This document shows, in pieces, positions 1 through 64,000 of a stretch of 64,000 nt of DNA. The DNA comes from Cyanobium sp. N.Huapi 1H5. GTDB lineage: Bacteria > Cyanobacteriota > Cyanobacteriia > PCC-6307 > Cyanobiaceae. A program made the translations under genes and the position numbers. The stretch is from positions 124,001 to 188,000 of the forward strand of contig NZ_JAGQBH010000005.1 of assembly GCF_024345535.1 (NCBI RefSeq), in the 5' to 3' direction. The notes under the pieces are model-generated. The model made no database searches. It was given only the letters and a program-made list of their open reading frames with translations, and was not told the origin of the DNA. Position 1 is the stretch's first letter, and every line of letters starts with the position of its first letter.

Positions 1-541
1 AGATGGCCTGCAGGTCCGTTTCCAGCTCGCTGCGGGTGATGGCGTTGCCGGGGGTCACCGCCATGGCGGCATAGGCCGCCAGCTCGAGGCGCTCACGCTC
101 GGGGTGGTCGGCCAGGCCTTCGATCACCACCTCGCTGATCAGCACCCGGGGTTCGGTGGAGGCCGAAGGGGTGGGGGCCGGGCCCAGGGAGGGCTTGCCC
201 GGCCGGTCGTCGCGGGCAGCGGGGGGGCTGGGCGTGGCGCCGGGGGTGTCGGCCGGTGCCGGTGTGGCCGCGGGGGCCGGGCTTGCGGGGGTGGCTCCGG
301 GGGCGGGCGTCACCGGGGTCGCCCCGGCCGGCGGGGTGGCGTCCGCCGGACCGGCGAAGGGATCGGCGCCGGCCTGGGCCACGGGGCCCGCGGGGGTCTG
401 GCCCTTGCCGGGGGGACTTTCGGCCGCCCGGGCCTGGCCACCGGCCAGCAGCAGGGCCACCAGCAGGGGCAGGGAGGCGGTCGCCGCCCGGGGCGTGACG
501 CTTCGAAGGATGTGGGGCCTGCCGAGGCGAACGCCAATCAT
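1..541 (-). CDS. Omp85/BamA-type outer membrane protein, N-terminal part
   Basis: Outer-membrane beta-barrel assembly or translocation protein of the Omp85 superfamily, cut by the left edge so only about 180 N-terminal residues are visible. From the ATG at 541 the protein opens with a basic segment, a hydrophobic run (ASLPLLVALLLAGG) and an Ala-rich cleavage region, fitting a signal peptide. A Pro/Ala/Thr-rich linker of about 80 residues follows. A POTRA-like start then appears (VLISEVVIEGL, later TPGNAITRSELETDLQAI). The barrel is off-window. It lies just downstream of purC on the same strand, an arrangement I recall from other picocyanobacteria. The POTRA call rests on pattern recognition of one partial repeat. 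Confidence 0.75.
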   Translation of the reverse strand, partial: MIGVRLGRPHILRSVTPRAATASLPLLVALLLAGGQARAAESPPGKGQTPAGPVAQAGADPFAGPADATPPAGATPVTPAPGATPASPAPAATPAPADTPGATPSPPAARDDRPGKPSLGPAPTPSASTEPRVLISEVVIEGLADHPERERLELAAYAAMAVTPGNAITRSELETDLQAI

Positions 542-584
542 GGATGTCGTCTGCAGAGCGGCCAGGCCGCAAATTCCGCTGACC

Positions 585-1343
585 TTACCCGTAGACCCGC
601 GGTTCGGGACAGACCCCTTGGACCCGTTTGAGGACCTCCCCGTAGGCCTCGACAACGCCGCCCAGGTCCTGGCGGAATCGGTCCTTGTCCAGGATCCGCT
701 CCTGGGCATCGCTCACGGCCCGGTTCCAGAGGCGGCAGGTGTCCGGGCTGATCTCGTCCGCCACCACCAGGGCGCCGTCGGCGGTGAACCCCAGTTCGAT
801 CTTGAAATCCACCAGTTCGAGCTCCACCCGGGCGAAAAGATCGCGCAGGGCGTCGTTGACCCGGAAGGCCAGTTCCCGGATCGCCCCCAGCTGGTCGGGC
901 GTGAGCAGTTGCAGACGCTCCAGCCGCGCTTCGCTGAGCAGCGGATCCCCCAGGGCGTCGTCTTTGTAGTACAGGTCGAGCAGGGGCGGCTCCAGGGGGG
1001 TGCCCGCCGGGATCGGCATCTGGCGGCAGAGGGAACCGGCGGCCACGTTCCGCACCACCACCTCCACCGGCACCACCCGCACCGGCCGCACCATCATCCA
1101 GCGGTCCCCCTGCAGGCCCAGGTAGTGGGTGGGCACCCCCAGCCCCTCGAGGTGCTCGAACAGCAGGGCGGAGATGCGGCAGTTCAGGGCCCCTTTGCCG
1201 AGGAGCTGGGCCTTCTTGAGGGCATTGAAGGCCGTGGCGTCGTCCTTGTACTCCACCGCCACCAGATCGTCCTGGTCGGTGGCGTACACCCGCTTCGCCT
1301 TGCCTTCGTAGAGGAGGGGGCCGGTGGCAGGGGAGAGGGTCAT
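585..1343 (-). CDS. purC: Phosphoribosylaminoimidazole-succinocarboxamide synthase
   Basis: SAICAR synthetase ligates aspartate to CAIR with ATP in de novo purine synthesis, in the cytosol. The 252-residue product has the family start ([14 protein letters not shown]), the central [13 protein letters not shown] and the FKIELGF...[11 protein letters not shown] signature that binds substrate and metal. The ATG at 1343 gives the normal family length. It overlaps the stop of the upstream exported-protein gene by four bases (ATGA), so the two are probably translationally coupled. purD lies close by on the opposite strand, so two purine genes flank the exported-protein gene. Confidence 0.97.
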
Positions 1344-2590
1344 GGGGCAGGGGAAGGGGTCGGAGCCGGAGCCGGAGTCGGGGCCGGCACAGGCAGGTCG
1401 GCGGCGTGGCCGCCCGGATCCCGGGGGGAGCGCAGCCGGATCTCCAGCTGGCGGGTGCGCGGCGCCGCCGCCGGATCCTCGCGCCGCCAGCGCCATTCGC
1501 CGTAGGCGTCGTCGATGCGCCCGCTGAGCCGCAGGCGGCGGGCCACGGCCCGCTCCGACGGCAGGGCGGCCTGGGTGTCCAGCAGCTCGGCCACCAGGCC
1601 CCAGGCCTTCGCCGCCGCCGCCTGCTCCAGGGCCGCCTCCAGCAGGGCCTCCCGCTGGGATGCCGGCAGCTCCGCCAGCAGCGCCACCGCCTGCTGCAGC
1701 CGCAGGGCGCCGCCCAGGCCGCCCTGGCGGGCCCGGACCAGCAGCTCGCCGCCGACCCGGGGGAAGCCCCTCGATTCCAGGTGCAGGGCCAGCAGCTCCA
1801 GGGCCGAGCGGCTGATCACGGTGCCATCCTCCCGGCGCTGCAGCGGCAGGGCGATGCCATCGAGGGACGTGCCGCTTTCCTTCCGCAGCCGCTCCAGGGC
1901 CAGGGCGGCCCGTCGGTGGTCCAGCCCGGCGGCGGCGGCCCGCCACTGCAGCTGCAGCCACTGGACCCGCTCGGCTCCGGCGGCCGGGCCGTAGCGGTTG
2001 AGCACGTCCATGGCCTCGCTGGGGGCCCGGCAGCTGAGCAGCACGTCGGCGTTGGCCAGCACCACCTCCAGGGGCTGGGGGGCCGGATGCAGCGTCAGCA
2101 GCCGCTGCTGCAGCTGCCGGAGGCGCTCGAGCTGATCGGCCTCGGCGCTCTGGCGGCAGGCCGCGTCAAGCAGTTCGAGATCCCCATCGCGGAGCAGATC
2201 GGCGAATTCCGCGTCCGTGAGGAGCGGCGGCCGCTCCGCTTCGGCCTCGGCCGTGGGTTCCGCCGTGGGCTCCGCCGGCCCGCTGGGGCTGGCCTCAATG
2301 GCGGGGGACGTCACCGCCGCTGGGGCGGCGGGCGCCGGTGCCGCGGAAGGGCGAGGGGCCGCGGCACGGGCTGCCGCCGGCCCGATCTCCGGGAGCAGAC
2401 CCATCAAGGCCAGAACTCCGAGGCCGCCCAGCACCGACCAGCGGCGGCTCCGCCGGGGCGCCGGCGGGCCGGAGGTCGGGCCGGATCCCCTGGGCGGGAC
2501 GGCGGTCGAGGCGGCGGTCGGGGAGAATGGCAAAGGGGAGTGGCAGCAAGGCTGGTGAGGGCGACCGGTGCAGCACCCGTGCCGGCGCAC
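1340..2590 (-). CDS. Exported or membrane-anchored protein of unknown function
   Basis: I do not recognise a named family. The product has a basic N-terminus, one hydrophobic segment ([20 protein letters not shown]), an Ala/Pro/Thr-rich stretch, then about 270 residues rich in Leu/Ala/Glu/Arg helices, compatible with a helical-repeat (TPR-like) periplasmic domain, and a Pro-rich tail. The start is uncertain: no ATG precedes the hydrophobic segment. The GTG at 2590 and the TTG at 2533 are in frame, and neither has a clear ribosome-binding site. The stop overlaps purC by four bases. Co-transcription with purC and an Omp85 gene suggests an envelope role only by location. Confidence 0.6.
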
Positions 2591-2643
2591 AACCTAGGGG
2601 AGCTCTCCTCTCCGATCCACCCCCGTTCCGCTCCCCCTCCGCC

Positions 2644-4002
2644 ATGGCCCCGTTGACCGCTTCCGACGCTTCCCCCCCGTCCCCGGTGCCGGCCCGGATC
2701 CTGGTGGTGGGCGGCGGCGGCCGCGAGAACGCCCTGGGCTGGGCCCTGGCGCGCTGCCCGGAGGTGGAGCAGGTGCTGGTGGCCCCCGGCAACGGCGGCA
2801 CCACGGCCCTGGCGGGCTGCGGTCAGCTGGCCATCGCCGAGACCGACCATGGCGCCCTGGCGGCGGCCTGCCAGGCGCACGCCATCGACCTGGTGGTGGT
2901 GGGGCCGGAGGCGCCCCTGGCGGCGGGCCTGGCGGACCGGCTGCGGGCGGAGGGGCTGGCGGTCTTCGGTCCCGGGGCCGACGGGGCCCTGCTGGAGGCC
3001 AGCAAGCGCTGGGCCAAGGATCTGATGCAGGAAGCGGGGGTACCCACGGCGGGCTACTGGGCGGCAACGTCCCGGCAGGAGGCCCTGGAAGCCCTCGAGC
3101 GGCACGGCCGACCCCTGGTGGTGAAGGCCGATGGTCTGGCGGCCGGCAAGGGGGTGACGGTGGCCGACAGCCTCGAGCAGTGCCGCGACGCCATTGAGGA
3201 GGTGTTCGCGGGCCGCTTCCAGAGCACCGCCCCCGGAGAAGCCGCCGCCACCCCCTCCCTGGTGCTGGAGGAGCGCCTGCACGGCCCGGAGGTGTCGGTG
3301 TTCGCCCTCACCGACGGCCGCTCCATGGTGCTGCTGCCTCCGGCCCAGGACCACAAGCGCATCGGTGAGGGGGACACGGGCCCCAACACCGGCGGCATGG
3401 GGGCCTACGCCCCGGCCCGGCTGCTGGATGCGGCGGGGCTGGAGGAGGTGCGCCAGCTGGTGCTGGAGCCGATCCTGGCGGCCCTGCGGGCCCGGGGCAT
3501 CGACTACCGCGGCGTGATCTTCGCCGGCCTGATGCTCACCGAGGCCGGCCTGCGGGTGATCGAATTCAACTGTCGCTTCGGGGATCCGGAGTGCGAGACC
3601 CTGATGCCCCTGCTGGGCCCGGAACTGGCCCGGGTGCTGCTGGCCTGCGCCACCGGCCGCCTGGAGGAGGCGCCGCCCCTGACGATCGAACCGCGCTGCA
3701 GCGCCTGCGTGATCGCCGCCGCCGAGGGCTATCCCGGCGACGTGCGTCGCGGTGATCCGATCCACGGCGACCTGGGGGACGACCCCGATCGGCAACTGTT
3801 CCATGCCGGCAGCCGCCGCACCGAGGCGGGCCCCGTCGTCACGGCGGGCGGCCGGGTGCTGGCGGTGGTGGCCCAAGCCGACGACTTCGACACGGCCTTC
3901 GAGCGGGCCTATGACGGCCTGGGACGGGTGGGTTTCGAGGGCATGGTCTACCGCCGCGACATCGGCCACCAGGTGCGGACCGGACGCCCGGCCCTGCCAT
4001 GA
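2644..4002 (+). CDS. purD: Phosphoribosylamine-glycine ligase (GAR synthetase)
   Basis: ATP-grasp ligase joining glycine to phosphoribosylamine, the second committed step of purine synthesis. The 452-residue product starts [11 protein letters not shown], carries the ATP-grasp lysine region [16 protein letters not shown], the [13 protein letters not shown] segment, the [12 protein letters not shown] signature and [11 protein letters not shown] with metal-binding acidic residues. The ATG at 2644 gives normal length with a short N-terminal extension. The gene is divergent from the exported-protein gene, and its TGA overlaps the ATG of the sensor kinase by four bases, linking purine synthesis and the kinase on one transcript. 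Confidence 0.97.
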
Positions 4003-6047
4003 CCCGCTCCGCTTCCGGCCCCAGCCTGAGCGGCGGCGAGGCCGCCGATTCCTTCAGCCTCTGGCGGGCGCGGCTGCAGCGCTGGTGGGCGGAGTTCAGC
4101 CTCCAGACCAAGCTGCTGGCGGTCGCCACCCTCGTGGTGAGCCTGCTGATGACGGGCATCACCTTCCTGGCCCTCAATGGCATCCAGCGCGATGCCCGGA
4201 TGAGCGACACCCGCTTTGCCCGGGATCTCGGTCTGCTGCTGTCGGCCAACGTCACCCCCCTGGTGGCGGAGGGCAATGACCGGGAACTGGCCTCGGTGGC
4301 CGAACGCTTCTGGCAGTCCAGCCGCAGCCTCCGCTACATCTTCTTCGCCGATTCCGACGGGGTGATCTACCTCGGCATCCCGATGGGCGGCAGCACCGGC
4401 ATGGGCGAACGCGTGCTCAGCCGACGCCTGGAGCTGCCGGCCGACATCCAGCGCCGCCCCGACAATCCCCTGATCCGCCAGCACCTCACCCCGGACGGCC
4501 AGGTCACCGACGTGTTCGTGCCGATGGTGAGCGACGGCCGCTACCTGGGGGTGGTGGCCCTGGGCATCAACCCCAACGAGACGCTCCTGGCCAGCGCCGC
4601 CCTCACCCGGGAGGTGACGGTGGCGGTGTTCATCTCGATCTGGGTGCTGGTGATCCTGGGCTCGGTGTTCAACGCCCTGACGATCACCCAGCCGGTGAAG
4701 GAGCTGCTGCGAGGGGTGCGATCGATCGCCGGGGGCAATTTCGAGACCCGCATCGCCCTGCCGGTGGGCGGCGAGCTGGGGGAACTGCTCAACGGCTTCA
4801 ACACCATGGCCTCCCAGCTGGAGGTCTACAAGGCGGCCAACATCGAGGAGCTCACCGCCGCCCAGGTGAAGCAGCAGTCGCTGATCGCCACCATGGCCGA
4901 TGGCGCCGTGCTGCTCGACGCCGAGGGCCGTATCGTGCTGGCCAACCCCACCGCCCGCCGTCTGTTCCGCTGGGAGGGCCGCAACCTGGAGGGCAGCGAG
5001 CTGGCCGCCGAACTGCCGGACCGGCTGGCGATGGAGCTGCACGATCCGCTGGAAAGCCTGATCACCAGCGAGCGGGACACCACCGAGGTGCGCTGCAGCT
5101 TCGGTGATCCCCCCCGCACCCTGCGCATCGTGCTCCAGTCGGTGCGGGATGCCAGCGGCGAGAGCCTCAAGGGCATTGCCATGACGATCCAGGACCTGAC
5201 CCGGGAGGTGGAGCTGAATGCCGCCCAGAGCCGCTTCATCAGCAATGTGTCCCACGAGCTGCGCACGCCCCTGTGCAACATCAAGAGCTACGTGGAGACG
5301 CTCCACGACATGGGCGACCTGCTCAGCGCCGAGGAGCAGAAGGAGTTCCTGAGCATCGCCAACGCCGAGACCGACCGCCTCTCGCGCCTGGTCACCGACG
5401 TGCTCGACCTGTCACGGCTGGAGTCCGACCGGGTCTGGCAGCTGGAGCCCATGGACCTGGCCCCGGCGATCGAGCAGACCCTGCGCACCTACCGGCTCAA
5501 CGCCGAGGAGAAGGGGGTGATGCTGCTGTTCGCCGGGGATCAGCACCTGCCTCGGGTGCGGGGCAACTGGGATCTGCTGCTGCAGGTCTTCGACAACCTG
5601 GTGGGCAACGCCCTCAAGTTCACCCGCAGCGGCGGCCAGCTGCTGCTGCGCGCCTACCCCTGGCCCGACCACTGCCCGCTGGATCCCGGCGGTCCGGAGG
5701 CCCATCCCTCCTGCACGCTCACCTCGCGCCTGCCGCGGCTGCGGGTCGAGATCGCCGACACCGGCTGCGGCATCTCCGAGGCCGATCAGGCGCGGATCTT
5801 CGAGCGCTTCTTCCGGGTCGAGAACGCCGTGCACACCGAGGCCGGCACCGGGCTGGGACTCTCGATCGTGCGAGGCATCCTCGAAAAGCACGGCAGCCAG
5901 GCCCGGATGGCCAGCGAGCCCGGTGTGGGCACCACCTTCTGGTTCGACCTGCCCCTGGAGGAGGCCGACGGCGATGAGCTCCGGGTCCAGGCGGAGCGGT
6001 CCGCCTCGATGGCCGACATCGAAGCGGAACGAAGAATCGCCGTCTAG
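3999..6047 (+). CDS. nblS: NblS/Hik33-type membrane sensor histidine kinase
   Basis: Essential cyanobacterial stress sensor (light, nutrient, cold) that feeds the RpaB/SrrA regulators in species studied. The 682-residue protein has TM1 at about 42-62, a periplasmic region, TM2 at about 206-228 (FISIWVLVILGSVFNAL), HAMP, a PAS domain from about 295 (MADGAVLLDAEGRIVLANP), the HisKA phosphoacceptor His419 in NVSHELRTPLCNIKSY, and an ATPase domain with N box (NLVGNALKFT), G1 (ADTGCGISEADQARIFERFF) and G2 (GTGLGLSIVRGIL). It overlaps purD by four bases. The assignment to NblS rather than another hybrid kinase rests on domain order and the distinctive FISNVSHELRTPLCNIKSY sequence. Confidence 0.93.
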   Translation: MTRSASGPSLSGGEAADSFSLWRARLQRWWAEFSLQTKLLAVATLVVSLLMTGITFLALNGIQRDARMSDTRFARDLGLLLSANVTPLVAEGNDRELASVAERFWQSSRSLRYIFFADSDGVIYLGIPMGGSTGMGERVLSRRLELPADIQRRPDNPLIRQHLTPDGQVTDVFVPMVSDGRYLGVVALGINPNETLLASAALTREVTVAVFISIWVLVILGSVFNALTITQPVKELLRGVRSIAGGNFETRIALPVGGELGELLNGFNTMASQLEVYKAANIEELTAAQVKQQSLIATMADGAVLLDAEGRIVLANPTARRLFRWEGRNLEGSELAAELPDRLAMELHDPLESLITSERDTTEVRCSFGDPPRTLRIVLQSVRDASGESLKGIAMTIQDLTREVELNAAQSRFISNVSHELRTPLCNIKSYVETLHDMGDLLSAEEQKEFLSIANAETDRLSRLVTDVLDLSRLESDRVWQLEPMDLAPAIEQTLRTYRLNAEEKGVMLLFAGDQHLPRVRGNWDLLLQVFDNLVGNALKFTRSGGQLLLRAYPWPDHCPLDPGGPEAHPSCTLTSRLPRLRVEIADTGCGISEADQARIFERFFRVENAVHTEAGTGLGLSIVRGILEKHGSQARMASEPGVGTTFWFDLPLEEADGDELRVQAERSASMADIEAERRIAV

Positions 6048-6096
6048 TTCGGGATGGCCTTGACCACGCGGGCGCCCCCGGAGCCCCCGACCGGTT

Positions 6097-7641
6097 TCAG
6101 CTCTCCGCGTCCACGCTGCGCATGATCCGGCCCAGGTCGGCCCGTTCGTCGGTGGTGATGCGGTGGGGAACGCCGCTGATGATGCGCTCGAAATTGGCGA
6201 AGGAATCCTTGATCTCCGGCCCATTGCCGGTGATCACGAATTCCCGGATGCCCTTGTCGTGCCAGGAGCCGCGCATCTTGAACACGTTCAGAGCCCGGGC
6301 CATTTCGCCGCGGATCTCCACATACTGCAGCAGCAGAATGGTGTCGGTGATGGTGGAGATGTGGGAGTCGGTGATCGAATGGCTTCCCATGAACTCCTCG
6401 GAGGTGTTGGTGAAGAAGCCAGCGATCTCCTCCTGTTTGGCATAGCCCGTCACCCCGATCACGAACTGGCGGAAGGCGTTGTGGCTGACACCCCGGGCCA
6501 GGGCGGAGAGGGAATCGATCGCCATCCGGGACGGCTTGAACTGGCTGATCTCCGTCTTGATGATCTGCAGGTGGTCCTCCAGACCGGTGGATTCCGGATA
6601 GGCGCAGATGATCTTGAGCAGGCCGTCCTGCTCCATCTGCTCGAAATCGATCCCCCAGCTGGTGGCGTTGCGCAGCAGCTGGGAGCGGGATTCCTCGTAG
6701 GCGAACAGGATCGCCCGCTCCTTGCTGCGGCAGGCATCCTCCACGAACTTGCTGACCAGCAGCGTCTTGCCGGTACCGGTGGCGCCGGTCGCCAGGATGA
6801 TGGAGTCCTTGAAGAAGCCACCCCCGCACATCTCATCAAGCCGGGGCACGCCGGAGCTGAGCCGCACGTTGGAGGAACGCTGGGTGAGGCGCATCGCCCC
6901 CAGCGGGAAGACGCTGATGCCGTGGCTGCCCATGGTGAAGGGAAACTCCCCCTTCATGTGGGTGGTGCCGCGCAGCTTGAGCACCTCCACCGTGCGCCGC
7001 CGCCGCTCCCCCTCCAGCACGTTGCGCAGGATCACCACGTTGTCGGAGACGAACTCCTCGACGCCGTAGCGGGCGATGGGTCCGTACTCGTCGACACGTT
7101 CGGTGGTCATCACCGTGGTGACGCCGATCTCCTTGAGCCTGGCGATCAGCCGGAAGATCTCGCGCCGCACCACGGAGATGGCGTCGTACTGCTGGAAGAC
7201 GGCGGTGATGGAGTCGATGGCCACCCGCCGCGCCTTGTATTTGCGGATCGCGTAGTGGATCCGCTCGATCAGGCCGGAAAGGTCGAAACTGCCGGACACC
7301 TCCTGACCATCGGGGTCCGGGGAGGCATCGAGGACAAACAGCTTGTTCTGCTCGACCATTTCCTGCAGGTTCCAGCCGAAGCTGGAGGCGTTGCGCAGGA
7401 TGTCGAGGGGCGACTCCTCGAAGGTGACGAAAATCCCGTGCTCGTTGAACTGCCGGATGCCGTTGCAGAGAAAATTCAGGGAAAAGACCGTCTTTCCGGT
7501 TCCCGATGTTCCGCTGATCAGGGTCGATCGGCCGATCGGCAGCCCGCCATGGCAGATGTCATCGAAACCTTCGATCCCCGTGGGGAGTTTCTGCATCTGC
7601 ATTCGATTGGCAGCGGCGTCGTGGTCGTTGGGATCCGGCAT
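6097..7641 (-). CDS. kaiC: Circadian clock ATPase/autokinase KaiC
   Basis: Core hexameric clock protein with two RecA-like domains: CI ATPase and CII autokinase/phosphatase. From the ATG at 7641 it has 514 residues. CI Walker A is GTSGTGKT (44-51) with the Glu pair E75/E76; CII Walker A is GATGTGKT (286-293) with E316/E317. The phosphorylation pair equivalent to S. elongatus Ser431/Thr432 is Ser429/Thr430 in TDSHISTITD. An in-frame GTG at 7737 overlaps the kaiB stop (GTGA) and would add 32 Pro/Ser-rich residues; the ATG is preferred because conserved sequence starts at about residue 18. The gene is convergent with nblS. Confidence 0.97.
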   Translation of the reverse strand: MPDPNDHDAAANRMQMQKLPTGIEGFDDICHGGLPIGRSTLISGTSGTGKTVFSLNFLCNGIRQFNEHGIFVTFEESPLDILRNASSFGWNLQEMVEQNKLFVLDASPDPDGQEVSGSFDLSGLIERIHYAIRKYKARRVAIDSITAVFQQYDAISVVRREIFRLIARLKEIGVTTVMTTERVDEYGPIARYGVEEFVSDNVVILRNVLEGERRRRTVEVLKLRGTTHMKGEFPFTMGSHGISVFPLGAMRLTQRSSNVRLSSGVPRLDEMCGGGFFKDSIILATGATGTGKTLLVSKFVEDACRSKERAILFAYEESRSQLLRNATSWGIDFEQMEQDGLLKIICAYPESTGLEDHLQIIKTEISQFKPSRMAIDSLSALARGVSHNAFRQFVIGVTGYAKQEEIAGFFTNTSEEFMGSHSITDSHISTITDTILLLQYVEIRGEMARALNVFKMRGSWHDKGIREFVITGNGPEIKDSFANFERIISGVPHRITTDERADLGRIMRSVDAES

Positions 7642-7733
7642 CGAAGAGATGGAAGAGCGAGGGGTCGGAAGGAAATCGGGGTTGACGCTGGGATGGCCTG
7701 GCCCGGAAGGCGGCGGCAGGCCTTGATCAGGGC

Positions 7734-8093
7734 TCACGAGGTTTCCGGGGGTGAGGGCACACCGCCGGCTTCCAGATCATCGATGTCGAGCTTGAAATCC
7801 TCGGTGAGCTCTTCGTAGAGGAGATCCAGGCCGATCAGCACCCGGTCGCGGTCGGAAAGATCGCCGATGATCCGCCGCACCGGCGGGGGCAGGATCTTCG
7901 CCAGGGTGGGGGTGGCCAGGATCTTGTCCTCCTCCGCCAGCTGGGGATTCTTGAGCACATCGATCACCTTGAGGGCGTAGACGCCGCGGAATTCGGACTC
8001 GAGGATGTCGCGCAGCGTCTTCAGGGCCCGCATCGAGTTGGGGGTGTTGCCCGCCACGTAGAGCTTGAGGATGTAGGTCTTGCGGAAGGTCAT
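7734..8093 (-). CDS. kaiB: Circadian clock protein KaiB
   Basis: Fold-switching thioredoxin-like clock protein that binds phosphorylated KaiC, sequesters KaiA and signals to the output kinases. The 119-residue product contains the family core ([59 protein letters not shown]). The C-terminus after DLLYEE is acidic and about 15 residues longer than the S. elongatus protein. The ATG at 8093 lies 9 bases after the kaiA stop, so kaiA and kaiB are almost certainly co-transcribed, with kaiC following. Confidence 0.97.
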
Positions 8094-8102
8094 GGCTGGG
8101 AC

Positions 8103-8951
8103 TCAGGCGGAGGGGCTGGAGGATTCGGCCGCGGCGGCGGGCACGATGGGCAGGTCGGGCGGGATGGAGCGTCGATACATTTCGCAGAGGTGGGCCATGA
8201 CATCGAGGAGGGCGAGTCGGTAGTCCTGGAGAAAATCGTTCTTCTGCCCTTTGAGCAACAGCACCTTTCGAAACTCCTCGATCAGATTCACGTGGATCTC
8301 GACCATCTTTGTGATCGGCAGATCAGCGAAGAAGGCCGTGTTCACGAAGCTTTCGATCGCCTGGTTGGCCGCGGCGGGGTTCTTGAAGTAGCTGATCAGC
8401 AGGTCCCGGTAGGTGCGCCGCAGGGAGTCCAGCAGCTCGTTGCGTTCCTCGGCTTCCAGGTTGCGCAGGAAGCGCGAGGGATCCCGCTTGTAGTAAACGC
8501 CCAGGTAACCGAGCCGTCCGTTGAGCCGGTTCGGCAGTTTCCAGCCGTCGGGGGTGGCCGCCCTGGCTTCGCTGCCGGCCGGCAGGGTGTTGCTGCGCAG
8601 GAAACGGGAGACGGCCGCATCCAAGCTGTAGCTCAGCTGCTCCAGCTGGTCGGGGGGAAGGCGGACCTCCGCATCGTGGAACTTCACCTCGCCGTCCACC
8701 GGGCCGATCAGCACGGCCGGCAGCTCCAGGCCCTGGTCGTGGAGGCTGCCGAAGAAGGTCCCGTCGACGGCGCCCTCCTCCAGCAGGATCCCGTCGAAGT
8801 CCTCGCGGCGCTGCTCCAGCTGCTCGAGCAGGCCGGCGGCGGGATCGGCGGGCACCAGCTGGTAGCGACCGCCCTTGAGCCACTGGCCGCAGGCCTCGGC
8901 CAGGGCCGGGGTCTGGATGAGGGAGAGGATGTTGAGAACCGGTTGGGGCAT
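8103..8951 (-). CDS. kaiA: Circadian clock protein KaiA
   Basis: KaiA stimulates KaiC autophosphorylation by holding the KaiC A-loops exposed. The 282-residue product is full length, like S. elongatus KaiA (284). It has an N-terminal pseudo-receiver domain (residues 1 to about 130) and the C-terminal four-helix KaiC-binding domain (LLDSLRRTYRDLLISYF, NQAIESFVNTAFFADL, MVEIHVNLIEEFRK). Prochlorococcus lacks this gene, so its presence argues for a Cyanobium/Synechococcus-type host with a self-sustained oscillator. The ATG at 8951 is chosen because the open frame upstream is low-complexity and not KaiA-like. Confidence 0.96.
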   Translation of the reverse strand: MPQPVLNILSLIQTPALAEACGQWLKGGRYQLVPADPAAGLLEQLEQRREDFDGILLEEGAVDGTFFGSLHDQGLELPAVLIGPVDGEVKFHDAEVRLPPDQLEQLSYSLDAAVSRFLRSNTLPAGSEARAATPDGWKLPNRLNGRLGYLGVYYKRDPSRFLRNLEAEERNELLDSLRRTYRDLLISYFKNPAAANQAIESFVNTAFFADLPITKMVEIHVNLIEEFRKVLLLKGQKNDFLQDYRLALLDVMAHLCEMYRRSIPPDLPIVPAAAAESSSPSA

Positions 8952-9100
8952 CGACCGCTGCGGCGGGGAGCTCCCCTGGCCGGGCTGATTCTTGACGGAA
9001 GGGAGGCCCGGACGGGAGGATCTTAGTTCTGTCTTTCGATTCCGTGCGCCCAGGCCCAATGGTGGCTTCCTGCCGCCAGCCTGGCCACGCCCCCTGAGCG
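8952..9100. promoter_or_regulatory. Divergent kaiA/rplU intergenic region
   Basis: These 149 bases separate kaiA (minus) from rplU (plus) and must hold promoters for both the clock operon and the ribosomal operon, unless either is driven from inside a neighbour. A TTGACG hexamer occurs at 8992-8997 on the plus strand, but no good -10 sits 16-18 bases after it. I cannot assign promoters with confidence. Confidence 0.35.
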
Positions 9101-9514
9101 ATGACCCAAGCCCCCCTGAAGGAAGCCCCCGAGAAGGAGCCCCTGAGCGCAACCGCCACCGGTGCCCAGGCTGACGCCACCGGCGCCTACGCCATAGTCG
9201 AGGCCTCCGGCCAGCAGTTCTGGCTCCAGCCCGATCGCTACGTCGATCTCGACCGCCTCAACGCCGAGGTCGACAGCACCGTGACCCTGGAGAACGTGCT
9301 CCTGGTGAAGGATGCCTCCGGCACCACCCTGGGTCAGCCCTATGTGACGGGCGCCACGGTGGAGCTCAAGGTGATGGCCCATCGCCGCGGCCAGAAGATC
9401 ATCGTCTACAAGATGCGGCCCAAGAAGAAGACCCGCCGCAAGAACGGCCACCGCCAGGAGCTCACCCGGGTGATGGTCCAGTCGATCAAGGTGGGCGGCA
9501 AGGCGATCGCCTGA
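9101..9514 (+). CDS. rplU: 50S ribosomal protein bL21
   Basis: Large-subunit ribosomal protein binding 23S rRNA. The conserved domain starts at about residue 29 ([20 protein letters not shown]) and runs to the basic tail ([19 protein letters not shown]). The 137-residue product therefore has a 28-residue Glu/Ala/Thr-rich N-terminal extension relative to the roughly 103-residue bacterial protein; no later ATG or GTG would give a canonical start. rpmA follows 53 bases downstream, the usual rplU-rpmA pairing. Confidence 0.96.
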
Positions 9515-9567
9515 TCGGGCCCCCAGCCTCTCTCCCAGTTCCCCCGTTCTCCCTTCTCTGCTCTCCC

Positions 9568-9834
9568 ATGGCCCACAAGAAAGGCACAGGCTCCACCCGC
9601 AACGGCCGCGACTCCAACTCCAAGCGTCTCGGCGTCAAGCGCTATGGCGGTGAGACCGTCAGCGCCGGCTCGATCCTGATCCGCCAGCGCGGCACCTCCG
9701 TGATCCCGGGCGTCAATGTGGGCCGCGGCTCCGACGACACCCTGTTCGCCCTGGTGGATGGCGTCGTCAGCTTCGAATCCATCAAGCGTGGCCTGCGCAA
9801 CCGCAAGCGCATCAACATCGCCGTCGGCGCCTAG
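9568..9834 (+). CDS. rpmA: 50S ribosomal protein bL27
   Basis: Ribosomal protein whose N-terminus reaches the peptidyl transferase centre. The 88-residue product begins directly with the mature family sequence ([19 protein letters not shown]) and has the [19 protein letters not shown] core. It is the second gene of the rplU-rpmA operon. Its TAG stop (9832-9834) lies in a CTAG palindrome that also supplies the stop of the convergent transporter gene. Confidence 0.98.
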
Positions 9835-10592
9835 GACCTCGGCAGGGGGGCGTCCGCCAGTTCGGCGCCGTCCCCCGGCACCTCCAGATAACGCCGGAGC
9901 CAGCCCACCAGCAGGTAGAAGGGCAGGGTGTCGGCCAGTGCCGCCACCAGTTTGAACACGTAGCCACTGGCGATGAACACCCCCAGCTGGGGCAGCACCG
10001 GCTCGTCCGGCCGGATCGGCAGGACATGGGCGGCGTAGTGGCTGATCAGCACCACAGCCGACGTGTCCACCACCTGGCTGATCAGGGTGGAGCCGTTGTT
10101 GCGCAGCCACAGGGCCTTGCCGTTGCTGAAGCGCTTCCAGAAATGGAACAGGCGCACGTCCGTGAACTGGGCGGCCATGTAGGCGGCCATCGAGGCCCCC
10201 ACGGCCCCGAAGGCCAGCCGGCGCACCTCGAAGAACACCGGCACCCCGTCGGCGTGGGTGTCAGCCGGCAGGCCCGCCACCCCACCGAATCCGTCCAGGC
10301 CCGGCAGGATGCCACCGAGCCACAGCACCAGGACGATCCAGCCGTTGAGCATCAGACCCACCCACACCACCTGGGAGGCGCGCCGTTCGCCCCAGATCTC
10401 GCTGATCAGGTCGGTGCAGAGGAAGGTGACGGGGTACGGCAGGGCCCCCACCGCCACGATGATCGGGAACGAGCCGATGCTGCCCAGGTGGAGGAACCGG
10501 GTCAGCCCCAGGATGTTGAGCATGCCCATGGTCCCCAGGAAGATGCCGGCCAGCACCAGAAAGGTGACCTCGCGCCGGTCCTGCAGCGTCAT
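9831..10592 (-). CDS. Queuosine-precursor transporter family (YhhQ/VUT) membrane protein
   Basis: Integral membrane protein of the YhhQ/VUT (COG1738-type) family, whose E. coli member imports the queuosine precursors preQ0/preQ1. The 253-residue product has about six hydrophobic segments ([40 protein letters not shown]). It carries the family hallmarks [13 protein letters not shown] and [13 protein letters not shown]. The longer open frame extending upstream to 12164 is not coding: it crosses truB and the YebC gene antisense. Only 12 bases separate its ATG from that of divergent truB. The substrate is inferred from the family. Confidence 0.88.
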
Positions 10593-10604
10593 CGGCGCCT
10601 GAGC

Positions 10605-11528
10605 ATGGGAGAAGGTCCCTCCAGGCTGCCGCCATCGCCTCCGTCGCGCCACGGCTGCGGGTTCCTGGTGCTCGACAAGCCCGCCGGCCTGACCTCCCAC
10701 GACGGCGTCGCCAGGGTGCGGCGGGCCTACGGCCTGCGACGGGTGGGCCATGGCGGCACCCTGGATCCGGCCGTCACCGGCGTGCTGCCGATCGCCCTCG
10801 GTCCGGCCACCCGGTTGCTGCCCTACCTGCCCGGCGACAAGACCTACCGCGGCACCGTCCAGCTGGGGGTGCGCACCGGCACCGACGACCTCGAGGGGGA
10901 GGTGCTGGAGCGGCAGGCCGTTCCGCCCCTCGATCCTGAGGCCCTGGAGCGGGCCCTGGCCCGGTTCCGGGGCGAGATTCTCCAGGTCCCTCCCCAGGTT
11001 TCGGCTGTGCATGTGGACGGCCAGCGGGCCTACGCCCGCGTCCGGGCGGGGGAGCAGCTGGCACTGGCGGCGCGGCCGGTGCGGATCCATGGTCTCGACC
11101 TGCTGGGCTGGGACGCCGAGCGCGGCCGCCTGGAGCTGGAGGTGCACTGTTCCGCCGGCACCTACGTGCGCGCCCTGGCGAGGGATCTGGGGGAAGCCCT
11201 CGGCTGCGGCGGTGCCCTGGCCAGCCTGCGCCGCACCGCCGCCCTCGGCTTCGGCCTGCACCAGGCCATTTCCTTGGAGCGCCTGGCGAGCGGCCCCCTT
11301 CCGCCGCTGCTGGATCCCCTCGACGTGCTGGTGGATCTGCCGCGCCAGCGCCTCGATCCGACCCAGCTGTCCCCGTGGCGCTGCGGCCGGTCCCTGCCCC
11401 GTACGGTGGAGCAGTTGCCCGAGGGGGCGGTCGCCGTGCTCACCCCGGATGGCAATCTGGCGGGCATCGCCCGTGCCGACGGCAAGGGCCTGCTCCTGCC
11501 CCGGCTGGTGTTCGACGCCGCCGGTTGA
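10605..11528 (+). CDS. truB: tRNA pseudouridine(55) synthase
   Basis: TruB makes pseudouridine 55 in the T-loop of tRNAs. The 307-residue product has motif I (GFLVLDKPAGLTSHDGV), the catalytic Asp motif in HGGTLDPAVTGVLPIALG, the KTYRGTVQLGVRTGTDD segment and the C-terminal CSAGTYVRALARDLGE substrate-binding motif. The ATG at 10605 leaves 17 Pro/Ser/Arg-rich residues before motif I, slightly longer than usual, and no later normal start precedes the motif. The YebC-family gene follows after 18 bases. Confidence 0.95.
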   Translation: MGEGPSRLPPSPPSRHGCGFLVLDKPAGLTSHDGVARVRRAYGLRRVGHGGTLDPAVTGVLPIALGPATRLLPYLPGDKTYRGTVQLGVRTGTDDLEGEVLERQAVPPLDPEALERALARFRGEILQVPPQVSAVHVDGQRAYARVRAGEQLALAARPVRIHGLDLLGWDAERGRLELEVHCSAGTYVRALARDLGEALGCGGALASLRRTAALGFGLHQAISLERLASGPLPPLLDPLDVLVDLPRQRLDPTQLSPWRCGRSLPRTVEQLPEGAVAVLTPDGNLAGIARADGKGLLLPRLVFDAAG

Positions 11529-11546
11529 ACCCCCTGCGACATCGCG

Positions 11547-12323
11547 ATGGCCGGCCACAGCAAATGGGCCCAGATCAAGCGCACCAAGGCGGTGGTGGAC
11601 GCCCGGCGCGGGGCCCTGTTCACCCGGCTGGGGCGGGAGATCACCGTGGCGGCCCGTGGCGGAGCCGATCCGGCCGGCAACTTCCAGCTCCGCACCGCCA
11701 TCGAGAAGGCCAAGGTGGCGGGGCTCCCCAACGCCAACATCGACCGGGCGGTGGCCAAGGGCAGCGGCCAGGGGGGTGGCGGGGCCGACCTGTTCGAGGC
11801 GGTGCGCTACGAGGGCTATGGCCCGGGGGGCGTGGCCGTGCTGATCGAGGCCCTCACCGACAACCGCAACCGCACCGCCGCCGACCTGCGGCTGGCCTTC
11901 GGCAAGCACGGCGGCAACCTGGGTGAGACCGGCTGCGTCAGCTACCTGTTCGAGCAGCGCTCCGTGGTGCGGCTGGCCCTGCCCGGCGCCGACGAGGAGC
12001 GCCTGCTGGAGGACCTGCTGGCCCTGGAGGGGCGGGGTGGCCCGGCGGCGGCGGGCTACGAGATCGACGCGGAGGGCGTCGATGTGTTCGGCGCCTATGC
12101 CGACCTCGAAGCCCTCCAGGACGGGCTCCGGGACCTGCGGCTGCCCCTGGCCGGCTGGGAGCATCGCTGGATCGCCTCCCTGCCCTGCCGCCTCGAGGAC
12201 GCTGCGGTGCTGGCCGCATGCCTGCGCATGCTGGATGTGCTCGAGGAGCTCGATGACGTGCGCAGCGTCACCAGCAATCTCGAGGCGGATGAGGCCCTGA
12301 TGGAGGCGGCCCTGCCCGGCTGA
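11547..12323 (+). CDS. YebC/PmpR family DNA-binding or translation-associated protein
   Basis: Member of the YebC/PmpR family (DUF28), described variously as transcriptional regulators and, more recently, as factors helping ribosomes through difficult peptide motifs. The 258-residue product starts with the family signature [19 protein letters not shown]. It continues with [40 protein letters not shown] and [20 protein letters not shown]. Its length is normal (about 245-255). It sits directly downstream of truB, consistent with a translation-linked role. The exact function in cyanobacteria is not established. Confidence 0.93.
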
Positions 12324-12368
12324 GGCCGCCGCTCGGCCCTCCGCCGCGCCCTTCGCCCCGCCTGCCGT

Positions 12369-13154
12369 TCAGCCCATGGCCGCGGCGTCGGCGATCACCG
12401 TGAGGGCGGGATGGTGCTGCAGCCAGCTGGCGGGCAGCTCGGGCGTGGGGGGCTCCCGCAGGGCGCGGCGCAGGATCGCCGCCTTCGCGCCGCCGGTCAC
12501 CACCAGGAGCACCCGCCGGGCCGCGAGGATCTCGGCCATCCCCAGGGTGATGGCCCGCCGGGGGACGGCCCCGGGATCGCCCCCGAAGGCGCCGGCGTTC
12601 TGGCGGCGGGTGGGGTCGCTGAGGGCCACGCAGCGGCAGGACACGGCCGCCCCCGCGGGGGGTTCGTTGAAGCCCACGTGGCCGTTGAGGCCCAGGCCCA
12701 GCAGCTGCAGGCCGATGCCACCGGCGGCCTCCACGGCGGCGCCATAGCGCTGCGCTTCGGCCTCAGGATCGCTGGCCCGCCCATCGGGGAGCCGCACCCG
12801 CCCAGGGTCCAGGCCGAGGGGCTCCACCAGCTGGCGGGCCATGGTGGCGGCGAAGGAGGCGGGATCCTCGGGCGCCAGCCCCACGTACTCGTCGAGGTTG
12901 AAGCTGCACCAGCCCTGGCGCACCTGCGCCGCCAGGGCGGGTTCCAGGCGACCCAGCCGCCGGGCCAGGGCGGCATAGACGGGTTCCATCGTGCGTCCGG
13001 TGGCCAGGCCCAGGGGGCGGTCCGGCCGCAGCCGATCGGCCAGCAGCAGGGCCGCCACCCGCTCCGCCACCGCCGCCGCATCGGCCAGCACAACCGGGGT
13101 GATGGTGGCGGTGACCGGGGTGGCGACCGGGGCGCTGGTGGCGTTGGGCCTCAA
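12369..13154 (-). CDS. nagB: Glucosamine-6-phosphate deaminase (NagB family)
   Basis: Converts glucosamine-6-phosphate to fructose-6-phosphate and ammonia; the same fold serves 6-phosphogluconolactonase, but the motifs here favour NagB. Visible are LGLATGRTMEPVYAAL (phosphate loop), FNLDEYVGLAPEDPASF (catalytic Asp/Glu) and LGLGLNGHVGFNEPPAG (active-site His/Glu). The start is uncertain: the TTG at 13154 overlaps the upstream SpoIID gene's TGA by three bases (TTGA), a coupling arrangement seen elsewhere in this window. A GTG at 13091 would cut into the first conserved strand. An upstream frame to 13250 lies inside the SpoIID gene. Confidence 0.88.
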   Translation of the reverse strand: MRPNATSAPVATPVTATITPVVLADAAAVAERVAALLLADRLRPDRPLGLATGRTMEPVYAALARRLGRLEPALAAQVRQGWCSFNLDEYVGLAPEDPASFAATMARQLVEPLGLDPGRVRLPDGRASDPEAEAQRYGAAVEAAGGIGLQLLGLGLNGHVGFNEPPAGAAVSCRCVALSDPTRRQNAGAFGGDPGAVPRRAITLGMAEILAARRVLLVVTGGAKAAILRRALREPPTPELPASWLQHHPALTVIADAAAMG

Positions 13155-14479
13155 AGGGATGTGTAGGGCTGGATCCGGGCCCCCTGGTAGTAGTGCTGGA
13201 GGATCTGCCGGTAGTCCTCGCCGCGCAGGGCCAGGGCGTAGGCGCCCCACTGGCTCATGCCCACCCCGTGGCCGTAGCCCCGGCCGCTCACCAGCAGGGT
13301 GGGCGCCGCCGGTGGCCGGAGGGTCCGCCAGGGAGCCTGCACCAGGCCGGAGGCCAGGGAGCGGATCCCCTCGGGGGTGAAGACCCCCTGCAGGGACGGC
13401 AGCGGGGGCGGGAAGGGGGCGGCCTGGGGCGTCGCCTCAAAGTCGAACCGGGCCAGGGTGCTGCGCAGGCCCAGCCGCTGGCGCAGCTCGGCGCCGGAGA
13501 GCAGCAGCGTGCCCCTGGGGCCCGTCACCCGGGCCTGGCGGATGCGCCCGGAGCTGGTGGTGGAGAGCACCTCGATGCGGAAGGCCCCGTCGATCTCCCG
13601 GAAGGCCCGGGCCAGCTTGTCGGGCTCGACCCTCAGCTGCCAGACATGCACCGGGCTGGCCTGGTCGTAATCGGGCACGCTCACGAGGTAGGGCAGTTGC
13701 TGGCGCCAGATCTCGCCGCTGTTTTCGGTGAGGCCGCCGCTGCTGCTGTGGAAGACCGCGTTGATCAGGGCGGAGCCGTGCATCAGCACCTGGGAGCGGG
13801 TGCTGCGCACCGCTTCGCGGGTGGAGTCGGTTTCGGCCTCCACCCCCTTGTAGACCTGGCTGGCCACGGTGGCCTTGAGGTCGAAGGGCTCCGCCGGACG
13901 GCGCTGGCGCAGGGCATAGGTGCGGGCCGCCACCGCCTGGGCCCGCAGGGCCGCCAGCGGCCAGCTGGCCGGCATCTCGCTGCCCACCACGCTGGGCAGA
14001 TAGCTCTCCACATCGATCAGGTTGATCGCCTGCAGCCGATCGCCCTCAGCCCGCACCAGCAGGCGGCCGCGGTAGCGGCGCTGCTGCAGGGTCAGCACGG
14101 CCTCGCCACTGCTCCCCCGTCCCGGGGCGGGATCGATCCAGGCCTGGCCCGAGGGCAGCGCCATCCGACGGGGCGGCCCGGTCGGGCCCTCCAACCGGGC
14201 CTCCAGGGCGGGCCCGCTGCGCACCAGCTGCAGCCGTGCCCCCGGGGCCAGCTCCGCCAGGGTGCGTCCTGTGGCGTCGGCGAGGCGCAGCATGGTGCTG
14301 CCCGCCTCCAGCTCCAGGGTGGGGGACTCCCGCAGCAGCACCCGCACCACGGGAGCCGGCGCCCTCGCCTCCGTGGGGACCGCCGCAGCGACGGAGGCGG
14401 GAAGCAGGGCCAGCGAGAGGCCGGCGCGCCATCCGAAACGGAGGAGGGTCACGAGTGTGCGCGAGCGACAACGGCTCAT
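13151..14479 (-). CDS. SpoIID/LytB-domain exported protein
   Basis: Envelope protein of the SpoIID family, whose founding Bacillus members are peptidoglycan lytic transglycosylases or amidase enhancers; cyanobacteria do not sporulate, so a cell-wall remodelling role is inferred. The 442-residue product has a signal peptide (FGWRAGLSLALLPASVAAA). The SpoIID core includes VESYLPSVVGSEMPASWPL (the Glu corresponds to the catalytic Glu of SpoIID), ALRAQAVAARTYAL, AVFHSSSGGLTENSGEIW and the C-terminal GRGYGHGVGMSQWGAYALA. The ATG at 14479 is immediately upstream of the signal peptide. nagB overlaps its stop, so amino-sugar metabolism and wall turnover may be co-expressed. Confidence 0.9.
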   Translation of the reverse strand: MSRCRSRTLVTLLRFGWRAGLSLALLPASVAAAVPTEARAPAPVVRVLLRESPTLELEAGSTMLRLADATGRTLAELAPGARLQLVRSGPALEARLEGPTGPPRRMALPSGQAWIDPAPGRGSSGEAVLTLQQRRYRGRLLVRAEGDRLQAINLIDVESYLPSVVGSEMPASWPLAALRAQAVAARTYALRQRRPAEPFDLKATVASQVYKGVEAETDSTREAVRSTRSQVLMHGSALINAVFHSSSGGLTENSGEIWRQQLPYLVSVPDYDQASPVHVWQLRVEPDKLARAFREIDGAFRIEVLSTTSSGRIRQARVTGPRGTLLLSGAELRQRLGLRSTLARFDFEATPQAAPFPPPLPSLQGVFTPEGIRSLASGLVQAPWRTLRPPAAPTLLVSGRGYGHGVGMSQWGAYALALRGEDYRQILQHYYQGARIQPYTSL

Positions 14480-14566
14480 TCTGGACGGGTCATTCTGCAG
14501 GCGCCATGGCGCCAGCCAGCGGACCGGCCGGCGCCGTGGCAGCATGCGCTCTGAGGCAGCCAGGGT

Positions 14567-15514
14567 GTGCAGGTCACCTTCCTGGGAACCAGCTCCGGCG
14601 TTCCCACCCGCGCCCGCAACGTCTCCGCCGTGGCCCTGCGGCTGCCCCAGCGGGCCGAGCTGTGGCTGTTCGACTGCGGCGAGGGAACCCAGCACCAGTT
14701 CCTGCGCAGCGACCTGCGGGTGTCCCAGCTGCGCCGGATCTTCGTCACCCACATGCACGGCGACCACGTCTTCGGTCTGCCGGGGCTGCTGGCCAGCCTG
14801 GGGCTGGCGGGCAGCTGCGCCGGCATCGACCTCTACGGACCGGATCCCCTGCGCGACTACCTGGAGGGCGTGATGCGCACCTCCTCGACCCGCATCGGCT
14901 ATCCCCTGCGCACCCACCGGGTGAGGGAGGCCGCCGCCCGCGGCACCCTGGTGCTCGATGACGACGACATCACGGTGCGCTGCACCCTGCTTACCCACCG
15001 GGTGCCGGCCTACGCCTACCGGGTGGATCAGAAGCCCAGAGCCGGCCGTTTCGACGTGGAGCGGGCCAGGGCCCTGGGCATTCCCCCCGGGCCGGTCTAC
15101 GCCGAGCTCAAGGCCGGTCGCAGCGTCACCCTCGACGACGGCCGGGTGATCCGTGGCGAAGCCTTGTGCGGGCCGCCCCGGCCCGGCTGCAGCGTCGTCT
15201 ACTGCACCGACACCGTGTTCAGCGAGGCGGCGGTGGCCCTGGCCCGCGGCGCCGACCTGCTGATCCATGAATCCACCTTCTCCCATGGCGAGGCGGAGCT
15301 GGCCATCGCCCGCCAGCACTCCACCAGCACCATGGCCGCCCAGACCGCCCTGGAGGCGGGGGTGAAGCAGCTGGTGCTCACCCACCTGAGCCCCCGCTAC
15401 GTGGCGGGAAATCCCATGACCCCCGACGACCTTGTGGCCGAGGCCCGGGCCATCTTCCCCGAGACGGTGGTGGCGAAGGACTTCCTCAGCCTCTCGGTGG
15501 GGACGGGGGGCTGA
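14567..15514 (+). CDS. rnz: Ribonuclease Z
   Basis: Metallo-beta-lactamase-fold tRNA 3'-processing endonuclease; it matters here because the tRNA in this window does not encode CCA. The 315-residue product begins at a GTG ([20 protein letters not shown]). It has the zinc motif [17 protein letters not shown], the exosite-like region near [27 protein letters not shown] and [13 protein letters not shown], and the final LTHLSPRY. It is divergent from the SpoIID gene. Confidence 0.95.
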
Positions 15515-15610
15515 GCCTGCAACAGTTCGCGTGATTCGGTTCCGGGGGACCCGTCGCCCGTGATACAAGGTCTCAGTTGCGGTCCGACCGCCATTCCGCC
15601 GGCTTCTCCC

Positions 15611-16138
15611 ATGGCCCTCCTCCTTCGCACCGCTCCCCTTCGCGCCGCCCTCCGTGCCGTGGTCGGGACCCTGCTGATCCTTCCCCTGGCCCTGCTGGTC
15701 TGTTTCGCCGGCCCCGCGGCCGCGGCCCAGTGGAGCACCGAGGATCTCACCGTGCCGGTCTCCCCCGACGGCACCCTGGTGACCTTCAGCGAGAAGGAGA
15801 TCAAGACCGGCCGCAAGCTCTTCAACGAAAGCTGCGGCACCTGCCACGCCGGCGGCATCACCAAGACCAACCAGAACGTGGGCCTCGACCCCGAGACCCT
15901 CGCCCTGGCCACTCCGGCCCGGGACTCGGTGGATGCCCTGGTGGACTACATGAAGGACCCCACCTCCTACGACGGGGAATACAGCATTGCGGACGTGCAC
16001 CCGAGCCTGCGCAGCAGCGACGTGTTCGTGAAGATGCGCGACCTGGACGACGAGGACCTGCGCCTGATCGCGGGCTACATCCTGGTGGCTCCCAAGGTCC
16101 AGGGCGTCCAGTGGGGCGGCGGCAAGATCTACTTCTGA
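15611..16138 (+). CDS. psbV: Photosystem II extrinsic cytochrome c-550
   Basis: Lumenal monoheme cytochrome that stabilises the oxygen-evolving complex of photosystem II. The ATG at 15611 gives 175 residues with a thylakoid signal peptide (LLILPLALLVCFAGPAAAAQ). The mature protein has one heme site (ESCGTCH), NVGLDPETLALATPARDSVDALVDYMKDP and the family terminus GGGKIYF. An upstream in-frame ATG at 15560 adds 17 residues before the signal peptide and is unlikely. An AT-rich TGATACAAG at 15561 could be a promoter -10, but no -35 is evident. A strong intrinsic terminator follows at 16157. Confidence 0.96.
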   Translation: MALLLRTAPLRAALRAVVGTLLILPLALLVCFAGPAAAAQWSTEDLTVPVSPDGTLVTFSEKEIKTGRKLFNESCGTCHAGGITKTNQNVGLDPETLALATPARDSVDALVDYMKDPTSYDGEYSIADVHPSLRSSDVFVKMRDLDDEDLRLIAGYILVAPKVQGVQWGGGKIYF

Positions 16139-16156
16139 TCCCCCGGCCCACCCCCG

Positions 16157-16186
16157 CCGGCCGGCCCTGTGCCGGCCGGTTTTTTT
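16157..16186 (+). terminator. Intrinsic terminator after psbV
   Basis: A perfect 9-bp GC stem (CCGGCCGGC at 16157-16165, GCCGGCCGG at 16171-16179) with a 5-base loop is followed by seven T residues (16180-16186). It starts 19 bases after the psbV stop and is a textbook Rho-independent terminator for plus-strand transcription. Confidence 0.95.
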
Positions 16187-16207
16187 GTGCCTGGACGCCG
16201 GAGCGGT

Positions 16208-16597
16208 TCAGGGCGCCGGGGCGGGGAGCGGTGGTGGCGGGGCCAGGTTGGCGGCCTCCAGCGACCCCGGCAGCTTGCTGTACCACCACTCCTGCAGGGC
16301 GGGGGCCAGGCGCTGGGGGAACAGGGTGATCACGGTGCGCGTGGGGCGGGCGCCCGGCTGCAGCAGTTCCACGGCGTAGGAGGGGCAGCGGCGGGCGGCC
16401 AGGTCGGGCACGAAGCGGCGGCCGACGCGGCGCCAGCTGGGCTCCTTGCTGCGCCAGGCCAGCCGGCAGCAGGGCCAAGGGAGCTCCTCCCGATCGAACA
16501 GGCGGCAGCAGGGCCCCAGGACCCTGTAGCTGTACTGGCCGCCGGGGCTGGGATGCTCGCTGCCGGAGGCCAGCACGGTGTCCACCTGAAGTGCCAT
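16208..16597 (-). CDS. Conserved-looking hypothetical protein
   Basis: No function recognised. The 129-residue product (from the ATG at 16597) is soluble, with three early cysteines (PCCRLF, WPCCRLAW), aromatic and basic residues (LAWRSKEPSWRRVGRRFVPD), then EWWYSKLPGSLEAAN and a Pro-rich tail. The cysteine pairs could bind metal or form disulphides, but that is speculation. It lies downstream of petF on the same strand, but an intrinsic terminator ends one base before its ATG. A start farther upstream at 16642 would translate through the terminator hairpin. Confidence 0.65.
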   Translation of the reverse strand: MALQVDTVLASGSEHPSPGGQYSYRVLGPCCRLFDREELPWPCCRLAWRSKEPSWRRVGRRFVPDLAARRCPSYAVELLQPGARPTRTVITLFPQRLAPALQEWWYSKLPGSLEAANLAPPPPLPAPAP

Positions 16598-16598
16598 G

Positions 16599-16621
16599 AA
16601 AAAGCCACCCCTGAGGGTGGC
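16599..16621 (-). terminator. Intrinsic terminator after petF, abutting next ATG
   Basis: Read on the minus strand, a perfect 7-bp stem (GCCACCC / GGGTGGC, 16621-16604) with a 4-base loop is followed by five T residues (16603-16599). It should end petF transcripts about 55 bases after the stop. Unusually, the T-run is followed by one C and then the ATG of the next gene at 16597, so the hairpin occupies the place of its ribosome-binding site. Confidence 0.88.
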
Positions 16622-16676
16622 GGAGAAGAACGCGGGGTTCAAGGGGGCGATCCGACCGGACCGCCCATCGAGGAGC

Positions 16677-16976
16677 TCAGTAGAGCTCTTCTTCGGTGTG
16701 GGTCTTGATGGTGCAGTCGGAGGTGGGGTAGGCGACGCAGGTGAGGACGAAGCCGGCCTCGATCTGGTCGTCGTCGAGGAAGCTCTGATCCGACTGGTCG
16801 ACGGTGCCGGAAGTGAGCTTGCCGGCGCAGGTGGAGCAGGCGCCGGCGCGGCAGGAGTAGGGCAGGTCGATGCCCTGCTCTTCGGCGGCGTCGAGGATGT
16901 ACTGGTCGTCGGGAACCTCGATGGTCTTGTTCAGCCCCTCGCTCTCATTGACGAGGGTGACCTTGTAGGAAGCCAT
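16677..16976 (-). CDS. petF: Plant-type [2Fe-2S] ferredoxin
   Basis: Photosynthetic ferredoxin carrying electrons from photosystem I to FNR, ferredoxin-thioredoxin reductase and other acceptors. The 99-residue product has the cluster ligands in [15 protein letters not shown] plus the fourth Cys in [13 protein letters not shown], and the acidic C-terminus THTEEELY typical of the main photosynthetic form. The gene has its own 142-base upstream region containing two hairpins and is followed by an intrinsic terminator, so it is probably monocistronic and highly expressed. ftrV, another part of the ferredoxin-thioredoxin chain, lies about 10 kb away. Confidence 0.97.
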
Positions 16977-17016
16977 GGAAGAGATTGGAGCTCACAGACA
17001 CCCGGCAGCCAGGGCC

Positions 17017-17088
17017 TGTAGGACCCGCCCTTCCTACATCCGACAGGGGGCTTTCCCGGCGATCTTGGGCTCGCAGGCCGGGAAGCCC
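17017..17088 (-). promoter_or_regulatory. Two inverted repeats in the petF leader region
   Basis: The 142-base prmA-petF gap holds two stem-forming repeats. One has arms 17048-17060 and 17077-17088 (12 bp, one bulged base, 16-base loop). The other has arms TGTAGGA 17017-17023 and TCCTACA 17032-17038 (perfect 7 bp, 8-base loop). Neither is followed by a T-run on the minus strand. They could be a weak terminator for the serA-prmA unit, or structures in the petF 5' untranslated region. Confidence 0.5.
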
Positions 17089-17118
17089 AATCAAAGCCAG
17101 GACACAGATCAGCGTGCC

Positions 17119-18084
17119 TTATGCAACATCCGATGCCGAACGGATCCGCAGCAGGCCCCAGCGGTCCTGCTCGACCCGCCCCTCCACCCGCCAGCCCGCC
17201 GCCGCCAGATCCCTCTCCAGGCCTGGGGCCTGATCCACCAGCAGGCCGCTGAGCAGGCCCACGCCGCCGGGGCTCAGCAGGTGCCCGAACCAGGGAATCA
17301 GGGCCTCGATCACCGGCGCCAGGATGTTGCACAGCAGCAGATCCGCCGGATGCCCCCCCAGCAGCGCCACCAGGGCCTCCGCCGAGCCCGTGGTGACCGC
17401 CAGCGCTGAGGGGCTGTCCGGCGCCGTGGGGGAGGGCCCCAGGCCATTCAGGGCGGCGTTCTCCCGGGTGGCCCGCTCCGCCAGGGGGTCGGTGTCGGCG
17501 GCGGCCACGCTCGCCGCCCCCAGCCGCAGGGCGGCCAGGCCCAGGATGCCGCTGCCGCAGCCCAGATCGGCCACCCGCAGCCCCTCCAGGCCCGCACCGT
17601 GCCCCGAGAGGGCCCGCTCCTCGGCCAGGGCCTCCAGGGCCTCCAGGCAGAGGCGGGTGGTGGGGTGGCTGCCGGTGCCGAAGGCGCTGCCCGGATCGAT
17701 GCGGATCACCAGCCGCCCGGCCTGTTCGGGCGGCACCTCCAGCCAGGCCGGCAGCACCAGCAGCCGCTCCCCTACCGGATCGGGCCGCCAGTGGCTCTTC
17801 CAGCTCAGGCTCCAGTCCTCATCGGCCTGGCGCTGCCATTGGATCGGTGGCAGCGCCAGGTCAAAGGGTTCCCCCAGCGGGGCCAGGGCCTGCTCCAGCT
17901 CCTGGCGCTGGTCGGCGGGCCAGTCGCTCTCCGGCAGCCAGGCCAGCAGCTGACGCTGCTCCGGCGCCTCGGGGGGGTGCTGGAGCGCCACCCGCGCCAC
18001 CCCCAGGAGCGGCAGCTTCCAGAGCAGGGATTCCTCCAGTTCGGCCGGGGCGGCCATCTCCAGCCGCCACCAGACCAGGCCCAT
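17119..18084 (-). CDS. prmA: Ribosomal protein L11 methyltransferase
   Basis: PrmA trimethylates ribosomal protein uL11 using S-adenosylmethionine. The 321-residue product has the N-terminal substrate-recognition domain (starting WWRLEMAAPAELEESLLWKL), the PGSAFGTGSHPTTRLCLEAL loop, the SAM motif VADLGCGSGILGLAAL and the post-motif LLCNILAPVIEAL. Its ATG shares one base with the serA stop (TGATG), so it is coupled to serA, an arrangement I recall from other picocyanobacteria. Confidence 0.94.
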   Translation of the reverse strand: MGLVWWRLEMAAPAELEESLLWKLPLLGVARVALQHPPEAPEQRQLLAWLPESDWPADQRQELEQALAPLGEPFDLALPPIQWQRQADEDWSLSWKSHWRPDPVGERLLVLPAWLEVPPEQAGRLVIRIDPGSAFGTGSHPTTRLCLEALEALAEERALSGHGAGLEGLRVADLGCGSGILGLAALRLGAASVAAADTDPLAERATRENAALNGLGPSPTAPDSPSALAVTTGSAEALVALLGGHPADLLLCNILAPVIEALIPWFGHLLSPGGVGLLSGLLVDQAPGLERDLAAAGWRVEGRVEQDRWGLLRIRSASDVA

Positions 18085-19670
18085 CAGAGGGTGACCGGGT
18101 GGGCGGCCTGGATGCCGTTGATGCCGTGGATCACCGCCAGCAGGCTGGGGGGGATCGGATCGTCGAGGCTCAGCACCATCACGGCGTCGCCCCGGACGAT
18201 GCGGCGCCCCACCTGCATCGAGGCGATGTTGACGTTGTGCTCGCCCAGCAGGGAGCCCAGCTGGCCGATGATGCCGGGCATGTCCCGGTGGCGGGTGAAG
18301 AGCATGTGACGGCTGGGCGTCACGTTCACCGGGAATTCGTCGATGGTGGTGATGCGCAGTTCCCCGTCGGTGAACACCGCCCCGGTGACGCTGTGGTTAC
18401 CCCGCGGGCTGCGGGAGCTGAGCTGCAGCGACCCGCCGGCGAAGTCGCGGCTGGCGTCGTCCTTCACCTCGAGCACGTGGATGCCGCGCTCCTTGGCCTC
18501 CAGGGTGGCGTTGACGTAGTTGATGCTGTCGCCCAGGGCGGCCGAGAGGATGCCCTTCAGCGCAGCCACCACCAGGGGCTGGGCGGGGTGGGAGGCGAAT
18601 TCGCCCTGCAGGCGCACCTCCAGCTCGCTGATCTGGCCGCCGGCGAGCTGGCTGAGCAGCAGGCCCAGGGTTTCGGCCAGCTGCAGATGGGGCTTGAGCA
18701 GCTCCATGACCTCGGGGGTCAGGCCGGGGATGTTGACGGCGCTGCGGGCCGGAAGACCCAGGAGCACGTCCCGGATCTGCTCGGCCACGTCGATGGCCAC
18801 GTTCTCCTGGGCTTCCTCCGTGGAGGCGCCCAGATGCGGGGTGAGGATCAGCCGCTCCTTGACCAGGCGCAGGGGGGAATCGGCCGCCAGCGGCTCCTTC
18901 GCATAGACGTCGAGGGCCGCGCCGGCGATGACGCGGTTCTCGACCGCATCGGCCAGGGCCTGCTCGTCGATGATGCCGCCGCGGGCGCAGTTCACCAGGC
19001 GGGCGGTGGGCTTCATCGTGGCCAGCAGCGCCGCGTTGACCAGGTTCTCGGTGTCCGGGGTGCGGGGCAGGTGCAGGCTGACGTAGTCGGCTTCGGCGAA
19101 CAGCTGGGGCAGGGGCAGCAGCCGCACCTGCAGCAGCTGGGCCCGCTCGGCGGAGATGAACGGGTCGTAGGCGGCCACGTCCATGCCCAGGGCCCGGGCG
19201 ACGCGGGCCACGTGGGAGCCGATCTTGCCGAGGCCCACCACGCCGAGGGTCTTCTTGTAGAGCTCGTTGCCGACGTAGGTCTTGCGGTCCCAGCCGCCGG
19301 CCATGGTGCTGGCGTGGGCGTGGGGCACGTGCCGCGACAGGGAGAGCATCAGCGCCAGGGCGTGCTCGGCGGCGGCGATCGTGTTGCCCTCCGGCGAATT
19401 GACGACGATCACGCCGCGGCGGGTGGCGGCGGGCACATCGACGTTGTCGACGCCCACCCCGGCCCGGCCGATGATGCGCAGATGGCTCGCGGCCTCGATC
19501 ACCTCGGCGGTCACCTGGGTGCCGGAGCGGATCATCAGCCCTTCGTACTCACCGATGCACGCCACCAGCTGCTCCGGGCTCAGGCCCGTGCGCACGTCCA
19601 CCTGGGCGACCTGGGAGAGGATGTCGATCCCCGCCTGGTCAATGGGATCGGAGACCAGAACCTTCGTCAT
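18084..19670 (-). CDS. serA: D-3-phosphoglycerate dehydrogenase
   Basis: First enzyme of the phosphorylated serine pathway, oxidising 3-phosphoglycerate with NAD. The 528-residue product is the long (type I) form: catalytic domain, NAD-binding GVVGLGKIGSHVAR, catalytic Arg in NCARGGIIDEQAL, His in LILTPHLGASTEEAQ, then an allosteric-substrate-binding-like domain and a C-terminal ACT domain (MPGIIGQLGSLLGEHNVNIA) probably sensing serine. The ATG at 19670 gives the canonical MTKVLVSDPID start; the much longer upstream open frame lies antisense to plus-strand genes. It leads a coupled serA-prmA unit. Confidence 0.97.
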   Translation of the reverse strand: MTKVLVSDPIDQAGIDILSQVAQVDVRTGLSPEQLVACIGEYEGLMIRSGTQVTAEVIEAASHLRIIGRAGVGVDNVDVPAATRRGVIVVNSPEGNTIAAAEHALALMLSLSRHVPHAHASTMAGGWDRKTYVGNELYKKTLGVVGLGKIGSHVARVARALGMDVAAYDPFISAERAQLLQVRLLPLPQLFAEADYVSLHLPRTPDTENLVNAALLATMKPTARLVNCARGGIIDEQALADAVENRVIAGAALDVYAKEPLAADSPLRLVKERLILTPHLGASTEEAQENVAIDVAEQIRDVLLGLPARSAVNIPGLTPEVMELLKPHLQLAETLGLLLSQLAGGQISELEVRLQGEFASHPAQPLVVAALKGILSAALGDSINYVNATLEAKERGIHVLEVKDDASRDFAGGSLQLSSRSPRGNHSVTGAVFTDGELRITTIDEFPVNVTPSRHMLFTRHRDMPGIIGQLGSLLGEHNVNIASMQVGRRIVRGDAVMVLSLDDPIPPSLLAVIHGINGIQAAHPVTL

Positions 19671-19757
19671 GTCCGGCAGCGGTGGGGAGGGCGGGGGGTG
19701 CGCCCCCAGGGGGGCAGGCCGGAGGTGCAGTGTAGAGAGCGGTGCGGAGACGAGCCC

Positions 19758-20261
19758 ATGTCCCTGAGTGTGGTGGTCGTGCTGGACGACCGGGACCGCC
19801 TGTATGCCCTGCGGGACCGGTTGCAGGCGCTTCAGCCGGCACCGAGCAGGGTCGTGCTGATCGGCAGCGGTGAGGCGGCCATGTCGGACGTGGAACGGCT
19901 CGATCCGGCCACGGCCCGACGGCGGCGCCAACAGTCGATGGTGCGATGGCTCCTGCCCTTCGGTTTCCTGGCCGGGCTCACCTTCACCCAGATCACCGAT
20001 CTGCACACGTTCAGCTTCGCCGGCGCCTACGGGGAGCCCCTGATCGGCGGCCTGCTGGGCATGGGCTCCGGCTGGATGGGCAGTTTCGCCGCCGCCGCCA
20101 GCGTCAGCTCGGAGGAGGACGACCGCATCCGCATCCTGCGCAACCGGCTCGACGAGGGCTGCTGGCTGCTGCTGCTGGAGGCCCCCGTCGGCCGGGAGAT
20201 CCCCTGGACCACCATCCAGCTGGCGCGGCCGACGGCGGTCGTGCGACTGGACGACACCTGA
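19758..20261 (+). CDS. Conserved-looking hypothetical protein with hydrophobic core
   Basis: No named family recognised. The 167-residue product has a soluble N-terminus (SLSVVVVLDDRDRLYALRDR), two adjacent hydrophobic or Gly-rich segments (WLLPFGFLAGLTFTQI, IGGLLGMGSGWMGSFAAAAS) and a C-terminal soluble half (DDRIRILRNRLDEGCWLLLL). The hydrophobic part could be a membrane hairpin. It sits 12 bases upstream of the PSII S4-domain gene on the same strand and is divergent from serA. The start ATG at 19758 is the first in frame after serA. Confidence 0.7.
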   Translation: MSLSVVVVLDDRDRLYALRDRLQALQPAPSRVVLIGSGEAAMSDVERLDPATARRRRQQSMVRWLLPFGFLAGLTFTQITDLHTFSFAGAYGEPLIGGLLGMGSGWMGSFAAAASVSSEEDDRIRILRNRLDEGCWLLLLEAPVGREIPWTTIQLARPTAVVRLDDT

Positions 20262-20273
20262 GGCGCGGCGCCC

Positions 20274-21047
20274 ATGCTTCCACGACGGGACCTGCTGGAG
20301 GGGAGTCGCCACCCGGAGGAGCTCGGGGCCCTGTTCAGCCTGGCGGAGACGGCCCTGCGCACCTGGGAGCCCCAGGTCAGCGGCTTTCTCGAGGCGGCGG
20401 TACGGGAGGAGGCCGAGGACCGGCTCGGTGCCCTCAGCGAGCTGAGCCTTGCCAGTGACGGCGGCCATCCCGGTGCCGAGCGCCGCTGCCTGCTGCTGGC
20501 ACGGTCGGGACAGGAGCCGACGGCCCCCGCCCTGATGGGGCTGGAGATCAGCGGCAACTTCCTGTTCGATCCCGCCTCGGCGGCCGACATGGCCGCGGGA
20601 CTGGCCGGTTCCGGTGCCGGGGCCGCGGAGCTGGGTGACCTGTGGCTGCGGGGCGATCGGGGTGGCCAGGCGATCGTCAGTGAGGCCCTGGCCCGGCGGC
20701 TGGACGGGACCGAGGGCCTGGTGCGCACGGTGCCGGTGCGGTTCGAGGCTCGGCCCATCGAGGCGCTGCAGCTGCCGGCCCGCCGGCTGCCCCGCCAGCT
20801 CACCACGGTGGAGGCTTCCCTGCGGCTGGATGCCCTGGCGTCGGCCGGCTTCGGGTTGTCCCGCAACCGCATGGCCACCCTGATCCGCCAGGGGGCCGTT
20901 CGCCTCGACTGGAAGGTGGTCAGCAGTCCCAGCCAGCCCCTGGCCGTGGGGGCGCGGGTCCAGCTGGAGGGGCGGGGGGAGCTGGAGGTGCTGGCCATCG
21001 AAGCCACCAAGCGGGAGCGTTTCCGGATCCGGCTGGAGCGCCATTGA
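20274..21047 (+). CDS. Photosystem II S4-domain protein (YlmH-like)
   Basis: Cyanobacterial/plastid YlmH-type RNA-binding protein known in annotation as photosystem II S4 domain protein; the molecular role is not settled. The 257-residue product has an N-terminal region (LFSLAETALRTWEPQVSGFL), a central domain (LMGLEISGNFLFDPASAADM, LGDLWLRGDRGGQAIVSEAL) and a C-terminal S4 RNA-binding domain (LRLDALASAGFGLSRNRMATLI, RQGAVRLDWK). Length and domain order match the family. It is probably co-transcribed with the upstream membrane-like protein. Confidence 0.88.
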   Translation: MLPRRDLLEGSRHPEELGALFSLAETALRTWEPQVSGFLEAAVREEAEDRLGALSELSLASDGGHPGAERRCLLLARSGQEPTAPALMGLEISGNFLFDPASAADMAAGLAGSGAGAAELGDLWLRGDRGGQAIVSEALARRLDGTEGLVRTVPVRFEARPIEALQLPARRLPRQLTTVEASLRLDALASAGFGLSRNRMATLIRQGAVRLDWKVVSSPSQPLAVGARVQLEGRGELEVLAIEATKRERFRIRLERH

Positions 21048-21262
21048 GGGCCCGGCGGCGCAAGTTGACAGGAGGGAAGGCCGGCGAGTAGGAAAAGTCC
21101 TGGTTGAACACGGATCCGACGGATTGACTGTGAAAGGTCAGCTGCCGGTGATGTTTCCTTCCCGCCGATGACCATTCGGTTCAACGGCAAAACATCCCGG
21201 TCTTGATCGTGGTGTTCTTGGTCGTTGTACGGATTCGGTGCCGCTTCGGTGATTCCGAGCGC

Positions 21263-21334
21263 GGGCGATTAGCTCAGAGGTAGAGCACTACCTTGACACG
21301 GTAGGAGTCACTGGTTCGATTCCAGTATCGCCCA
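21263..21334 (+). tRNA. tRNA-Val (anticodon GAC)
   Basis: A 72-nt cloverleaf: acceptor stem GGGCGAT (21263-21269) pairs with ATCGCCC (21327-21333), discriminator A at 21334. D-stem GCTC/GAGC, anticodon stem CTACC/GGTAG with loop TTGACAC (anticodon GAC, valine), and a T-arm with GGTTCGATTCC. The 3' CCA is not encoded. The 215 bases upstream are distinctly more AT-rich than the surroundings and probably carry its promoter, but no clear -35/-10 pair is visible. Confidence 0.96.
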
Positions 21335-21428
21335 TTGATTGATTTCAATTCTCTCGATTTAATCCCGATTCGGTTCAGCGATCCCTTCGCTGCTACCCTC
21401 GGCCGATCCTTCGTCTGAGCCAGCCAGC

Positions 21429-22847
21429 GTGAGTCCCGCCGAGGCCGTTGCACCTCTCTCCTGCACGGTGGTGGTCGGTCTGGGCCGGTCGGGTCTGGGG
21501 GCGGCCCGCCTGCTTCAGGCCTGCGGCGAGACGGTGGTGGTCATCGAGAGCGGCGACACGCCGGAGCACCGCGCCCTGGCGGCCCAGCTGGAAGGCGAGG
21601 CCATCGCCGTGCGGCTGGGGGTGCCCCTGAGCCTGGAGGCGTTCCGGGATCTGCCGCTGCCGCCCGCGGTGGTGGTGGTCAGCCCGGGCATCCCCTGGAA
21701 CCACCCGGTGCTGGAGGCGCTGCGCTCCCGGGGGGTGCAGGTGCAGGGGGAGATCGTGCCCGCCTGGCAGGCCAGCGGCGACGTGCCCTGGATCGGCATC
21801 ACCGGCACCAACGGCAAGACCACCGTCACCTGCCTGGTGCACCACCTGCTGCAGCAGGCCGGCCGGGATGCGCCCCTCTGCGGCAACGTCGGCATCGCCG
21901 CCGCCGAAGTGGTGCTGCAGCGGCGTCTGGAGCAGGGGGCCCGTCCGGACTGGCTGGTGGTGGAACTGAGCAGCTACCAGATCGAGGCCGCCTCCGCCGT
22001 CGCGCCGGCGATCGGCGTCTGGACCACCCTCACCCCCGACCACCTGGAGCGCCACGGCACCCTGGCCGCCTACCGGGCCATCAAGCGGCGTCTGCTGGAG
22101 AACTCCCGCATCCGCATCCTCAACGCCGACGACCCCGACCTGCGCCACCACGCCGACAGCTGGGACCGGGCCGACTGGATCACCGCCGGCCCCAGGGAGG
22201 CCCTGCCGCCGGGCCTCGATCCGGTGCTCTGGATCGACGGCGACGACCAGGTGCGTGGCCGCCAGGGCCCCCTGTTCCCGGCCTCCGCCCTGGCCATGCC
22301 CGGCGCCCACAACCGCCAGAACCTGCTGATGGCCGTGGCGGTGGGGCTCCACGCCGGGCTGGAGCCGGCGGTGATGGAGGCCGCCTGCCGTTGCTTCCCC
22401 GGTGTCCCCCACCGGCTGGAGCGCCTCCGCAGCCTCAACGGCGTGACCTGGTTCAACGACAGCAAGGCCACCAACTACGACGCGGCCGAGGTGGCCCTGC
22501 GGGCCCTGGAGGGTCCCCTGGTGGTGCTGGCCGGCGGCCAGTCGAAGCAGGGGGAGGCCTCGGCCTGGCTGGAGCAACTCCAGGAGCGGGCTGCGGCGGT
22601 GGTGCTTTACGGCGCGGCGCGGCAGGAGTTCGCCGGCCTGCTGGAGTCCAGCGGCTACGGCGGCGTGGTGAAGCAGGAGGAGGGCCTGGAGGGAGCGGTG
22701 GCCCTGGCTGCGACGCTGGCCCCAGCCCTCGGCTGCCGGGGGGTGCTGCTCTCTCCGGCCTGTGCCAGCTTCGACCAGTACACCAGTTTCGAGGCCCGCG
22801 GCGACCACTTCCGTCGCCTGGTGCTGGCCCTCGACACCGACAGCTGA
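21429..22847 (+). CDS. murD: UDP-N-acetylmuramoyl-L-alanine-D-glutamate ligase
   Basis: Cytoplasmic peptidoglycan precursor ligase adding D-Glu to UDP-MurNAc-L-Ala. The 472-residue product starts at a GTG. It has the N-terminal Rossmann-like domain (VVVGLGRSGLGAARLL), the Mur ligase ATP loop WIGITGTNGKTTVTCLV, the ELSSYQIEA motif, TPDHLERHGTLAAYRAIK and the C-terminal VTWFNDSKATNYDAAEVAL with VVLAGGQSKQG. Length is slightly above the usual 440-460. The EVE-domain gene follows after 12 bases. Confidence 0.96.
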   Translation: MSPAEAVAPLSCTVVVGLGRSGLGAARLLQACGETVVVIESGDTPEHRALAAQLEGEAIAVRLGVPLSLEAFRDLPLPPAVVVVSPGIPWNHPVLEALRSRGVQVQGEIVPAWQASGDVPWIGITGTNGKTTVTCLVHHLLQQAGRDAPLCGNVGIAAAEVVLQRRLEQGARPDWLVVELSSYQIEAASAVAPAIGVWTTLTPDHLERHGTLAAYRAIKRRLLENSRIRILNADDPDLRHHADSWDRADWITAGPREALPPGLDPVLWIDGDDQVRGRQGPLFPASALAMPGAHNRQNLLMAVAVGLHAGLEPAVMEAACRCFPGVPHRLERLRSLNGVTWFNDSKATNYDAAEVALRALEGPLVVLAGGQSKQGEASAWLEQLQERAAAVVLYGAARQEFAGLLESSGYGGVVKQEEGLEGAVALAATLAPALGCRGVLLSPACASFDQYTSFEARGDHFRRLVLALDTDS

Positions 22848-22859
22848 GGCGGACGCACC

Positions 22860-23327
22860 ATGGCCTGGTGGTTGATGAAGAGCGAGCCGGATGTCTACGG
22901 CATCCACCACCTGCAGGCGGAGGGCACCACCCTCTGGGACGGCATCCGCAATTACCAGGCCCGCAACTTCATGCGCGCCATGCAGATCGGCGACCGGGCC
23001 TTCTTCTACCACTCCAATGCCAGCCCCCCGGGCATCGTCGGCCTGATGGAGGTGGTCGAGACGGGGCTGGTGGACCCCAGCCAGTTCGATGCCGCCTCCA
23101 AGTACTTCGATCCGGCCTCCAAGCCGGAGGCCCCGCGCTGGGACTGCGTGCGCCTGGCCTATCGCGCCACCTTCCCGGCGTTGCTGAGCCTGGAGGCCCT
23201 GCGGGAGCAGTTCAGCGTCGAGGAGCTGGCGGTGGTGCGCCGGGGCAATCGCCTCTCGATCCTGCCGGTGAGCGACGCCAGCGCCGCCCGGCTGTTCCGC
23301 CTGCTGGGGGTGGAGCAGGACGCCTGA
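22860..23327 (+). CDS. EVE-domain protein
   Basis: EVE domains (PUA-like fold) bind modified nucleic-acid bases in characterised relatives such as human THYN1. The 155-residue product has the family start WWLMKSEPDVYGIHHL, the LWDGIRNYQARNFMRAMQIG segment, FFYHSNASPPGIVGLMEVV and the Pro/Trp region PRWDCVRLAYRATFP. Its length is that of stand-alone EVE proteins. It is coupled behind murD; no specific function is indicated. The housekeeping context argues against a defence role here. Confidence 0.92.
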   Translation: MAWWLMKSEPDVYGIHHLQAEGTTLWDGIRNYQARNFMRAMQIGDRAFFYHSNASPPGIVGLMEVVETGLVDPSQFDAASKYFDPASKPEAPRWDCVRLAYRATFPALLSLEALREQFSVEELAVVRRGNRLSILPVSDASAARLFRLLGVEQDA

Positions 23328-23336
23328 GCCGGCCTC

Positions 23337-23591
23337 TCAGGCCGCCGGCGCCGAGAAGGCCCGGTGGCCGGGGAACAGGTTGGCCAGGTAGCAGCGGGTC
23401 ACCCCGCGGTTGCGGATCCCGTTCTGCACGAGAAAGCCCGCCAGGGCGGCCTGGAACAGCCGGTACTGGTCCCAGTTGGGGTGCTGCTCGATGAATTCCC
23501 GCATGGCCTCCAGCAGCGGCGCGGGCACATCTGCCCGCAGGCTCACCAGAGATTCGGCCCCGTCCAGCGGCAGTGTTCTCGGGCGGGGCAT
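23337..23591 (-). CDS. DUF2811-type small protein
   Basis: Small cyanobacterial protein of unknown function that I assign to DUF2811 by its core SLRADVPAPLLEAMREFIEQHP, NWDQYRLFQAALAGFLVQNG and YLANLFPG. The ATG at 23591 (84 residues) has a good AGGA ribosome-binding site six bases upstream; a GTG at 23627 would add 12 residues. The pattern resembles a short helical RHH-like or dimerisation domain, but no DNA-binding evidence is visible. It is convergent with the EVE gene, nine bases apart. Confidence 0.75.
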   Translation of the reverse strand: MPRPRTLPLDGAESLVSLRADVPAPLLEAMREFIEQHPNWDQYRLFQAALAGFLVQNGIRNRGVTRCYLANLFPGHRAFSAPAA

Positions 23592-23885
23592 CGCGGATTC
23601 CTGGCTGGGCGTGAGCCAGTTCTCCACACCCAGGGGGCCGCGTCAAACGCCGCCGCCGGCGGCCATCCGTCCCCCGTCCCAGCCTGAGACTCCAGCCGCC
23701 GCAGGGGCTTGCGTGCATCCCCGGGGCCGCGGTCGCCCCTCAGGAGCGCTGGCCATCCCCTGTCAAGCGGCGGCGGCGACACGGGACGCTTCTCCCCATC
23801 CGGGGCCGGGGGCCAGCGGCGATCACCACCGGCCTGGGGAGAAACGGTGCAAAACCGTGGGGCCGGCTGCGGAATCCGCCAACGA
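23592..23885. other. Non-coding gap
   Basis: No convincing gene in these 294 bases; open frames crossing it have shadow-like Pro/Arg/Gly composition. It should hold the promoter of the DUF2811 gene (minus strand). An inverted repeat TTCTCCCC (23790-23797) / GGGGAGAA (23836-23843) encloses a GC-rich 38-base loop; its function is unknown. Confidence 0.5.
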
Positions 23886-24311
23886 TCACCAATCCTGATC
23901 GCCGCCGCCTTGCTCAGCGGGTCTCAGGCGCTCAAGGGCGGCGCTGAAGGCCTCGCTGGCGGTGGCGCTCCAGCCCCCCTCAAGGCCCCGGCATCCCGGG
24001 GCGGGGGTGAGCACCAGCTGCAGCGTCCAGTGGTGACGGTCACCCTCCAGGCCCAGCCAAAGGGATCCGCCGTCGCCGGCTTCGGGGTCCCCGATCGGCA
24101 GCTCCACCTCCATGGCCACGGCCTCCTCAGCCATCAGGACGTCGGCCATGGCCCGGTGCTGGGCGGTGAGCCGGCCGGCGGCCTGCTGCAGCGCGCCCAG
24201 CTCGGCCGCGGTCAGTTCACTGGCCCAGCCGTCTCCGCCGATGAGGGCGATGAAGGGGGTCCGGCTGGCATCCACCACCAGCCGCCAGCCCGGGCCCTCG
24301 CAGATCTCCAC
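23886..24311 (-). CDS. DUF1818 family protein
   Basis: Cyanobacterial protein of unknown function. The 141-residue product has the family pattern ICEGPGWRLVVDASRTPF, IALIGGDGWASELTAAELGAL, an acidic AEEAVAMEVELPIGD region and LWLGLEGDRHHWTLQLVL. It starts at a GTG at 24311, 19 bases after the rpoZ stop, so the two are probably co-transcribed. The family assignment rests on sequence pattern alone. Confidence 0.75.
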   Translation of the reverse strand: MEICEGPGWRLVVDASRTPFIALIGGDGWASELTAAELGALQQAAGRLTAQHRAMADVLMAEEAVAMEVELPIGDPEAGDGGSLWLGLEGDRHHWTLQLVLTPAPGCRGLEGGWSATASEAFSAALERLRPAEQGGGDQDW

Positions 24312-24330
24312 GGCGGGGTGGCGGCGGGCC

Positions 24331-24558
24331 TCAGCCGGGCAGCAGGTCGGGCTGGTCCTGCTCGTCGCTGAGCTCGATGATGGCCCGCTGGACCGGCTTG
24401 ATCATCGAGTCGTCGAGCAGGCCGTCGAAATCATCGAAGCGGCGCTGCTTGGCCCGGAAAGCGATGCGAACGGTGGTCAGGTAGCGGTTGCTGGAGTGAC
24501 GGATCAGGCTCTCCCCCCGCTGGGCCAGTTCCTTGGCGTTGAGTTCGCTGCTCGGCAT
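24331..24558 (-). CDS. rpoZ: RNA polymerase omega subunit (cyanobacterial type)
   Basis: Small RNA polymerase subunit that helps assemble beta-prime and, in cyanobacteria, affects sigma-factor choice. The 75-residue product has the cyanobacterial signature [32 protein letters not shown] and [20 protein letters not shown]. The ATG at 24558 gives normal length. It leads a short minus-strand unit with the DUF1818 gene, divergent from the Hsp70 gene. Confidence 0.93.
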
Positions 24559-24653
24559 GCGGGCCTGATCATCAGTCTCAACACCCTAGATCAGCCCATC
24601 GGCCCGCCCTTTCCTGCCGGCACCGGCCTAGAAGGGGAGCCACCCACTGACCC

Positions 24654-24707
24654 ATGAGCGGAACCCTCACCATGAGCGGAACCCTCACCATGAGCGGAAC
24701 CCTCGCC
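24654..24707 (+). repeat. 18-bp tandem repeat carrying three in-frame start codons
   Basis: Three direct copies of ATGAGCGGAACCCTCACC begin at 24654, 24672 and 24690; the third differs by one base (CTCGCC). Each carries an in-frame ATG, so the Hsp70-family protein opens MSGTLT-MSGTLT-MSGTLA. The repeat unit is six codons, so copy-number change would keep the frame. Confidence 0.97.
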
Positions 24708-26243
24708 ATCGACCTGGGCAGCAGCACCACCGTGGTGGCCTGGCAGGACCGCCAGGGCCCCCCCGGCCTGCTGTCCCTGCCGCCCTACAGCTGCGGCGAC
24801 CCCTGCGTGGTGCCCAGCCTGCTGTGGCTGGAGGCCCCCGACGCCGAACGGCCCCTGATCGGCCGGCAGGTGCTCGACGCGGCCCTGGCCGATGGCGACC
24901 ATCCCGGCCTCTGCCGGGACTTCAAGCGCCACATCGGAGCCCCGGCGTCGGGCTCCTCAGCGGGCTGGCTCACTGCCGAAAGGGCCGGTGCCCTGCTGCT
25001 GGAGGGGCTCTGGCGGGCCCTGCCGGCGGAGCTGGTGCCGGAGCGGCTGGTGCTCACGGCCCCGATCGAGACCTACCGGGGCTACCGGGCCTGGCTGGAG
25101 CGGGCCAGCCGCGACCTGGCGGTGCCCGAGCTGGCCCTGGTGGACGAGCCCACCGCCGCCGCCATCGGCGCCGGCCTGCCCCCCGGCAGCCGGGTGCTGG
25201 TGGTGGACATGGGCGGCGGCACGATCGACCTTTCCCTGGTGGCCCTGGAGGGCGGCGAGGGGCGGGCGGCACCGATCGCCCAGCTGCTGCGCTTCGCCGG
25301 CCGGGACCTGACCCGCAGCGGCCAGAGCCTGCGCTGCGCCCGGGTGATCGGCAAGGCGGGGGTGGCCCTTGGCGGGCGGGACATCGATCGCTGGATCGCG
25401 GCCCACCTCTGCCCCGATGGGCCCGCTGACGGCGCCCTGCTCCAGCTCGCCGAACGGATCAAGTGCCAGCTCAGCGAGGCCCCCGAAGCCCGGCAGATCC
25501 AGGCGACGGCCGGGTCCTTCCGGGAGCTGACCCTGAGCCGGCCGGCCTTCGAGCGGCTCCTGGAGGAGCGCGGCCTGCCGCAGCTGCTCGACGGCCTGCT
25601 GGAGGCGGTCCTGGCGGCCGCCCGCCGGGAGGGGCTGGGGCTGGGCGACATCGACGCCGTGCTGCCGGTGGGGGGCAGCAGCCGGATCCCCCTGATCCGG
25701 CGCTGGCTCGAGGGCCGCTGCCCGGGCGTGCCCCTGCGCGGCGAGCGACCGGTGGAGGCCGTGGCCCTGGGGGCCCTGGCCCTGACCCCCGGCGTCCAGG
25801 TCCGGGACGTGCTGGCCCGTGGCGTCTCCCTGCGCTGCTGGGATCGGCGCAGCTCCGCCCACCGCTGGCATCCCCTGTTCGTGGCCGGCCAGAGCTGGCC
25901 CACGGAGCAGCCCCTGGAGCTGGTGCTGGCCTGCAGCCGGGACGGCCAGGAAGATCTGGAACTGGTGCTGGGGGAGCCCCTGCCGGAGGAGCGGGCCGAA
26001 GTGGTGTTCGAGGCGGGGCTGCCGGTGCTGCGCGAGCGGCCGGCGGGGGCGGCCCCGGTGCGGCCCTGGTCGTCGTCGCCGGTGACCATCCCCCTGGCCT
26101 CCCCCGGTCAGCGGGGCGTCGACCGGCTGCGGCTGCGGTTCTCCATCGATGCCCAGGCCCGGCTCCTGGTGGCCTGGGACGACCTGGAGGCCCCCGCCGA
26201 CGGCGGCCGCGGGGAGCCGAGGCCCCTGGGACCGGTGCGCTGA
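24654..26243 (+). CDS. Hsp70/DnaK-family ATPase, atypical
   Basis: DnaK-like ATPase with an actin/Hsp70 fold. Visible are phosphate 1 (LAIDLGSSTTVVAWQ), a connect region (ALVDEPTAAAIGAG), phosphate 2 (VLVVDMGGGTIDLSLVAL) and the adenosine motif (VLPVGGSSRIPLIRRWLEG). The ATPase core ends near residue 385 and only about 145 residues follow, compared with about 250 in DnaK, without an EEVD or a long lid. It is therefore a divergent member, not canonical DnaK. The start is ambiguous among three tandem ATGs. A GGGGAG ribosome-binding-like motif lies 14 bases before the first and so 50 before the third. The next gene encodes a membrane-anchored helical protein, possibly a partner. Confidence 0.88.
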   Translation: MSGTLTMSGTLTMSGTLAIDLGSSTTVVAWQDRQGPPGLLSLPPYSCGDPCVVPSLLWLEAPDAERPLIGRQVLDAALADGDHPGLCRDFKRHIGAPASGSSAGWLTAERAGALLLEGLWRALPAELVPERLVLTAPIETYRGYRAWLERASRDLAVPELALVDEPTAAAIGAGLPPGSRVLVVDMGGGTIDLSLVALEGGEGRAAPIAQLLRFAGRDLTRSGQSLRCARVIGKAGVALGGRDIDRWIAAHLCPDGPADGALLQLAERIKCQLSEAPEARQIQATAGSFRELTLSRPAFERLLEERGLPQLLDGLLEAVLAAARREGLGLGDIDAVLPVGGSSRIPLIRRWLEGRCPGVPLRGERPVEAVALGALALTPGVQVRDVLARGVSLRCWDRRSSAHRWHPLFVAGQSWPTEQPLELVLACSRDGQEDLELVLGEPLPEERAEVVFEAGLPVLRERPAGAAPVRPWSSSPVTIPLASPGQRGVDRLRLRFSIDAQARLLVAWDDLEAPADGGRGEPRPLGPVR

Positions 26244-26267
26244 TCCCCTGGGGAAGCGGTGCGCTGA
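26233..26267 (+). repeat. 11-bp direct repeat duplicating the Hsp70 stop context
   Basis: CGGTGCGCTGA occurs at 26233-26243 (ending with the real stop) and again at 26257-26267. The period is 24 bases, so the second TGA is in the same frame, eight codons later, acting as a backup stop. The palindrome TCCCCTGGGGA (26244-26254) lies between the copies. Confidence 0.9.
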
Positions 26268-26362
26268 GAGCCACTGATGCGGGCCGATCGCCGCCTCTGG
26301 CGGTGGACGCCGACCAGGCTGCCCCCGCGACCGGGCGCCGGTGGCCGCCGTTGCATACAACG

Positions 26363-27217
26363 GTGGAGAACCGAGCTCTCTCTCCCCCCTTGGCCCTCCG
26401 CCGGCACAGACTCCCGCGCTTCTGGCTGGCCATCACCCTGGGTTCGGTCGCCGCCGCCGTCGGCCTGGGTTACTGGTGGGAGCGCCAGCTGCCCGTGCGC
26501 CTGGAGCAGGCCTCCGCCACCGGCCGCCTCGACGACTGCCTCCGCTACAGCGAGCAGCTGGCGGCCCTCAGCTGGCTGCCCGGCCGCACCCCCTTCGATC
26601 GGGGCCGGTGCCTGCGGGCCAAGGCCGACCAGCTCTGGGGCCAGGAGGACTGGAGCGAGGCCCTGCGGCTGCAGCGCCAGGTGATCAACTCCCGCGCCGG
26701 TACCCCCTCCGACCGCGAACGGCTGGCGCGCTGGCAGCGCCAGCTGCGGACCCTGGCCCGCAACCGCTTCCAGGACGGCGATCTGCAAGGTGCCCTGGCG
26801 GCGCTTGCCCCCCTGGGGGAGGAGCGCAACGACGACGGCAGCGCCATGGGCGACGACCTGCAGGCGATCTGGAACCGCAACCGCTCCCAGCTGGAGCGGG
26901 CGACGCTCCTGGTGAAGCAGAAGCGCTGGTGGGAGGCCCTCGACAGCCTCAACCGCATCGACCACCCCTGGTGGCGCCAGCAGAGCGAGCCCCTGCGGCA
27001 GGAGGTGAAGAAGGGCCTCGACCAGCTCCAGGGCAAGGACCGGGAGCACGACAGCCACGGTTCCCTGCCCCACACGGTGTCCGGGGAGAAACTCGATGCC
27101 CTGGTGCAGCGCCGCATCGCCGGCGGCATGGACGAGTGGCAGGCCTTCCAGGAGGCCTGCAAGGAGCTGGGCGGGCGGGTGGTTGAGGCCGGGCCGGAGA
27201 GCGCCTGCCAGCGCTGA
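26363..27217 (+). CDS. Single-pass membrane protein with helical repeats, unknown function
   Basis: No named family recognised. After a basic N-terminus comes one membrane segment (FWLAITLGSVAAAVGLGYWW). About 230 residues with TPR-like helix pairs follow (DDCLRYSEQLAALSWLPG, ALRLQRQVINSRAG, LQGALAALAPLGEERNDDG, WWEALDSLNRIDHPWW). The C-terminal segment resembles a short recurring domain (LDALVQRRIAGGMDEWQAFQ). The start is uncertain: in-frame GTG at 26363 and 26303 and TTG at 26351 are possible, none with a clear ribosome-binding site. It follows the atypical Hsp70 gene and likely shares its transcript; a chaperone-receptor role is inference. Confidence 0.68.
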   Translation: MENRALSPPLALRRHRLPRFWLAITLGSVAAAVGLGYWWERQLPVRLEQASATGRLDDCLRYSEQLAALSWLPGRTPFDRGRCLRAKADQLWGQEDWSEALRLQRQVINSRAGTPSDRERLARWQRQLRTLARNRFQDGDLQGALAALAPLGEERNDDGSAMGDDLQAIWNRNRSQLERATLLVKQKRWWEALDSLNRIDHPWWRQQSEPLRQEVKKGLDQLQGKDREHDSHGSLPHTVSGEKLDALVQRRIAGGMDEWQAFQEACKELGGRVVEAGPESACQR

Positions 27218-27230
27218 GCCCCATGACAAG

Positions 27231-27476
27231 ATGGCCGCGCAGAGCGTCCCGGTGGACATGCAGCTAGGTGATCAGGTCAGGGTGTGCCGCAGTGTGGTCG
27301 TCTACAACCACCCCCAGCATCGGGGTGAAGCCTTTGATATGGAAGGGCAGCAGGGCGAGGTGTTCAACGTGCTGAACGACTGGAAGGGACGCCCGATCAG
27401 CCCGACCCTGCCCGTGGTGGTCGCCTTCGGCAAGTTCCGGGCCCACTTCCGCGAGGACGAGCTCGCCACCGTCTGA
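27231..27476 (+). CDS. ftrV: Ferredoxin-thioredoxin reductase, variable chain
   Basis: SH3-like non-catalytic subunit of FTR, which passes electrons from ferredoxin to thioredoxin in light-dependent redox control. The 81-residue product contains MQLGDQVRVCRSVVVYNHPQ, EAFDMEGQQGEVFNVLNDW, GRPISPTLPVVVAFG and FRAHFREDEL, all family hallmarks. It starts at the ATG at 27231, with an internal ATG (MQLGD) ten codons later closer to the canonical start. The catalytic chain is not in this window. Confidence 0.93.
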   Translation: MAAQSVPVDMQLGDQVRVCRSVVVYNHPQHRGEAFDMEGQQGEVFNVLNDWKGRPISPTLPVVVAFGKFRAHFREDELATV

Positions 27477-27500
27477 CAGACCGCTTCAGTCCCGCAGAAG

Positions 27501-28040
27501 TCAGTCGCGCAGCAGGTAGACCCCCTCCTCGCCATCGATGGCCTGGAGACAGAGCTGGATCGTCTCGTGGCGCGCGGTGGGCACCACCCGGCCGCAGAAG
27601 TCCGGCTGGATCGGCAGTTCCCGGTGGCCCCGGTCCACCATCACCAGCAGCCCCACCCTGCGCGGCCGTCCCCAGCCCTGCAGGGCCTCGAGGGCGGCGC
27701 GCACCGTGCGGCCGGTGAAGATGACGTCATCGACGAGCACCACCTGGCGCCCGTCCACCGGCACCGGCAGCTGGGTGGCTTCCACCAGACGGGTCCCCAC
27801 CCGCTCCAGGTCGTCGCGGTGGAAGGTGGGGTCGAGGCTGCCGTGGGCGATCGGATGGCCGCAGATCGCCTCCAGCCGACCGGCCAGCACCCGCGCCAGG
27901 GCGACACCGCGGGTGGGGATGCCCAGCAGCACCAGGTCCCGGCTGTCGGCCACGGCCTCCAGCACCTGGGAGGCGAGCCGATCGAGGGTGCGTCCCAGAT
28001 CCTGGGCGGAGAGCAATTCCAGCCGGTCGGAGGGTCCCAT
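27501..28040 (-). CDS. pyrR: Bifunctional pyr regulator / uracil phosphoribosyltransferase
   Basis: PyrR-family protein: in Gram-positives it binds pyr mRNA and has uracil phosphoribosyltransferase activity; the RNA-binding role in cyanobacteria is unproven. The 179-residue product has LLSAQDLGRTLDRLASQVLE, LVLLGIPTRGVALARVLAG and the PRPP-binding motif VVLVDDVIFTGRTVRAAL, ending GEEGVYLLRD. The ATG at 28040 gives normal length; an upstream in-frame extension crosses the gpmI start region antisense and is unlikely. It is convergent with ftrV. Confidence 0.93.
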   Translation of the reverse strand: MGPSDRLELLSAQDLGRTLDRLASQVLEAVADSRDLVLLGIPTRGVALARVLAGRLEAICGHPIAHGSLDPTFHRDDLERVGTRLVEATQLPVPVDGRQVVLVDDVIFTGRTVRAALEALQGWGRPRRVGLLVMVDRGHRELPIQPDFCGRVVPTARHETIQLCLQAIDGEEGVYLLRD

Positions 28041-28152
28041 TCCGGCCTGAGTTCTGGCCACAAAGCGTATGGCGTGTAACCAAAGCCTGACGCATCCGTG
28101 CCGGAAGAAGGTGATGACTGGGGAGGGCTGTAGGTTGGCGTGGCGTTGAAAC

Positions 28153-29823
28153 GTGCAGATTTTCTCGCTGGTGAAAGCAGCTCCCTCCCAGAAGCAGTCC
28201 GCCAGCGGCACCGGCGAACGCGTCTCCTGCGAGACGGCTGCTCCCGTCGCCCCCATGGTTCTGGCGATCCTCGATGGCTGGGGATACAGCCCGGAGAGCG
28301 ATCACAACGCCGTGCGAAAGGCGGACACGCCAGTGATGGATGCCCTCTGGCATGCCTATCCCCACACCCTGATCGAAGCCAGCGGCGCCGCCGTGGGCCT
28401 GCCCGATCACCAGATGGGCAATTCCGAGGTGGGCCACCTCACCATCGGCTCCGGCCGGATCATCCGCCAGGAGCTGGTGCGGATCGGCCAGGCGGTGCGC
28501 AGCGGCTCGATCGCCGCCAACCAGGCCCTCAACGACCTGGGTGACACGCTCCTGGCCAGCGGCCGTCCCCTGCACCTGATCGGCCTCTGCTCCGACGGCG
28601 GCGTCCACAGCCATGTCGAGCACCTCGGCGGCCTGCTGCGCTGGGCGGCCGGCCGCGGCCTCACCGACGTGCTGATCCATGTCGTCACCGATGGCCGCGA
28701 CTCCGCCCCCCATGGGGGGCCGGGTTATCTGGCCCGCATCCAGGAGATGGTCGACGAGGCCGGAGTCGGCCGCATCGCCACCCTCTGCGGCCGCTACTGG
28801 GCCATGGACCGCGACCAGCGCTGGGAGCGCACCCAGAAGGCCTACCGCCTGCTCACCGAGCCGTCCGAGATCTGCCCCTTCACGCCGGAGGAGGTGCTGC
28901 AGGGCTCCTATGCGGCGGGAATCACCGATGAATTCCTCGAGCCGGTGCGCCTCAGCGAGGGGCTCCTGGAGAGCGGCGACGGCCTGGTCTGCTTCAACTT
29001 CCGCCCCGACCGGGTTCGTCAGATCATCCGCGCCCTGGTCCTGCCGGAGTTCGACGGCTTCCCGCGGGAGTGGCTCGGCCCCCTCCATGTGGTCACCTTC
29101 ACCCAGTACGAGCAGGGCCTGCCCGTCCAGGTGGCCTTCCCGCCCGAATCCCTCGACGGCCTTCTCGGCCAGGTGGTCTCCGAGCACGGCCTGCGCCAGT
29201 TCCGCACGGCCGAAACCGAGAAGTACCCGCACGTCACGTACTTCATGAACGGCGGCATCGAGCAGGCCTTCCCCGGCGAAGACCGCCACCTGGTGCCCTC
29301 CCCCCGTGTGGCCACCTACGACCAGGCGCCGGCGATGTCGGCGGAGAAGCTCACCGACAGCTGCATCGCCGCCATCGGCAGGGGCATCTACTCCCTGGTG
29401 GTGATCAACTACGCCAACCCCGACATGGTGGGCCACACCGGCCATATGGAGGCCGCCACCGAAGCCATCGCCATGGTCGACCGCTGCGTGGGCCGGCTGG
29501 TGGAGGCCACCACCCGCATGGGCGGCAGCCTGCTGATCACCGCCGACCATGGCAACGCCGAGGTGATGCAGGGTCCCGATGGCCTCCCCTGGACCGCCCA
29601 CACCACCAACCCGGTGCCGGTGATCCTGGTGGAGGGCGAAAAGCGCAAGCTGCCGGGCCATGGCAATGACGTCACCCTGCGGGAACACGGTGGTCTCGCC
29701 GACATCGCCCCGACCCTGCTGGAGATCCTGGGTCTGCCCAAGCCCGCCCGCATGACCGGAACCTCCCTGGTGGTGCCCGCTTCGGTCCCCGCCGCCCGAA
29801 TCCCCCAGACCCTCGGCGCCTGA
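28153..29823 (+). CDS. gpmI: Cofactor-independent phosphoglycerate mutase
   Basis: 2,3-bisphosphoglycerate-independent phosphoglycerate mutase, an alkaline-phosphatase-superfamily metalloenzyme of glycolysis. Motifs: [18 protein letters not shown], the nucleophile Ser in [48 protein letters not shown] and metal ligands in [13 protein letters not shown] and [12 protein letters not shown]. The start is uncertain. GTG at 28153 (556 residues) and GTG at 28171 precede a poorly conserved leader, and the ATG at 28255 begins exactly at [10 protein letters not shown], which would leave almost no N-terminal residues. The secG gene follows 52 bases downstream. Confidence 0.95.
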
Positions 29824-29854
29824 GGCTCCGGGCCTGCGGCGGCTAGGGTGGCGC

Positions 29855-29887
29855 GATGGTCAAGAACCAGGCCTGATGGTCAAGAAC
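29855..29887 (+). repeat. 13-bp direct repeat duplicating the secG start
   Basis: GATGGTCAAGAAC occurs at 29855-29867 and again at 29875-29887. The second copy holds the secG start codon; the first holds an out-of-frame ATG at 29856 that opens a six-codon reading frame. Confidence 0.95.
29856..29876 (+). other. Possible six-codon leader frame coupled to secG
   Basis: ATG at 29856 reads MVKNQA then TGA at 29874-29876. The A of that stop is the first base of the secG ATG (TGATG). Ribosomes terminating here could reinitiate at secG. It may instead be only a by-product of the 13-bp duplication; translation is unproven. Confidence 0.4.
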
Positions 29888-30106
29888 ATTGTGTCCTCGC
29901 TCTGGATGCTCAGCGGTGCGCTGCTGATCGTGAGCGTGCTGCTCCACAGCCCCAAGGGCGACGGCATGGGGGGGCTGGCCTCCAGTGGCGGCTCGATGTT
30001 CAGCAGCGCCCGCAGCGCTGAGAACACCCTCAACCGCATCACCTGGACCCTGCTGTCCCTGTTCCTGGGGCTGGCCGTGGTGCTGAGCGCCGGCTGGCTG
30101 GGCTGA
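29876..30106 (+). CDS. secG: Protein-export membrane protein SecG
   Basis: Small subunit of the SecYEG translocon. The 76-residue product has two membrane helices (SSLWMLSGALLIVSVLLHS and TWTLLSLFLGLAVVLSAGWL) separated by the conserved Gly/Ser loop KGDGMGGLASSGGSMFSSAR. Length and topology match the cyanobacterial protein. It lies between gpmI and msrB on the plus strand with short spacers. Confidence 0.94.
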   Translation: MVKNIVSSLWMLSGALLIVSVLLHSPKGDGMGGLASSGGSMFSSARSAENTLNRITWTLLSLFLGLAVVLSAGWLG

Positions 30107-30111
30107 ACCGG

Positions 30112-30615
30112 ATGGACCGCCGCAACTTTCTCTCCAGCCTGCTGGCCCGGCTGGGGGCGCCCCTGGCGGGGCTGCTGCCCTTGCTGCCGGCCGGCCGGGC
30201 CCTGGCGGCCGCCAAGGCCACCGATCCGGCGTGGCAGCTGAGCCCGGCCGAGTGGAAGAAGCGCCTCACTCCGGCGGCCTATGCCGTGCTACGCGATGAG
30301 GGCACCGAGCGGCCCTTCAGCAGCCCGCTCAACAAGGAGAAGCGCAGCGGAACGTACGTGTGTGCAGGCTGCCGCCTGCCCTTGTTCAGCTCGAAGGCCA
30401 AGTTCGACTCGGGCACGGGCTGGCCCAGCTTCTGGCAACCCCTGCCGAACGCGGTGGCCACCAAAACCGACTTCAAGCTGATCCTGCCCCGCACCGAATA
30501 CCACTGCCGCCGCTGCGGCGGCCACCAGGGCCATGTCTTCGACGACGGCCCCAAACCCACCGGCAAGCGCTACTGCAACAACGGCGTGGCCCTGGCCTTC
30601 GTGCCGGGCGGCTGA
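30112..30615 (+). CDS. msrB: Exported peptide-methionine (R)-S-oxide reductase
   Basis: MsrB repairs methionine-R-sulfoxide in proteins. The 167-residue product has the zinc CXXC pairs (VCAGCRL, HCRRCGGHQG), the substrate region FDSGTGWPSFWQPL and the catalytic Cys in GKRYCNNGVALAF. The N-terminus is a signal sequence with a twin-arginine-like start (MDRRNFLSSLLARL, then a hydrophobic and Ala-rich stretch), so the enzyme is predicted to act in the periplasm or lumen rather than the cytosol. It starts six bases after secG. Its last 46 bases overlap the convergent radical-SAM gene. Confidence 0.93.
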   Translation: MDRRNFLSSLLARLGAPLAGLLPLLPAGRALAAAKATDPAWQLSPAEWKKRLTPAAYAVLRDEGTERPFSSPLNKEKRSGTYVCAGCRLPLFSSKAKFDSGTGWPSFWQPLPNAVATKTDFKLILPRTEYHCRRCGGHQGHVFDDGPKPTGKRYCNNGVALAFVPGG

Positions 30616-32189
30616 ACCGCCTGCGGCGGCGGGAGTGTTGTGGGCGGTACGGCGAGTGGATCGTGGCCCAGCTGGGCGCCGATGCGCTGCCGGGCCAGCT
30701 GGCGGTACTCGAAAAAGTGTTCGCCGGCCGCGCAGAGGCCCAGATAAAGGGCCAGCAGGCGGGGCTGCTGCCGCGCCATCTGCCCCAGCTGCCACCAGAA
30801 TTGGCCCCGGAGTTCAGGGCGGCGCAGGCCTTGGTGCCAGACCAGCAGGGCCAGAAGCCTGACGGCCCGGGCCGGCGGCACGTGCATCTGCTGAGCGCAG
30901 TGGGGATTGGGAGTGATGGCGAGGCAGTGGCGCAGGCAGCGTTCGAGATAGGTGGTGGGCTCGTACATCCGCCAGAGGGCCCGCACGTACTCGTGGCCGA
31001 TGTCCCGGGCCGGGCGGGAGGGAACGAAGTTCATCAGGGTGTTCTGGTCGCCGCAGCCGCCATCGGCACCCGGCAGCAGTCGTCCCTCCTGCTCCAGCCG
31101 GGTCCAGAGCGCCGTGTTCGGCAGGGCCTGGAGAATCCCCAGCATCGGCTGGGGAATGGCCGTCTCGGCGACGAACGCCTCGATGCGCTCTCCAGCTCCT
31201 GATCGCTCCCCGTCAAAGCCGAGGATGAACCCGGCGTAGATGACCAGTCCCGCCGCATTGATCGTCCGGCAGGCTTCGGCGAGGGGATGGCGGGTGTTCT
31301 GCTGCTTGCGGGTGAGCTCCAGACTGTCCTGGTCGGGGGTCTCGATGCCCAGGAAGACCCCGAAGAAGCCGGCCTGGGCCATCAGATCGAGCAGCTCGGG
31401 CTGTTCGGCCAGATTCACCGAGGCTTCGGTGAGGAAGTTGAAGGGGTAGCGATGCTCCCGCATCCAGGGAATCAGATCGTTCAGCAGACGCTTGACGTTG
31501 TGTTGATTGCCGATGAAGTTGTCATCCACCATGAAGATGGATCCCCGCCAGCCCAGGTCGTGGAGGGTCTGCAGTTCCCCCAGGATCTGGTGGTTCTCCT
31601 TGGTACGCGGCTTGCGGCCGTAGAGGCTGATGATGTCGCAGAACTCGCAGTTGAACGGACAGCCGCGGGAGAACTGCACCGCCATCATCAGATAGGCGTC
31701 GCGTTGCAGCAGGTCGTAGCGGGGCCTGGGGCTGAGGCTGACATCAGGTTTCTCCAGGGCACGGAACACCCCGCAGGGTTCACCGCGCTCGAGGGCCGCC
31801 AGGAAGGCGGGAACGGTGATCTCACCCTCATCCAGGATCAGATAGTGGGCCCCGGATTGCAGCGCATGCTCCGGCAGGGAGGTGGGATAGGGGCCGCCGA
31901 CCGCCACCTTCTTGCCCATCGCCACCGCCTGGCGGATCAGATGGTGAAAGTCTTCGCGCTGCACCAGCATCGCCGAGAGGATCACGAGGTCGCACCAGTG
32001 CCAGTCGTCCTCAGGCTCTTCGGCCACGTTCCTGTCGTGGAAGCGCAGATGCCAATGCGGCGGCAGCAGGGCGGCCACCGTGAGGATCCCCAGGGGCGGG
32101 ATGAAGGCCTTCACACCGGCCATCTCCAGGAACCGGTCGAACGACCAGAACGTCCTCGGGAAGTGGGGATAGAGCAGGAGCGCGTTCAT
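30570..32189 (-). CDS. B12-binding/radical SAM protein with DUF4070-type tail
   Basis: Radical SAM enzyme with an N-terminal cobalamin-binding-like domain. The 539-residue product from the ATG at 32189 starts MNALLLYPHFPRTFWSFDRF, has GGPYPTSLPEHAL and LDEGEITVPAFLAAL in the B12-like domain, the 4Fe-4S motif RGCPFNCEFCDI (CX3CX2C), and FMVDDNFIGNQHNVKRLL and FGVFLGIETPDQDSL in the barrel. The C-terminal half resembles the DUF4070 extension. The substrate is unknown. An ATG at 32297 would add 36 unrelated residues. Its TAG lies inside the convergent msrB gene (46-base overlap). Confidence 0.88.
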   Translation of the reverse strand: MNALLLYPHFPRTFWSFDRFLEMAGVKAFIPPLGILTVAALLPPHWHLRFHDRNVAEEPEDDWHWCDLVILSAMLVQREDFHHLIRQAVAMGKKVAVGGPYPTSLPEHALQSGAHYLILDEGEITVPAFLAALERGEPCGVFRALEKPDVSLSPRPRYDLLQRDAYLMMAVQFSRGCPFNCEFCDIISLYGRKPRTKENHQILGELQTLHDLGWRGSIFMVDDNFIGNQHNVKRLLNDLIPWMREHRYPFNFLTEASVNLAEQPELLDLMAQAGFFGVFLGIETPDQDSLELTRKQQNTRHPLAEACRTINAAGLVIYAGFILGFDGERSGAGERIEAFVAETAIPQPMLGILQALPNTALWTRLEQEGRLLPGADGGCGDQNTLMNFVPSRPARDIGHEYVRALWRMYEPTTYLERCLRHCLAITPNPHCAQQMHVPPARAVRLLALLVWHQGLRRPELRGQFWWQLGQMARQQPRLLALYLGLCAAGEHFFEYRQLARQRIGAQLGHDPLAVPPTTLPPPQAVQPPGTKARATPLLQ

Positions 32190-32734
32190 CAGCTCGGTGG
32201 CAACGCTGAAACGACATCCGGCCAGCAACGCCGAATCGTTTCGTTCAACGTAGGCAGCTCGTGGAAGTTCGAAATGCAGTGACACCTCTCCACTCACGGC
32301 TTCTAGTGAGAGAAAAGCTGATGCATCAGGACTTTCAGGCGCTTCACCTGATGCAGTTCAGCTGCATTCCGCTTCTCCATCTCTTGAGCGGGGTGGGGAG
32401 ATGACCATCTCGTCGTGGTGCCTCTGTGAATTCAGCATGCGCAACTCCCACGTTGACGGAGCATCAGCGGTCTCGGGAGCCCTCTCCTTACCCAGGGGCG
32501 GTAGCCATCCGTGCGACACCTGGAGGAGACGAGGATCCTTTGGCATAGAGGATGCACTGTGATGAGATGTCTGTGCAAGGCGCAGCCAACTTCGATGCCT
32601 GCCAGGGGCTTCCCGCCCCCATGCAGGAGGCCTGGCCTCCGCTCCTCAAGGGAGATTGGCCTGCTTCCCGGACTGATCTTCTGAAGGGATCGAAGGAGCC
32701 ATGGCTCAACCCGCACGACCGGGGAACTCATGGG
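32190..32734. other. Long intergenic region beside the toxin-antitoxin genes
   Basis: These 545 bases separate the radical-SAM gene from the YoeB-type toxin. Base composition is lower in GC than the surroundings. Open frames of 60-99 codons exist on the minus strand, but none has recognisable protein character. The part near 32190-32300 should contain the radical-SAM promoter. The only structure I see is the inverted repeat at 32316-32363. Confidence 0.5.
32316..32363. repeat. Imperfect inverted repeat
   Basis: Arms AGCTGATGCATCAGG (32316-32330) and CCTGATGCAGTTCAGCT (32347-32363) pair over 15 bp with a two-base bulge and a 16-base loop. The left arm itself contains the palindrome CTGATGCATCAG. 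It lies 127-174 bases upstream of the radical-SAM ATG. It has no T-run, so it is not an intrinsic terminator; it may be an operator, an mRNA leader element or a relic of a mobile element. Confidence 0.7.
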
Positions 32735-33001
32735 CTAGTAGTGGTAGCGGCCCTGGAGGAACTCCACCCGGTCAGCTTTGACGAGATAGACACAGCGGTG
32801 CTCCTGGGTGATCCGACGCGACCAGATGCCCGCGCCCAGGTATTTGAGAGGCTCCGGTTTGCCGATGCCACTGAAGGGATCGTGCAGCACTGCTTTCATC
32901 AACTCCAGCAGGCGGCGGGCCGTGCGGCGGTCGGTTTCGATCCAATGCTGCAGGTCCTCCAGAAACTCCGGATGGCACCCCGCCTGCCGCTGGGGACTCA
33001 T
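32735..33001 (-). CDS. yoeB: YoeB-type toxin (mRNA interferase)
   Basis: RelE-superfamily ribosome-dependent mRNA endonuclease. The 88-residue product carries the YoeB core: WIETDRRTARRLLELMKAVL, DPFSGIGKPEPLKYLGAGIW, SRRITQEHRCVYLV and the terminal GRYHY with catalytic His/Tyr. The ATG at 33001 overlaps the antitoxin stop by four bases. The N-terminus (MSPQRQAGCHPEFLEDL) is several residues different from typical YoeB, but the catalytic region is intact, so it is probably active. Confidence 0.93.
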   Translation of the reverse strand: MSPQRQAGCHPEFLEDLQHWIETDRRTARRLLELMKAVLHDPFSGIGKPEPLKYLGAGIWSRRITQEHRCVYLVKADRVEFLQGRYHY

Positions 33002-33273
33002 GCCTCCAGCTGCGCCTCGAGATCCCCAAGGCGCACCGCGGGAAGGCTGTCGCTCTGGGAGCGCTCCAGGGCTTTGAGCAGGCGGGCGGCATTGCGGGGG
33101 GAGCGCAGCAGATGGGCGGTTTCCAGAAGCCCCTCCAGCTCCTCGGCCGCCACCATGGCCACGTCACCGCCCTGACGGCGCCGGACCAGCACCACCTCGC
33201 GATCGTCCACCACCTTGTCCATCAGGGTCTTGAGCTGGTCGCGGGCAGCGGTGTAGGTGGTCTCGATGGCCAC
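32998..33273 (-). CDS. yefM: YefM/Phd-type antitoxin
   Basis: Antitoxin that binds its operator through the N-terminal domain and neutralises YoeB through the flexible C-terminus. The 91-residue product has the Phd/YefM pattern TYTAARDQLKTLMDKVVDDRE, VVLVRRRQGGDVAMVAAEEL and LLETAHLLRSPRNAARLLKAL. It overlaps the toxin gene by four bases, the normal antitoxin-first operon order. The roughly 130 bases upstream (33274-33402) should hold its autoregulated promoter; I see no clear operator palindrome. Confidence 0.92.
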   Translation of the reverse strand: MAIETTYTAARDQLKTLMDKVVDDREVVLVRRRQGGDVAMVAAEELEGLLETAHLLRSPRNAARLLKALERSQSDSLPAVRLGDLEAQLEA

Positions 33274-33402
33274 GGGGGTCGTACAGGGTGTCTGTGCATG
33301 TTAATGGCGCCGGCGGGAGCCTTCCGGTCATGGCGATCCGGTGGCGTCATCAGACGTGGACTGAGCAGCCTGGCAGCAAGGCTGCCTGCGAAAGACGATC
33401 GT

Positions 33403-33810
33403 TCAAGCTGCCATGACCCAGTTCTCCAGCAGCAAGCCTTCCACCCGCTGGAATTCGCGCAGGTTGTTGCTCACCAGGGTGAGCCCTTCACTGCGGGCAT
33501 GGGCGGCGATGTGCAGGTCATTCATGCCGATCGGCTGTCCCTGCCGCTCAAGAGCGGAGCGGATCTGTCCATAGTGCTGGGCGGCCTTGGGGCCATAGCT
33601 CAGCACCACCAGGCGACTGCAGAAATCCTCCAACACCGCAAGCGAGCGTTCCGGCGCCGAACTCTTCTCCGCCCCGTGCAGCAGTTCGCCCAGGGTGATC
33701 GCCGAGATGGCCATGTGGCCGGCATGGCGGTTGAACAGCTCCAGGGCCGAGGCCGGCCGGCGCTTGATCACGTCGATCGTGATGTTGGTGTCCAGCAGGT
33801 AGCGCAGCAT
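33403..33810 (-). CDS. vapC: VapC-type PIN-domain toxin
   Basis: PIN-domain ribonuclease toxin; family members cleave tRNA or rRNA. The 135-residue product has the PIN acidic residues Asp7 (MLRYLLDTN), Glu42 (AITLGELLHGA) and Asp98 (GMNDLHIAAHA), plus LVSNNLREFQRVEGL near the end. All the catalytic acids visible in this family are present, so it is probably functional. The ATG at 33810 is 13 bases after the vapB stop. Confidence 0.94.
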   Translation of the reverse strand: MLRYLLDTNITIDVIKRRPASALELFNRHAGHMAISAITLGELLHGAEKSSAPERSLAVLEDFCSRLVVLSYGPKAAQHYGQIRSALERQGQPIGMNDLHIAAHARSEGLTLVSNNLREFQRVEGLLLENWVMAA

Positions 33811-33823
33811 CTGGATGGCCCCG

Positions 33824-34057
33824 TCAGAAGGACTCCCGCTCCTCCTGTTGCTGGGAGGCCTGTTCGTCCATGAAGTCGTCGGGAACGCTGGGACCTGAGA
33901 GGAAGAAGCTGTCCCAGCTGCTGCCCAGTGGGGCAATGATGCGCTCGCAGCCCCGCGCCCGCACTTCCACCTGCTTGACGCTGTCGGGGAGCCGCAGCTC
34001 CGCAGGGATGCGCACCGCCTGGCTGCGGTTGCTCAGGAAAAGGCGCGTGATCGCCAA
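33824..34057 (-). CDS. vapB: VapB-type antitoxin
   Basis: AbrB-like antitoxin of the VapB class. The 77-residue product begins with the typical swapped-hairpin sequence (ITRLFLSNRSQAVRIPAEL, RLPDSVKQVEVRARG) and has a C-terminal tail rich in Asp/Glu/Gln that would wrap the VapC toxin. It precedes vapC in the normal order. It lies downstream of groL on the same strand, but a strong terminator at 34117-34143 separates them. Confidence 0.92.
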   Translation of the reverse strand: MAITRLFLSNRSQAVRIPAELRLPDSVKQVEVRARGCERIIAPLGSSWDSFFLSGPSVPDDFMDEQASQQQEERESF

Positions 34058-34116
34058 GGCTCACCAGCGATGGATATCCCATGAGGAAATCCCGGAATGG
34101 GAGATCGCGACAGCAC

Positions 34117-34143
34117 AAAAAAAGCGCCCCGGCAGGGGCGCTT
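34117..34143 (-). terminator. Intrinsic terminator after groL
   Basis: Read on the minus strand, a 9-bp stem (AAGCGCCCC / GGGGCGCTT, 34143-34122) with a four-base loop leads into a run of seven T (34123-34117). It lies about 50 bases after the groL stop and should end the groS-groL transcript before vapBC. Confidence 0.95.
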
Positions 34144-34191
34144 GGTGCTGAAGGCGAAGGACCGGAGATCCGACGCTGACCGCGGTTGCGA

Positions 34192-35886
<1,695 letters not shown>

Positions 35887-36198
35887 TCAGTTGACGACGG
35901 CCAGGATGTCCTTCTCGGACAGGAGGACGTACTCGTCGGTGCCGAGCTTGATGTCGGTGCCGGCGTACTTGCTGTAGAGCACCTTGTCGCCCACGCCCAC
36001 TTCGGGGGCCTGGCGGGAGCCGTCGTCGTTGCGCTTGCCGGGACCGATCTGGACCACTTCACCCACCTGGGGCTTTTCCTTGGCGGTGTCGGGCAGGAGG
36101 ATGCCACCGGCGGTTTTCTCCTCCGATTCGGACACCTTGATGAAGACGCGATCTCCGAGGGGTTTGACCGTGGAGACGCTGAGAGAAACGGCAGCCAT
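35887..36198 (-). CDS. groS: Co-chaperonin GroES
   Basis: 10-kDa lid of the chaperonin. The 103-residue product has [20 protein letters not shown], the mobile loop with [39 protein letters not shown] and [15 protein letters not shown]. The ATG at 36198 gives the usual cyanobacterial length. It is the first gene of groS-groL, with the CIRCE-like operator 77 bases upstream. Confidence 0.98.
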
Positions 36199-36274
36199 GA
36201 ATTGACGCGATGGATGGACGCGAAGGCAGCGACGGATGACGACCGGGGCCGGCGCGTCGCTGTGATGGGGCGAG

Positions 36275-36301
36275 TTGGCACTCGCGCCCTTCGACTGCCA
36301 A
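36275..36301. promoter_or_regulatory. CIRCE-like HrcA operator
   Basis: TTGGCACTC (36275-36283), nine bases, GACTGCCAA (36293-36301). Compared with the consensus TTAGCACTC-N9-GAGTGCTAA, the left arm matches 8/9 and the right arm 7/9, with exact N9 spacing. The repeat extends to AGTTGGCACTCG / CGACTGCCAACT with 11 of 12 positions complementary. Its position in front of groS fits HrcA heat-shock repression; the divergent atpD lies 146 bases away on the other side. Confidence 0.85.
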
Positions 36302-36306
36302 CTTAG

Positions 36307-37914
<1,608 letters not shown>

Positions 37915-37927
37915 TCCGGGAAACCCC

Positions 37928-38335
37928 ATGACCCTCACCCTGCGCGTCCTCGCCCCCGATCAGAGCGTCTTCGACGGCACCGCCGACGAAGTGATCCTGC
38001 CCGGCACCACCGGCCAGCTCGGCATCCTCACCGGCCACGTCTCCATGCTCACCGCCCTCGACAGCGGTGTGCTGCGGGTGCGGGAAGGCGCCAACTGGCA
38101 GTCGATCGCCCTGATGGGGGGCTTCGCCGAGGTGGTGGCCAATGAGGTCACCGTGCTCGTCAACGGTGCCGAGCTGGGCAGCAGCATCAATGCCTCCGCC
38201 GCCCAGAGCGAGTTCGAAGCGGCCCAGCAGGCCGCGGCGGCGCTGGAAGGCTCCGACCCCAGCCCCGAGAAGGTGAAGGCCCAGCAGGCCCTCGCCCGCG
38301 CCCGCGCCCGTCTCCAGGCCAGCACGGGCGCCTGA
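37928..38335 (+). CDS. atpC: ATP synthase F1 subunit epsilon
   Basis: Epsilon subunit coupling rotation to catalysis and inhibiting wasteful hydrolysis. The 135-residue product has the beta-sandwich ([58 protein letters not shown]) and a C-terminal helical region ([18 protein letters not shown]). The separate atpD-atpC operon is the normal cyanobacterial and plastid arrangement. Confidence 0.97.
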
Positions 38336-38366
38336 TCGCCCCCCTGCGGAGCGGGACGCCGCGGCC

Positions 38367-39470
38367 ATGGGCAAGGGTCGGGAGCTGGGTCTGCAGCTGC
38401 GGGAGTGGATCGCCACCGGTTCCGTCAGCCTGGACAACCCCCAGGCCCTGGCCAACCGCCTGATCGATGCCCTCGGGGCGGAAGAACATCTGCGCGGTCC
38501 CGTCCGGGACCTGGCCACCCAGCCCCTGCTGCAGCGGGTGCTGCAGCAGCAGGGGGGTCCGCAGCGCAGCGCCATCGCCTCCCTCAGCAGCCATCTGGCC
38601 GGGATCTACACGCCGGCTGTGCTGGCCGAACTGCTTGACCTGCTCGAGGCCAGTACCGGTGTGGCCGCCACCAGGCCCGGCGCCGATGCGTCAGCGTCCG
38701 GTTCCATGGCCGCCGCCGTGCCCCTTCCCCTGGGCCGGCTGGAGATCCTGCGACCCCTCGGCCCGGGGCTGGCCCTGGCCGCCGCCTCGGCCCCGGTGCT
38801 GTTCTGGGCCGGCGGGGAGCTGGAGCAGTGGTTCTTCGATCCCTGGGGCTGGAGCAGCGGCCTCGTGCTGGTGGTGGCCCTGGCCCTGATCCAGGCCCTG
38901 GCCCTCGGCCCCCTGAAGCCCCTGCGCCGCCGCTGGCCCCTGAGCCTCGAGGCCAGCGGTGATCCCCACCGCGCCTGGTGCTGGATCACGGCCCCCTGGA
39001 TCCATGCAGCCAACGGCGAGGCCCTGCACAATCTGGTGATCCTGGTGATCGTGCTGGGCGCCTCGCCGCTGCCGCTCTCCTCCCTGCTGCTGCGCTACGC
39101 CCTCGTCGCCCTGGCCACCACGGCGCCGGCGGTGCTGGTGGCCCGCCGGGCCCGGGTGCTGCGGCAATGGGACGGCGCCTCCGGGCCCATCGCCGGCCTG
39201 ATCGCCCTGGCCTGCACCCTCAGCCTGCTGCACTGGAAGGTCCACCCCTTCGTGGTGGGGGCGGTGGACATCCCGGCTTGGGTGCTGCTGGTGGTCTACG
39301 GGGGGCTGCAGCTGGGCTGGCAGCTACCCCGCCGCGATCCCCAGGACACCAGCACCCCGGTGGCCCGGCTCCTGAGCAGCCCCTGGTGCTGGGGCACCCT
39401 GGCCGGCATCGCCTGGGCCCTGGTGACCCGCGCCCAGGAGCTGGGCAGGGACCTGGGCTGGCTGGGCTGA
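38367..39470 (+). CDS. Rhomboid-like polytopic membrane protein, probably catalytically inactive
   Basis: The 367-residue product has a soluble helical N-terminus (about 110 residues) and roughly six to seven membrane segments. Rhomboid-like features are visible: an HxxN...HN element (WIHAANGEALHNLV, His213, Asn216, His221, Asn222) and a GASG motif (WDGASGPIAGLIA) with Ser272 at the position of the protease nucleophile. The partner His expected in a HxxG motif of a later helix is not found; the corresponding stretch appears to be WCWGTLAGIAWAL. I infer a divergent rhomboid fold, possibly a pseudoprotease. It lies 31 bases after atpC and could be co-transcribed. Confidence 0.7.
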   Translation: MGKGRELGLQLREWIATGSVSLDNPQALANRLIDALGAEEHLRGPVRDLATQPLLQRVLQQQGGPQRSAIASLSSHLAGIYTPAVLAELLDLLEASTGVAATRPGADASASGSMAAAVPLPLGRLEILRPLGPGLALAAASAPVLFWAGGELEQWFFDPWGWSSGLVLVVALALIQALALGPLKPLRRRWPLSLEASGDPHRAWCWITAPWIHAANGEALHNLVILVIVLGASPLPLSSLLLRYALVALATTAPAVLVARRARVLRQWDGASGPIAGLIALACTLSLLHWKVHPFVVGAVDIPAWVLLVVYGGLQLGWQLPRRDPQDTSTPVARLLSSPWCWGTLAGIAWALVTRAQELGRDLGWLG

Positions 39471-39488
39471 GGGGCTCGCCTGGGCGCT

Positions 39489-41795
39489 TCAGCCCGCCAG
39501 GGCGCGCATGTACCGCCCCCAGAGCTCGGCCACCAGGGCGCCGGAGGCGGCCTCGGCCGGGCGGTTGTCGTCGTTGCCCATCCAGATGCCGGTGAGGATG
39601 CGGCTGGAGGGGGAGTAGCCCACGAACAGCACATCGACGCCGTTGTCGGTGGTGCCGGTCTTGCCGCGGGCATCGGCCACCACCCCGGCGGCGCGGCCGG
39701 TGCCGCCGCTCACCACCCCCCGCAGCAGGGCATCCATCTCGGCGGCCACCGCCGGTTCGATCAGCTGCTGGGGTCGCTCTCCGATCGGCGTGGTGACGCC
39801 GGCGGCCGGACAGGTGTCCAGGGAGCGCACCGAGCCGCAGATGCCCAGGTCGTAGATGCGCGTCACGCCATGCAGGGGCACCGAGCGGCCGCCGTTGGCC
39901 ACCACGGCATAGGCCCGGGCCAGCTCGTAGAGGAAGGTCTCCTTGCCGCCCAGCACCATCGAGAAGCTCTCCTCCATCGGCGTGCTGATGCCCAGCTGGC
40001 GGGCCTTGGCCACCACCTTGTTCAGGCCGGCCTGCTGGGCCAGCCGCAGGGCCACCACGTTGTCGGAGCTGGCGAAGCCCGCCGCCACACTGGTGCTGCC
40101 ACCGCCGCCCCGGCAGCCGGCCACGTAGGCCAGGGGGGCGCAGGAGACGGCATCGCCGGGCTTCGCCCCCGCCTCCAGGGCCGCCAGGAAGGCGAACAGC
40201 TTGAAGGTGGATCCGGGCTGACGCAGGGCCTGCACCCGATCGAAGCTCGAACGGCTGTAGTCGCCGCCGCCGACGTAGGCCAGGATCGCGCCGGTGGCGT
40301 AGTCGATCGAGATCATCGCGCCCTGGGTGAGCCCGGCCCGGCCCCCTGGCCCTTCGAGGAACGCCTTCAGCTGCTTCTGGGCGATGGCCTGCAGGCGGGG
40401 ATCGATGCTGCTGATCACCGCATAGTTGCCCCGGGCCTCCGCACTGCTGAGGTCGAGGGCGAAGCGGCGCCCTTCCAGCTCGCCGATCACGTAGTCGCTG
40501 AAGAAGGGGTAGCTGGAATAGGTGGATTCGCGGCAGGCGGAGGGGTCGATGTTGAGCGGCCGGCGGCGGGCGTCGATCAGCGCCTGGTCGGAGAGATAGC
40601 CCTCGGCGTGCATCCGTCCCAGCACCAGGTCGCGGCGCTCCCGGCCCCAGGTGGGGTTCTCCCGGTTGCAGGGGCTGTAGCTGTTGGGGCTCGGCAGCAG
40701 GCCCACCAGGAACGCCGACTCCGCCACATCCAGGGCGCTGGCCGATTTGCGGAAGTAGAGCTGGGCCGCCTGCTCGAAGCCCTCCGCCCCCAGGCCCAGG
40801 TAGGCCCGGTCGAGGTACATCTTGAGGATGCGGTTCTTGCTGAAGCCCGCCTCCAGCTGCCAGGCCACCCACAGCTCCCGCAGCTTGCGGGCCACCGACA
40901 CATCCGTGCCCACGGCCGGGTAGACCATGCGGGCCACCTGCTGGGTGAGGCCGCTGCCGCCGCCGGTGCCCTGCACCAGGGAGCGCAAGGTGCCGAACAG
41001 GTCGATGCCGCTGTTCCAGCCGAAGCGCGAATCCTCCGAGGCGATCAGGGCCTGGCGCAGGTGCAGGGGGTAGTCGGCCAGGGTCGGCAGGGCCGTCGAG
41101 GAGCCCTCGGCCGCATCGATCTGGCGGCCGTCGGTGGAGAACACCTTCACCGGCCCGCTCACCGAGCGGATCGAGGAACCGCCGGCGACGGTGGTGGCCA
41201 GCAGCAGGCCCCCCAGGGCAACGCCCGAGCCCACCAGGGCACCGATGGCGCCCCAGTGCACCAGCTGCCCCAGGGGGCTGCGGGGATGGCGGTACACCAG
41301 GGTGGGCGCCTCCCCCTTGAGCGGGGAGCCGAGCTGGAGACGGTCCCCATCCCGCAGGCGGATGGCGCGGATGCGGCGATCGCGGTGGAACAGGCCGTTG
41401 GCGGAGCCGAAGTCCTCACCCACGTAGTCCCGATCACCGGGCCGCTCCTGCTCCACGATCGCGTGCACCCGGCTGACGCCGGTGGCGTCGGCCTGCAGCT
41501 CGCACAGGGGATCCCGGCCGATGCGGTAGCGGCCCCCCTCCAGCGCCAGCCGCCGGCGGCACTGGCCGCCGATCCAGAGCTCCAGCCAGGCGCCGTGGTG
41601 CCTCAGCCCCCCCAGGGCCGCCGTCAGGTCCCGGCGGCGGCCCCCCGCCGAGGGGGCGGTCAGGGCTCGCCAGAGGGCGGGCCAGCCGGCAGGCCCGGCC
41701 GGTGTGCCGGGGGATTGGGAGGCTGGTGCGGTGCTGGGTGCGGCGTTGGATGCGGTGCTGCCGCCAGGCGACGCCTGCTCCGTCGTCCCCACCAT
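39489..41795 (-). CDS. FHA-domain class A penicillin-binding protein
   Basis: Bifunctional peptidoglycan synthase with a phosphothreonine-reading domain in front. The 768-residue protein has a Pro/Ser-rich start and an FHA domain at about 70-170 (YRIGRDP, SRVHA, GSANGLF). TM lies at about 183-203. The GT51 glycosyltransferase has the catalytic Glu in ASEDSRF (Glu254), GLTQQVARM and ARKLRELWVAWQLE. The transpeptidase has PGSTFK (Ser529/Lys532), SSDN (577-579) and GKTG (712-714). In GT51 the usual His after EDxRF is replaced (EDSRFGWNSG). The ATG at 41795 is used; upstream sequence is antisense to the next operon. It is divergent, 59 bases away, from an operon encoding another FHA protein, a kinase and a phosphatase. 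Confidence 0.93.
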   Translation of the reverse strand: MVGTTEQASPGGSTASNAAPSTAPASQSPGTPAGPAGWPALWRALTAPSAGGRRRDLTAALGGLRHHGAWLELWIGGQCRRRLALEGGRYRIGRDPLCELQADATGVSRVHAIVEQERPGDRDYVGEDFGSANGLFHRDRRIRAIRLRDGDRLQLGSPLKGEAPTLVYRHPRSPLGQLVHWGAIGALVGSGVALGGLLLATTVAGGSSIRSVSGPVKVFSTDGRQIDAAEGSSTALPTLADYPLHLRQALIASEDSRFGWNSGIDLFGTLRSLVQGTGGGSGLTQQVARMVYPAVGTDVSVARKLRELWVAWQLEAGFSKNRILKMYLDRAYLGLGAEGFEQAAQLYFRKSASALDVAESAFLVGLLPSPNSYSPCNRENPTWGRERRDLVLGRMHAEGYLSDQALIDARRRPLNIDPSACRESTYSSYPFFSDYVIGELEGRRFALDLSSAEARGNYAVISSIDPRLQAIAQKQLKAFLEGPGGRAGLTQGAMISIDYATGAILAYVGGGDYSRSSFDRVQALRQPGSTFKLFAFLAALEAGAKPGDAVSCAPLAYVAGCRGGGGSTSVAAGFASSDNVVALRLAQQAGLNKVVAKARQLGISTPMEESFSMVLGGKETFLYELARAYAVVANGGRSVPLHGVTRIYDLGICGSVRSLDTCPAAGVTTPIGERPQQLIEPAVAAEMDALLRGVVSGGTGRAAGVVADARGKTGTTDNGVDVLFVGYSPSSRILTGIWMGNDDNRPAEAASGALVAELWGRYMRALAG

Positions 41796-41854
41796 CCCGG
41801 GCCCGTCCGCCTTGCTCCCATACGCTACCCGCAGCGATCGGAGCGGCCGGCCAG

Positions 41855-42136
41855 GTGGAGCAACGCCGGGATCCATGGGCACCCTTCCGCATCTGGACCG
41901 CCCTGACCATCGGGGTCTATGCGCTGCGGGCCAGCTTCGCTGCCACCTGGGTGGGGGCAATCCCCGGCTGGGTGCTGCTGCTGCTGCTGCTGGTGGCCCT
42001 GCTGCTGGCCAGCTGGGCGCTGCTGTTCCCCGGACGGATCGTCCCCTGGCGGGAGGGGGAACCGGTGGGCTGGTGGGGCCGGTTCCTGGCCGATCGCCGT
42101 CTCGGCCGGCGCGGCGGCGTGGTGGACGACCCCTGA
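41855..42136 (+). CDS. Small membrane protein heading the phosphosignalling operon
   Basis: No family recognised. From the GTG at 41855 the product has 93 residues: a short soluble start (EQRRDPWAPFRIWTALTIGV), a strong membrane helix (GWVLLLLLLVALLLASWALLF) and a basic, Trp-containing tail (WREGEPVGWWGRFLADRRLG) likely cytoplasmic. The first segment (IWTALTIGVYALRASFAA) may be a second helix. An in-frame start farther upstream would lie opposite the divergent FHA-PBP start. Its stop shares one base with the ATG of the FHA gene (TGATG). Confidence 0.65.
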   Translation: MEQRRDPWAPFRIWTALTIGVYALRASFAATWVGAIPGWVLLLLLLVALLLASWALLFPGRIVPWREGEPVGWWGRFLADRRLGRRGGVVDDP

Positions 42137-42870
42137 TGAGCCCCCTTCCCCGCCTGGTCCTGCGTGACGATCCCGGCCGGAGCGTGCCGCTGGATCCCCG
42201 CACGCCCCTCTCCATCGGCCGGGACCCCGCCAGCGGCCTCTGCCTGGCCGAGGCCCGGGGCGTCTCCCGCCACCATGCCCTGGTGCGGATGTCCCGCACC
42301 CGGGCGGGCCAGTGGCTCCTCTGCGACACGGGCAGCGCCAACGGCACCTGGCTCGAGGGGGCCCGGCTGAAGGACTGCCGCCCCCTCTCCGACGGCGACG
42401 AGATCCGCCTGGGCCTGAACGGGCCAGTTCTCCAGTTCCGCGCCGGCTCCCCCAGCGCTCCGCCAGCGGCCCTTGCCCCTGCCACCCGCGGCCGACCGGC
42501 GCCGCTGCCGGTGCCGACGGCGGTGGCCGGACAGCTGGATTTCGCCGGCCGCTCCCTGCCCCTTGATCGGATCCGCTCGGCCTACGTGCGCAGCCGCCGG
42601 CGCCATCCCCAGGCCTTCAGCTGGTGGCTGCTGCTCTGCCTGGGCGGGCTGCTGCTGCTCCCCTTCCCCTGGCTGTTCTGGCCGCTGCAGGCGGGGGCGC
42701 TGGCGGGCTGGATCGTGCTGGGCTCCCGCTGGGAGCATCTGCTGGAGGTGACGCTCCAGGACGGCCTGGCCTACCGGCACCGCTTCGACAGCCTGGCGAC
42801 GGCCCTGGCCCACCGCAACGGCATCCGCCGGGCGATGGCGACGGCGGCCCCCGCCGGGAGGCGGCCATGA
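42136..42870 (+). CDS. FHA-domain membrane protein
   Basis: Phosphothreonine-binding protein anchored in the membrane. The 244-residue product has an N-terminal FHA domain with the canonical residues: SIGRDP (Gly28, Arg29), SRHHA (Ser44, His47) and GSANGTWL (Asn69). A Pro-rich linker follows, then a membrane hairpin at about 162-197 (WWLLLCLGGLLLLPFPWLFW, AGALAGWIVLG) and a short basic C-terminus. Its ATG shares a base with the preceding stop, and its TGA overlaps the kinase ATG by four bases. It is a likely reader of the kinase encoded next. Confidence 0.88.
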   Translation: MSPLPRLVLRDDPGRSVPLDPRTPLSIGRDPASGLCLAEARGVSRHHALVRMSRTRAGQWLLCDTGSANGTWLEGARLKDCRPLSDGDEIRLGLNGPVLQFRAGSPSAPPAALAPATRGRPAPLPVPTAVAGQLDFAGRSLPLDRIRSAYVRSRRRHPQAFSWWLLLCLGGLLLLPFPWLFWPLQAGALAGWIVLGSRWEHLLEVTLQDGLAYRHRFDSLATALAHRNGIRRAMATAAPAGRRP

Positions 42871-44222
42871 ACTGGATCCTGCCGGAGGGCGCCAGCCTCG
42901 GCTTCGAGGGGCTGGCCGCCCCGCTGCGGATCATCCGCGGCCTCGGGGGCGGCACCCAGGGCCAGGTGTACGAGGTGGAACTGGAGGGGGAACGGCTGGC
43001 CCTGAAGTGGTACCTGCCGGCCTGCATCGCCCGCGACGCCGGCCTGGAGCGGCGCCTGGCGGCCAGCATCCGGGCGACCGCGCCGAACGACGCCTTTCTC
43101 TGGCCGATCGCCCTGCTGCGGGCCAGCCCCGCCAGCCGGCCCCTGATCCGCATCCGCGAGGAGAGCTTCGGCTATCTGATGCCCCTGCGTCCCCCCGCCT
43201 ACGTGGGGGCCAGCGAGCATGCCGCCGGCCGGCTGGCGATCGGCCTGCGCCAGGTGCTGCGGGCCTGCTTCGGCCTGGCCGACGCCTTCCACGCCCTGCA
43301 CCTGGCGGGCCTCTGCTACAAGGACGTCTCCCTGGGCAACCTCTTCCTGGAGCCCGGCGGCGGCGGCATCCTCATCTGCGACAACGACAACGTCGCGGTG
43401 GATGGGGCCGAGCCGGGAGCCGTGCTGGGCACCCCGGGTTTCATGGCCCCGGAGGTGCTGCTCGGGCAGGCCCGTCCCGGGGCCGACAGCGATCTCTTCT
43501 CCCTGGCGGTGCTGCTGTTCCGGCTGCTCACCCGCCACGACCCCCTCAAGGGCCAGATGGAGCTGGCGATCCGCTGCCTCGACGAGCCGGCCCGCCGGCG
43601 CCTCTGCGGCGAGGACCCGGTGTTCATCTTCGATCCGGTGGACGCCCGCAACCGGCCCGACCCGATCGAGCACGCGGCCGCCCTGATCACCTGGCCCATC
43701 TACCCCCGCCCCCTCCAGGCCCTGTTCGAACAGACCTTCTGCCGCGGCATGAAGCAGCCCTCGCGCCGCGCCCTCACCGGCCAGTGGAAGCAGGAGCTGG
43801 CCCGCACCCTCGATCAACGCAGCCTCTGCCCCGCCTGCGGCCAGGAGAACTTCCAGGCCGCTGGCGCGCCGGCGCTGTGCTGGAGCTGCGGCAGTCCCCT
43901 GCCGCAGCCGATCACCCTGGCCCTGCCCCGGGGCCCGGTGCTGGCCGCCCCGGACAACGAGCTGCACCCCCACCATTTCGATGCCCTGGTCGGGGAGGAT
44001 CTGCGGCGGCCGCTCGCCCGGGTGGTGGCCCATCCCCAGGACCCCCGTCGCCTGGGGCTGTGCAATCTCTCGGCCGCCGCCTGGAGCGCCGAGGCCGCCG
44101 ACGGCCGCAGCTGGCCGGTGGGGCCTGGCGAGAGCTGTAGCCTCGCGGCACTCATCCGGATTCTCACCCCGGCGGGTCCGATCGCCGTGCAACGCCCCAT
44201 CCCGCCAGCCCCCGCCGCCTGA
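42867..44222 (+). CDS. Ser/Thr protein-kinase-like protein with zinc ribbon
   Basis: The 451-residue product has a kinase domain (about 18-300), a CX2C...CX2C zinc ribbon (Cys321, 324, 338, 341) and a C-terminal beta-rich domain (about 365-451; VVAHPQDPRRLGLCNLSAAA). Kinase motifs: glycine loop GLGGGTQGQVYEV, Lys47 in LALKWY, catalytic loop YKDVSLGN (Asp153, Asn158; YKD replaces HRD), CDNDN (172-175) in place of DFG, and MAPEV (APE). The metal-binding Asp is retained, so activity is plausible but should not be assumed. No membrane segment is seen. Architecture resembles kinases of the TerY-P triad (E. coli YegI-like). Confidence 0.87.
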   Translation: MNWILPEGASLGFEGLAAPLRIIRGLGGGTQGQVYEVELEGERLALKWYLPACIARDAGLERRLAASIRATAPNDAFLWPIALLRASPASRPLIRIREESFGYLMPLRPPAYVGASEHAAGRLAIGLRQVLRACFGLADAFHALHLAGLCYKDVSLGNLFLEPGGGGILICDNDNVAVDGAEPGAVLGTPGFMAPEVLLGQARPGADSDLFSLAVLLFRLLTRHDPLKGQMELAIRCLDEPARRRLCGEDPVFIFDPVDARNRPDPIEHAAALITWPIYPRPLQALFEQTFCRGMKQPSRRALTGQWKQELARTLDQRSLCPACGQENFQAAGAPALCWSCGSPLPQPITLALPRGPVLAAPDNELHPHHFDALVGEDLRRPLARVVAHPQDPRRLGLCNLSAAAWSAEAADGRSWPVGPGESCSLAALIRILTPAGPIAVQRPIPPAPAA

Positions 44223-44225
44223 GCG

Positions 44226-44963
44226 ATGCCGTTTCCCGACGTCAAGCTGGCCAACCGGCCGCTCCATTTCCTCTACCTCTGCGACTGCTCCGGCTCCATG
44301 GCCGCCTCGGGCAAGATGCAGGCCCTCAACCAGGCCATCCGCCAGTCGCTGCCGGGCATGGCGGCGGTCGCCCGGGACAACCCGGAGGCCCGGGTGCTGG
44401 TGCGGGCCGTGAGTTTCGCCGACCGTGCCGCCTGGCACATCGAGACCCCCACGCCCGTCGATCAGCTGGAGTGGCGCGATCTGCAGGCGGGCGGCATCAC
44501 GGCGATGGGGGCCGCCCTGCAGCTGGTGGCGGCGGCGCTCCAGACTCCGCCGATGGAGGTGCGCGCCCTGCCGCCGGTGCTGGTGCTGATCTCCGACGGC
44601 CAGCCCACCGATGACTTCGCCGCCGGCCTCGAGGCCCTGCGGCGGGTGCCCTGGGCCCAGAAGGCGGTGCGCCTGGCCATCGCCCTCGGCCACGACGCCG
44701 ACCTGGAGGTGCTGCAGCGGTTCATCGGCAGCGAGCCGGCGACGGCGGGCCGTTCCCCCCGCCGACCGCTGCAGGCGGGCAACGCCACCTCCCTGGCCCA
44801 GTACATCCAGTGGGCTTCCACGGCGGTGGTGGGGGCCGCCTCGATGCCCGCCAGCCGGGTCAGCGAGACGCCCCTGGAGCCCGCGGCGGGCAACATCCCC
44901 CTGCCGGATCTGCCCCCCACCGTGCTCGATCCCACCGACGACGTCGGTCCCGTGGTGTGGTGA
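44226..44963 (+). CDS. TerY-like von Willebrand factor A protein
   Basis: Metal-dependent protein-interaction domain. The 245-residue product has a complete MIDAS: DCSGS (Asp20, Ser22, Ser24), Thr92 in AGGITAMGAAL, and Asp124 in LISDGQPTDD. The spacing and sequence around these (LHFLYLCDCSGSM, VRLAIALGHDADLEVLQRFI) resemble TerY/YegL-type VWA proteins. It starts three bases after the kinase stop, and its own stop overlaps the PP2C start (GTGA). It probably bridges the kinase and phosphatase or recruits substrates; that is inference from the triad architecture. Confidence 0.9.
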   Translation: MPFPDVKLANRPLHFLYLCDCSGSMAASGKMQALNQAIRQSLPGMAAVARDNPEARVLVRAVSFADRAAWHIETPTPVDQLEWRDLQAGGITAMGAALQLVAAALQTPPMEVRALPPVLVLISDGQPTDDFAAGLEALRRVPWAQKAVRLAIALGHDADLEVLQRFIGSEPATAGRSPRRPLQAGNATSLAQYIQWASTAVVGAASMPASRVSETPLEPAAGNIPLPDLPPTVLDPTDDVGPVVW

Positions 44964-46354
44964 TCCGCTGGGTGGCGCCGATCGGTGCCAGCCGGACCGG
45001 GGCCGCCCACCGCCGCGCCGGCCGCCCCTGCCAGGACGCCGTGCTCTGCCGCGAGCTGCGGGACCTCGAGGGCCAGCCGGTGATGGTGATGGCCGTGGCC
45101 GATGGCCACGGCGGGCGCCGCTACCGGCGCAGTGAGGTGGGCAGTCGCCTGGCCTGCGAAACGGCCCTGGCCGCCGTGCAGGGCGCCCTGGCGGCCAGAT
45201 CCCTGGATGGGTGGGAGGAGGGCTGGAGCCGCTGGCTGGAGCGGGACCTGCCCGAGGCGATCCAGCGCGGCTGGCTGGAGGCGGTGGCGGCCCACTGGCA
45301 GAGCGATCCGGGGGAGGGCGGCTTCGAGGCCCTTCTCTACGGCAGCACCCTGGGCCTGGTGGTGATGACCCCCCGCTGGTGGGGCCATACCGGCCTGGGC
45401 GACTGGGATCTGGTGCGGGTGGAGGCGGACGGCCAGGCCCGGCTGCTGGAGGAGGAGAACGAGCCCACCGCCCTCGGGGAGGCCACCTGCAGCCTCTGCC
45501 AGCCCCGGGCGGCCACCCTGTTCGCCCGCCGGGCGGGCCTGCATCGGCTCGATGGCGGCGCCGGTGACTTCGCCCTGGTGCTCTGCACCGACGGCATCCG
45601 CAAGTCCTGTGCCACCGATGGCGACTTCCTCACCCTGGCGGCCTGGCTGGCCCGCGGCGACGGCCAGGCGGACCCCGGCGAGGCCGGCAGCCTGTCGGCG
45701 GCGCTGGACCGGATCAGCCGCGAGGGCAGCGGCGACGACGTGACCGTGGCAATTGGTCGTGTCTGGAGCCCAGGCGGCGGGCCGCCACCAGCCCCGCCCC
45801 CGCCGCCCGCCGCACCGGCTCCGTTGGCTCCTCCGGCGCCCCATCCAGCCGAGCCCCTCCAGGCGCCCCCTCCCCCCCGGCGGCGCCGCCCGGCGATCGG
45901 CCGGGCGGTGGCCATCGGCCTGGCCCTGGCCGGCGTCGGGGGGATCTGGCTGGCGTGGAACTGGCCCCACAGCCCGACAGCCCTGCCGCCGACACCCGGC
46001 TCCCCGGGGCTGCGGGCCGCCCGCCTGGAGGTGGAGCGGCTCTGCGGCCAGCCGGCCGCCATTCCCCTGGCGCTGCGCCGCCGCAGCGAGTTGTTCGTTG
46101 CCCTGCGCCAGGGCCGGCAGGATCCCGCCCCGCTGAAGGCCGCCGCCGCCGCCGACCCCCTCGCCGCCCTGATCGCCGCCGATCTCCCGGCGGAGGATCG
46201 CCGCGACGGCACAACCCCGGCTGCCAGCCCGGCTGCCAGACCTGCTGCCGCCAGAGCCGCCCATCGCCCCCTGCGGGCTCTGGGTGCCTGCCCCGCCCTG
46301 CTGGAGGCCCTCGACCGTCAGTGGGCTCTCACCCCGGCCGCCCCTACCCCCTGA
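44960..46354 (+). CDS. Membrane-bound PP2C-family protein phosphatase
   Basis: Metal-dependent Ser/Thr phosphatase. The 464-residue product starts at a GTG overlapping the VWA stop by four bases. Catalytic residues are visible: CQDA (Asp26), VADGHGG (Asp48, Gly49), YGSTLGLVV, LCTDGIRKS (Asp211) and GSGDDVTVAI (Asp259/260). After residue 270 comes a Pro/Ala linker of about 40 residues, one membrane helix (RAVAIGLALAGVGGIWLAW, about 313-334) and a roughly 130-residue C-terminal part, predicted outside the cytoplasm and Ala/Pro-rich. It would remove phosphates placed by the operon's kinase. Confidence 0.9.
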   Translation: MIRWVAPIGASRTGAAHRRAGRPCQDAVLCRELRDLEGQPVMVMAVADGHGGRRYRRSEVGSRLACETALAAVQGALAARSLDGWEEGWSRWLERDLPEAIQRGWLEAVAAHWQSDPGEGGFEALLYGSTLGLVVMTPRWWGHTGLGDWDLVRVEADGQARLLEEENEPTALGEATCSLCQPRAATLFARRAGLHRLDGGAGDFALVLCTDGIRKSCATDGDFLTLAAWLARGDGQADPGEAGSLSAALDRISREGSGDDVTVAIGRVWSPGGGPPPAPPPPPAAPAPLAPPAPHPAEPLQAPPPPRRRRPAIGRAVAIGLALAGVGGIWLAWNWPHSPTALPPTPGSPGLRAARLEVERLCGQPAAIPLALRRRSELFVALRQGRQDPAPLKAAAAADPLAALIAADLPAEDRRDGTTPAASPAARPAAARAAHRPLRALGACPALLEALDRQWALTPAAPTP

Positions 46355-46359
46355 ACCCC

Positions 46360-47022
46360 ATGGCCCTGCGTCTGCTGCTCGACTGCGCCGATCCCCTGGA
46401 GTGGGAGCGCTGGCTGCCCAGCAGCCTGTTCCAGGGCGTCACCACCAACCCGACCCTGCTGCGGCGGGCCGGCCAGCCCTGCAACCTCGACCACCTGGCG
46501 CAACTGAGCGCACGCGCCGCGGCCCTCGGCTGCCGGGAGATCCATCTGCAGACCTGGGGCGGCGATGCCGTCCAGCAGCTGGCCAACGGCCGGGCCCTGG
46601 CCGCCCTCGATCGCCAGCGGGTGTTCGTGAAGGTGCCGATCACGCGCCAGGGGGCTGCGGTGGCGCGCGACCTGATCGCCGAGGGCGTGCCGGTCACCTT
46701 CACGGCCTGCTATGAGGTGGCCCAGGTGCTGGTGGCCGCCGCCCTAGGGGCCGATGGCATCGCCGCCTATCTGGGGCGGATCAGCGATCTGGGCAGGGAT
46801 GGCCACGGCGAACTGATCGCCATGCAGCGGGCCCTGGAGGGGGTGGGATCCAGCACCCGGCTGCTGGTGGCCAGCCTGCGTGAGCCGCAGGATCTGGCCC
46901 GACTGGCCGCTGCCGGTCTGGCGCACCACACGATCAGTCCGGTGATCGCCGCCGCCCTGTTCGGCAGCCCGGAGACGGCCGCGGCCGCCGAGGGCTTCGA
47001 GCGTGACGCGGCCGGGACCTGA
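46360..47022 (+). CDS. Transaldolase-family protein (fructose-6-phosphate aldolase-like)
   Basis: Small class I aldolase of the TalC/FSA type (220 residues, against about 320 for classical transaldolase). Motifs: LLLDCADPLEWERWL at the start, FQGVTTNPTLLRRAG, the Schiff-base lysine in RVFVKVPITRQGAA, VPVTFTACYEVAQVL, AAYLGRISDLGRDG and LVASLREPQDLARL. Substrate is uncertain between fructose-6-phosphate and transaldolase chemistry. It starts five bases after the PP2C stop and may be a read-through gene of that operon, although its function looks metabolic. Confidence 0.88.
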   Translation: MALRLLLDCADPLEWERWLPSSLFQGVTTNPTLLRRAGQPCNLDHLAQLSARAAALGCREIHLQTWGGDAVQQLANGRALAALDRQRVFVKVPITRQGAAVARDLIAEGVPVTFTACYEVAQVLVAAALGADGIAAYLGRISDLGRDGHGELIAMQRALEGVGSSTRLLVASLREPQDLARLAAAGLAHHTISPVIAAALFGSPETAAAAEGFERDAAGT

Positions 47023-47032
47023 GGCCCGCCGA

Positions 47033-49664
<2,632 letters not shown>

Positions 49665-49767
49665 CGAAGCGAAGGGATGGACAGCGAGAAGATGGCACAG
49701 CCGATTAAATACACGTGATCCCCCCGAACCTGCACGTGCCGCTCTCCCCTGCTGCGCTCACCCGCGG

Positions 49768-50781
49768 ATGAACGATCTCCTGCTCCTGGTGCTGGCGGTG
49801 GTCGTGATGCTGGTCGGTTCGTTCATCAGCTCGGGGGTGGAGGCGGCCCTGCTCACCGTCAATCCGGTGAAGGTGCATGAACTGGCCAGCCGCCCGCGGC
49901 CGGTGCCGGGGGCCCGGCGGCTGGAGGCCCTGCGGCTGCGGCTGGGCCGCACCCTGGCGGTGCTGGTGATCGCCAACAACGTTTTCAACATCTTCGGCAG
50001 TCTGATGGTGGGCGGCTTCGCCAGCGCCGTGTTCGTCCGCCAGGGCGTCAAGGGGCTGGCCTTGCCCCTGTTCTCCGTCGGGCTCACCGTGCTGGTGATC
50101 CTGCTGGGGGAGATCCTGCCCAAGGCGATCGGCAGCAAGCTGGCCCTGCCGGTGGCCCTGGCCAGTGCCCCGGCCCTGGGGGTGATCACCCGGGTGATGC
50201 TGCCCCTGGTGCTCCTGCTGGAGCGGATCCTGCCGGCGATCACGGCCCAGAACGAGATCAGCACCGACGAGGAGGAGATCCGGCTGCTGGCCCGGCTGGG
50301 TTCCCAGAAGGGCCAGATCGAGGCCGACGAGGCCGCCATGATCGCCAAGGTGTTCCAGCTCAACGACCTCACCGCCCGGGATCTGATGCTGCCCCGGGTG
50401 TCGGCCCCCACCCTGGCGGGCCACATGAGCCTCGACGAGCAGCGCTCCACCCTGCTGCGCCACACCACCGCCTGGTGGGTGGTGCTGGGGGAGGAGGTGG
50501 ACGAGGTGCTGGGGGTGGCCAGCCGCGAGCAGCTGCTCACCGCCCTGGTGGAGGGCCGCGGCGCCAGCCAGGCCGCCGACCTCTGCGAACCGGTGGAGTT
50601 CGTGCCGGAGATGATCCGGGCCGACCGGCTGCTCACCAGCTTCCGCCGCAACGGCTCCGGGGTGCGGGTGGTGGTTGATGAGTTCGGTGGCTTCGTGGGG
50701 GTGATCGGGCCCGAGGCGGTGCTGGCGGTGCTGGCCGGCTGGTGGCGCCGGCCCGCCTCCGCCGCGGAGACCGCCCCGTGA
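49768..50781 (+). CDS. CNNM/DUF21-CBS membrane protein (CorC/HlyC-like)
   Basis: Membrane protein of the CNNM/CorB-type magnesium transporter family. The 337-residue product has an N-terminal DUF21 domain (LLLLVLAVVVMLVGSFISSG, VEAALLTVNPVKVHEL, LAVLVIANNVFNIFGSLMVG, LLGEILPKAIGSKLALPVAL), then an acidic junction (ISTDEEEIRLLARLGSQKGQ) and a CBS-pair region (LTARDLMLPRVSAPTLAGHM, VRVVVDEFGGFVGVIG). The C-terminal CorC transporter-associated domain is absent. Its stop overlaps the GTPase start (GTGA). The actual ion is not shown by sequence. Confidence 0.9.
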   Translation: MNDLLLLVLAVVVMLVGSFISSGVEAALLTVNPVKVHELASRPRPVPGARRLEALRLRLGRTLAVLVIANNVFNIFGSLMVGGFASAVFVRQGVKGLALPLFSVGLTVLVILLGEILPKAIGSKLALPVALASAPALGVITRVMLPLVLLLERILPAITAQNEISTDEEEIRLLARLGSQKGQIEADEAAMIAKVFQLNDLTARDLMLPRVSAPTLAGHMSLDEQRSTLLRHTTAWWVVLGEEVDEVLGVASREQLLTALVEGRGASQAADLCEPVEFVPEMIRADRLLTSFRRNGSGVRVVVDEFGGFVGVIGPEAVLAVLAGWWRRPASAAETAP

Positions 50782-52118
50782 CGGCATCGGCCCCGGCTTC
50801 GGCGACCGTCGCCCCCCCCGCTGCCGAGCGCTGCCGCCAGCTGCTGGCCCGCTGGCGTACGGAACTGGTGCTCAGCGGCCGGGAGCAGGCGGCCCTGGCC
50901 CCGGAGCTGGCCAGCCTCGACCGCCAGCTGGAGCGCCTGCGGCGCCGCCGGCCGCGGGTCGCGGTGTTCGGCCGGGTGGGGGTGGGCAAGTCGAGCCTGC
51001 TCAATGCCCTGCTCGGTGAGCAGCACTTCGCCACCGACGTGGCCCACGGCTGCACCCGCCGCCAGCAGCAGCGGGCCTGGGGCCAGCCCCTTGACGCCCT
51101 GGAAGGGGTCGACCTGGTGGACACCCCCGGCATCGACGAGATCGCCGCCGCCGCCCGCTCCCGCCTGGCGGCCCGGGTGGCGGTGGGCGCCGACCTGGTG
51201 CTGCTCGTCATCGACAGCGACCTCACGGTGATGGACGCCCAGGCCCTCGACGACCTGCTGGCCTCCGGCAAGCCCCTGCTGCTGGTGCTCAACCGCAGCG
51301 ACTGCTGGCCGGAGGCCGAGCGGGATGCCCTGGTCGCCAGCATCGGCCGGCGCCTGCCGCCGGGGGCCCGCCAGCTGCGGCCCCTGCCGGTGGCGGCCGC
51401 CCCCCGGGAGGCCTGTCTGCGCCCTGACGGCCGCGTGCGCAGCGAGGCGGCCCCGCCCCGGGTGGAGCCCCTGCGTCGGGAGCTCACCGGCCTGCTGGAG
51501 CGCCACGGGGAGCTTCTGCTCGCCCTCAACGCCCTGCGGGCCGCCGACCGCTTCAGCCAGTCCCTGCACCGCTGCCGGCTGCGCCACGGCCGCCGCCAGG
51601 CCCAGGGCCTGATCGGCCGCTTCGCGGCCCTCAAGGCCACCGGGGTGGCGGCCAACCCCCTGATGCTGCTCGATCTGGCCGGTGGTCTGGCCTGCGACAG
51701 CGCCCTGGTGGTGCAGCTCTGCCAGCTCTACGGCCTGCCGATGACCCGCAGCGGTGCCCGTTCCCTGCTGGCCCGACTGGGCGGCCACAACGCCCTGCTG
51801 GGGGGCGCCCAGCTGGGTCTGCAGCTGTTGCTGGGCGGCCTGCGCCAGCTGCTGCTGCTGGCGGCGCCCCTGAGCGGCGGGCTGAGCCTGGCGCCGGCGG
51901 CGCCGGTGGCCCTGGCCCAGGCGGCCCTGGCGGTCCACACCACCCGGCGCACGGGCCGGCTGGCCGCCGCCGAACTGCTGCGCGCCGCCACCGCCGCGGG
52001 TCAGCCGGGGGCCCTGTTGCGCCGGCTGGTGCGGCAGGATCCGGAGACCCGGCGCTGGCTGAGCGAATGGCAGCAGCAGGGGGCGGAGGGGACCACCGGC
52101 AGCGGCCTGCAGCCGTGA
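50778..52118 (+). CDS. GTPase with C-terminal DUF697-type membrane domain
   Basis: Era/YcjX-like P-loop GTPase fused to a hydrophobic domain. The 446-residue product starts at GTG (coupled to the CNNM gene). It has a predicted coiled N-terminus, G1 GRVGVGKS (65-72), G3 DTPG (115-118) and G4 NRSD (172-175). From about 265 it has DUF697-like helices (GLIGRFAALKATGVAANPLM, LLDLAGGLACDSALVVQLC, YGLPMTRSGARSLLARLGGH, LGLQLLLGGLRQLLLLAAPL). Such proteins are common in cyanobacteria and poorly characterised. Tight coupling to the CNNM transporter, nadD and nadE is the main clue; no specific role can be assigned. Confidence 0.88.
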   Translation: MTASAPASATVAPPAAERCRQLLARWRTELVLSGREQAALAPELASLDRQLERLRRRRPRVAVFGRVGVGKSSLLNALLGEQHFATDVAHGCTRRQQQRAWGQPLDALEGVDLVDTPGIDEIAAAARSRLAARVAVGADLVLLVIDSDLTVMDAQALDDLLASGKPLLLVLNRSDCWPEAERDALVASIGRRLPPGARQLRPLPVAAAPREACLRPDGRVRSEAAPPRVEPLRRELTGLLERHGELLLALNALRAADRFSQSLHRCRLRHGRRQAQGLIGRFAALKATGVAANPLMLLDLAGGLACDSALVVQLCQLYGLPMTRSGARSLLARLGGHNALLGGAQLGLQLLLGGLRQLLLLAAPLSGGLSLAPAAPVALAQAALAVHTTRRTGRLAAAELLRAATAAGQPGALLRRLVRQDPETRRWLSEWQQQGAEGTTGSGLQP

Positions 52119-52711
52119 CGACCGCCGGCACGGACGCCCCGTTGACCCGTCTCGCCCTGTTCGGCACCAGCGCCGATCCCCCCACCCGCGGCCACCGGGC
52201 CCTGCTGGAGGGGCTGCTGGGCCTGTTCCCCCAGGTGCTCACCTGGGCCAGCGACAACCCGCTCAAGCAGCACGGCGCCCCCCTGGAGGTCCGCAGGGCC
52301 CTGCTGGCTGCCCTGGTGGCCGCCATCGACGACCCCCGGCTCAGCCTGGAGCAGGACCTCAGCAGCCCCTGGGCGGTGGAGACCCTGGAGCGGGCCCGGG
52401 CCCGCTGGCCCGAGAGGGAGCTGGTCTTCGTGGTGGGCAGTGACCTGGCGGGCCAGATCCACCGCTGGAGGCGGGCCGAGGAGCTGCTGCGGAGCTGCCG
52501 GCTCGGCATTGCCCGCCGCCAGGGCTGGCCGCTGCAGGCGGCGGATCTGGAGCGGCTGCGGGGGCTGGGGGCGACGGTCGACCTGCTGCCCCTGGCGATC
52601 CCCCCCAGCGCCAGCTCCCGGATCCGGGCCCAGCCCGATCCGGCCCAGGTACCGTCCGAACTCTGGCCGGTGCTGCTGCAGCACAATCTCTACGGCCTCT
52701 CCGAGCCCTGA
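52115..52711 (+). CDS. nadD: Nicotinate-nucleotide adenylyltransferase
   Basis: Adenylates NaMN to NaAD, the step before NAD synthase. The 198-residue product has the nucleotidyltransferase motif FGTSADPPTRGHRALLEG (the usual first His is Thr, a variant I also associate with cyanobacterial NadD), FVVGSDLAGQIHRWRRAEEL and the terminal PSASSRIRA motif corresponding to ISSTxIR. It starts at a GTG overlapping the GTPase stop by four bases, and its stop shares a base with the nadE ATG. Confidence 0.92.
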   Translation: MTTAGTDAPLTRLALFGTSADPPTRGHRALLEGLLGLFPQVLTWASDNPLKQHGAPLEVRRALLAALVAAIDDPRLSLEQDLSSPWAVETLERARARWPERELVFVVGSDLAGQIHRWRRAEELLRSCRLGIARRQGWPLQAADLERLRGLGATVDLLPLAIPPSASSRIRAQPDPAQVPSELWPVLLQHNLYGLSEP

Positions 52712-54414
52712 TGCGCCTCGCCCTGGCCCAGCTCAATCCCCTGGTGGGCGACCTGGAGGGCAACGGCCGGCGGATCCTGGCGGCCGCCGAGCGGGCCCGG
52801 GCCGGCGGCGCCGACCTGCTGCTCACCCCCGAGCTGTCGCTGTGGGGCTATCCGCCCCGGGACCTGCTGCTGCGGCCCGCCCTGATCCAGCGCCAGGAGG
52901 GGGTCCTGGCGTCCCTGGCGGCAGCCTGCCCAGACCGCCTGGCCCTGCTGGTGGGGGTGGCCGAGCCGGTGGCCGGCCGGCGCCAGCCGGGGCTGCACAA
53001 CGCCCTGGCCCTGGTGGAGCGGGGCGGCTGGCGGATCGTCTGCCGCAAGCGCCTGCTGCCCAGCTACGACGTCTTTGACGAACGCCGCTACTTCCTGCCC
53101 GGCGACGCCCCGGCGGTGCTGGAGCTGGAGGCTGGTGGCCGCCCCTGGCGCCTGGGGCTGACCATCTGCGAGGACCTCTGGGTGGAGGAGAACCTGCGCA
53201 GCCGCTGGCCGGATGCGGTCGATCCGATCGCCGACCTGGCGTCCCTGCCGATCGACCTGCTGCTCAACCTCTCGGCCTCCCCCTTCGGCCGCGGCAAGGG
53301 GGAGGTGCGCCAGGGGCTGGCGGCCCGGGCGGCGGCCCGGCTGGGGGTGCCGGTGGTCTACCTCAACCAGGTGGGCGGCAACGACGAACTGGTGTTTGAC
53401 GGGGCCAGCTTCGTGGTGGACCGGGCCGGCCAGCCCGTGCTGCGCCTGGCCTGCGCCGCCGAAGACCTGGCCGTCTGGCCGGCGGCCCCTGCGGATGCCC
53501 ACGCGGAAGACCCGGCCCCAGCCCCGACAGCGCCGCCGGACCCCTGGGAGCAGCTGCTGCGGGTGCTGGTGCTGGGGGTGCGGGACTACGCCGCCAAGTG
53601 CGGCTTCCAGCGGGCCCTGCTGGGACTGAGCGGCGGCATCGACTCGGCCCTGGTGGCGGTGATCGCGGCCGCGGCCCTCGGCCCCGCCCAGGTGGAGGTG
53701 CTGCGCATGCCCTCCCCCTTCAGCTCGGCCGGTTCCCTCGACGATGCCGAGGGCCTGGCGCGGCGGCTCGGGCTGGCCACCGCCACCCTGCCTATCGCGC
53801 CGCTGATGGAGGTCTTCGCCGCCGCCCTTCCCCCCGCCCTGGGGGCGCCCCCGGCCGGGGTCACCGAGGAGAACCTGCAGTCCCGCATCCGCGGCACGCT
53901 GCTGATGGCGGTGGCCAACCAGAAGGGGGGCCTGCTGCTCTCCACCGGCAACAAATCGGAGCTGGCGGTGGGCTACTGCACCCTCTACGGCGACATGAAC
54001 GGCGGACTGTCGGTGATCGGCGATCTCTACAAGACCACCGTTTTCGGCCTCTGTGAGTGGCTGGACAGCGAGGCCTCCGGCCCCTGCCGCGCGGCCCTCG
54101 GCCTGCCGTCGGCTGGGGAGCTGATCGGCGCGGCGATCCGCACCAAGCCCCCCAGCGCCGAGCTGCGCCCCGACCAGCGCGACAGCGATTCCCTGCCCGA
54201 CTACGGAGTGCTCGACCCCCTGCTGAAGGCCTCGATCGAGGAGCTGCGCACCCCGGAGGAACTGGTGGCCGCGGGGGCCGATCCGGCCCTGGTGGCCCGG
54301 GTGGCCGGCCTGCTGCGGCGGGCCGAGTTCAAGCGGCGCCAGGCGGCTCCGGTGCTCAAGGTGAGCGACCGTGCCTTCGGCACCGGCTGGCGGATGCCCA
54401 TCGCCTCGGCCTAG
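52711..54414 (+). CDS. nadE: Glutamine-dependent NAD+ synthase
   Basis: Final NAD synthesis enzyme with its own glutaminase. The 567-residue product has an N-terminal nitrilase/CN-hydrolase domain with the catalytic triad in LLTPELSLWGYPPRD (Glu), CRKRLLPSYDVFDERRYF (Lys) and LGLTICEDLWVEEN (Cys). The C-terminal synthase has LLGLSGGIDSALVAV (ATP pyrophosphatase loop), GVTEENLQSRIRGTLLM and LLLSTGNKSELAVGYCTLYG. nadD-nadE are coupled (TGATG), so NAD synthesis is co-regulated with the CNNM and GTPase genes upstream. Confidence 0.97.
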   Translation: MRLALAQLNPLVGDLEGNGRRILAAAERARAGGADLLLTPELSLWGYPPRDLLLRPALIQRQEGVLASLAAACPDRLALLVGVAEPVAGRRQPGLHNALALVERGGWRIVCRKRLLPSYDVFDERRYFLPGDAPAVLELEAGGRPWRLGLTICEDLWVEENLRSRWPDAVDPIADLASLPIDLLLNLSASPFGRGKGEVRQGLAARAAARLGVPVVYLNQVGGNDELVFDGASFVVDRAGQPVLRLACAAEDLAVWPAAPADAHAEDPAPAPTAPPDPWEQLLRVLVLGVRDYAAKCGFQRALLGLSGGIDSALVAVIAAAALGPAQVEVLRMPSPFSSAGSLDDAEGLARRLGLATATLPIAPLMEVFAAALPPALGAPPAGVTEENLQSRIRGTLLMAVANQKGGLLLSTGNKSELAVGYCTLYGDMNGGLSVIGDLYKTTVFGLCEWLDSEASGPCRAALGLPSAGELIGAAIRTKPPSAELRPDQRDSDSLPDYGVLDPLLKASIEELRTPEELVAAGADPALVARVAGLLRRAEFKRRQAAPVLKVSDRAFGTGWRMPIASA

Positions 54415-54493
54415 GGTTTGGCCACGATCGCCTCCGGGCGGCAATCCTTCCTGCCCCATGCCAGCTCCCGGCCCGGCACCCCTGGCCTCTCCG

Positions 54494-55606
54494 ATGGCGA
54501 GCATCGGCGTGCCCACGGAGATCAAACGCGACGAACAGCGGGTGGCCCTCACCCCTGACGGCGTCCATGAGCTGGTGTCCCAGGGCATGGAGGTGCGTGT
54601 CCAGCAGGGGGCGGGCCTGGGGGCCGGCATCAGCGACGACGACTACCGCGCCTCCGGGGCGCGCATCGTCAGCTGCGAGGAGGCCTGGGCCGCCCACCTG
54701 GTGGTGAAGGTCAAGGAACCGCAGCCGCAGGAATTCGCCTTCCTGCGCAGCGATCTGGTGCTGTTCACCTACCTGCATCTGGCGGCCTACCCCGAGGTGG
54801 GCAGGGCCCTGCTGGAGGCGGGCACCACGGCGGTGGCCTACGAGACCGTGCAGCTGGAGGACGGCAGCCTGCCGCTGCTGGCCCCGATGAGCGAGGTGGC
54901 CGGACGGCTGGCGGCCCAGGTGGGGGCCCACCTGCTGGAGAAGCCCCATGGAGGGCGGGGCGTGCTGATGGGCGGCTGCACCGGCGTGCGGCCGGCGCGG
55001 GTGGTGGTGCTGGGGGCCGGCACCGTGGGCTGGAACGCGGCCCGCATCGCCGCGGCCATGGATGCGGAGGTGTTCCTGCTGGATCGCTCGCCCCACCGCC
55101 TGCGGGGCCTGGAATCCGACCGCCGCGGCCGCATGACCAGCCTGGTCAGCAGCCGCAGCCTGATCGAGCGGCTGGTGCCGGGAACCGACCTGCTGATCGG
55201 CGCGGTGCTCCTGCCCGGCGGCCGTGCCCCCACCCTGGTGAGCGAGGACCTGGTCCAGCGCATGCGGCCCGGGTCGGTGATCGTCGATGTGGCCATCGAC
55301 CAGGGCGGCTGCATCGCCACCAGCCGCGAGACCACCCACACCGATCCGGTGGTCACCATCCACGGGGTGCAGCACTACGCCGTGGGCAACATGCCCGGCG
55401 CCGTGCCCTTCACCTCCACCGAAGCCCTGGTGAGCGTCACCCTGCCCTACATCCTGGTGATGGCGGGCCGCGGTCTGCTGGAGGCGGTCACCGATCGGCC
55501 CGAACTGCTGAGCGGCCTGAACACCGTGGATGGGGCCGTGTGTCACCCGGGGGTGGCCAAGGCCCTGGGGGTGGCGCCGCGCCACCCGATGGCCTGCCTG
55601 CGCTGA
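54494..55606 (+). CDS. ald: Alanine dehydrogenase
   Basis: NAD-dependent L-alanine dehydrogenase. From the ATG at 54494 the product has 370 residues with the canonical start IGVPTEIKRDEQRVALTPDG, KVKEPQPQEFAFLR (substrate Lys), LFTYLHLAAYPEVGRALL (His), the NAD loop VVVLGAGTVGWNAARIAAAM and VDVAIDQGGCIATSRETTH. An in-frame ATG at 54458 would add 12 residues (Pro/Ala-rich) and is less likely. It follows nadE by 79 bases, an NAD user beside the NAD genes, possibly with its own promoter. Confidence 0.96.
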   Translation: MASIGVPTEIKRDEQRVALTPDGVHELVSQGMEVRVQQGAGLGAGISDDDYRASGARIVSCEEAWAAHLVVKVKEPQPQEFAFLRSDLVLFTYLHLAAYPEVGRALLEAGTTAVAYETVQLEDGSLPLLAPMSEVAGRLAAQVGAHLLEKPHGGRGVLMGGCTGVRPARVVVLGAGTVGWNAARIAAAMDAEVFLLDRSPHRLRGLESDRRGRMTSLVSSRSLIERLVPGTDLLIGAVLLPGGRAPTLVSEDLVQRMRPGSVIVDVAIDQGGCIATSRETTHTDPVVTIHGVQHYAVGNMPGAVPFTSTEALVSVTLPYILVMAGRGLLEAVTDRPELLSGLNTVDGAVCHPGVAKALGVAPRHPMACLR

Positions 55607-55633
55607 GCAGGCGGCCGCAGGTCGGTCGTTGGT

Positions 55634-56299
55634 TCAGAGGGTGGCGCGGAAGATCACCGAGGCGGGCTGGCCGCTGAGGGGATCGATCGGTTCGCGCAGC
55701 TCCCGGACGACCAGCCCGTGCCGTCGGAACAGCCGCACCCAGGATTCCAGGGTCCGGAAGAACCAGGGCGCCGGCGTGCGGAAGGCCGGGGAGAACCCGG
55801 CCCAGGAGCCCTCCCGCCAGCCGTCCGCGTAGGGATGGTCGGTGCAGATCAGCATCGGGTGCAGCGTCTGGACGAGGACGCTGCCGTCGGGCGCCAGCAG
55901 GGCCGGCAGCGCCGCGAACAACTCGTCGAGGCTGCCATCCCCGAGCAGGGAGAAGTTGGCCACCACCACGTCAAAGCGTTCCTTCAGGATGCCGGCGCCG
56001 ATCTGCTGGTGGGAGAGCGTCCGGAAGCGGGCGCCGTCCGGGGCGTTGTGAGCGGCGACGGTGGTGAGCTCGGCCACCACGTCGGTGCCGAGCACGGCGA
56101 TGCCCTGGCGGGCGCAGTGGTGGGCCAGCCAGCCCTCGCCGCAGCCGAGATCCAGCAGGGTGGCTGGCGCGCAGTCGGCGATCGCCTCCAGGATCGCCCC
56201 GTTGGTGACCCGCACGCGGCTGAGGATCTCGCCGCGGCGCACGGCCCGGGTCCACGTGGAGGCGTTCACGACCCAGGACGCCAGGATCTGCTCTTCCAT
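55634..56299 (-). CDS. Class I SAM-dependent methyltransferase
   Basis: Small-molecule-type methyltransferase of unknown substrate. The 221-residue product has motif I LLDLGCGEGWLAHHCARQG, motif II around VLGTDVVAELTTVA, FDVVVANFSLLGDGSLDELF (post-I/II) and the C-terminal LFRRHGLVVRELREPID. The start MEEQILASWVVNASTWTRAV at 56299 resembles relatives; an in-frame ATG at 56449 would add 50 Pro/Thr-rich residues. It is convergent with ald. Confidence 0.85.
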   Translation of the reverse strand: MEEQILASWVVNASTWTRAVRRGEILSRVRVTNGAILEAIADCAPATLLDLGCGEGWLAHHCARQGIAVLGTDVVAELTTVAAHNAPDGARFRTLSHQQIGAGILKERFDVVVANFSLLGDGSLDELFAALPALLAPDGSVLVQTLHPMLICTDHPYADGWREGSWAGFSPAFRTPAPWFFRTLESWVRLFRRHGLVVRELREPIDPLSGQPASVIFRATL

Positions 56300-56594
56300 C
56301 AACGACAGCGATGGTTCCGTAAGGGTGGTCGTGTCATCGTCGGGGTCATGGGGGAGGAGCACGGGCGCGATCGGAGCAGAAGGGAAACGGCTGGGTTGGA
56401 GAGCCCCGGGCGGGTCAGCGAAATCTGTGGAAAGCCTGAGGTGGGCCATGGATGGCCTCAGCCTCCATCCTCCATGGCATCGGAAATGGTAATCACCCAG
56501 GATTCGGGTGTAAACGGCTGGCCTCCTTCAGCCCATCGCGCTGTGCGCTTCGGCCCCTGTCTCGCGTCATCGCTCAGCCCCTGCCTCGCCCGGC

Positions 56595-57368
56595 TCAGGC
56601 CGTCGGCTCCTCCAGCAGGCCGGTGAGATCCTCGCTGCCGAACACCTGGCGATAGGCGGCCGTGCTGGTGCACAGCACCACCGGCGCCGCCACCAGCAGC
56701 CCCACGAAGCAGGCCAGCAGGCCGGCCAGCAGGATGGCGAATTCCACCAGCATCAGTAACAGCACCGATCCCCACTGGGGATCGAGCAGGGTGCGGCCCC
56801 GGGTGATGGACTCGATCGGTCCGCGGCCCTCCAGCAGGGCGATCTGGGCCAGGAACTTCTGATTCACCGCCAGGTAGATCAGAAGCGTGAAGGCCGCCAG
56901 GAACGGAAACACGGCCAGGATCTGATTGAGCTGGGCGGCGGCGACCCCCACCAGGGCCGCCACCATCAGGATGGCGATCATCAGGATCCCCAGGGCCAGG
57001 CCGTTGCGGAACAGCCGCCAGCTGGCCGGCCCGTCCCAGCGGGTGAAGGTGCCCAGGGCCGGCTTGCCGCCGGAGAGGGCGCTCCAGGCACCGCGGATCA
57101 GGCCCGTGGTGCTCCACAGGCTCACCAGCACGCTCAGGATCGTGCCCACCACCAGCCGGACCACGTCCACCGCCGTCACCACGGTGGCCTCGTCGGGGTC
57201 CACCTGGCCCTGGATCAGGGAGCAGATGCTGCTCAGCACCCCGGCCAGCAGGGTGAAGCCGATGAACACCCAGGGGGCCCGGGCAAAGGCCTGCCAGCCC
57301 TGCTTCACGGCCTCGATCACCTTCAGGGAGGATCCGCCGCTGGGATCCTGCATCAGAGAGTCGGCCAT
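56595..57368 (-). CDS. Polytopic membrane protein of unknown function
   Basis: The 257-residue product has about five to six membrane segments: WVFIGFTLLAGVLSSICSLI, VVRLVVGTILSVLVSLW, LALGILMIAILMVAALVGVA, ILAVFPFLAAFTLLIYLAV, LLLMLVEFAILLAGLLACFV and GLLVAAPVVLCTSTAAYRQ. The pattern (short N-terminus, AVKQGWQAFARAPW, then repeated helices with GRGPIESITRGRTLL) resembles DUF975/GlpQ-membrane-domain-like integral proteins, but the family is uncertain. It has its own spacers on both sides; the 295 bases to the methyltransferase show nothing else clear. Confidence 0.75.
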   Translation of the reverse strand: MADSLMQDPSGGSSLKVIEAVKQGWQAFARAPWVFIGFTLLAGVLSSICSLIQGQVDPDEATVVTAVDVVRLVVGTILSVLVSLWSTTGLIRGAWSALSGGKPALGTFTRWDGPASWRLFRNGLALGILMIAILMVAALVGVAAAQLNQILAVFPFLAAFTLLIYLAVNQKFLAQIALLEGRGPIESITRGRTLLDPQWGSVLLLMLVEFAILLAGLLACFVGLLVAAPVVLCTSTAAYRQVFGSEDLTGLLEEPTA

Positions 57369-57467
57369 GGCTCGGGGGGAGTTGCCGGGAGACTAGGCAG
57401 CGCCCGACGGGCGGCCACCCCATCGGTGCGAAGCGTTGCATCCGGGGCGGTTGCGGTGGATCGGCGA

Positions 57468-58094
57468 TCAACCCGGATCCAGGAACTTCAGCGCCGCCTG
57501 GGTGCGGTTGCTCACCTGCAGTTTCTGAAAGATGGTGTGCAGATACACCCGCACCGTCCCGGTACCCAGGCCGAGGCTGGAGGCGATCTGGCGGTTGGTG
57601 AGACCGCCGGCCATGGCCGCCAGCACCTCCCGCTCCCGTGGCGTCAGCAGCGCCAGGGAGGCCTCCGGCGGGCCGGCGGCGGCAGCGGTGTCCCGGCTGC
57701 GCAGGGCCCGGGTGGCGGAGCGGTCCCACCAGCTGGCCCCCTGTTCGACGCTGGTCAGGGCCGTTTCCAGCTGCGCCAAGGCTTCCGCCTTGTGGAGATA
57801 GCCGCTGGCGCCGGCGTCCCACAGCCGCTGCACCCAGCGACCGTCGTCCTGGCTGGTGAGGACCAGCACGGGCAGGTCGAAGCCGTCGCTGATCCGCCGG
57901 CAGGTCTCCAGGCCCCCCAGCCCGGGCAGGCCGATGTCGAGCACCACCACATCGGCCGGGGCTGCCGCCAGCGCCTCCAGGCCCTGCTCGCCGTCGCTGA
58001 CCGAGCGGACGGCGGTGACCCCCGGCAGGCGCAGCAGGAACGCCTCGATCCCCACCCGGAAAGCCTCGTCGTCCTCGATCAGCAGCACCCGCAT
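57468..58094 (-). CDS. NarL/LuxR-type response regulator
   Basis: Two-component regulator. The 208-residue product has a receiver domain (LLIEDDEAFRVGIEAFL, phosphoacceptor Asp53 in VVVLDIGLPGLGG, VLVLTSQDD, Lys in GYLHKAEAL) and a C-terminal LuxR helix-turn-helix (LLTPREREVLAAMAGGLTNR, QIASSLGLGTGTVRVYLHTI). Its ATG shares one base with the stop of the kinase gene (TGATG), so it is the cognate partner. It ends the kdp operon, where the usual KdpE is an OmpR-type regulator. Confidence 0.93.
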   Translation of the reverse strand: MRVLLIEDDEAFRVGIEAFLLRLPGVTAVRSVSDGEQGLEALAAAPADVVVLDIGLPGLGGLETCRRISDGFDLPVLVLTSQDDGRWVQRLWDAGASGYLHKAEALAQLETALTSVEQGASWWDRSATRALRSRDTAAAAGPPEASLALLTPREREVLAAMAGGLTNRQIASSLGLGTGTVRVYLHTIFQKLQVSNRTQAALKFLDPG

Positions 58095-59167
58095 CAGGCC
58101 GGCGGCTCCTCCAGCGGCAGGCGCACCTCGATGCTGGCCCCTCCGGCGGGCAGGTTGCTGGCCCGGATGCGGCCGCCGTGGGCTTCGGTGATCTGGCGGG
58201 AGAGGTAGAGGCCCAGTCCGCTGCCCCGCTGCTCGGGATCGCTCTGGTAGAAGCGCTCGAACAGATGGGGCAGGCTCGCTTCGGGGAAGCCCTGGCCCCG
58301 GTCGCTGACGGTCACCACCGCCTGGCCCTGCTGCCGCTGCAGGTCGACCCAGACGCGCTCGCCCCGCAGGCTGTGGTTGATGGCATTGAGCAGCAGGTTC
58401 TCCAGCAGCCGCCGCAGCCCGCCGGGATCTCCCGGCAGGTTGAGACGTCCCGGGCCGGTGGGTTGGCGCTGGATCAGGGTCACCTCCCGCTCCCGGGCGA
58501 TCGGACCCACGGCCTCGATCGCCTCGGCGGCCAGGCTCCCCAGGTCGCAGCTTTCCGGTTGCAGCCTGAGGCCCTCCTGGTCGGCACGGAACAGCCGCAG
58601 CAGGTCCTCGATCAGCCGCAGGCTCCGCTCCTGGCTGGCGAGGATGGCGACGAGGCCCCGCTCCAGCAGGCCCCCCGGACTCGGACTGGCCTCGAGCTCC
58701 ATCATCCGGGCGGTGGCGATCGTGCCCAGCACCGGGGTCTTGAGGTCGTGGGCGAGGGTGGCGATCATGTCCCGGCGCAGGTCCGCCTGGGCCAGGCGGA
58801 CCTCCAGATCCACCTGCTGCCGCAGCAGGTGGCGGTTGTGCAGGCACAGGAAGGTGGTCACGGTGAGGGCCAGGCAGACCAGCAGGCGATCCACCAGCAC
58901 CGCCCTCCAGTCCGGATCCGGCTCCGGCACCACCAGATTCACCAGGGTCAGCCCGCAGCAGAGCGCCAGGTAGCCAAGGGCGTCGCGGCGGCCGCGATGG
59001 GGGGCCCCGATCACCAGCGGGATCACGTAGAGGTAGCCGAAGACGATGTGGGGCGGCGTGGCCAGCTCCAGCAGCAGGATCAGGCCGGTGAGCGCCCAGG
59101 GCGGCCCCGGGGATCGGGCCAGCCGGCGCAGGCGGCCCGTCTCGCCGGCCGGGCCGGGACTGCTCAT
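58094..59167 (-). CDS. Membrane sensor histidine kinase in the kdp operon
   Basis: The 357-residue product has an N-terminal membrane region with about four helices (ALTGLILLLELATPPHIVFG, YLYVIPLVIGA, YLALCCGLTLVNLVV, VCLALTVTTFLCLH), reminiscent of the KdpD transmembrane domain. HisKA follows with His140 in TLAHDLKTPVLGTIA, then an ATPase domain with LLENLLLNAINHS (N box), VSDRGQGFPEASLPHLFERF (G1) and RGSGLGLYLSRQI (G2). Its ATG overlaps the truncated kdpD stop by four bases. Together the two genes contain most of what a single full KdpD contains. Confidence 0.93.
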   Translation of the reverse strand: MSSPGPAGETGRLRRLARSPGPPWALTGLILLLELATPPHIVFGYLYVIPLVIGAPHRGRRDALGYLALCCGLTLVNLVVPEPDPDWRAVLVDRLLVCLALTVTTFLCLHNRHLLRQQVDLEVRLAQADLRRDMIATLAHDLKTPVLGTIATARMMELEASPSPGGLLERGLVAILASQERSLRLIEDLLRLFRADQEGLRLQPESCDLGSLAAEAIEAVGPIAREREVTLIQRQPTGPGRLNLPGDPGGLRRLLENLLLNAINHSLRGERVWVDLQRQQGQAVVTVSDRGQGFPEASLPHLFERFYQSDPEQRGSGLGLYLSRQITEAHGGRIRASNLPAGGASIEVRLPLEEPPA

Positions 59168-60258
59168 GGCTCCTCGGCCGGTCCTGGCGCCGTGGTGTCG
59201 GAGATCAGGTGCAGATCGATGCTGAGCCCCCGCAGCAGCTGCTGCAGCCGTTCCGAGATCGGCCGGCGCAGCAGCGCCTGCCAGCGGGAGCGCAGGCTCT
59301 GACCCAGCACGATCTGGGTGATGCGCCGCTCACGGGCCACCCGGGCGATGGTGCCGAGCACATCACTGCTGTCGATGCGCAGGAAGGTGCCGCCCACGTC
59401 CTCGCACAGGGTGGCGCAGGCCTCGAGCCGCAGGGTCTCCTCCCTGCTGAGGAAGCGGCCGGGATCCTGGATGGTGAGGGCCAGCAGCGGCGCGTCCATG
59501 GTGCTGGCCAGGCGGGCGGCGCGGCGCAGCAGCCGGGTCGCGCTGGGATAGGCCGACAGGCAGACCATCACCCGCTCCCGCAGGCCCGCCGCCGTGGGCT
59601 CCTCCTCCTCCACCCGGTCGGCCACCTCCCGCAGCGACAGCTCCCGCAGGGCCACCAGGTGCCGGCGCTGGAAGAAGTTGGCCAGGGCCTGGGGGACCTT
59701 CTCCGGGGCATACACCTTGCCCTCCCGCAGGCGCTCCTGGAGGGTCTCGGGGGTGACGTCCACCAGGACCACCTCGTCGGCCTGCTCCAGCACCCGGTTG
59801 GGGATCCGCTCGCGCACCACCACCCCGGTGAGCTCGGCCACCAGATCGTTGAGGCTCTCCAGGTGCTGGATGTTGAGGGTGGAGTACACGTCCAGACCGG
59901 AGAGCAGCAAGGCCTCCACGTCCTGCCAGCGCTTGCGGCGTTCGCTGCCCGGGATGTTGGTGTGGGCCAGCTCGTCGACCAGCACCAGCTGGGGGCGGCG
60001 CTCCAGCACGGCGGCCACGTCCAGTTCCTCCAGGGTCACCCCCTGGTAGAGCAGGCGCTTGCGGGGCACCTGCTCCATCCCTTCGGCCTGGCGGATCGTT
60101 TCCTGGCGGCCGTGGGTCTCGAGCAGGCCGATCACCACGTCGGTGCCCTCCTTGAGCAGCTCACGGCCCTCCTGGAGCATGCGGCAGGTCTTGCCCACGC
60201 CCGGGGCCATGCCGATGAACACCTTGTGGCGGCCCCGGCCGCGGCTGGAGCGGATCAA
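59164..60258 (-). CDS. kdpD: Truncated KdpD: sensor and USP domains only
   Basis: KdpD N-terminal protein without kinase. The 364-residue product has KVFIGMAPGVGKTCRMLQEG (Walker A), VLVDELAHTNIPGSERRKRW (Walker B region), LDVYSTLNIQHLESLNDLVA and a C-terminal universal-stress-protein domain (VMVCLSAYPSATRLLRRAAR, ITQIVLGQSLRSRWQALLRR). Cyanobacterial Kdp operons such as those of Anabaena encode a similarly short KdpD of about 365 residues. It starts at a TTG overlapping the kdpC stop by three bases (TTGA) and overlaps the downstream kinase by four. It probably acts as a K+ or turgor input to that kinase; this is inference. Confidence 0.93.
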   Translation of the reverse strand: MIRSSRGRGRHKVFIGMAPGVGKTCRMLQEGRELLKEGTDVVIGLLETHGRQETIRQAEGMEQVPRKRLLYQGVTLEELDVAAVLERRPQLVLVDELAHTNIPGSERRKRWQDVEALLLSGLDVYSTLNIQHLESLNDLVAELTGVVVRERIPNRVLEQADEVVLVDVTPETLQERLREGKVYAPEKVPQALANFFQRRHLVALRELSLREVADRVEEEEPTAAGLRERVMVCLSAYPSATRLLRRAARLASTMDAPLLALTIQDPGRFLSREETLRLEACATLCEDVGGTFLRIDSSDVLGTIARVARERRITQIVLGQSLRSRWQALLRRPISERLQQLLRGLSIDLHLISDTTAPGPAEEP

Positions 60259-60827
60259 GGCACCAGCTCGTCCAGGGCGAGGTTGAAGGCCAGCACGTTC
60301 ACCAGCGGCGGCCGTGCCAGCCCGAGCAGGGGCCGGTGGCTGTGGCGCTCCAGCAGGGCCTCCAGGCGGTCGGGCGGCAGCCGGCGGGCGGCGGCGATCC
60401 TCGGCAGCTGCTGCCGGGCCGCCGCCAGGCTGATGTCGGGGTCGAGGCCCGACCCGGAGCTGGTGAGCAGATCGGCGGCCGCACGGCCCACGCCGCGCTC
60501 GGACCAGGCGACGACCTCCGCCGCGACCCGCTCGGCCAGGGCGGGGTTACCGGGGGCCAGGTTGCTGGGGCCCGAGCTGGGGAGATCGCCGCTGCCGTAG
60601 GCCACGGCGCTGGGCCGGCCCTGCAGGTAGCGATCGCCCGCGAAGGCCTGTCCGATCAGGGCCGAGCCCACCACGCGCCCATCGACGCGCACCAGGCTCC
60701 CCTCGGCCTGCCGGGGGGCGGCGATGCCGGCCAGACCGAGCATCGGCACGGTGATCACCACGACGGTGAGCAGCCAGAGCACCAGGGTGAGGCGCAGGCC
60801 CTGGCCGAGGCGGGAAAGGGCGTTCAT
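60255..60827 (-). CDS. kdpC: Potassium-transporting ATPase subunit C
   Basis: Single-pass subunit that assists ATP binding by KdpB in the high-affinity K+ pump. The 190-residue product has one N-terminal helix (LTLVLWLLTVVVITVPMLGL), then family motifs RVVGSALIGQAFAGDRYLQG, RPSAVAYGSGDLPSSGPSNL, DLLTSSGSGLDPDISLAAAR and NVLAFNLALDEL. Its ATG shares a base with the preceding small gene's stop. Confidence 0.96.
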   Translation of the reverse strand: MNALSRLGQGLRLTLVLWLLTVVVITVPMLGLAGIAAPRQAEGSLVRVDGRVVGSALIGQAFAGDRYLQGRPSAVAYGSGDLPSSGPSNLAPGNPALAERVAAEVVAWSERGVGRAAADLLTSSGSGLDPDISLAAARQQLPRIAAARRLPPDRLEALLERHSHRPLLGLARPPLVNVLAFNLALDELVP

Positions 60828-61015
60828 CAGAATTTCTCCGGGCGGACCATGGCGGTGAACAGATAGGCCGAGAGGGCCAGGGTGACGCTGATCAGCAGGG
60901 CCAGGGCATGGCTCTGCAGGCTGTCCAGACGGCCCCGCTGCAGGGGGGCGAGCAGCACGGTGCCGGCGGCGAGCAGCAGGGGCAGCCAGAACAGCGGTCG
61001 CTTGAGCAGATCCAT
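60827..61015 (-). CDS. Small KdpF/KdpG-like membrane subunit
   Basis: A 62-residue membrane peptide between kdpB and kdpC. It has a first hydrophobic segment (LFWLPLLLAAGTVLLAPL) and a second that resembles KdpF (ALLISVTLALSAYLFTAMVR, ending PEKF as KdpF ends in EAF-like motifs). In E. coli kdpF precedes kdpA; here it sits after kdpB, the position of the gene called kdpG in Anabaena kdp operons. The ATG at 61015 is used; an upstream in-frame start at 61069 adds a polar leader. Confidence 0.75.
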   Translation of the reverse strand: MDLLKRPLFWLPLLLAAGTVLLAPLQRGRLDSLQSHALALLISVTLALSAYLFTAMVRPEKF

Positions 61016-61083
61016 CGGGGAGGAGGCGGAGCGGTGGACGGTTGGGAGCGAAGCGGAAAACGGAGGCAAGCGGAACGGCCGGC

Positions 61084-63195
61084 TCAGAGGAGCCGCAGGC
61101 CGCCGATCGCCAGATCGATCGCCTTGATGCCCACGAAGGGGGTGATCACGCCCCCGAGGCCGTAGAGCAGCAGGTTGCGCCGCAGCAGCTGGTCGGCGCT
61201 GAGGGGCCGGAACTCCACCCCCTTCAGGGCCAGGGGCACCAGGGCCGGGATGATCAGGGCGTTGAACACCATCGCCGAGAGGATCGCCGACTGGGGACTG
61301 GCCAGACCCATCAGGTTGAGCGGCCCCAGCCCCACCCCGGCGAACAGGGCCGGCAGGATCGCGAAGTACTTGGCCACGTCGTTGGCCAGGGAGAAGGTGG
61401 TGAGGGCGCCGCGGGTGATCAGCAGCTGCTTGCCGATCGTCACGATGTCGATGAGCTTGGTGGGATCGCTGTCGAGATCCACCATGTTCGCCGCCTCCTT
61501 GGCGGCCTGGGTGCCGGAGTTCATCGCCACGCCCACGTTCGCCTGGGCCAGGGCCGGGGCATCGTTGGAGCCGTCGCCGGTCATCGCCACGAGCTTGCCC
61601 AGCTTCTGCTCCCGGTCGATCACGGCGATCTTGTCCTCGGGGGTGGCCTCGGCGATGAAGTCATCGACACCGGCCTCCCGGGCGATGACACCGGCGGTGA
61701 TCGGGTTGTCGCCGGTGAGCATCACGGTGCGGATGCCCATGCGGCGCAGCTGATCGAAGCGCTCGCGGATGCCCGGCTTGATGACGTCTTTCAGGTAGAT
61801 GACGCCGAGGATGGCGTTGCCCCGGCAGGCCGCCAGGGGGGTGCCGCCGAGCCGTGACACCTGCTCGTAGGCCCCGTCGAGGTCGTCCGGCACGGTGCCG
61901 CCGCGGGAGCGCACGAACCCCTTGATGGCGTCGACGGCCCCCTTGCGGAATTCGATCCCGCCGGGGTCGTCGCTGCCGCTCATACGGGTGCGGGCCGAGA
62001 AGTCGAGGCCCGTGGCCTGCTCGGCGGCGAAGGGCAGCACGGCGCCGCGCTGTTCCGCCAGCCGCACGATCGAGCGGCCTTCGGGGGTCTGGTCGAAGCA
62101 GCTGGCCGCCAGGGCCACCTCCGCCAGCTCTGCTTCCTTGTGGCCGCCCACCGGCAGGAACTCCTCCGCCAGCCGGTTGCCGAGGGTGATGGTGCCCGTC
62201 TTGTCCAGGACCAGGGTGTTGATGTCGCCGCAGGCCTCCACGGCCCTCCCTGAGGTGGCGATCACGTTGAACTGGGCCACCCGGTCCATGCCGGCGATGC
62301 CGATGGCCGACAGCAGCCCGCCGATGGTGGTGGGGATCAGGGCCACCAGCAGCGCCAGCAGGGTCACCACCGGGGTGGATTCCTTGAGGTAGGCGGCCAG
62401 GGGCGGCAGGGTGGCCACGGCGATCAGGAACACCTGGGTGAGCACCGCCAGCAGCACCGTCAGGGCGATTTCGTTGGGGGTCTTGGTGCGCTCGGCCCCC
62501 TCCACCAGGGCGATCATCCGGTCGATGAAGCCCTTGCCCGGATCAGCGCTGATGCGGATCGTGAGCTGGTCGGAGAGGATCCGGGTTCCGCCCGTGACCG
62601 AGCTGGCCACGTCGGAGCCGGCCTCCTTGAGCACCGCCGCCGATTCGCCGGTGATCGCCGACTCATCCACCGAGGCCACCCCCTCGATCACCTCGCCATC
62701 GGCGGGGATCGTGTCGCCGGCGGCGACCAGCACCACGTCCCCCTTGCGCAGGCTGGAGGAATCCACCAGCCGTTCGCCGCCGGCGGGATCGAGAAGCCGG
62801 GCCTGGGTGCGGGCCTGGGTGCGGCGCAGGGCATCGGCCTGGGCCTTGCCGCGGCCCTCCGCCAGGGCCTCGGCGAAGTTGGCGAACAGCAGGGTGGCCA
62901 GCAGGGTGAGGCTCACCAGGGCGTTGAACAGCCGGCCGGAGGACTCCTTCCCGTCGCCGAACAGATCGGGACTCACGGTTGCCAGCAGGCAGACGACCGT
63001 GCCGCACCAGACCACGAACATCACCGGATTGGCGGCGGCGGTGCGGGGGTCGAGCTTCACGAACGCCTGCAGGGCGGCGCGGCCCACCAGGCCCTTCTGG
63101 CGGGGCCGGGGCGTGTAGCGCCGCTGGTCGCGGCGGCCCCGCGGCATGCGGGGAAAGAGGGTGCGGGCCGGCAGGGAGGTCATGGCGGGGCGCAT
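61084..63195 (-). CDS. kdpB: Potassium-transporting P-type ATPase subunit B
   Basis: Catalytic P-type ATPase subunit of the Kdp pump. The 703-residue product has the phosphorylation motif [14 protein letters not shown] (Asp in DKTG), the TGES motif in [73 protein letters not shown] and [20 protein letters not shown]. Its ATG at 63195 shares a base with the kdpA stop (TGATG). About 68 bases separate its stop from the small KdpF-like gene. Confidence 0.98.
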
Positions 63196-64000
63196 CAGTT
63201 GGCAAGGAGCAGGGCGTCGGCGATCGGGCCGAGGGCGAGCACGGGGAAGAAGGTGAGGGCGCCGAGGATCAGCAGCACCACCGCCAGCACCACCGTGAAC
63301 AGGCCGGTGTCGGTGGCGAGGGTGCCCGGACCCGGCGGCAGCGCCGGCTTGCGGGCGTAGCCGTCGGCCAGCAGCACCAGGGCGGCGATCGGCAGGTAGC
63401 GGCCCCCCAGCAGGCTGAGGCTGGTGCTGAGGTTCCACCAGACGCTGGCATCGCCCAGGCCCTCCATGCCGCTGCCGTTGTTGGCCGCCGCCGAGGCGTA
63501 CTCGTAGACCACCTGGCTGATGCCGTGGGGTCCGGGGTTGCTGATCCCCGCCAGTTCCGTGGCTCCGGCCATGGTCAGGGCCGCGGGCAGCAGAACGAAC
63601 ACCGGGTGGATCAGCAGGATCAGGCTGCTCCACACCACCTCCGCCTTCTCCACCTTGCGACCCAGGAATTCCGGGGTGCGGCCCACCATCAGTCCGGTGA
63701 GGAACACCGCCAGCACCATGAACACCAGCAGGTAGGCGATGCCGGTGCCCTGGCCGCCGAAGACCACCTGCAGGAACAGGTTGAACAGGGCCACCAGGTT
63801 GGAGAGCGGCAGCAGCGAATCCATGGCGCCGTTGACCGCCCCCGTCATCGAGCCGGTGGTGAGAACGGCCCAGAACGCCGTCAGCCCGGCCCCGAAGCGC
63901 AGCTCCTTGCCCTCCAGGTTCGGGCCGCTGATCCAGGCGGCCAGGGCGGGGTTGCCCCTCTGCTCGGCCGCCATCGCCAGGGCGGCCCCGGTGGCCAGCA
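63195..64000 (-). CDS. kdpA: Potassium-transporting ATPase subunit A, C-terminal part
   Basis: K+-channel-like subunit of the Kdp pump, cut by the right edge; about 268 C-terminal residues are present. Visible are [95 protein letters not shown] and [15 protein letters not shown], all typical of the KdpA pore repeats. It is the first gene visible of the kdp operon; whether anything precedes it is off-window. Confidence 0.97.

Follow-up and report, generated by a model that had tools for sequence, protein, structure and literature searches.

To our knowledge, routes that carry cytosolic signals to class A PBPs are known in few bacteria. TerY-P triads, composed of a kinase, a VWA protein and a PP2C phosphatase, are widespread, and their outputs have mostly been deduced from gene neighbourhoods. 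In the DNA analysed here, a stretch of 64,000 nucleotides from Cyanobium sp. N.Huapi 1H5 (the window), positions 39489-46354 carry an FHA-tagged class A PBP gene divergent from a five-gene operon. The operon encodes, in this order and all on the plus strand, a small membrane protein, an FHA-membrane protein, a zinc-ribbon kinase, a MIDAS-containing VWA protein and a PP2C (Table 1). The question is whether this cassette wires a phosphosignalling triad to an enzyme of wall synthesis.

Table 1. Features of the cassette and its surroundings (positions in the window).
Feature	Position	Strand	Remarks
ORF367, rhomboid-like	38367..39470	+	conserved N-terminal domain and rhomboid-like membrane domain; convergent with PBP
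FHA-class A PBP	39489..41795	-	768 aa; Pfam FHA, Transgly, Transpeptidase
GT51 YLN motif	40809..40811	-	Asn to Asp329
GT51 motif II	40950..40952	-	hallmark Thr to Gly282
GT51 motif I	41010..41036	-	residues 254-262; Glu254 kept; hallmark His to Asn261
Shared intergenic element ATACGCTAC	41820..41828		candidate overlapping divergent -10 boxes
Small membrane protein	41855..42136	+	93 aa; conserved RDPW start; no match in the Pfam scan, family unassigned
FHA-membrane protein	42136..42870	+	244 aa; Pfam FHA 2.3e-15
Ser/Thr kinase with C-terminal zinc ribbon	42867..44222	+	451 aa; Pkinase 3.2e-12
VWA protein	44226..44963	+	245 aa; Pfam VWA_2 2.7e-7
VWA tail LPPTVLD	44910..44930	+	residues 229-235; candidate phospho-Thr232 ligand for PBP FHA
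PP2C phosphatase	44960..46354	+	464 aa; Pfam PP2C_2 3.1e-25

The gene set and gene joins described in the original prediction were borne out. The coordinates, the 59 bases between the start codons of the PBP and the small membrane protein, the overlaps of 1, 4 and 4 bases (the last between the VWA and PP2C genes), the single 3-base gap and the Pfam domains all agreed. For the small membrane protein and the PP2C, the GTG starts are putative, being assigned from conservation and overlap.

The Pkinase match covers residues 132-231 only, and K47, D153, N158 and D172 are present in the kinase, with catalytic residues invariant in all 33 gene sets. The intact MIDAS and the zinc ribbon that had been proposed also hold throughout: D20, S22, S24, T92 and D124 of the VWA protein and the four ribbon cysteines of the kinase (C321, C324, C338 and C341) do not vary in any of the 33 sets. 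All 21 kinases compared from outside the window's family have the same kinase residues and the four Cys. No membrane segment was predicted in the kinase. The PP2C contains D26, D48, D211 and D259/D260, its metal-ligand residues being kept in 33/33 sets. A MIDAS VWA protein, an adjacent PP2C and a kinase with a C-terminal zinc ribbon are thus all present, and the trio fits the TerY-P definition printed in the available part of PMC11090510, the TerY-likeness of the VWA protein being judged by its VWA domain and MIDAS alone. The PP2C had been described as a membrane protein. The phosphatase domain stands, but the C-terminal membrane segment is marginal: in the window it covers residues 313-331 and scores 1.74, the threshold being 1.6. 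Such a segment was predicted for 24 of the 33 sets, in one of them (L061) within a read-through extension. A membrane location as a fixed trait is unsupported, the L088 PP2C having 264 aa and no such segment though the PBP is present; the L066 PP2C ends at the contig end.

Rarity of the PBP-operon pair in related genomes had been named as the finding that would speak against a functional link, and the two proved to go together. A search of 150 genomes from the order detected the kinase in 33 and the VWA protein in the same 33. The cassette PBP lay divergently beside the kinase in 32 of these 33, window counted, and was found in none of the 117 kinase-negative genomes of the order; because the genomes are related, 32 of 33 does not represent 33 independent events. 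PBP orthologues are 56-98% identical to the window PBP, and the best PBPs of the 117 kinase-negative genomes (E <= 1e-110) are 40-45% identical to it. All six genes recur in the same arrangement in 31 further genomes among the 150 searched, which places the arrangement beyond chance. Among the 59 family loci of a named collection (the 80 best of 158 relatives), the divergent PBP is present at 56 and the full six genes at 53; two of the three without PBP end less than 600 bases upstream. As the two sets overlap (e.g. G147, BO 8801), their counts are not to be summed. L081, whose sole match was an FHA fragment, was excluded from the PBP counts. Kinase matches in a sample of 386 were confined to the window's own family.

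In most sets read the cassette adjoins atpB/atpC. In L085, L088 and L092 the cassette stands elsewhere on the chromosome, its six genes still together. Chance adjacency is rejected, since the arrangement is conserved in 32 of 33 genomes and at several chromosomal sites. Gene trees of five members have 13-20 of 29 splits in common pairwise (mean of 0.1 for shuffled PBP/kinase), and each gene pair shows 0-3 conflicts among well-supported splits. The cassette is probably inherited, and has probably moved, as a single unit, and a functional link between the PBP and the operon is well supported by their co-occurrence.

ORF367 (Pfam Rhomboid match, 6e-6) was considered as a seventh member. It occurs in 30 of the 33 kinase-positive and in none of the 117 kinase-negative genomes. 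In G113 and G030, however, it is unlinked from the cassette and stands beside atpB/atpC, and it is missing from G005, G018 and G143, whose lineages are otherwise without cassette or PBP. ORF367 is therefore not an established member and may merely mark a clade. Proteins weakly similar to its N-terminal domain were seen within the fetched stretches of G005, G018 and G143. An active rhomboid protease is unlikely, since the GxSG Ser is present in only 18 of 27 sequences, and homology of the N-terminal domain to the ankyrin/LRR/RDD adaptors beside the triads of other phyla found no support (hhalign probability 0.14).

The PBP consists of an FHA domain (residues 90-156, E 2.7e-12), one predicted membrane segment (about 182-200) and the catalytic domains Transgly (231-396, 3e-44) and Transpeptidase (494-731, 7.3e-22), the last three giving the architecture of a class A PBP. 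The FHA pocket residues R94, S108, H111 and N133 are kept in 32/32 sets, so that the domain carries the residue set (Arg, Ser, Asn) predicted for phosphothreonine reading. The transpeptidase motifs SxxK, SxN and KTGT are likewise invariant in the 32 cassette PBPs. The GT51 domain, in contrast, is not fully canonical. Glu254 and Glu307 are kept, but three hallmark substitutions are fixed (32/32 each): N261 in motif I, where all 36 other PBPs compared, and the alignments shown for three solved PBP1a, have His; G282 in motif II, where the 36 others have Thr (33) or Ser (3, housekeeping); and D329 in the YLN motif, where all 36 others have Asn. The polymerase may therefore be altered, and these residues suggest that it may be weak or inactive. 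We found no work on the GT51 His in connection with this cassette in the open-licence literature.

FHA-tagged PBPs are not unique to the cassette, as they are common in cyanobacteria and include a housekeeping paralogue: among 146 sampled across the phylum, each of the 58 same-class genomes listed gave a match that takes in the FHA region, and the window's genome has a second FHA-PBP on another contig than the kinase. The housekeeping protein has the same order of FHA, GT51 and transpeptidase domains and the same FHA pocket residues, but it is 40-46% identical to the cassette PBP, belongs to a separate clade and retains the GT51 His and Asn. The cassette PBPs form one clade in the PBP tree (SH-aLRT 100), and the cassette PBP is a second, diverged paralogue of the cyanobacterial FHA-PBP.

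A candidate ligand for its FHA domain was found at the C-terminus of the VWA protein. The LPPT tail is present in 33/33 sets and in 56/56 named family loci with a VWA protein (two samples that overlap), its +3 residue being usually Asp, with Gly in 4 of the 56. None of 15 VWA tails outside the window's family has LPPT; one (L185) has PPPT. In the model that we propose, the kinase would phosphorylate a threonine of a partner, the best candidate being T232 in this LPPTxxD tail, and the PBP FHA domain, on the cytosolic side, would bind the phosphothreonine. Binding would recruit or reshape the PBP through the short junction between FHA, membrane segment and GT domain, the PP2C would reset the phosphorylation, and the two membrane proteins would scaffold the complex. 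We infer the activity of the kinase, the phosphosite, binding by the FHA domain, the topology, a working promoter and any effect on wall synthesis, and the model predicts neither activation nor restraint. That a TerY-P-type triad is wired to its own paralogous FHA-class A PBP in the picocyanobacteria of this family, with kinase, FHA and PP2C working as proposed, is the reading that we favour, with slightly better than even confidence.

Both FHA proteins had originally been proposed as readers. This fits the PBP, but not equally the FHA-membrane protein: its pThr pocket is canonical in the window (Arg, Ser and Asn present), and across 32 sets Arg is found in 27, Ser in 29 and Asn in 15 (otherwise D in 15 and Q in 2). 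As roughly half of the relatives have a degraded pocket, an equal second reader is unsupported and the PBP is the consistent one. The small membrane protein was found in all 32 sets having the PBP.

Triads away from the PBP bear on the choice of target. Prochlorococcus MIT 0701 keeps the kinase, the VWA protein with its LPPT tail and the PP2C but has no FHA-PBP, since the only class A PBP match there begins beyond the FHA region; the triad can therefore exist without the PBP. About 5 kb from this triad lies a protein that combines two FHA domains with ABC exporter domains, and in Pegethrix the kinase has an FHA-PrsW protease and a further FHA protein nearby. Together with the second FHA-PBP of the window's genome, these cases would fit a triad whose signals pass through FHA-tagged membrane proteins at large, with the PBP as one of several swappable effectors and the primary target maybe elsewhere. 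We consider this unlikely, though worth keeping in mind: the same PBP paralogue adjoins the kinase in 56 of the 59 named family loci, and FHA neighbours occur at only 1 of 21 loci outside the family, with none in the fetched flanks of the other 20. These outside loci, from Methylococcales, Chloroflexi, Clostridia and others, have kinases 38-43% identical to that of the window; a VWA protein was detected at 15 of the 21 and a PP2C at 16, and at none was a class A PBP seen beside the triad. At L175, a partial GT51-like match is present about 6 kb away.

The region between the divergent starts carries one conserved element, ATACGCTAC, which can be read as TAnnnT on either strand and is separated from the two starts by 26 and 24 nt. 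In 30 of 32 sets, ATA[CG]GCTA[CA] stands between -29 and -35 relative to the start of the small membrane protein, and a shared divergent promoter probably drives the set. A generic sigma-70 scan gave no promoter. The -10-like element has a single site in the window and two in the genome; a regulon was discarded, the ORFs around the one other site having no visible link. This element and the divergent layout would also suit mere neighbours, a PBP and an operon co-expressed and co-inherited, with a kinase that does not act on the PBP. Such an arrangement seems still less probable, given the PBP pThr pocket kept in 32/32 sets, the clade-specific VWA Thr motif and the pair remaining together at other chromosomal sites.

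An anti-phage or stress-defence module with the PBP as envelope effector is very improbable: the available part of PMC11090510 connects TerY-P triads to tellurite resistance, to restriction and to defence systems, a similar trio appears in PMC7159879 and the fetched stretch of MIT 0701 includes a phage-integrase-family protein, but the cassette lies mostly beside atpB/atpC and not in a variable island, and PADLOC matched only generic kinase models.

The favoured reading, a triad wired to its own PBP, can be extended in a tentative form that we hold rather doubtful as a whole. TerY-P triads would be general phospho-writers, in which the kinase marks the VWA tail (T232) and the phospho-VWA protein docks on an FHA-tagged effector. 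The GT site of the PBP (H to N, T to G, N to D) would have been re-tuned so that polymerisation or cross-linking proceeds only with phospho-VWA, and in MIT 0701 the tail would serve the ABC exporter.

Compared with the TerY-P triad (CoCoNuT, ter-linked), the cassette has all three proteins, the MIDAS, the phosphatase and kinase residues and the four-Cys ribbon, but its partners are an FHA-class A PBP and two membrane proteins instead of restriction, ter or ATPase functions, and its VWA protein has the LPPT tail. The actinobacterial operon fhaA/fhaB-pstP-rodA-pbpA-pknA/pknB similarly links kinase, phosphatase, FHA and PBP/RodA-type genes; its kinases are membrane PASTA kinases and its PBP is class B, with RodA. 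A Streptomyces version is described in the accessible part of PMC6273383. The cassette differs by a kinase without membrane segment, the presence of a VWA protein and the fusion of FHA to a class A PBP, and no PASTA kinase, RodA or class B PBP domain was found by Pfam in its six proteins. In the pneumococcus, StkP phosphorylates MacP. The MacP-PBP2a pair resembles the cassette in that a class A PBP needs a membrane activator at the membrane-polymerase junction (PMC10746261, in the part available). MacP is, however, a separate small activator, and FHA, VWA protein and zinc-ribbon kinase are absent there. Rv1747 of M. tuberculosis is an FHA-ABC exporter phosphorylated by a Ser/Thr kinase; like the FHA-ABC protein near the MIT 0701 triad it is an FHA-tagged membrane protein, but its effector and kinase family differ from those of the cassette.

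We found no description of this cyanobacterial cassette in the open-licence literature, and the available parts of PMC2176072, PMC2877116, PMC7880944 and PMC12419801 are silent on it. The trio is of a known kind; the conserved LPPT tail of the VWA protein and the fixed GT51 substitutions of the PBP are new. The substitutions amount to an experiment of nature, unexpected here, on an active site known from textbooks. The cassette would tie one TerY-P triad to a single assayable enzyme, with VWA T232 as candidate phosphosite, the PBP FHA domain (R94/S108/N133) as putative reader and the PP2C as putative eraser, and suggests a dedicated control of wall building in some small cyanobacteria.

The coordinates, frames, overlaps and domains of the original prediction were all confirmed when the window (71% GC) was read again. 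The cassette consists of a class A penicillin-binding protein with an FHA domain (cassette PBP) and a five-gene operon, divergent and 59 bases apart. The source genome comprises 3.14 Mb in 12 contigs and carries three GT51 genes.

Features of the cassette, its surroundings and related loci (L numbers, fetched loci; first three rows, window positions)
Feature	Position	Strand or orientation
FHA + GT51 + transpeptidase protein (cassette PBP), 768 aa		minus
Operon, in order: 93-aa membrane protein, FHA-membrane protein, zinc-ribbon kinase, VWA protein, PP2C		plus
ORF367, rhomboid-like protein with conserved N-terminal domain	38367-39470	convergent with PBP
Housekeeping FHA-PBP followed by a GTPase-DUF697 protein, genome of the window	L093:6001-9869	
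Genes with the ~105-aa N-terminal domain	L168:8313-9062; L170:1168-2217 and 6025-6975; L177:1967-3460 and 5087-6709; L184:4532-5767; L167:3337-4938	
FHAx2-ABC exporter-like protein, MIT 0701	L081:1348-3705	
Pegethrix FHA-PrsW / FHA region	L170:3462-5978	
Trypsin-like protease ORFs	L088:10391-11128; L081:5539-7368	

The proposed link between the PBP and the operon is well supported by their co-occurrence. One set of 150 genomes from the order served for searches with several proteins. The kinase (E <= 1e-20) was present in 33 of them and the VWA protein in exactly these, and in 32 of the 33, the window included, a PBP orthologue (56-98% identity to that of the window) divergently adjoins the kinase. 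No kinase-negative genome has it; at E <= 1e-110 these contain PBPs of 40-45% identity, or none. Fisher's test gave p = 7e-32, for genomes that are related and hence not independent, and genera of mixed content are more telling. In one genus (g1) the set occurs in 14 of 15 genomes, and the remaining one (G125) lacks both PBP and kinase; in each of two others (g5 and g14) a single genome (G018 and G143, respectively) has both and the other listed members have neither. Three loci (L085, L088 and L092), two of them from single-contig assemblies, keep all six genes in order, and in the ~7 kb covered on each side none of the usual flanking genes looked for (atpB, atpC, ORF367 and the transaldolase-like, HAD, peptidase and CBS genes) occurs.

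In a named collection the best 80 of 158 relatives were retained, a set that overlaps the 150 genomes; 59 of them belong to the family of the window. The nearest include Synechococcus sp. BO 8801 (98% kinase identity), Aphanothece cf. minutissima CCALA 015 (95%) and further Cyanobium/Synechococcus strains, which points to a picocyanobacterium of Cyanobium type. Within these 59 loci the divergent PBP was found in 56 and all six genes in 53, the other three PBP-bearing loci ending at a contig end after the kinase. Two of the three loci without PBP have no upstream sequence, and one, Prochlorococcus sp. MIT 0701 (L141), is genuinely without the PBP and the two membrane genes. One record titled as a Bifidobacterium breve MAG (L135) carries a picocyanobacterial cassette and is a mislabelled or contaminated bin. 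In a sample of 386 genomes of the phylum, the kinase profile (E <= 1e-30) matched 9, every one in the family of the window.

Gene trees of five cassette members are largely concordant, with 13-20 of 29 splits common to pairs (mean of 0.1 for shuffled PBP/kinase) and 0-3 well-supported conflicts per pair. ORF367 follows the cassette in its phyletic profile (30/33 kinase-positive and 0/117 kinase-negative genomes); in two genomes it remains with atpB/atpC while the cassette lies at another site, and the serine of its GxSG motif is not conserved. Between the PBP and the small-protein gene, 30 of 32 sets contain a nine-base element, ATA[CG]GCTA[CA], at -29 to -35 relative to the small-protein start, the surrounding bases having diverged among distant sets. 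The window contains a single copy (0.02 expected) and the whole genome two, versus 17 sites for a reversed control. Bidirectional promoters with overlapping -10 boxes are a known type; the element presents TAnnnT on either strand, with spacings of 26 and 24 nt to the respective start codons, and can be read as such boxes of a putative divergent promoter. A generic sigma-70 scan returned no promoter.

TerY-P systems are defined by a TerY-like VWA protein, a PP2C and a Ser/Thr kinase carrying a C-terminal zinc ribbon (PMC11090510), and the trio of the window has all three. Kinase residues K47, D153, N158 and D172, ribbon cysteines C321/324/338/341, the VWA MIDAS and the PP2C metal ligands are kept in 33/33 sets. 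Among the best 80 relatives, outside kinases of 38-43% identity come from Methylococcales, Chloroflexi, Clostridia, Pyrinomonadaceae, Desulfobacterales and two other cyanobacterial MAGs; the kinase and ribbon residues are the same in 21/21, with a VWA protein in 15/21 and a PP2C in 16/21 loci, several of them short. A similar trio adjoins GTPase-centred systems (PMC7159879). The signalling part is therefore of an already known kind; searches of open-licence papers turned up neither a TerY-P triad linked with a PBP nor the present cassette. Genes near triads or their kinases in other phyla share a ~105-aa N-terminal domain, an adaptor, which the three genes checked by Pfam combine with ankyrin, RDD or LRR parts. 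In one set (L061, genome G147) the PP2C frame runs without a stop for 672 aa into the stretch of the next gene, and its closest relatives differ.

FHA-PBPs as such are widespread among cyanobacteria. Of 146 genomes sampled across the phylum, 67 matched at E <= 1e-90; 58 same-class matches align from residues 58-85, thus including the FHA domain, and 7 more distant ones only from residues 215-216. Four genomes of the same family (G001, G002, G003 and G005) gave no match at this threshold, and four paralogues of the family were confirmed by Pfam. In the window's own genome a GTPase-DUF697 protein (Pfam), a possible partner, follows the housekeeping FHA-PBP; similar ORFs were seen by eye behind it in other loci. 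Cassette PBPs form a separate clade with a long stem (SH-aLRT 100; quick tree of 52 rows, in which the main groups have no settled order of branching). Among columns conserved in 36 other PBPs, they switched 8 of 64 in GT51 versus 5 of 69 in the transpeptidase. Three GT51 hallmarks, which the three alignments of solved PBP1a proteins likewise carry, are replaced in 32/32 cassette PBPs (H to N261, T to G282, N to D329; position 282 is otherwise T in 33/36 and Ser in 3/36). Glu254 and Glu307 are retained. These substitutions fit an altered, gated or lost polymerase activity.

Of the two FHA proteins proposed to read phosphothreonine, one has a pocket that is consistently kept. R94, S108, H111 and N133 of the PBP are kept in 32/32 sets, whereas the pocket of the FHA-membrane protein, canonical in the window, is degraded elsewhere (N69 in 15/32, with D in 15 and Q in 2; R29 in 27/32; S44 in 29/32). 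From its residues, therefore, the PBP is the consistent predicted reader, and the other FHA protein may be a scaffold. A candidate ligand lies at the VWA C-terminus, where a linker of variable sequence precedes PLPDLPPT, invariant in 16/16 aligned (PLPELPPT in one named locus, L161). LPPT occurs in 33/33 sets and, among the best 80 relatives, in 56/56 family loci with a VWA protein (the collections overlap), its +3 residue being Asp in 52 and Gly in 4. Outside the family it was found in 0/15 VWA tails (PPPT in L185); the VW ending occurs in 14/15 of these too. The classical FHA ligand pattern, as for Rad53 FHA1, is pT-x-x-D. That T232 would dock the PBP FHA domain is a tentative and rather doubtful suggestion.

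We retain in outline the model in which the kinase writes, FHA proteins read and PP2C erases, with the second FHA protein demoted, the VWA tail added and peptidoglycan synthesis as a putative output. Dedicated phospho-control of the cassette PBP by the triad appears slightly more likely than not. MIT 0701 keeps the LPPT tail but has no FHA-PBP; the one class A PBP match in this genome (E <= 1e-15) begins at residue 213, past the FHA region. A 785-aa protein encoded about 5 kb away from its triad combines two FHA stretches with an ABC ATPase and ABC-2 membrane domains; the same stretch, which may be a genomic island, also contains a phage-integrase-family protein and ORFs for trypsin-like proteases. 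Judged by eye, these protease ORFs resemble those close to the G018 cassette (L088), and Pfam gave Trypsin_2 for L088 only. A Pegethrix MAG (L170, with a PP2C match at the contig end) encodes an FHA-PrsW intramembrane protease and another FHA protein in the neighbourhood of a kinase of TerY-P type; the FHA profile found no FHA neighbour in the other 20 outside loci. From the tail kept without an FHA-PBP and the FHA proteins of MIT 0701 and Pegethrix, we therefore propose the idea that the triad may serve swappable FHA-tagged effectors.
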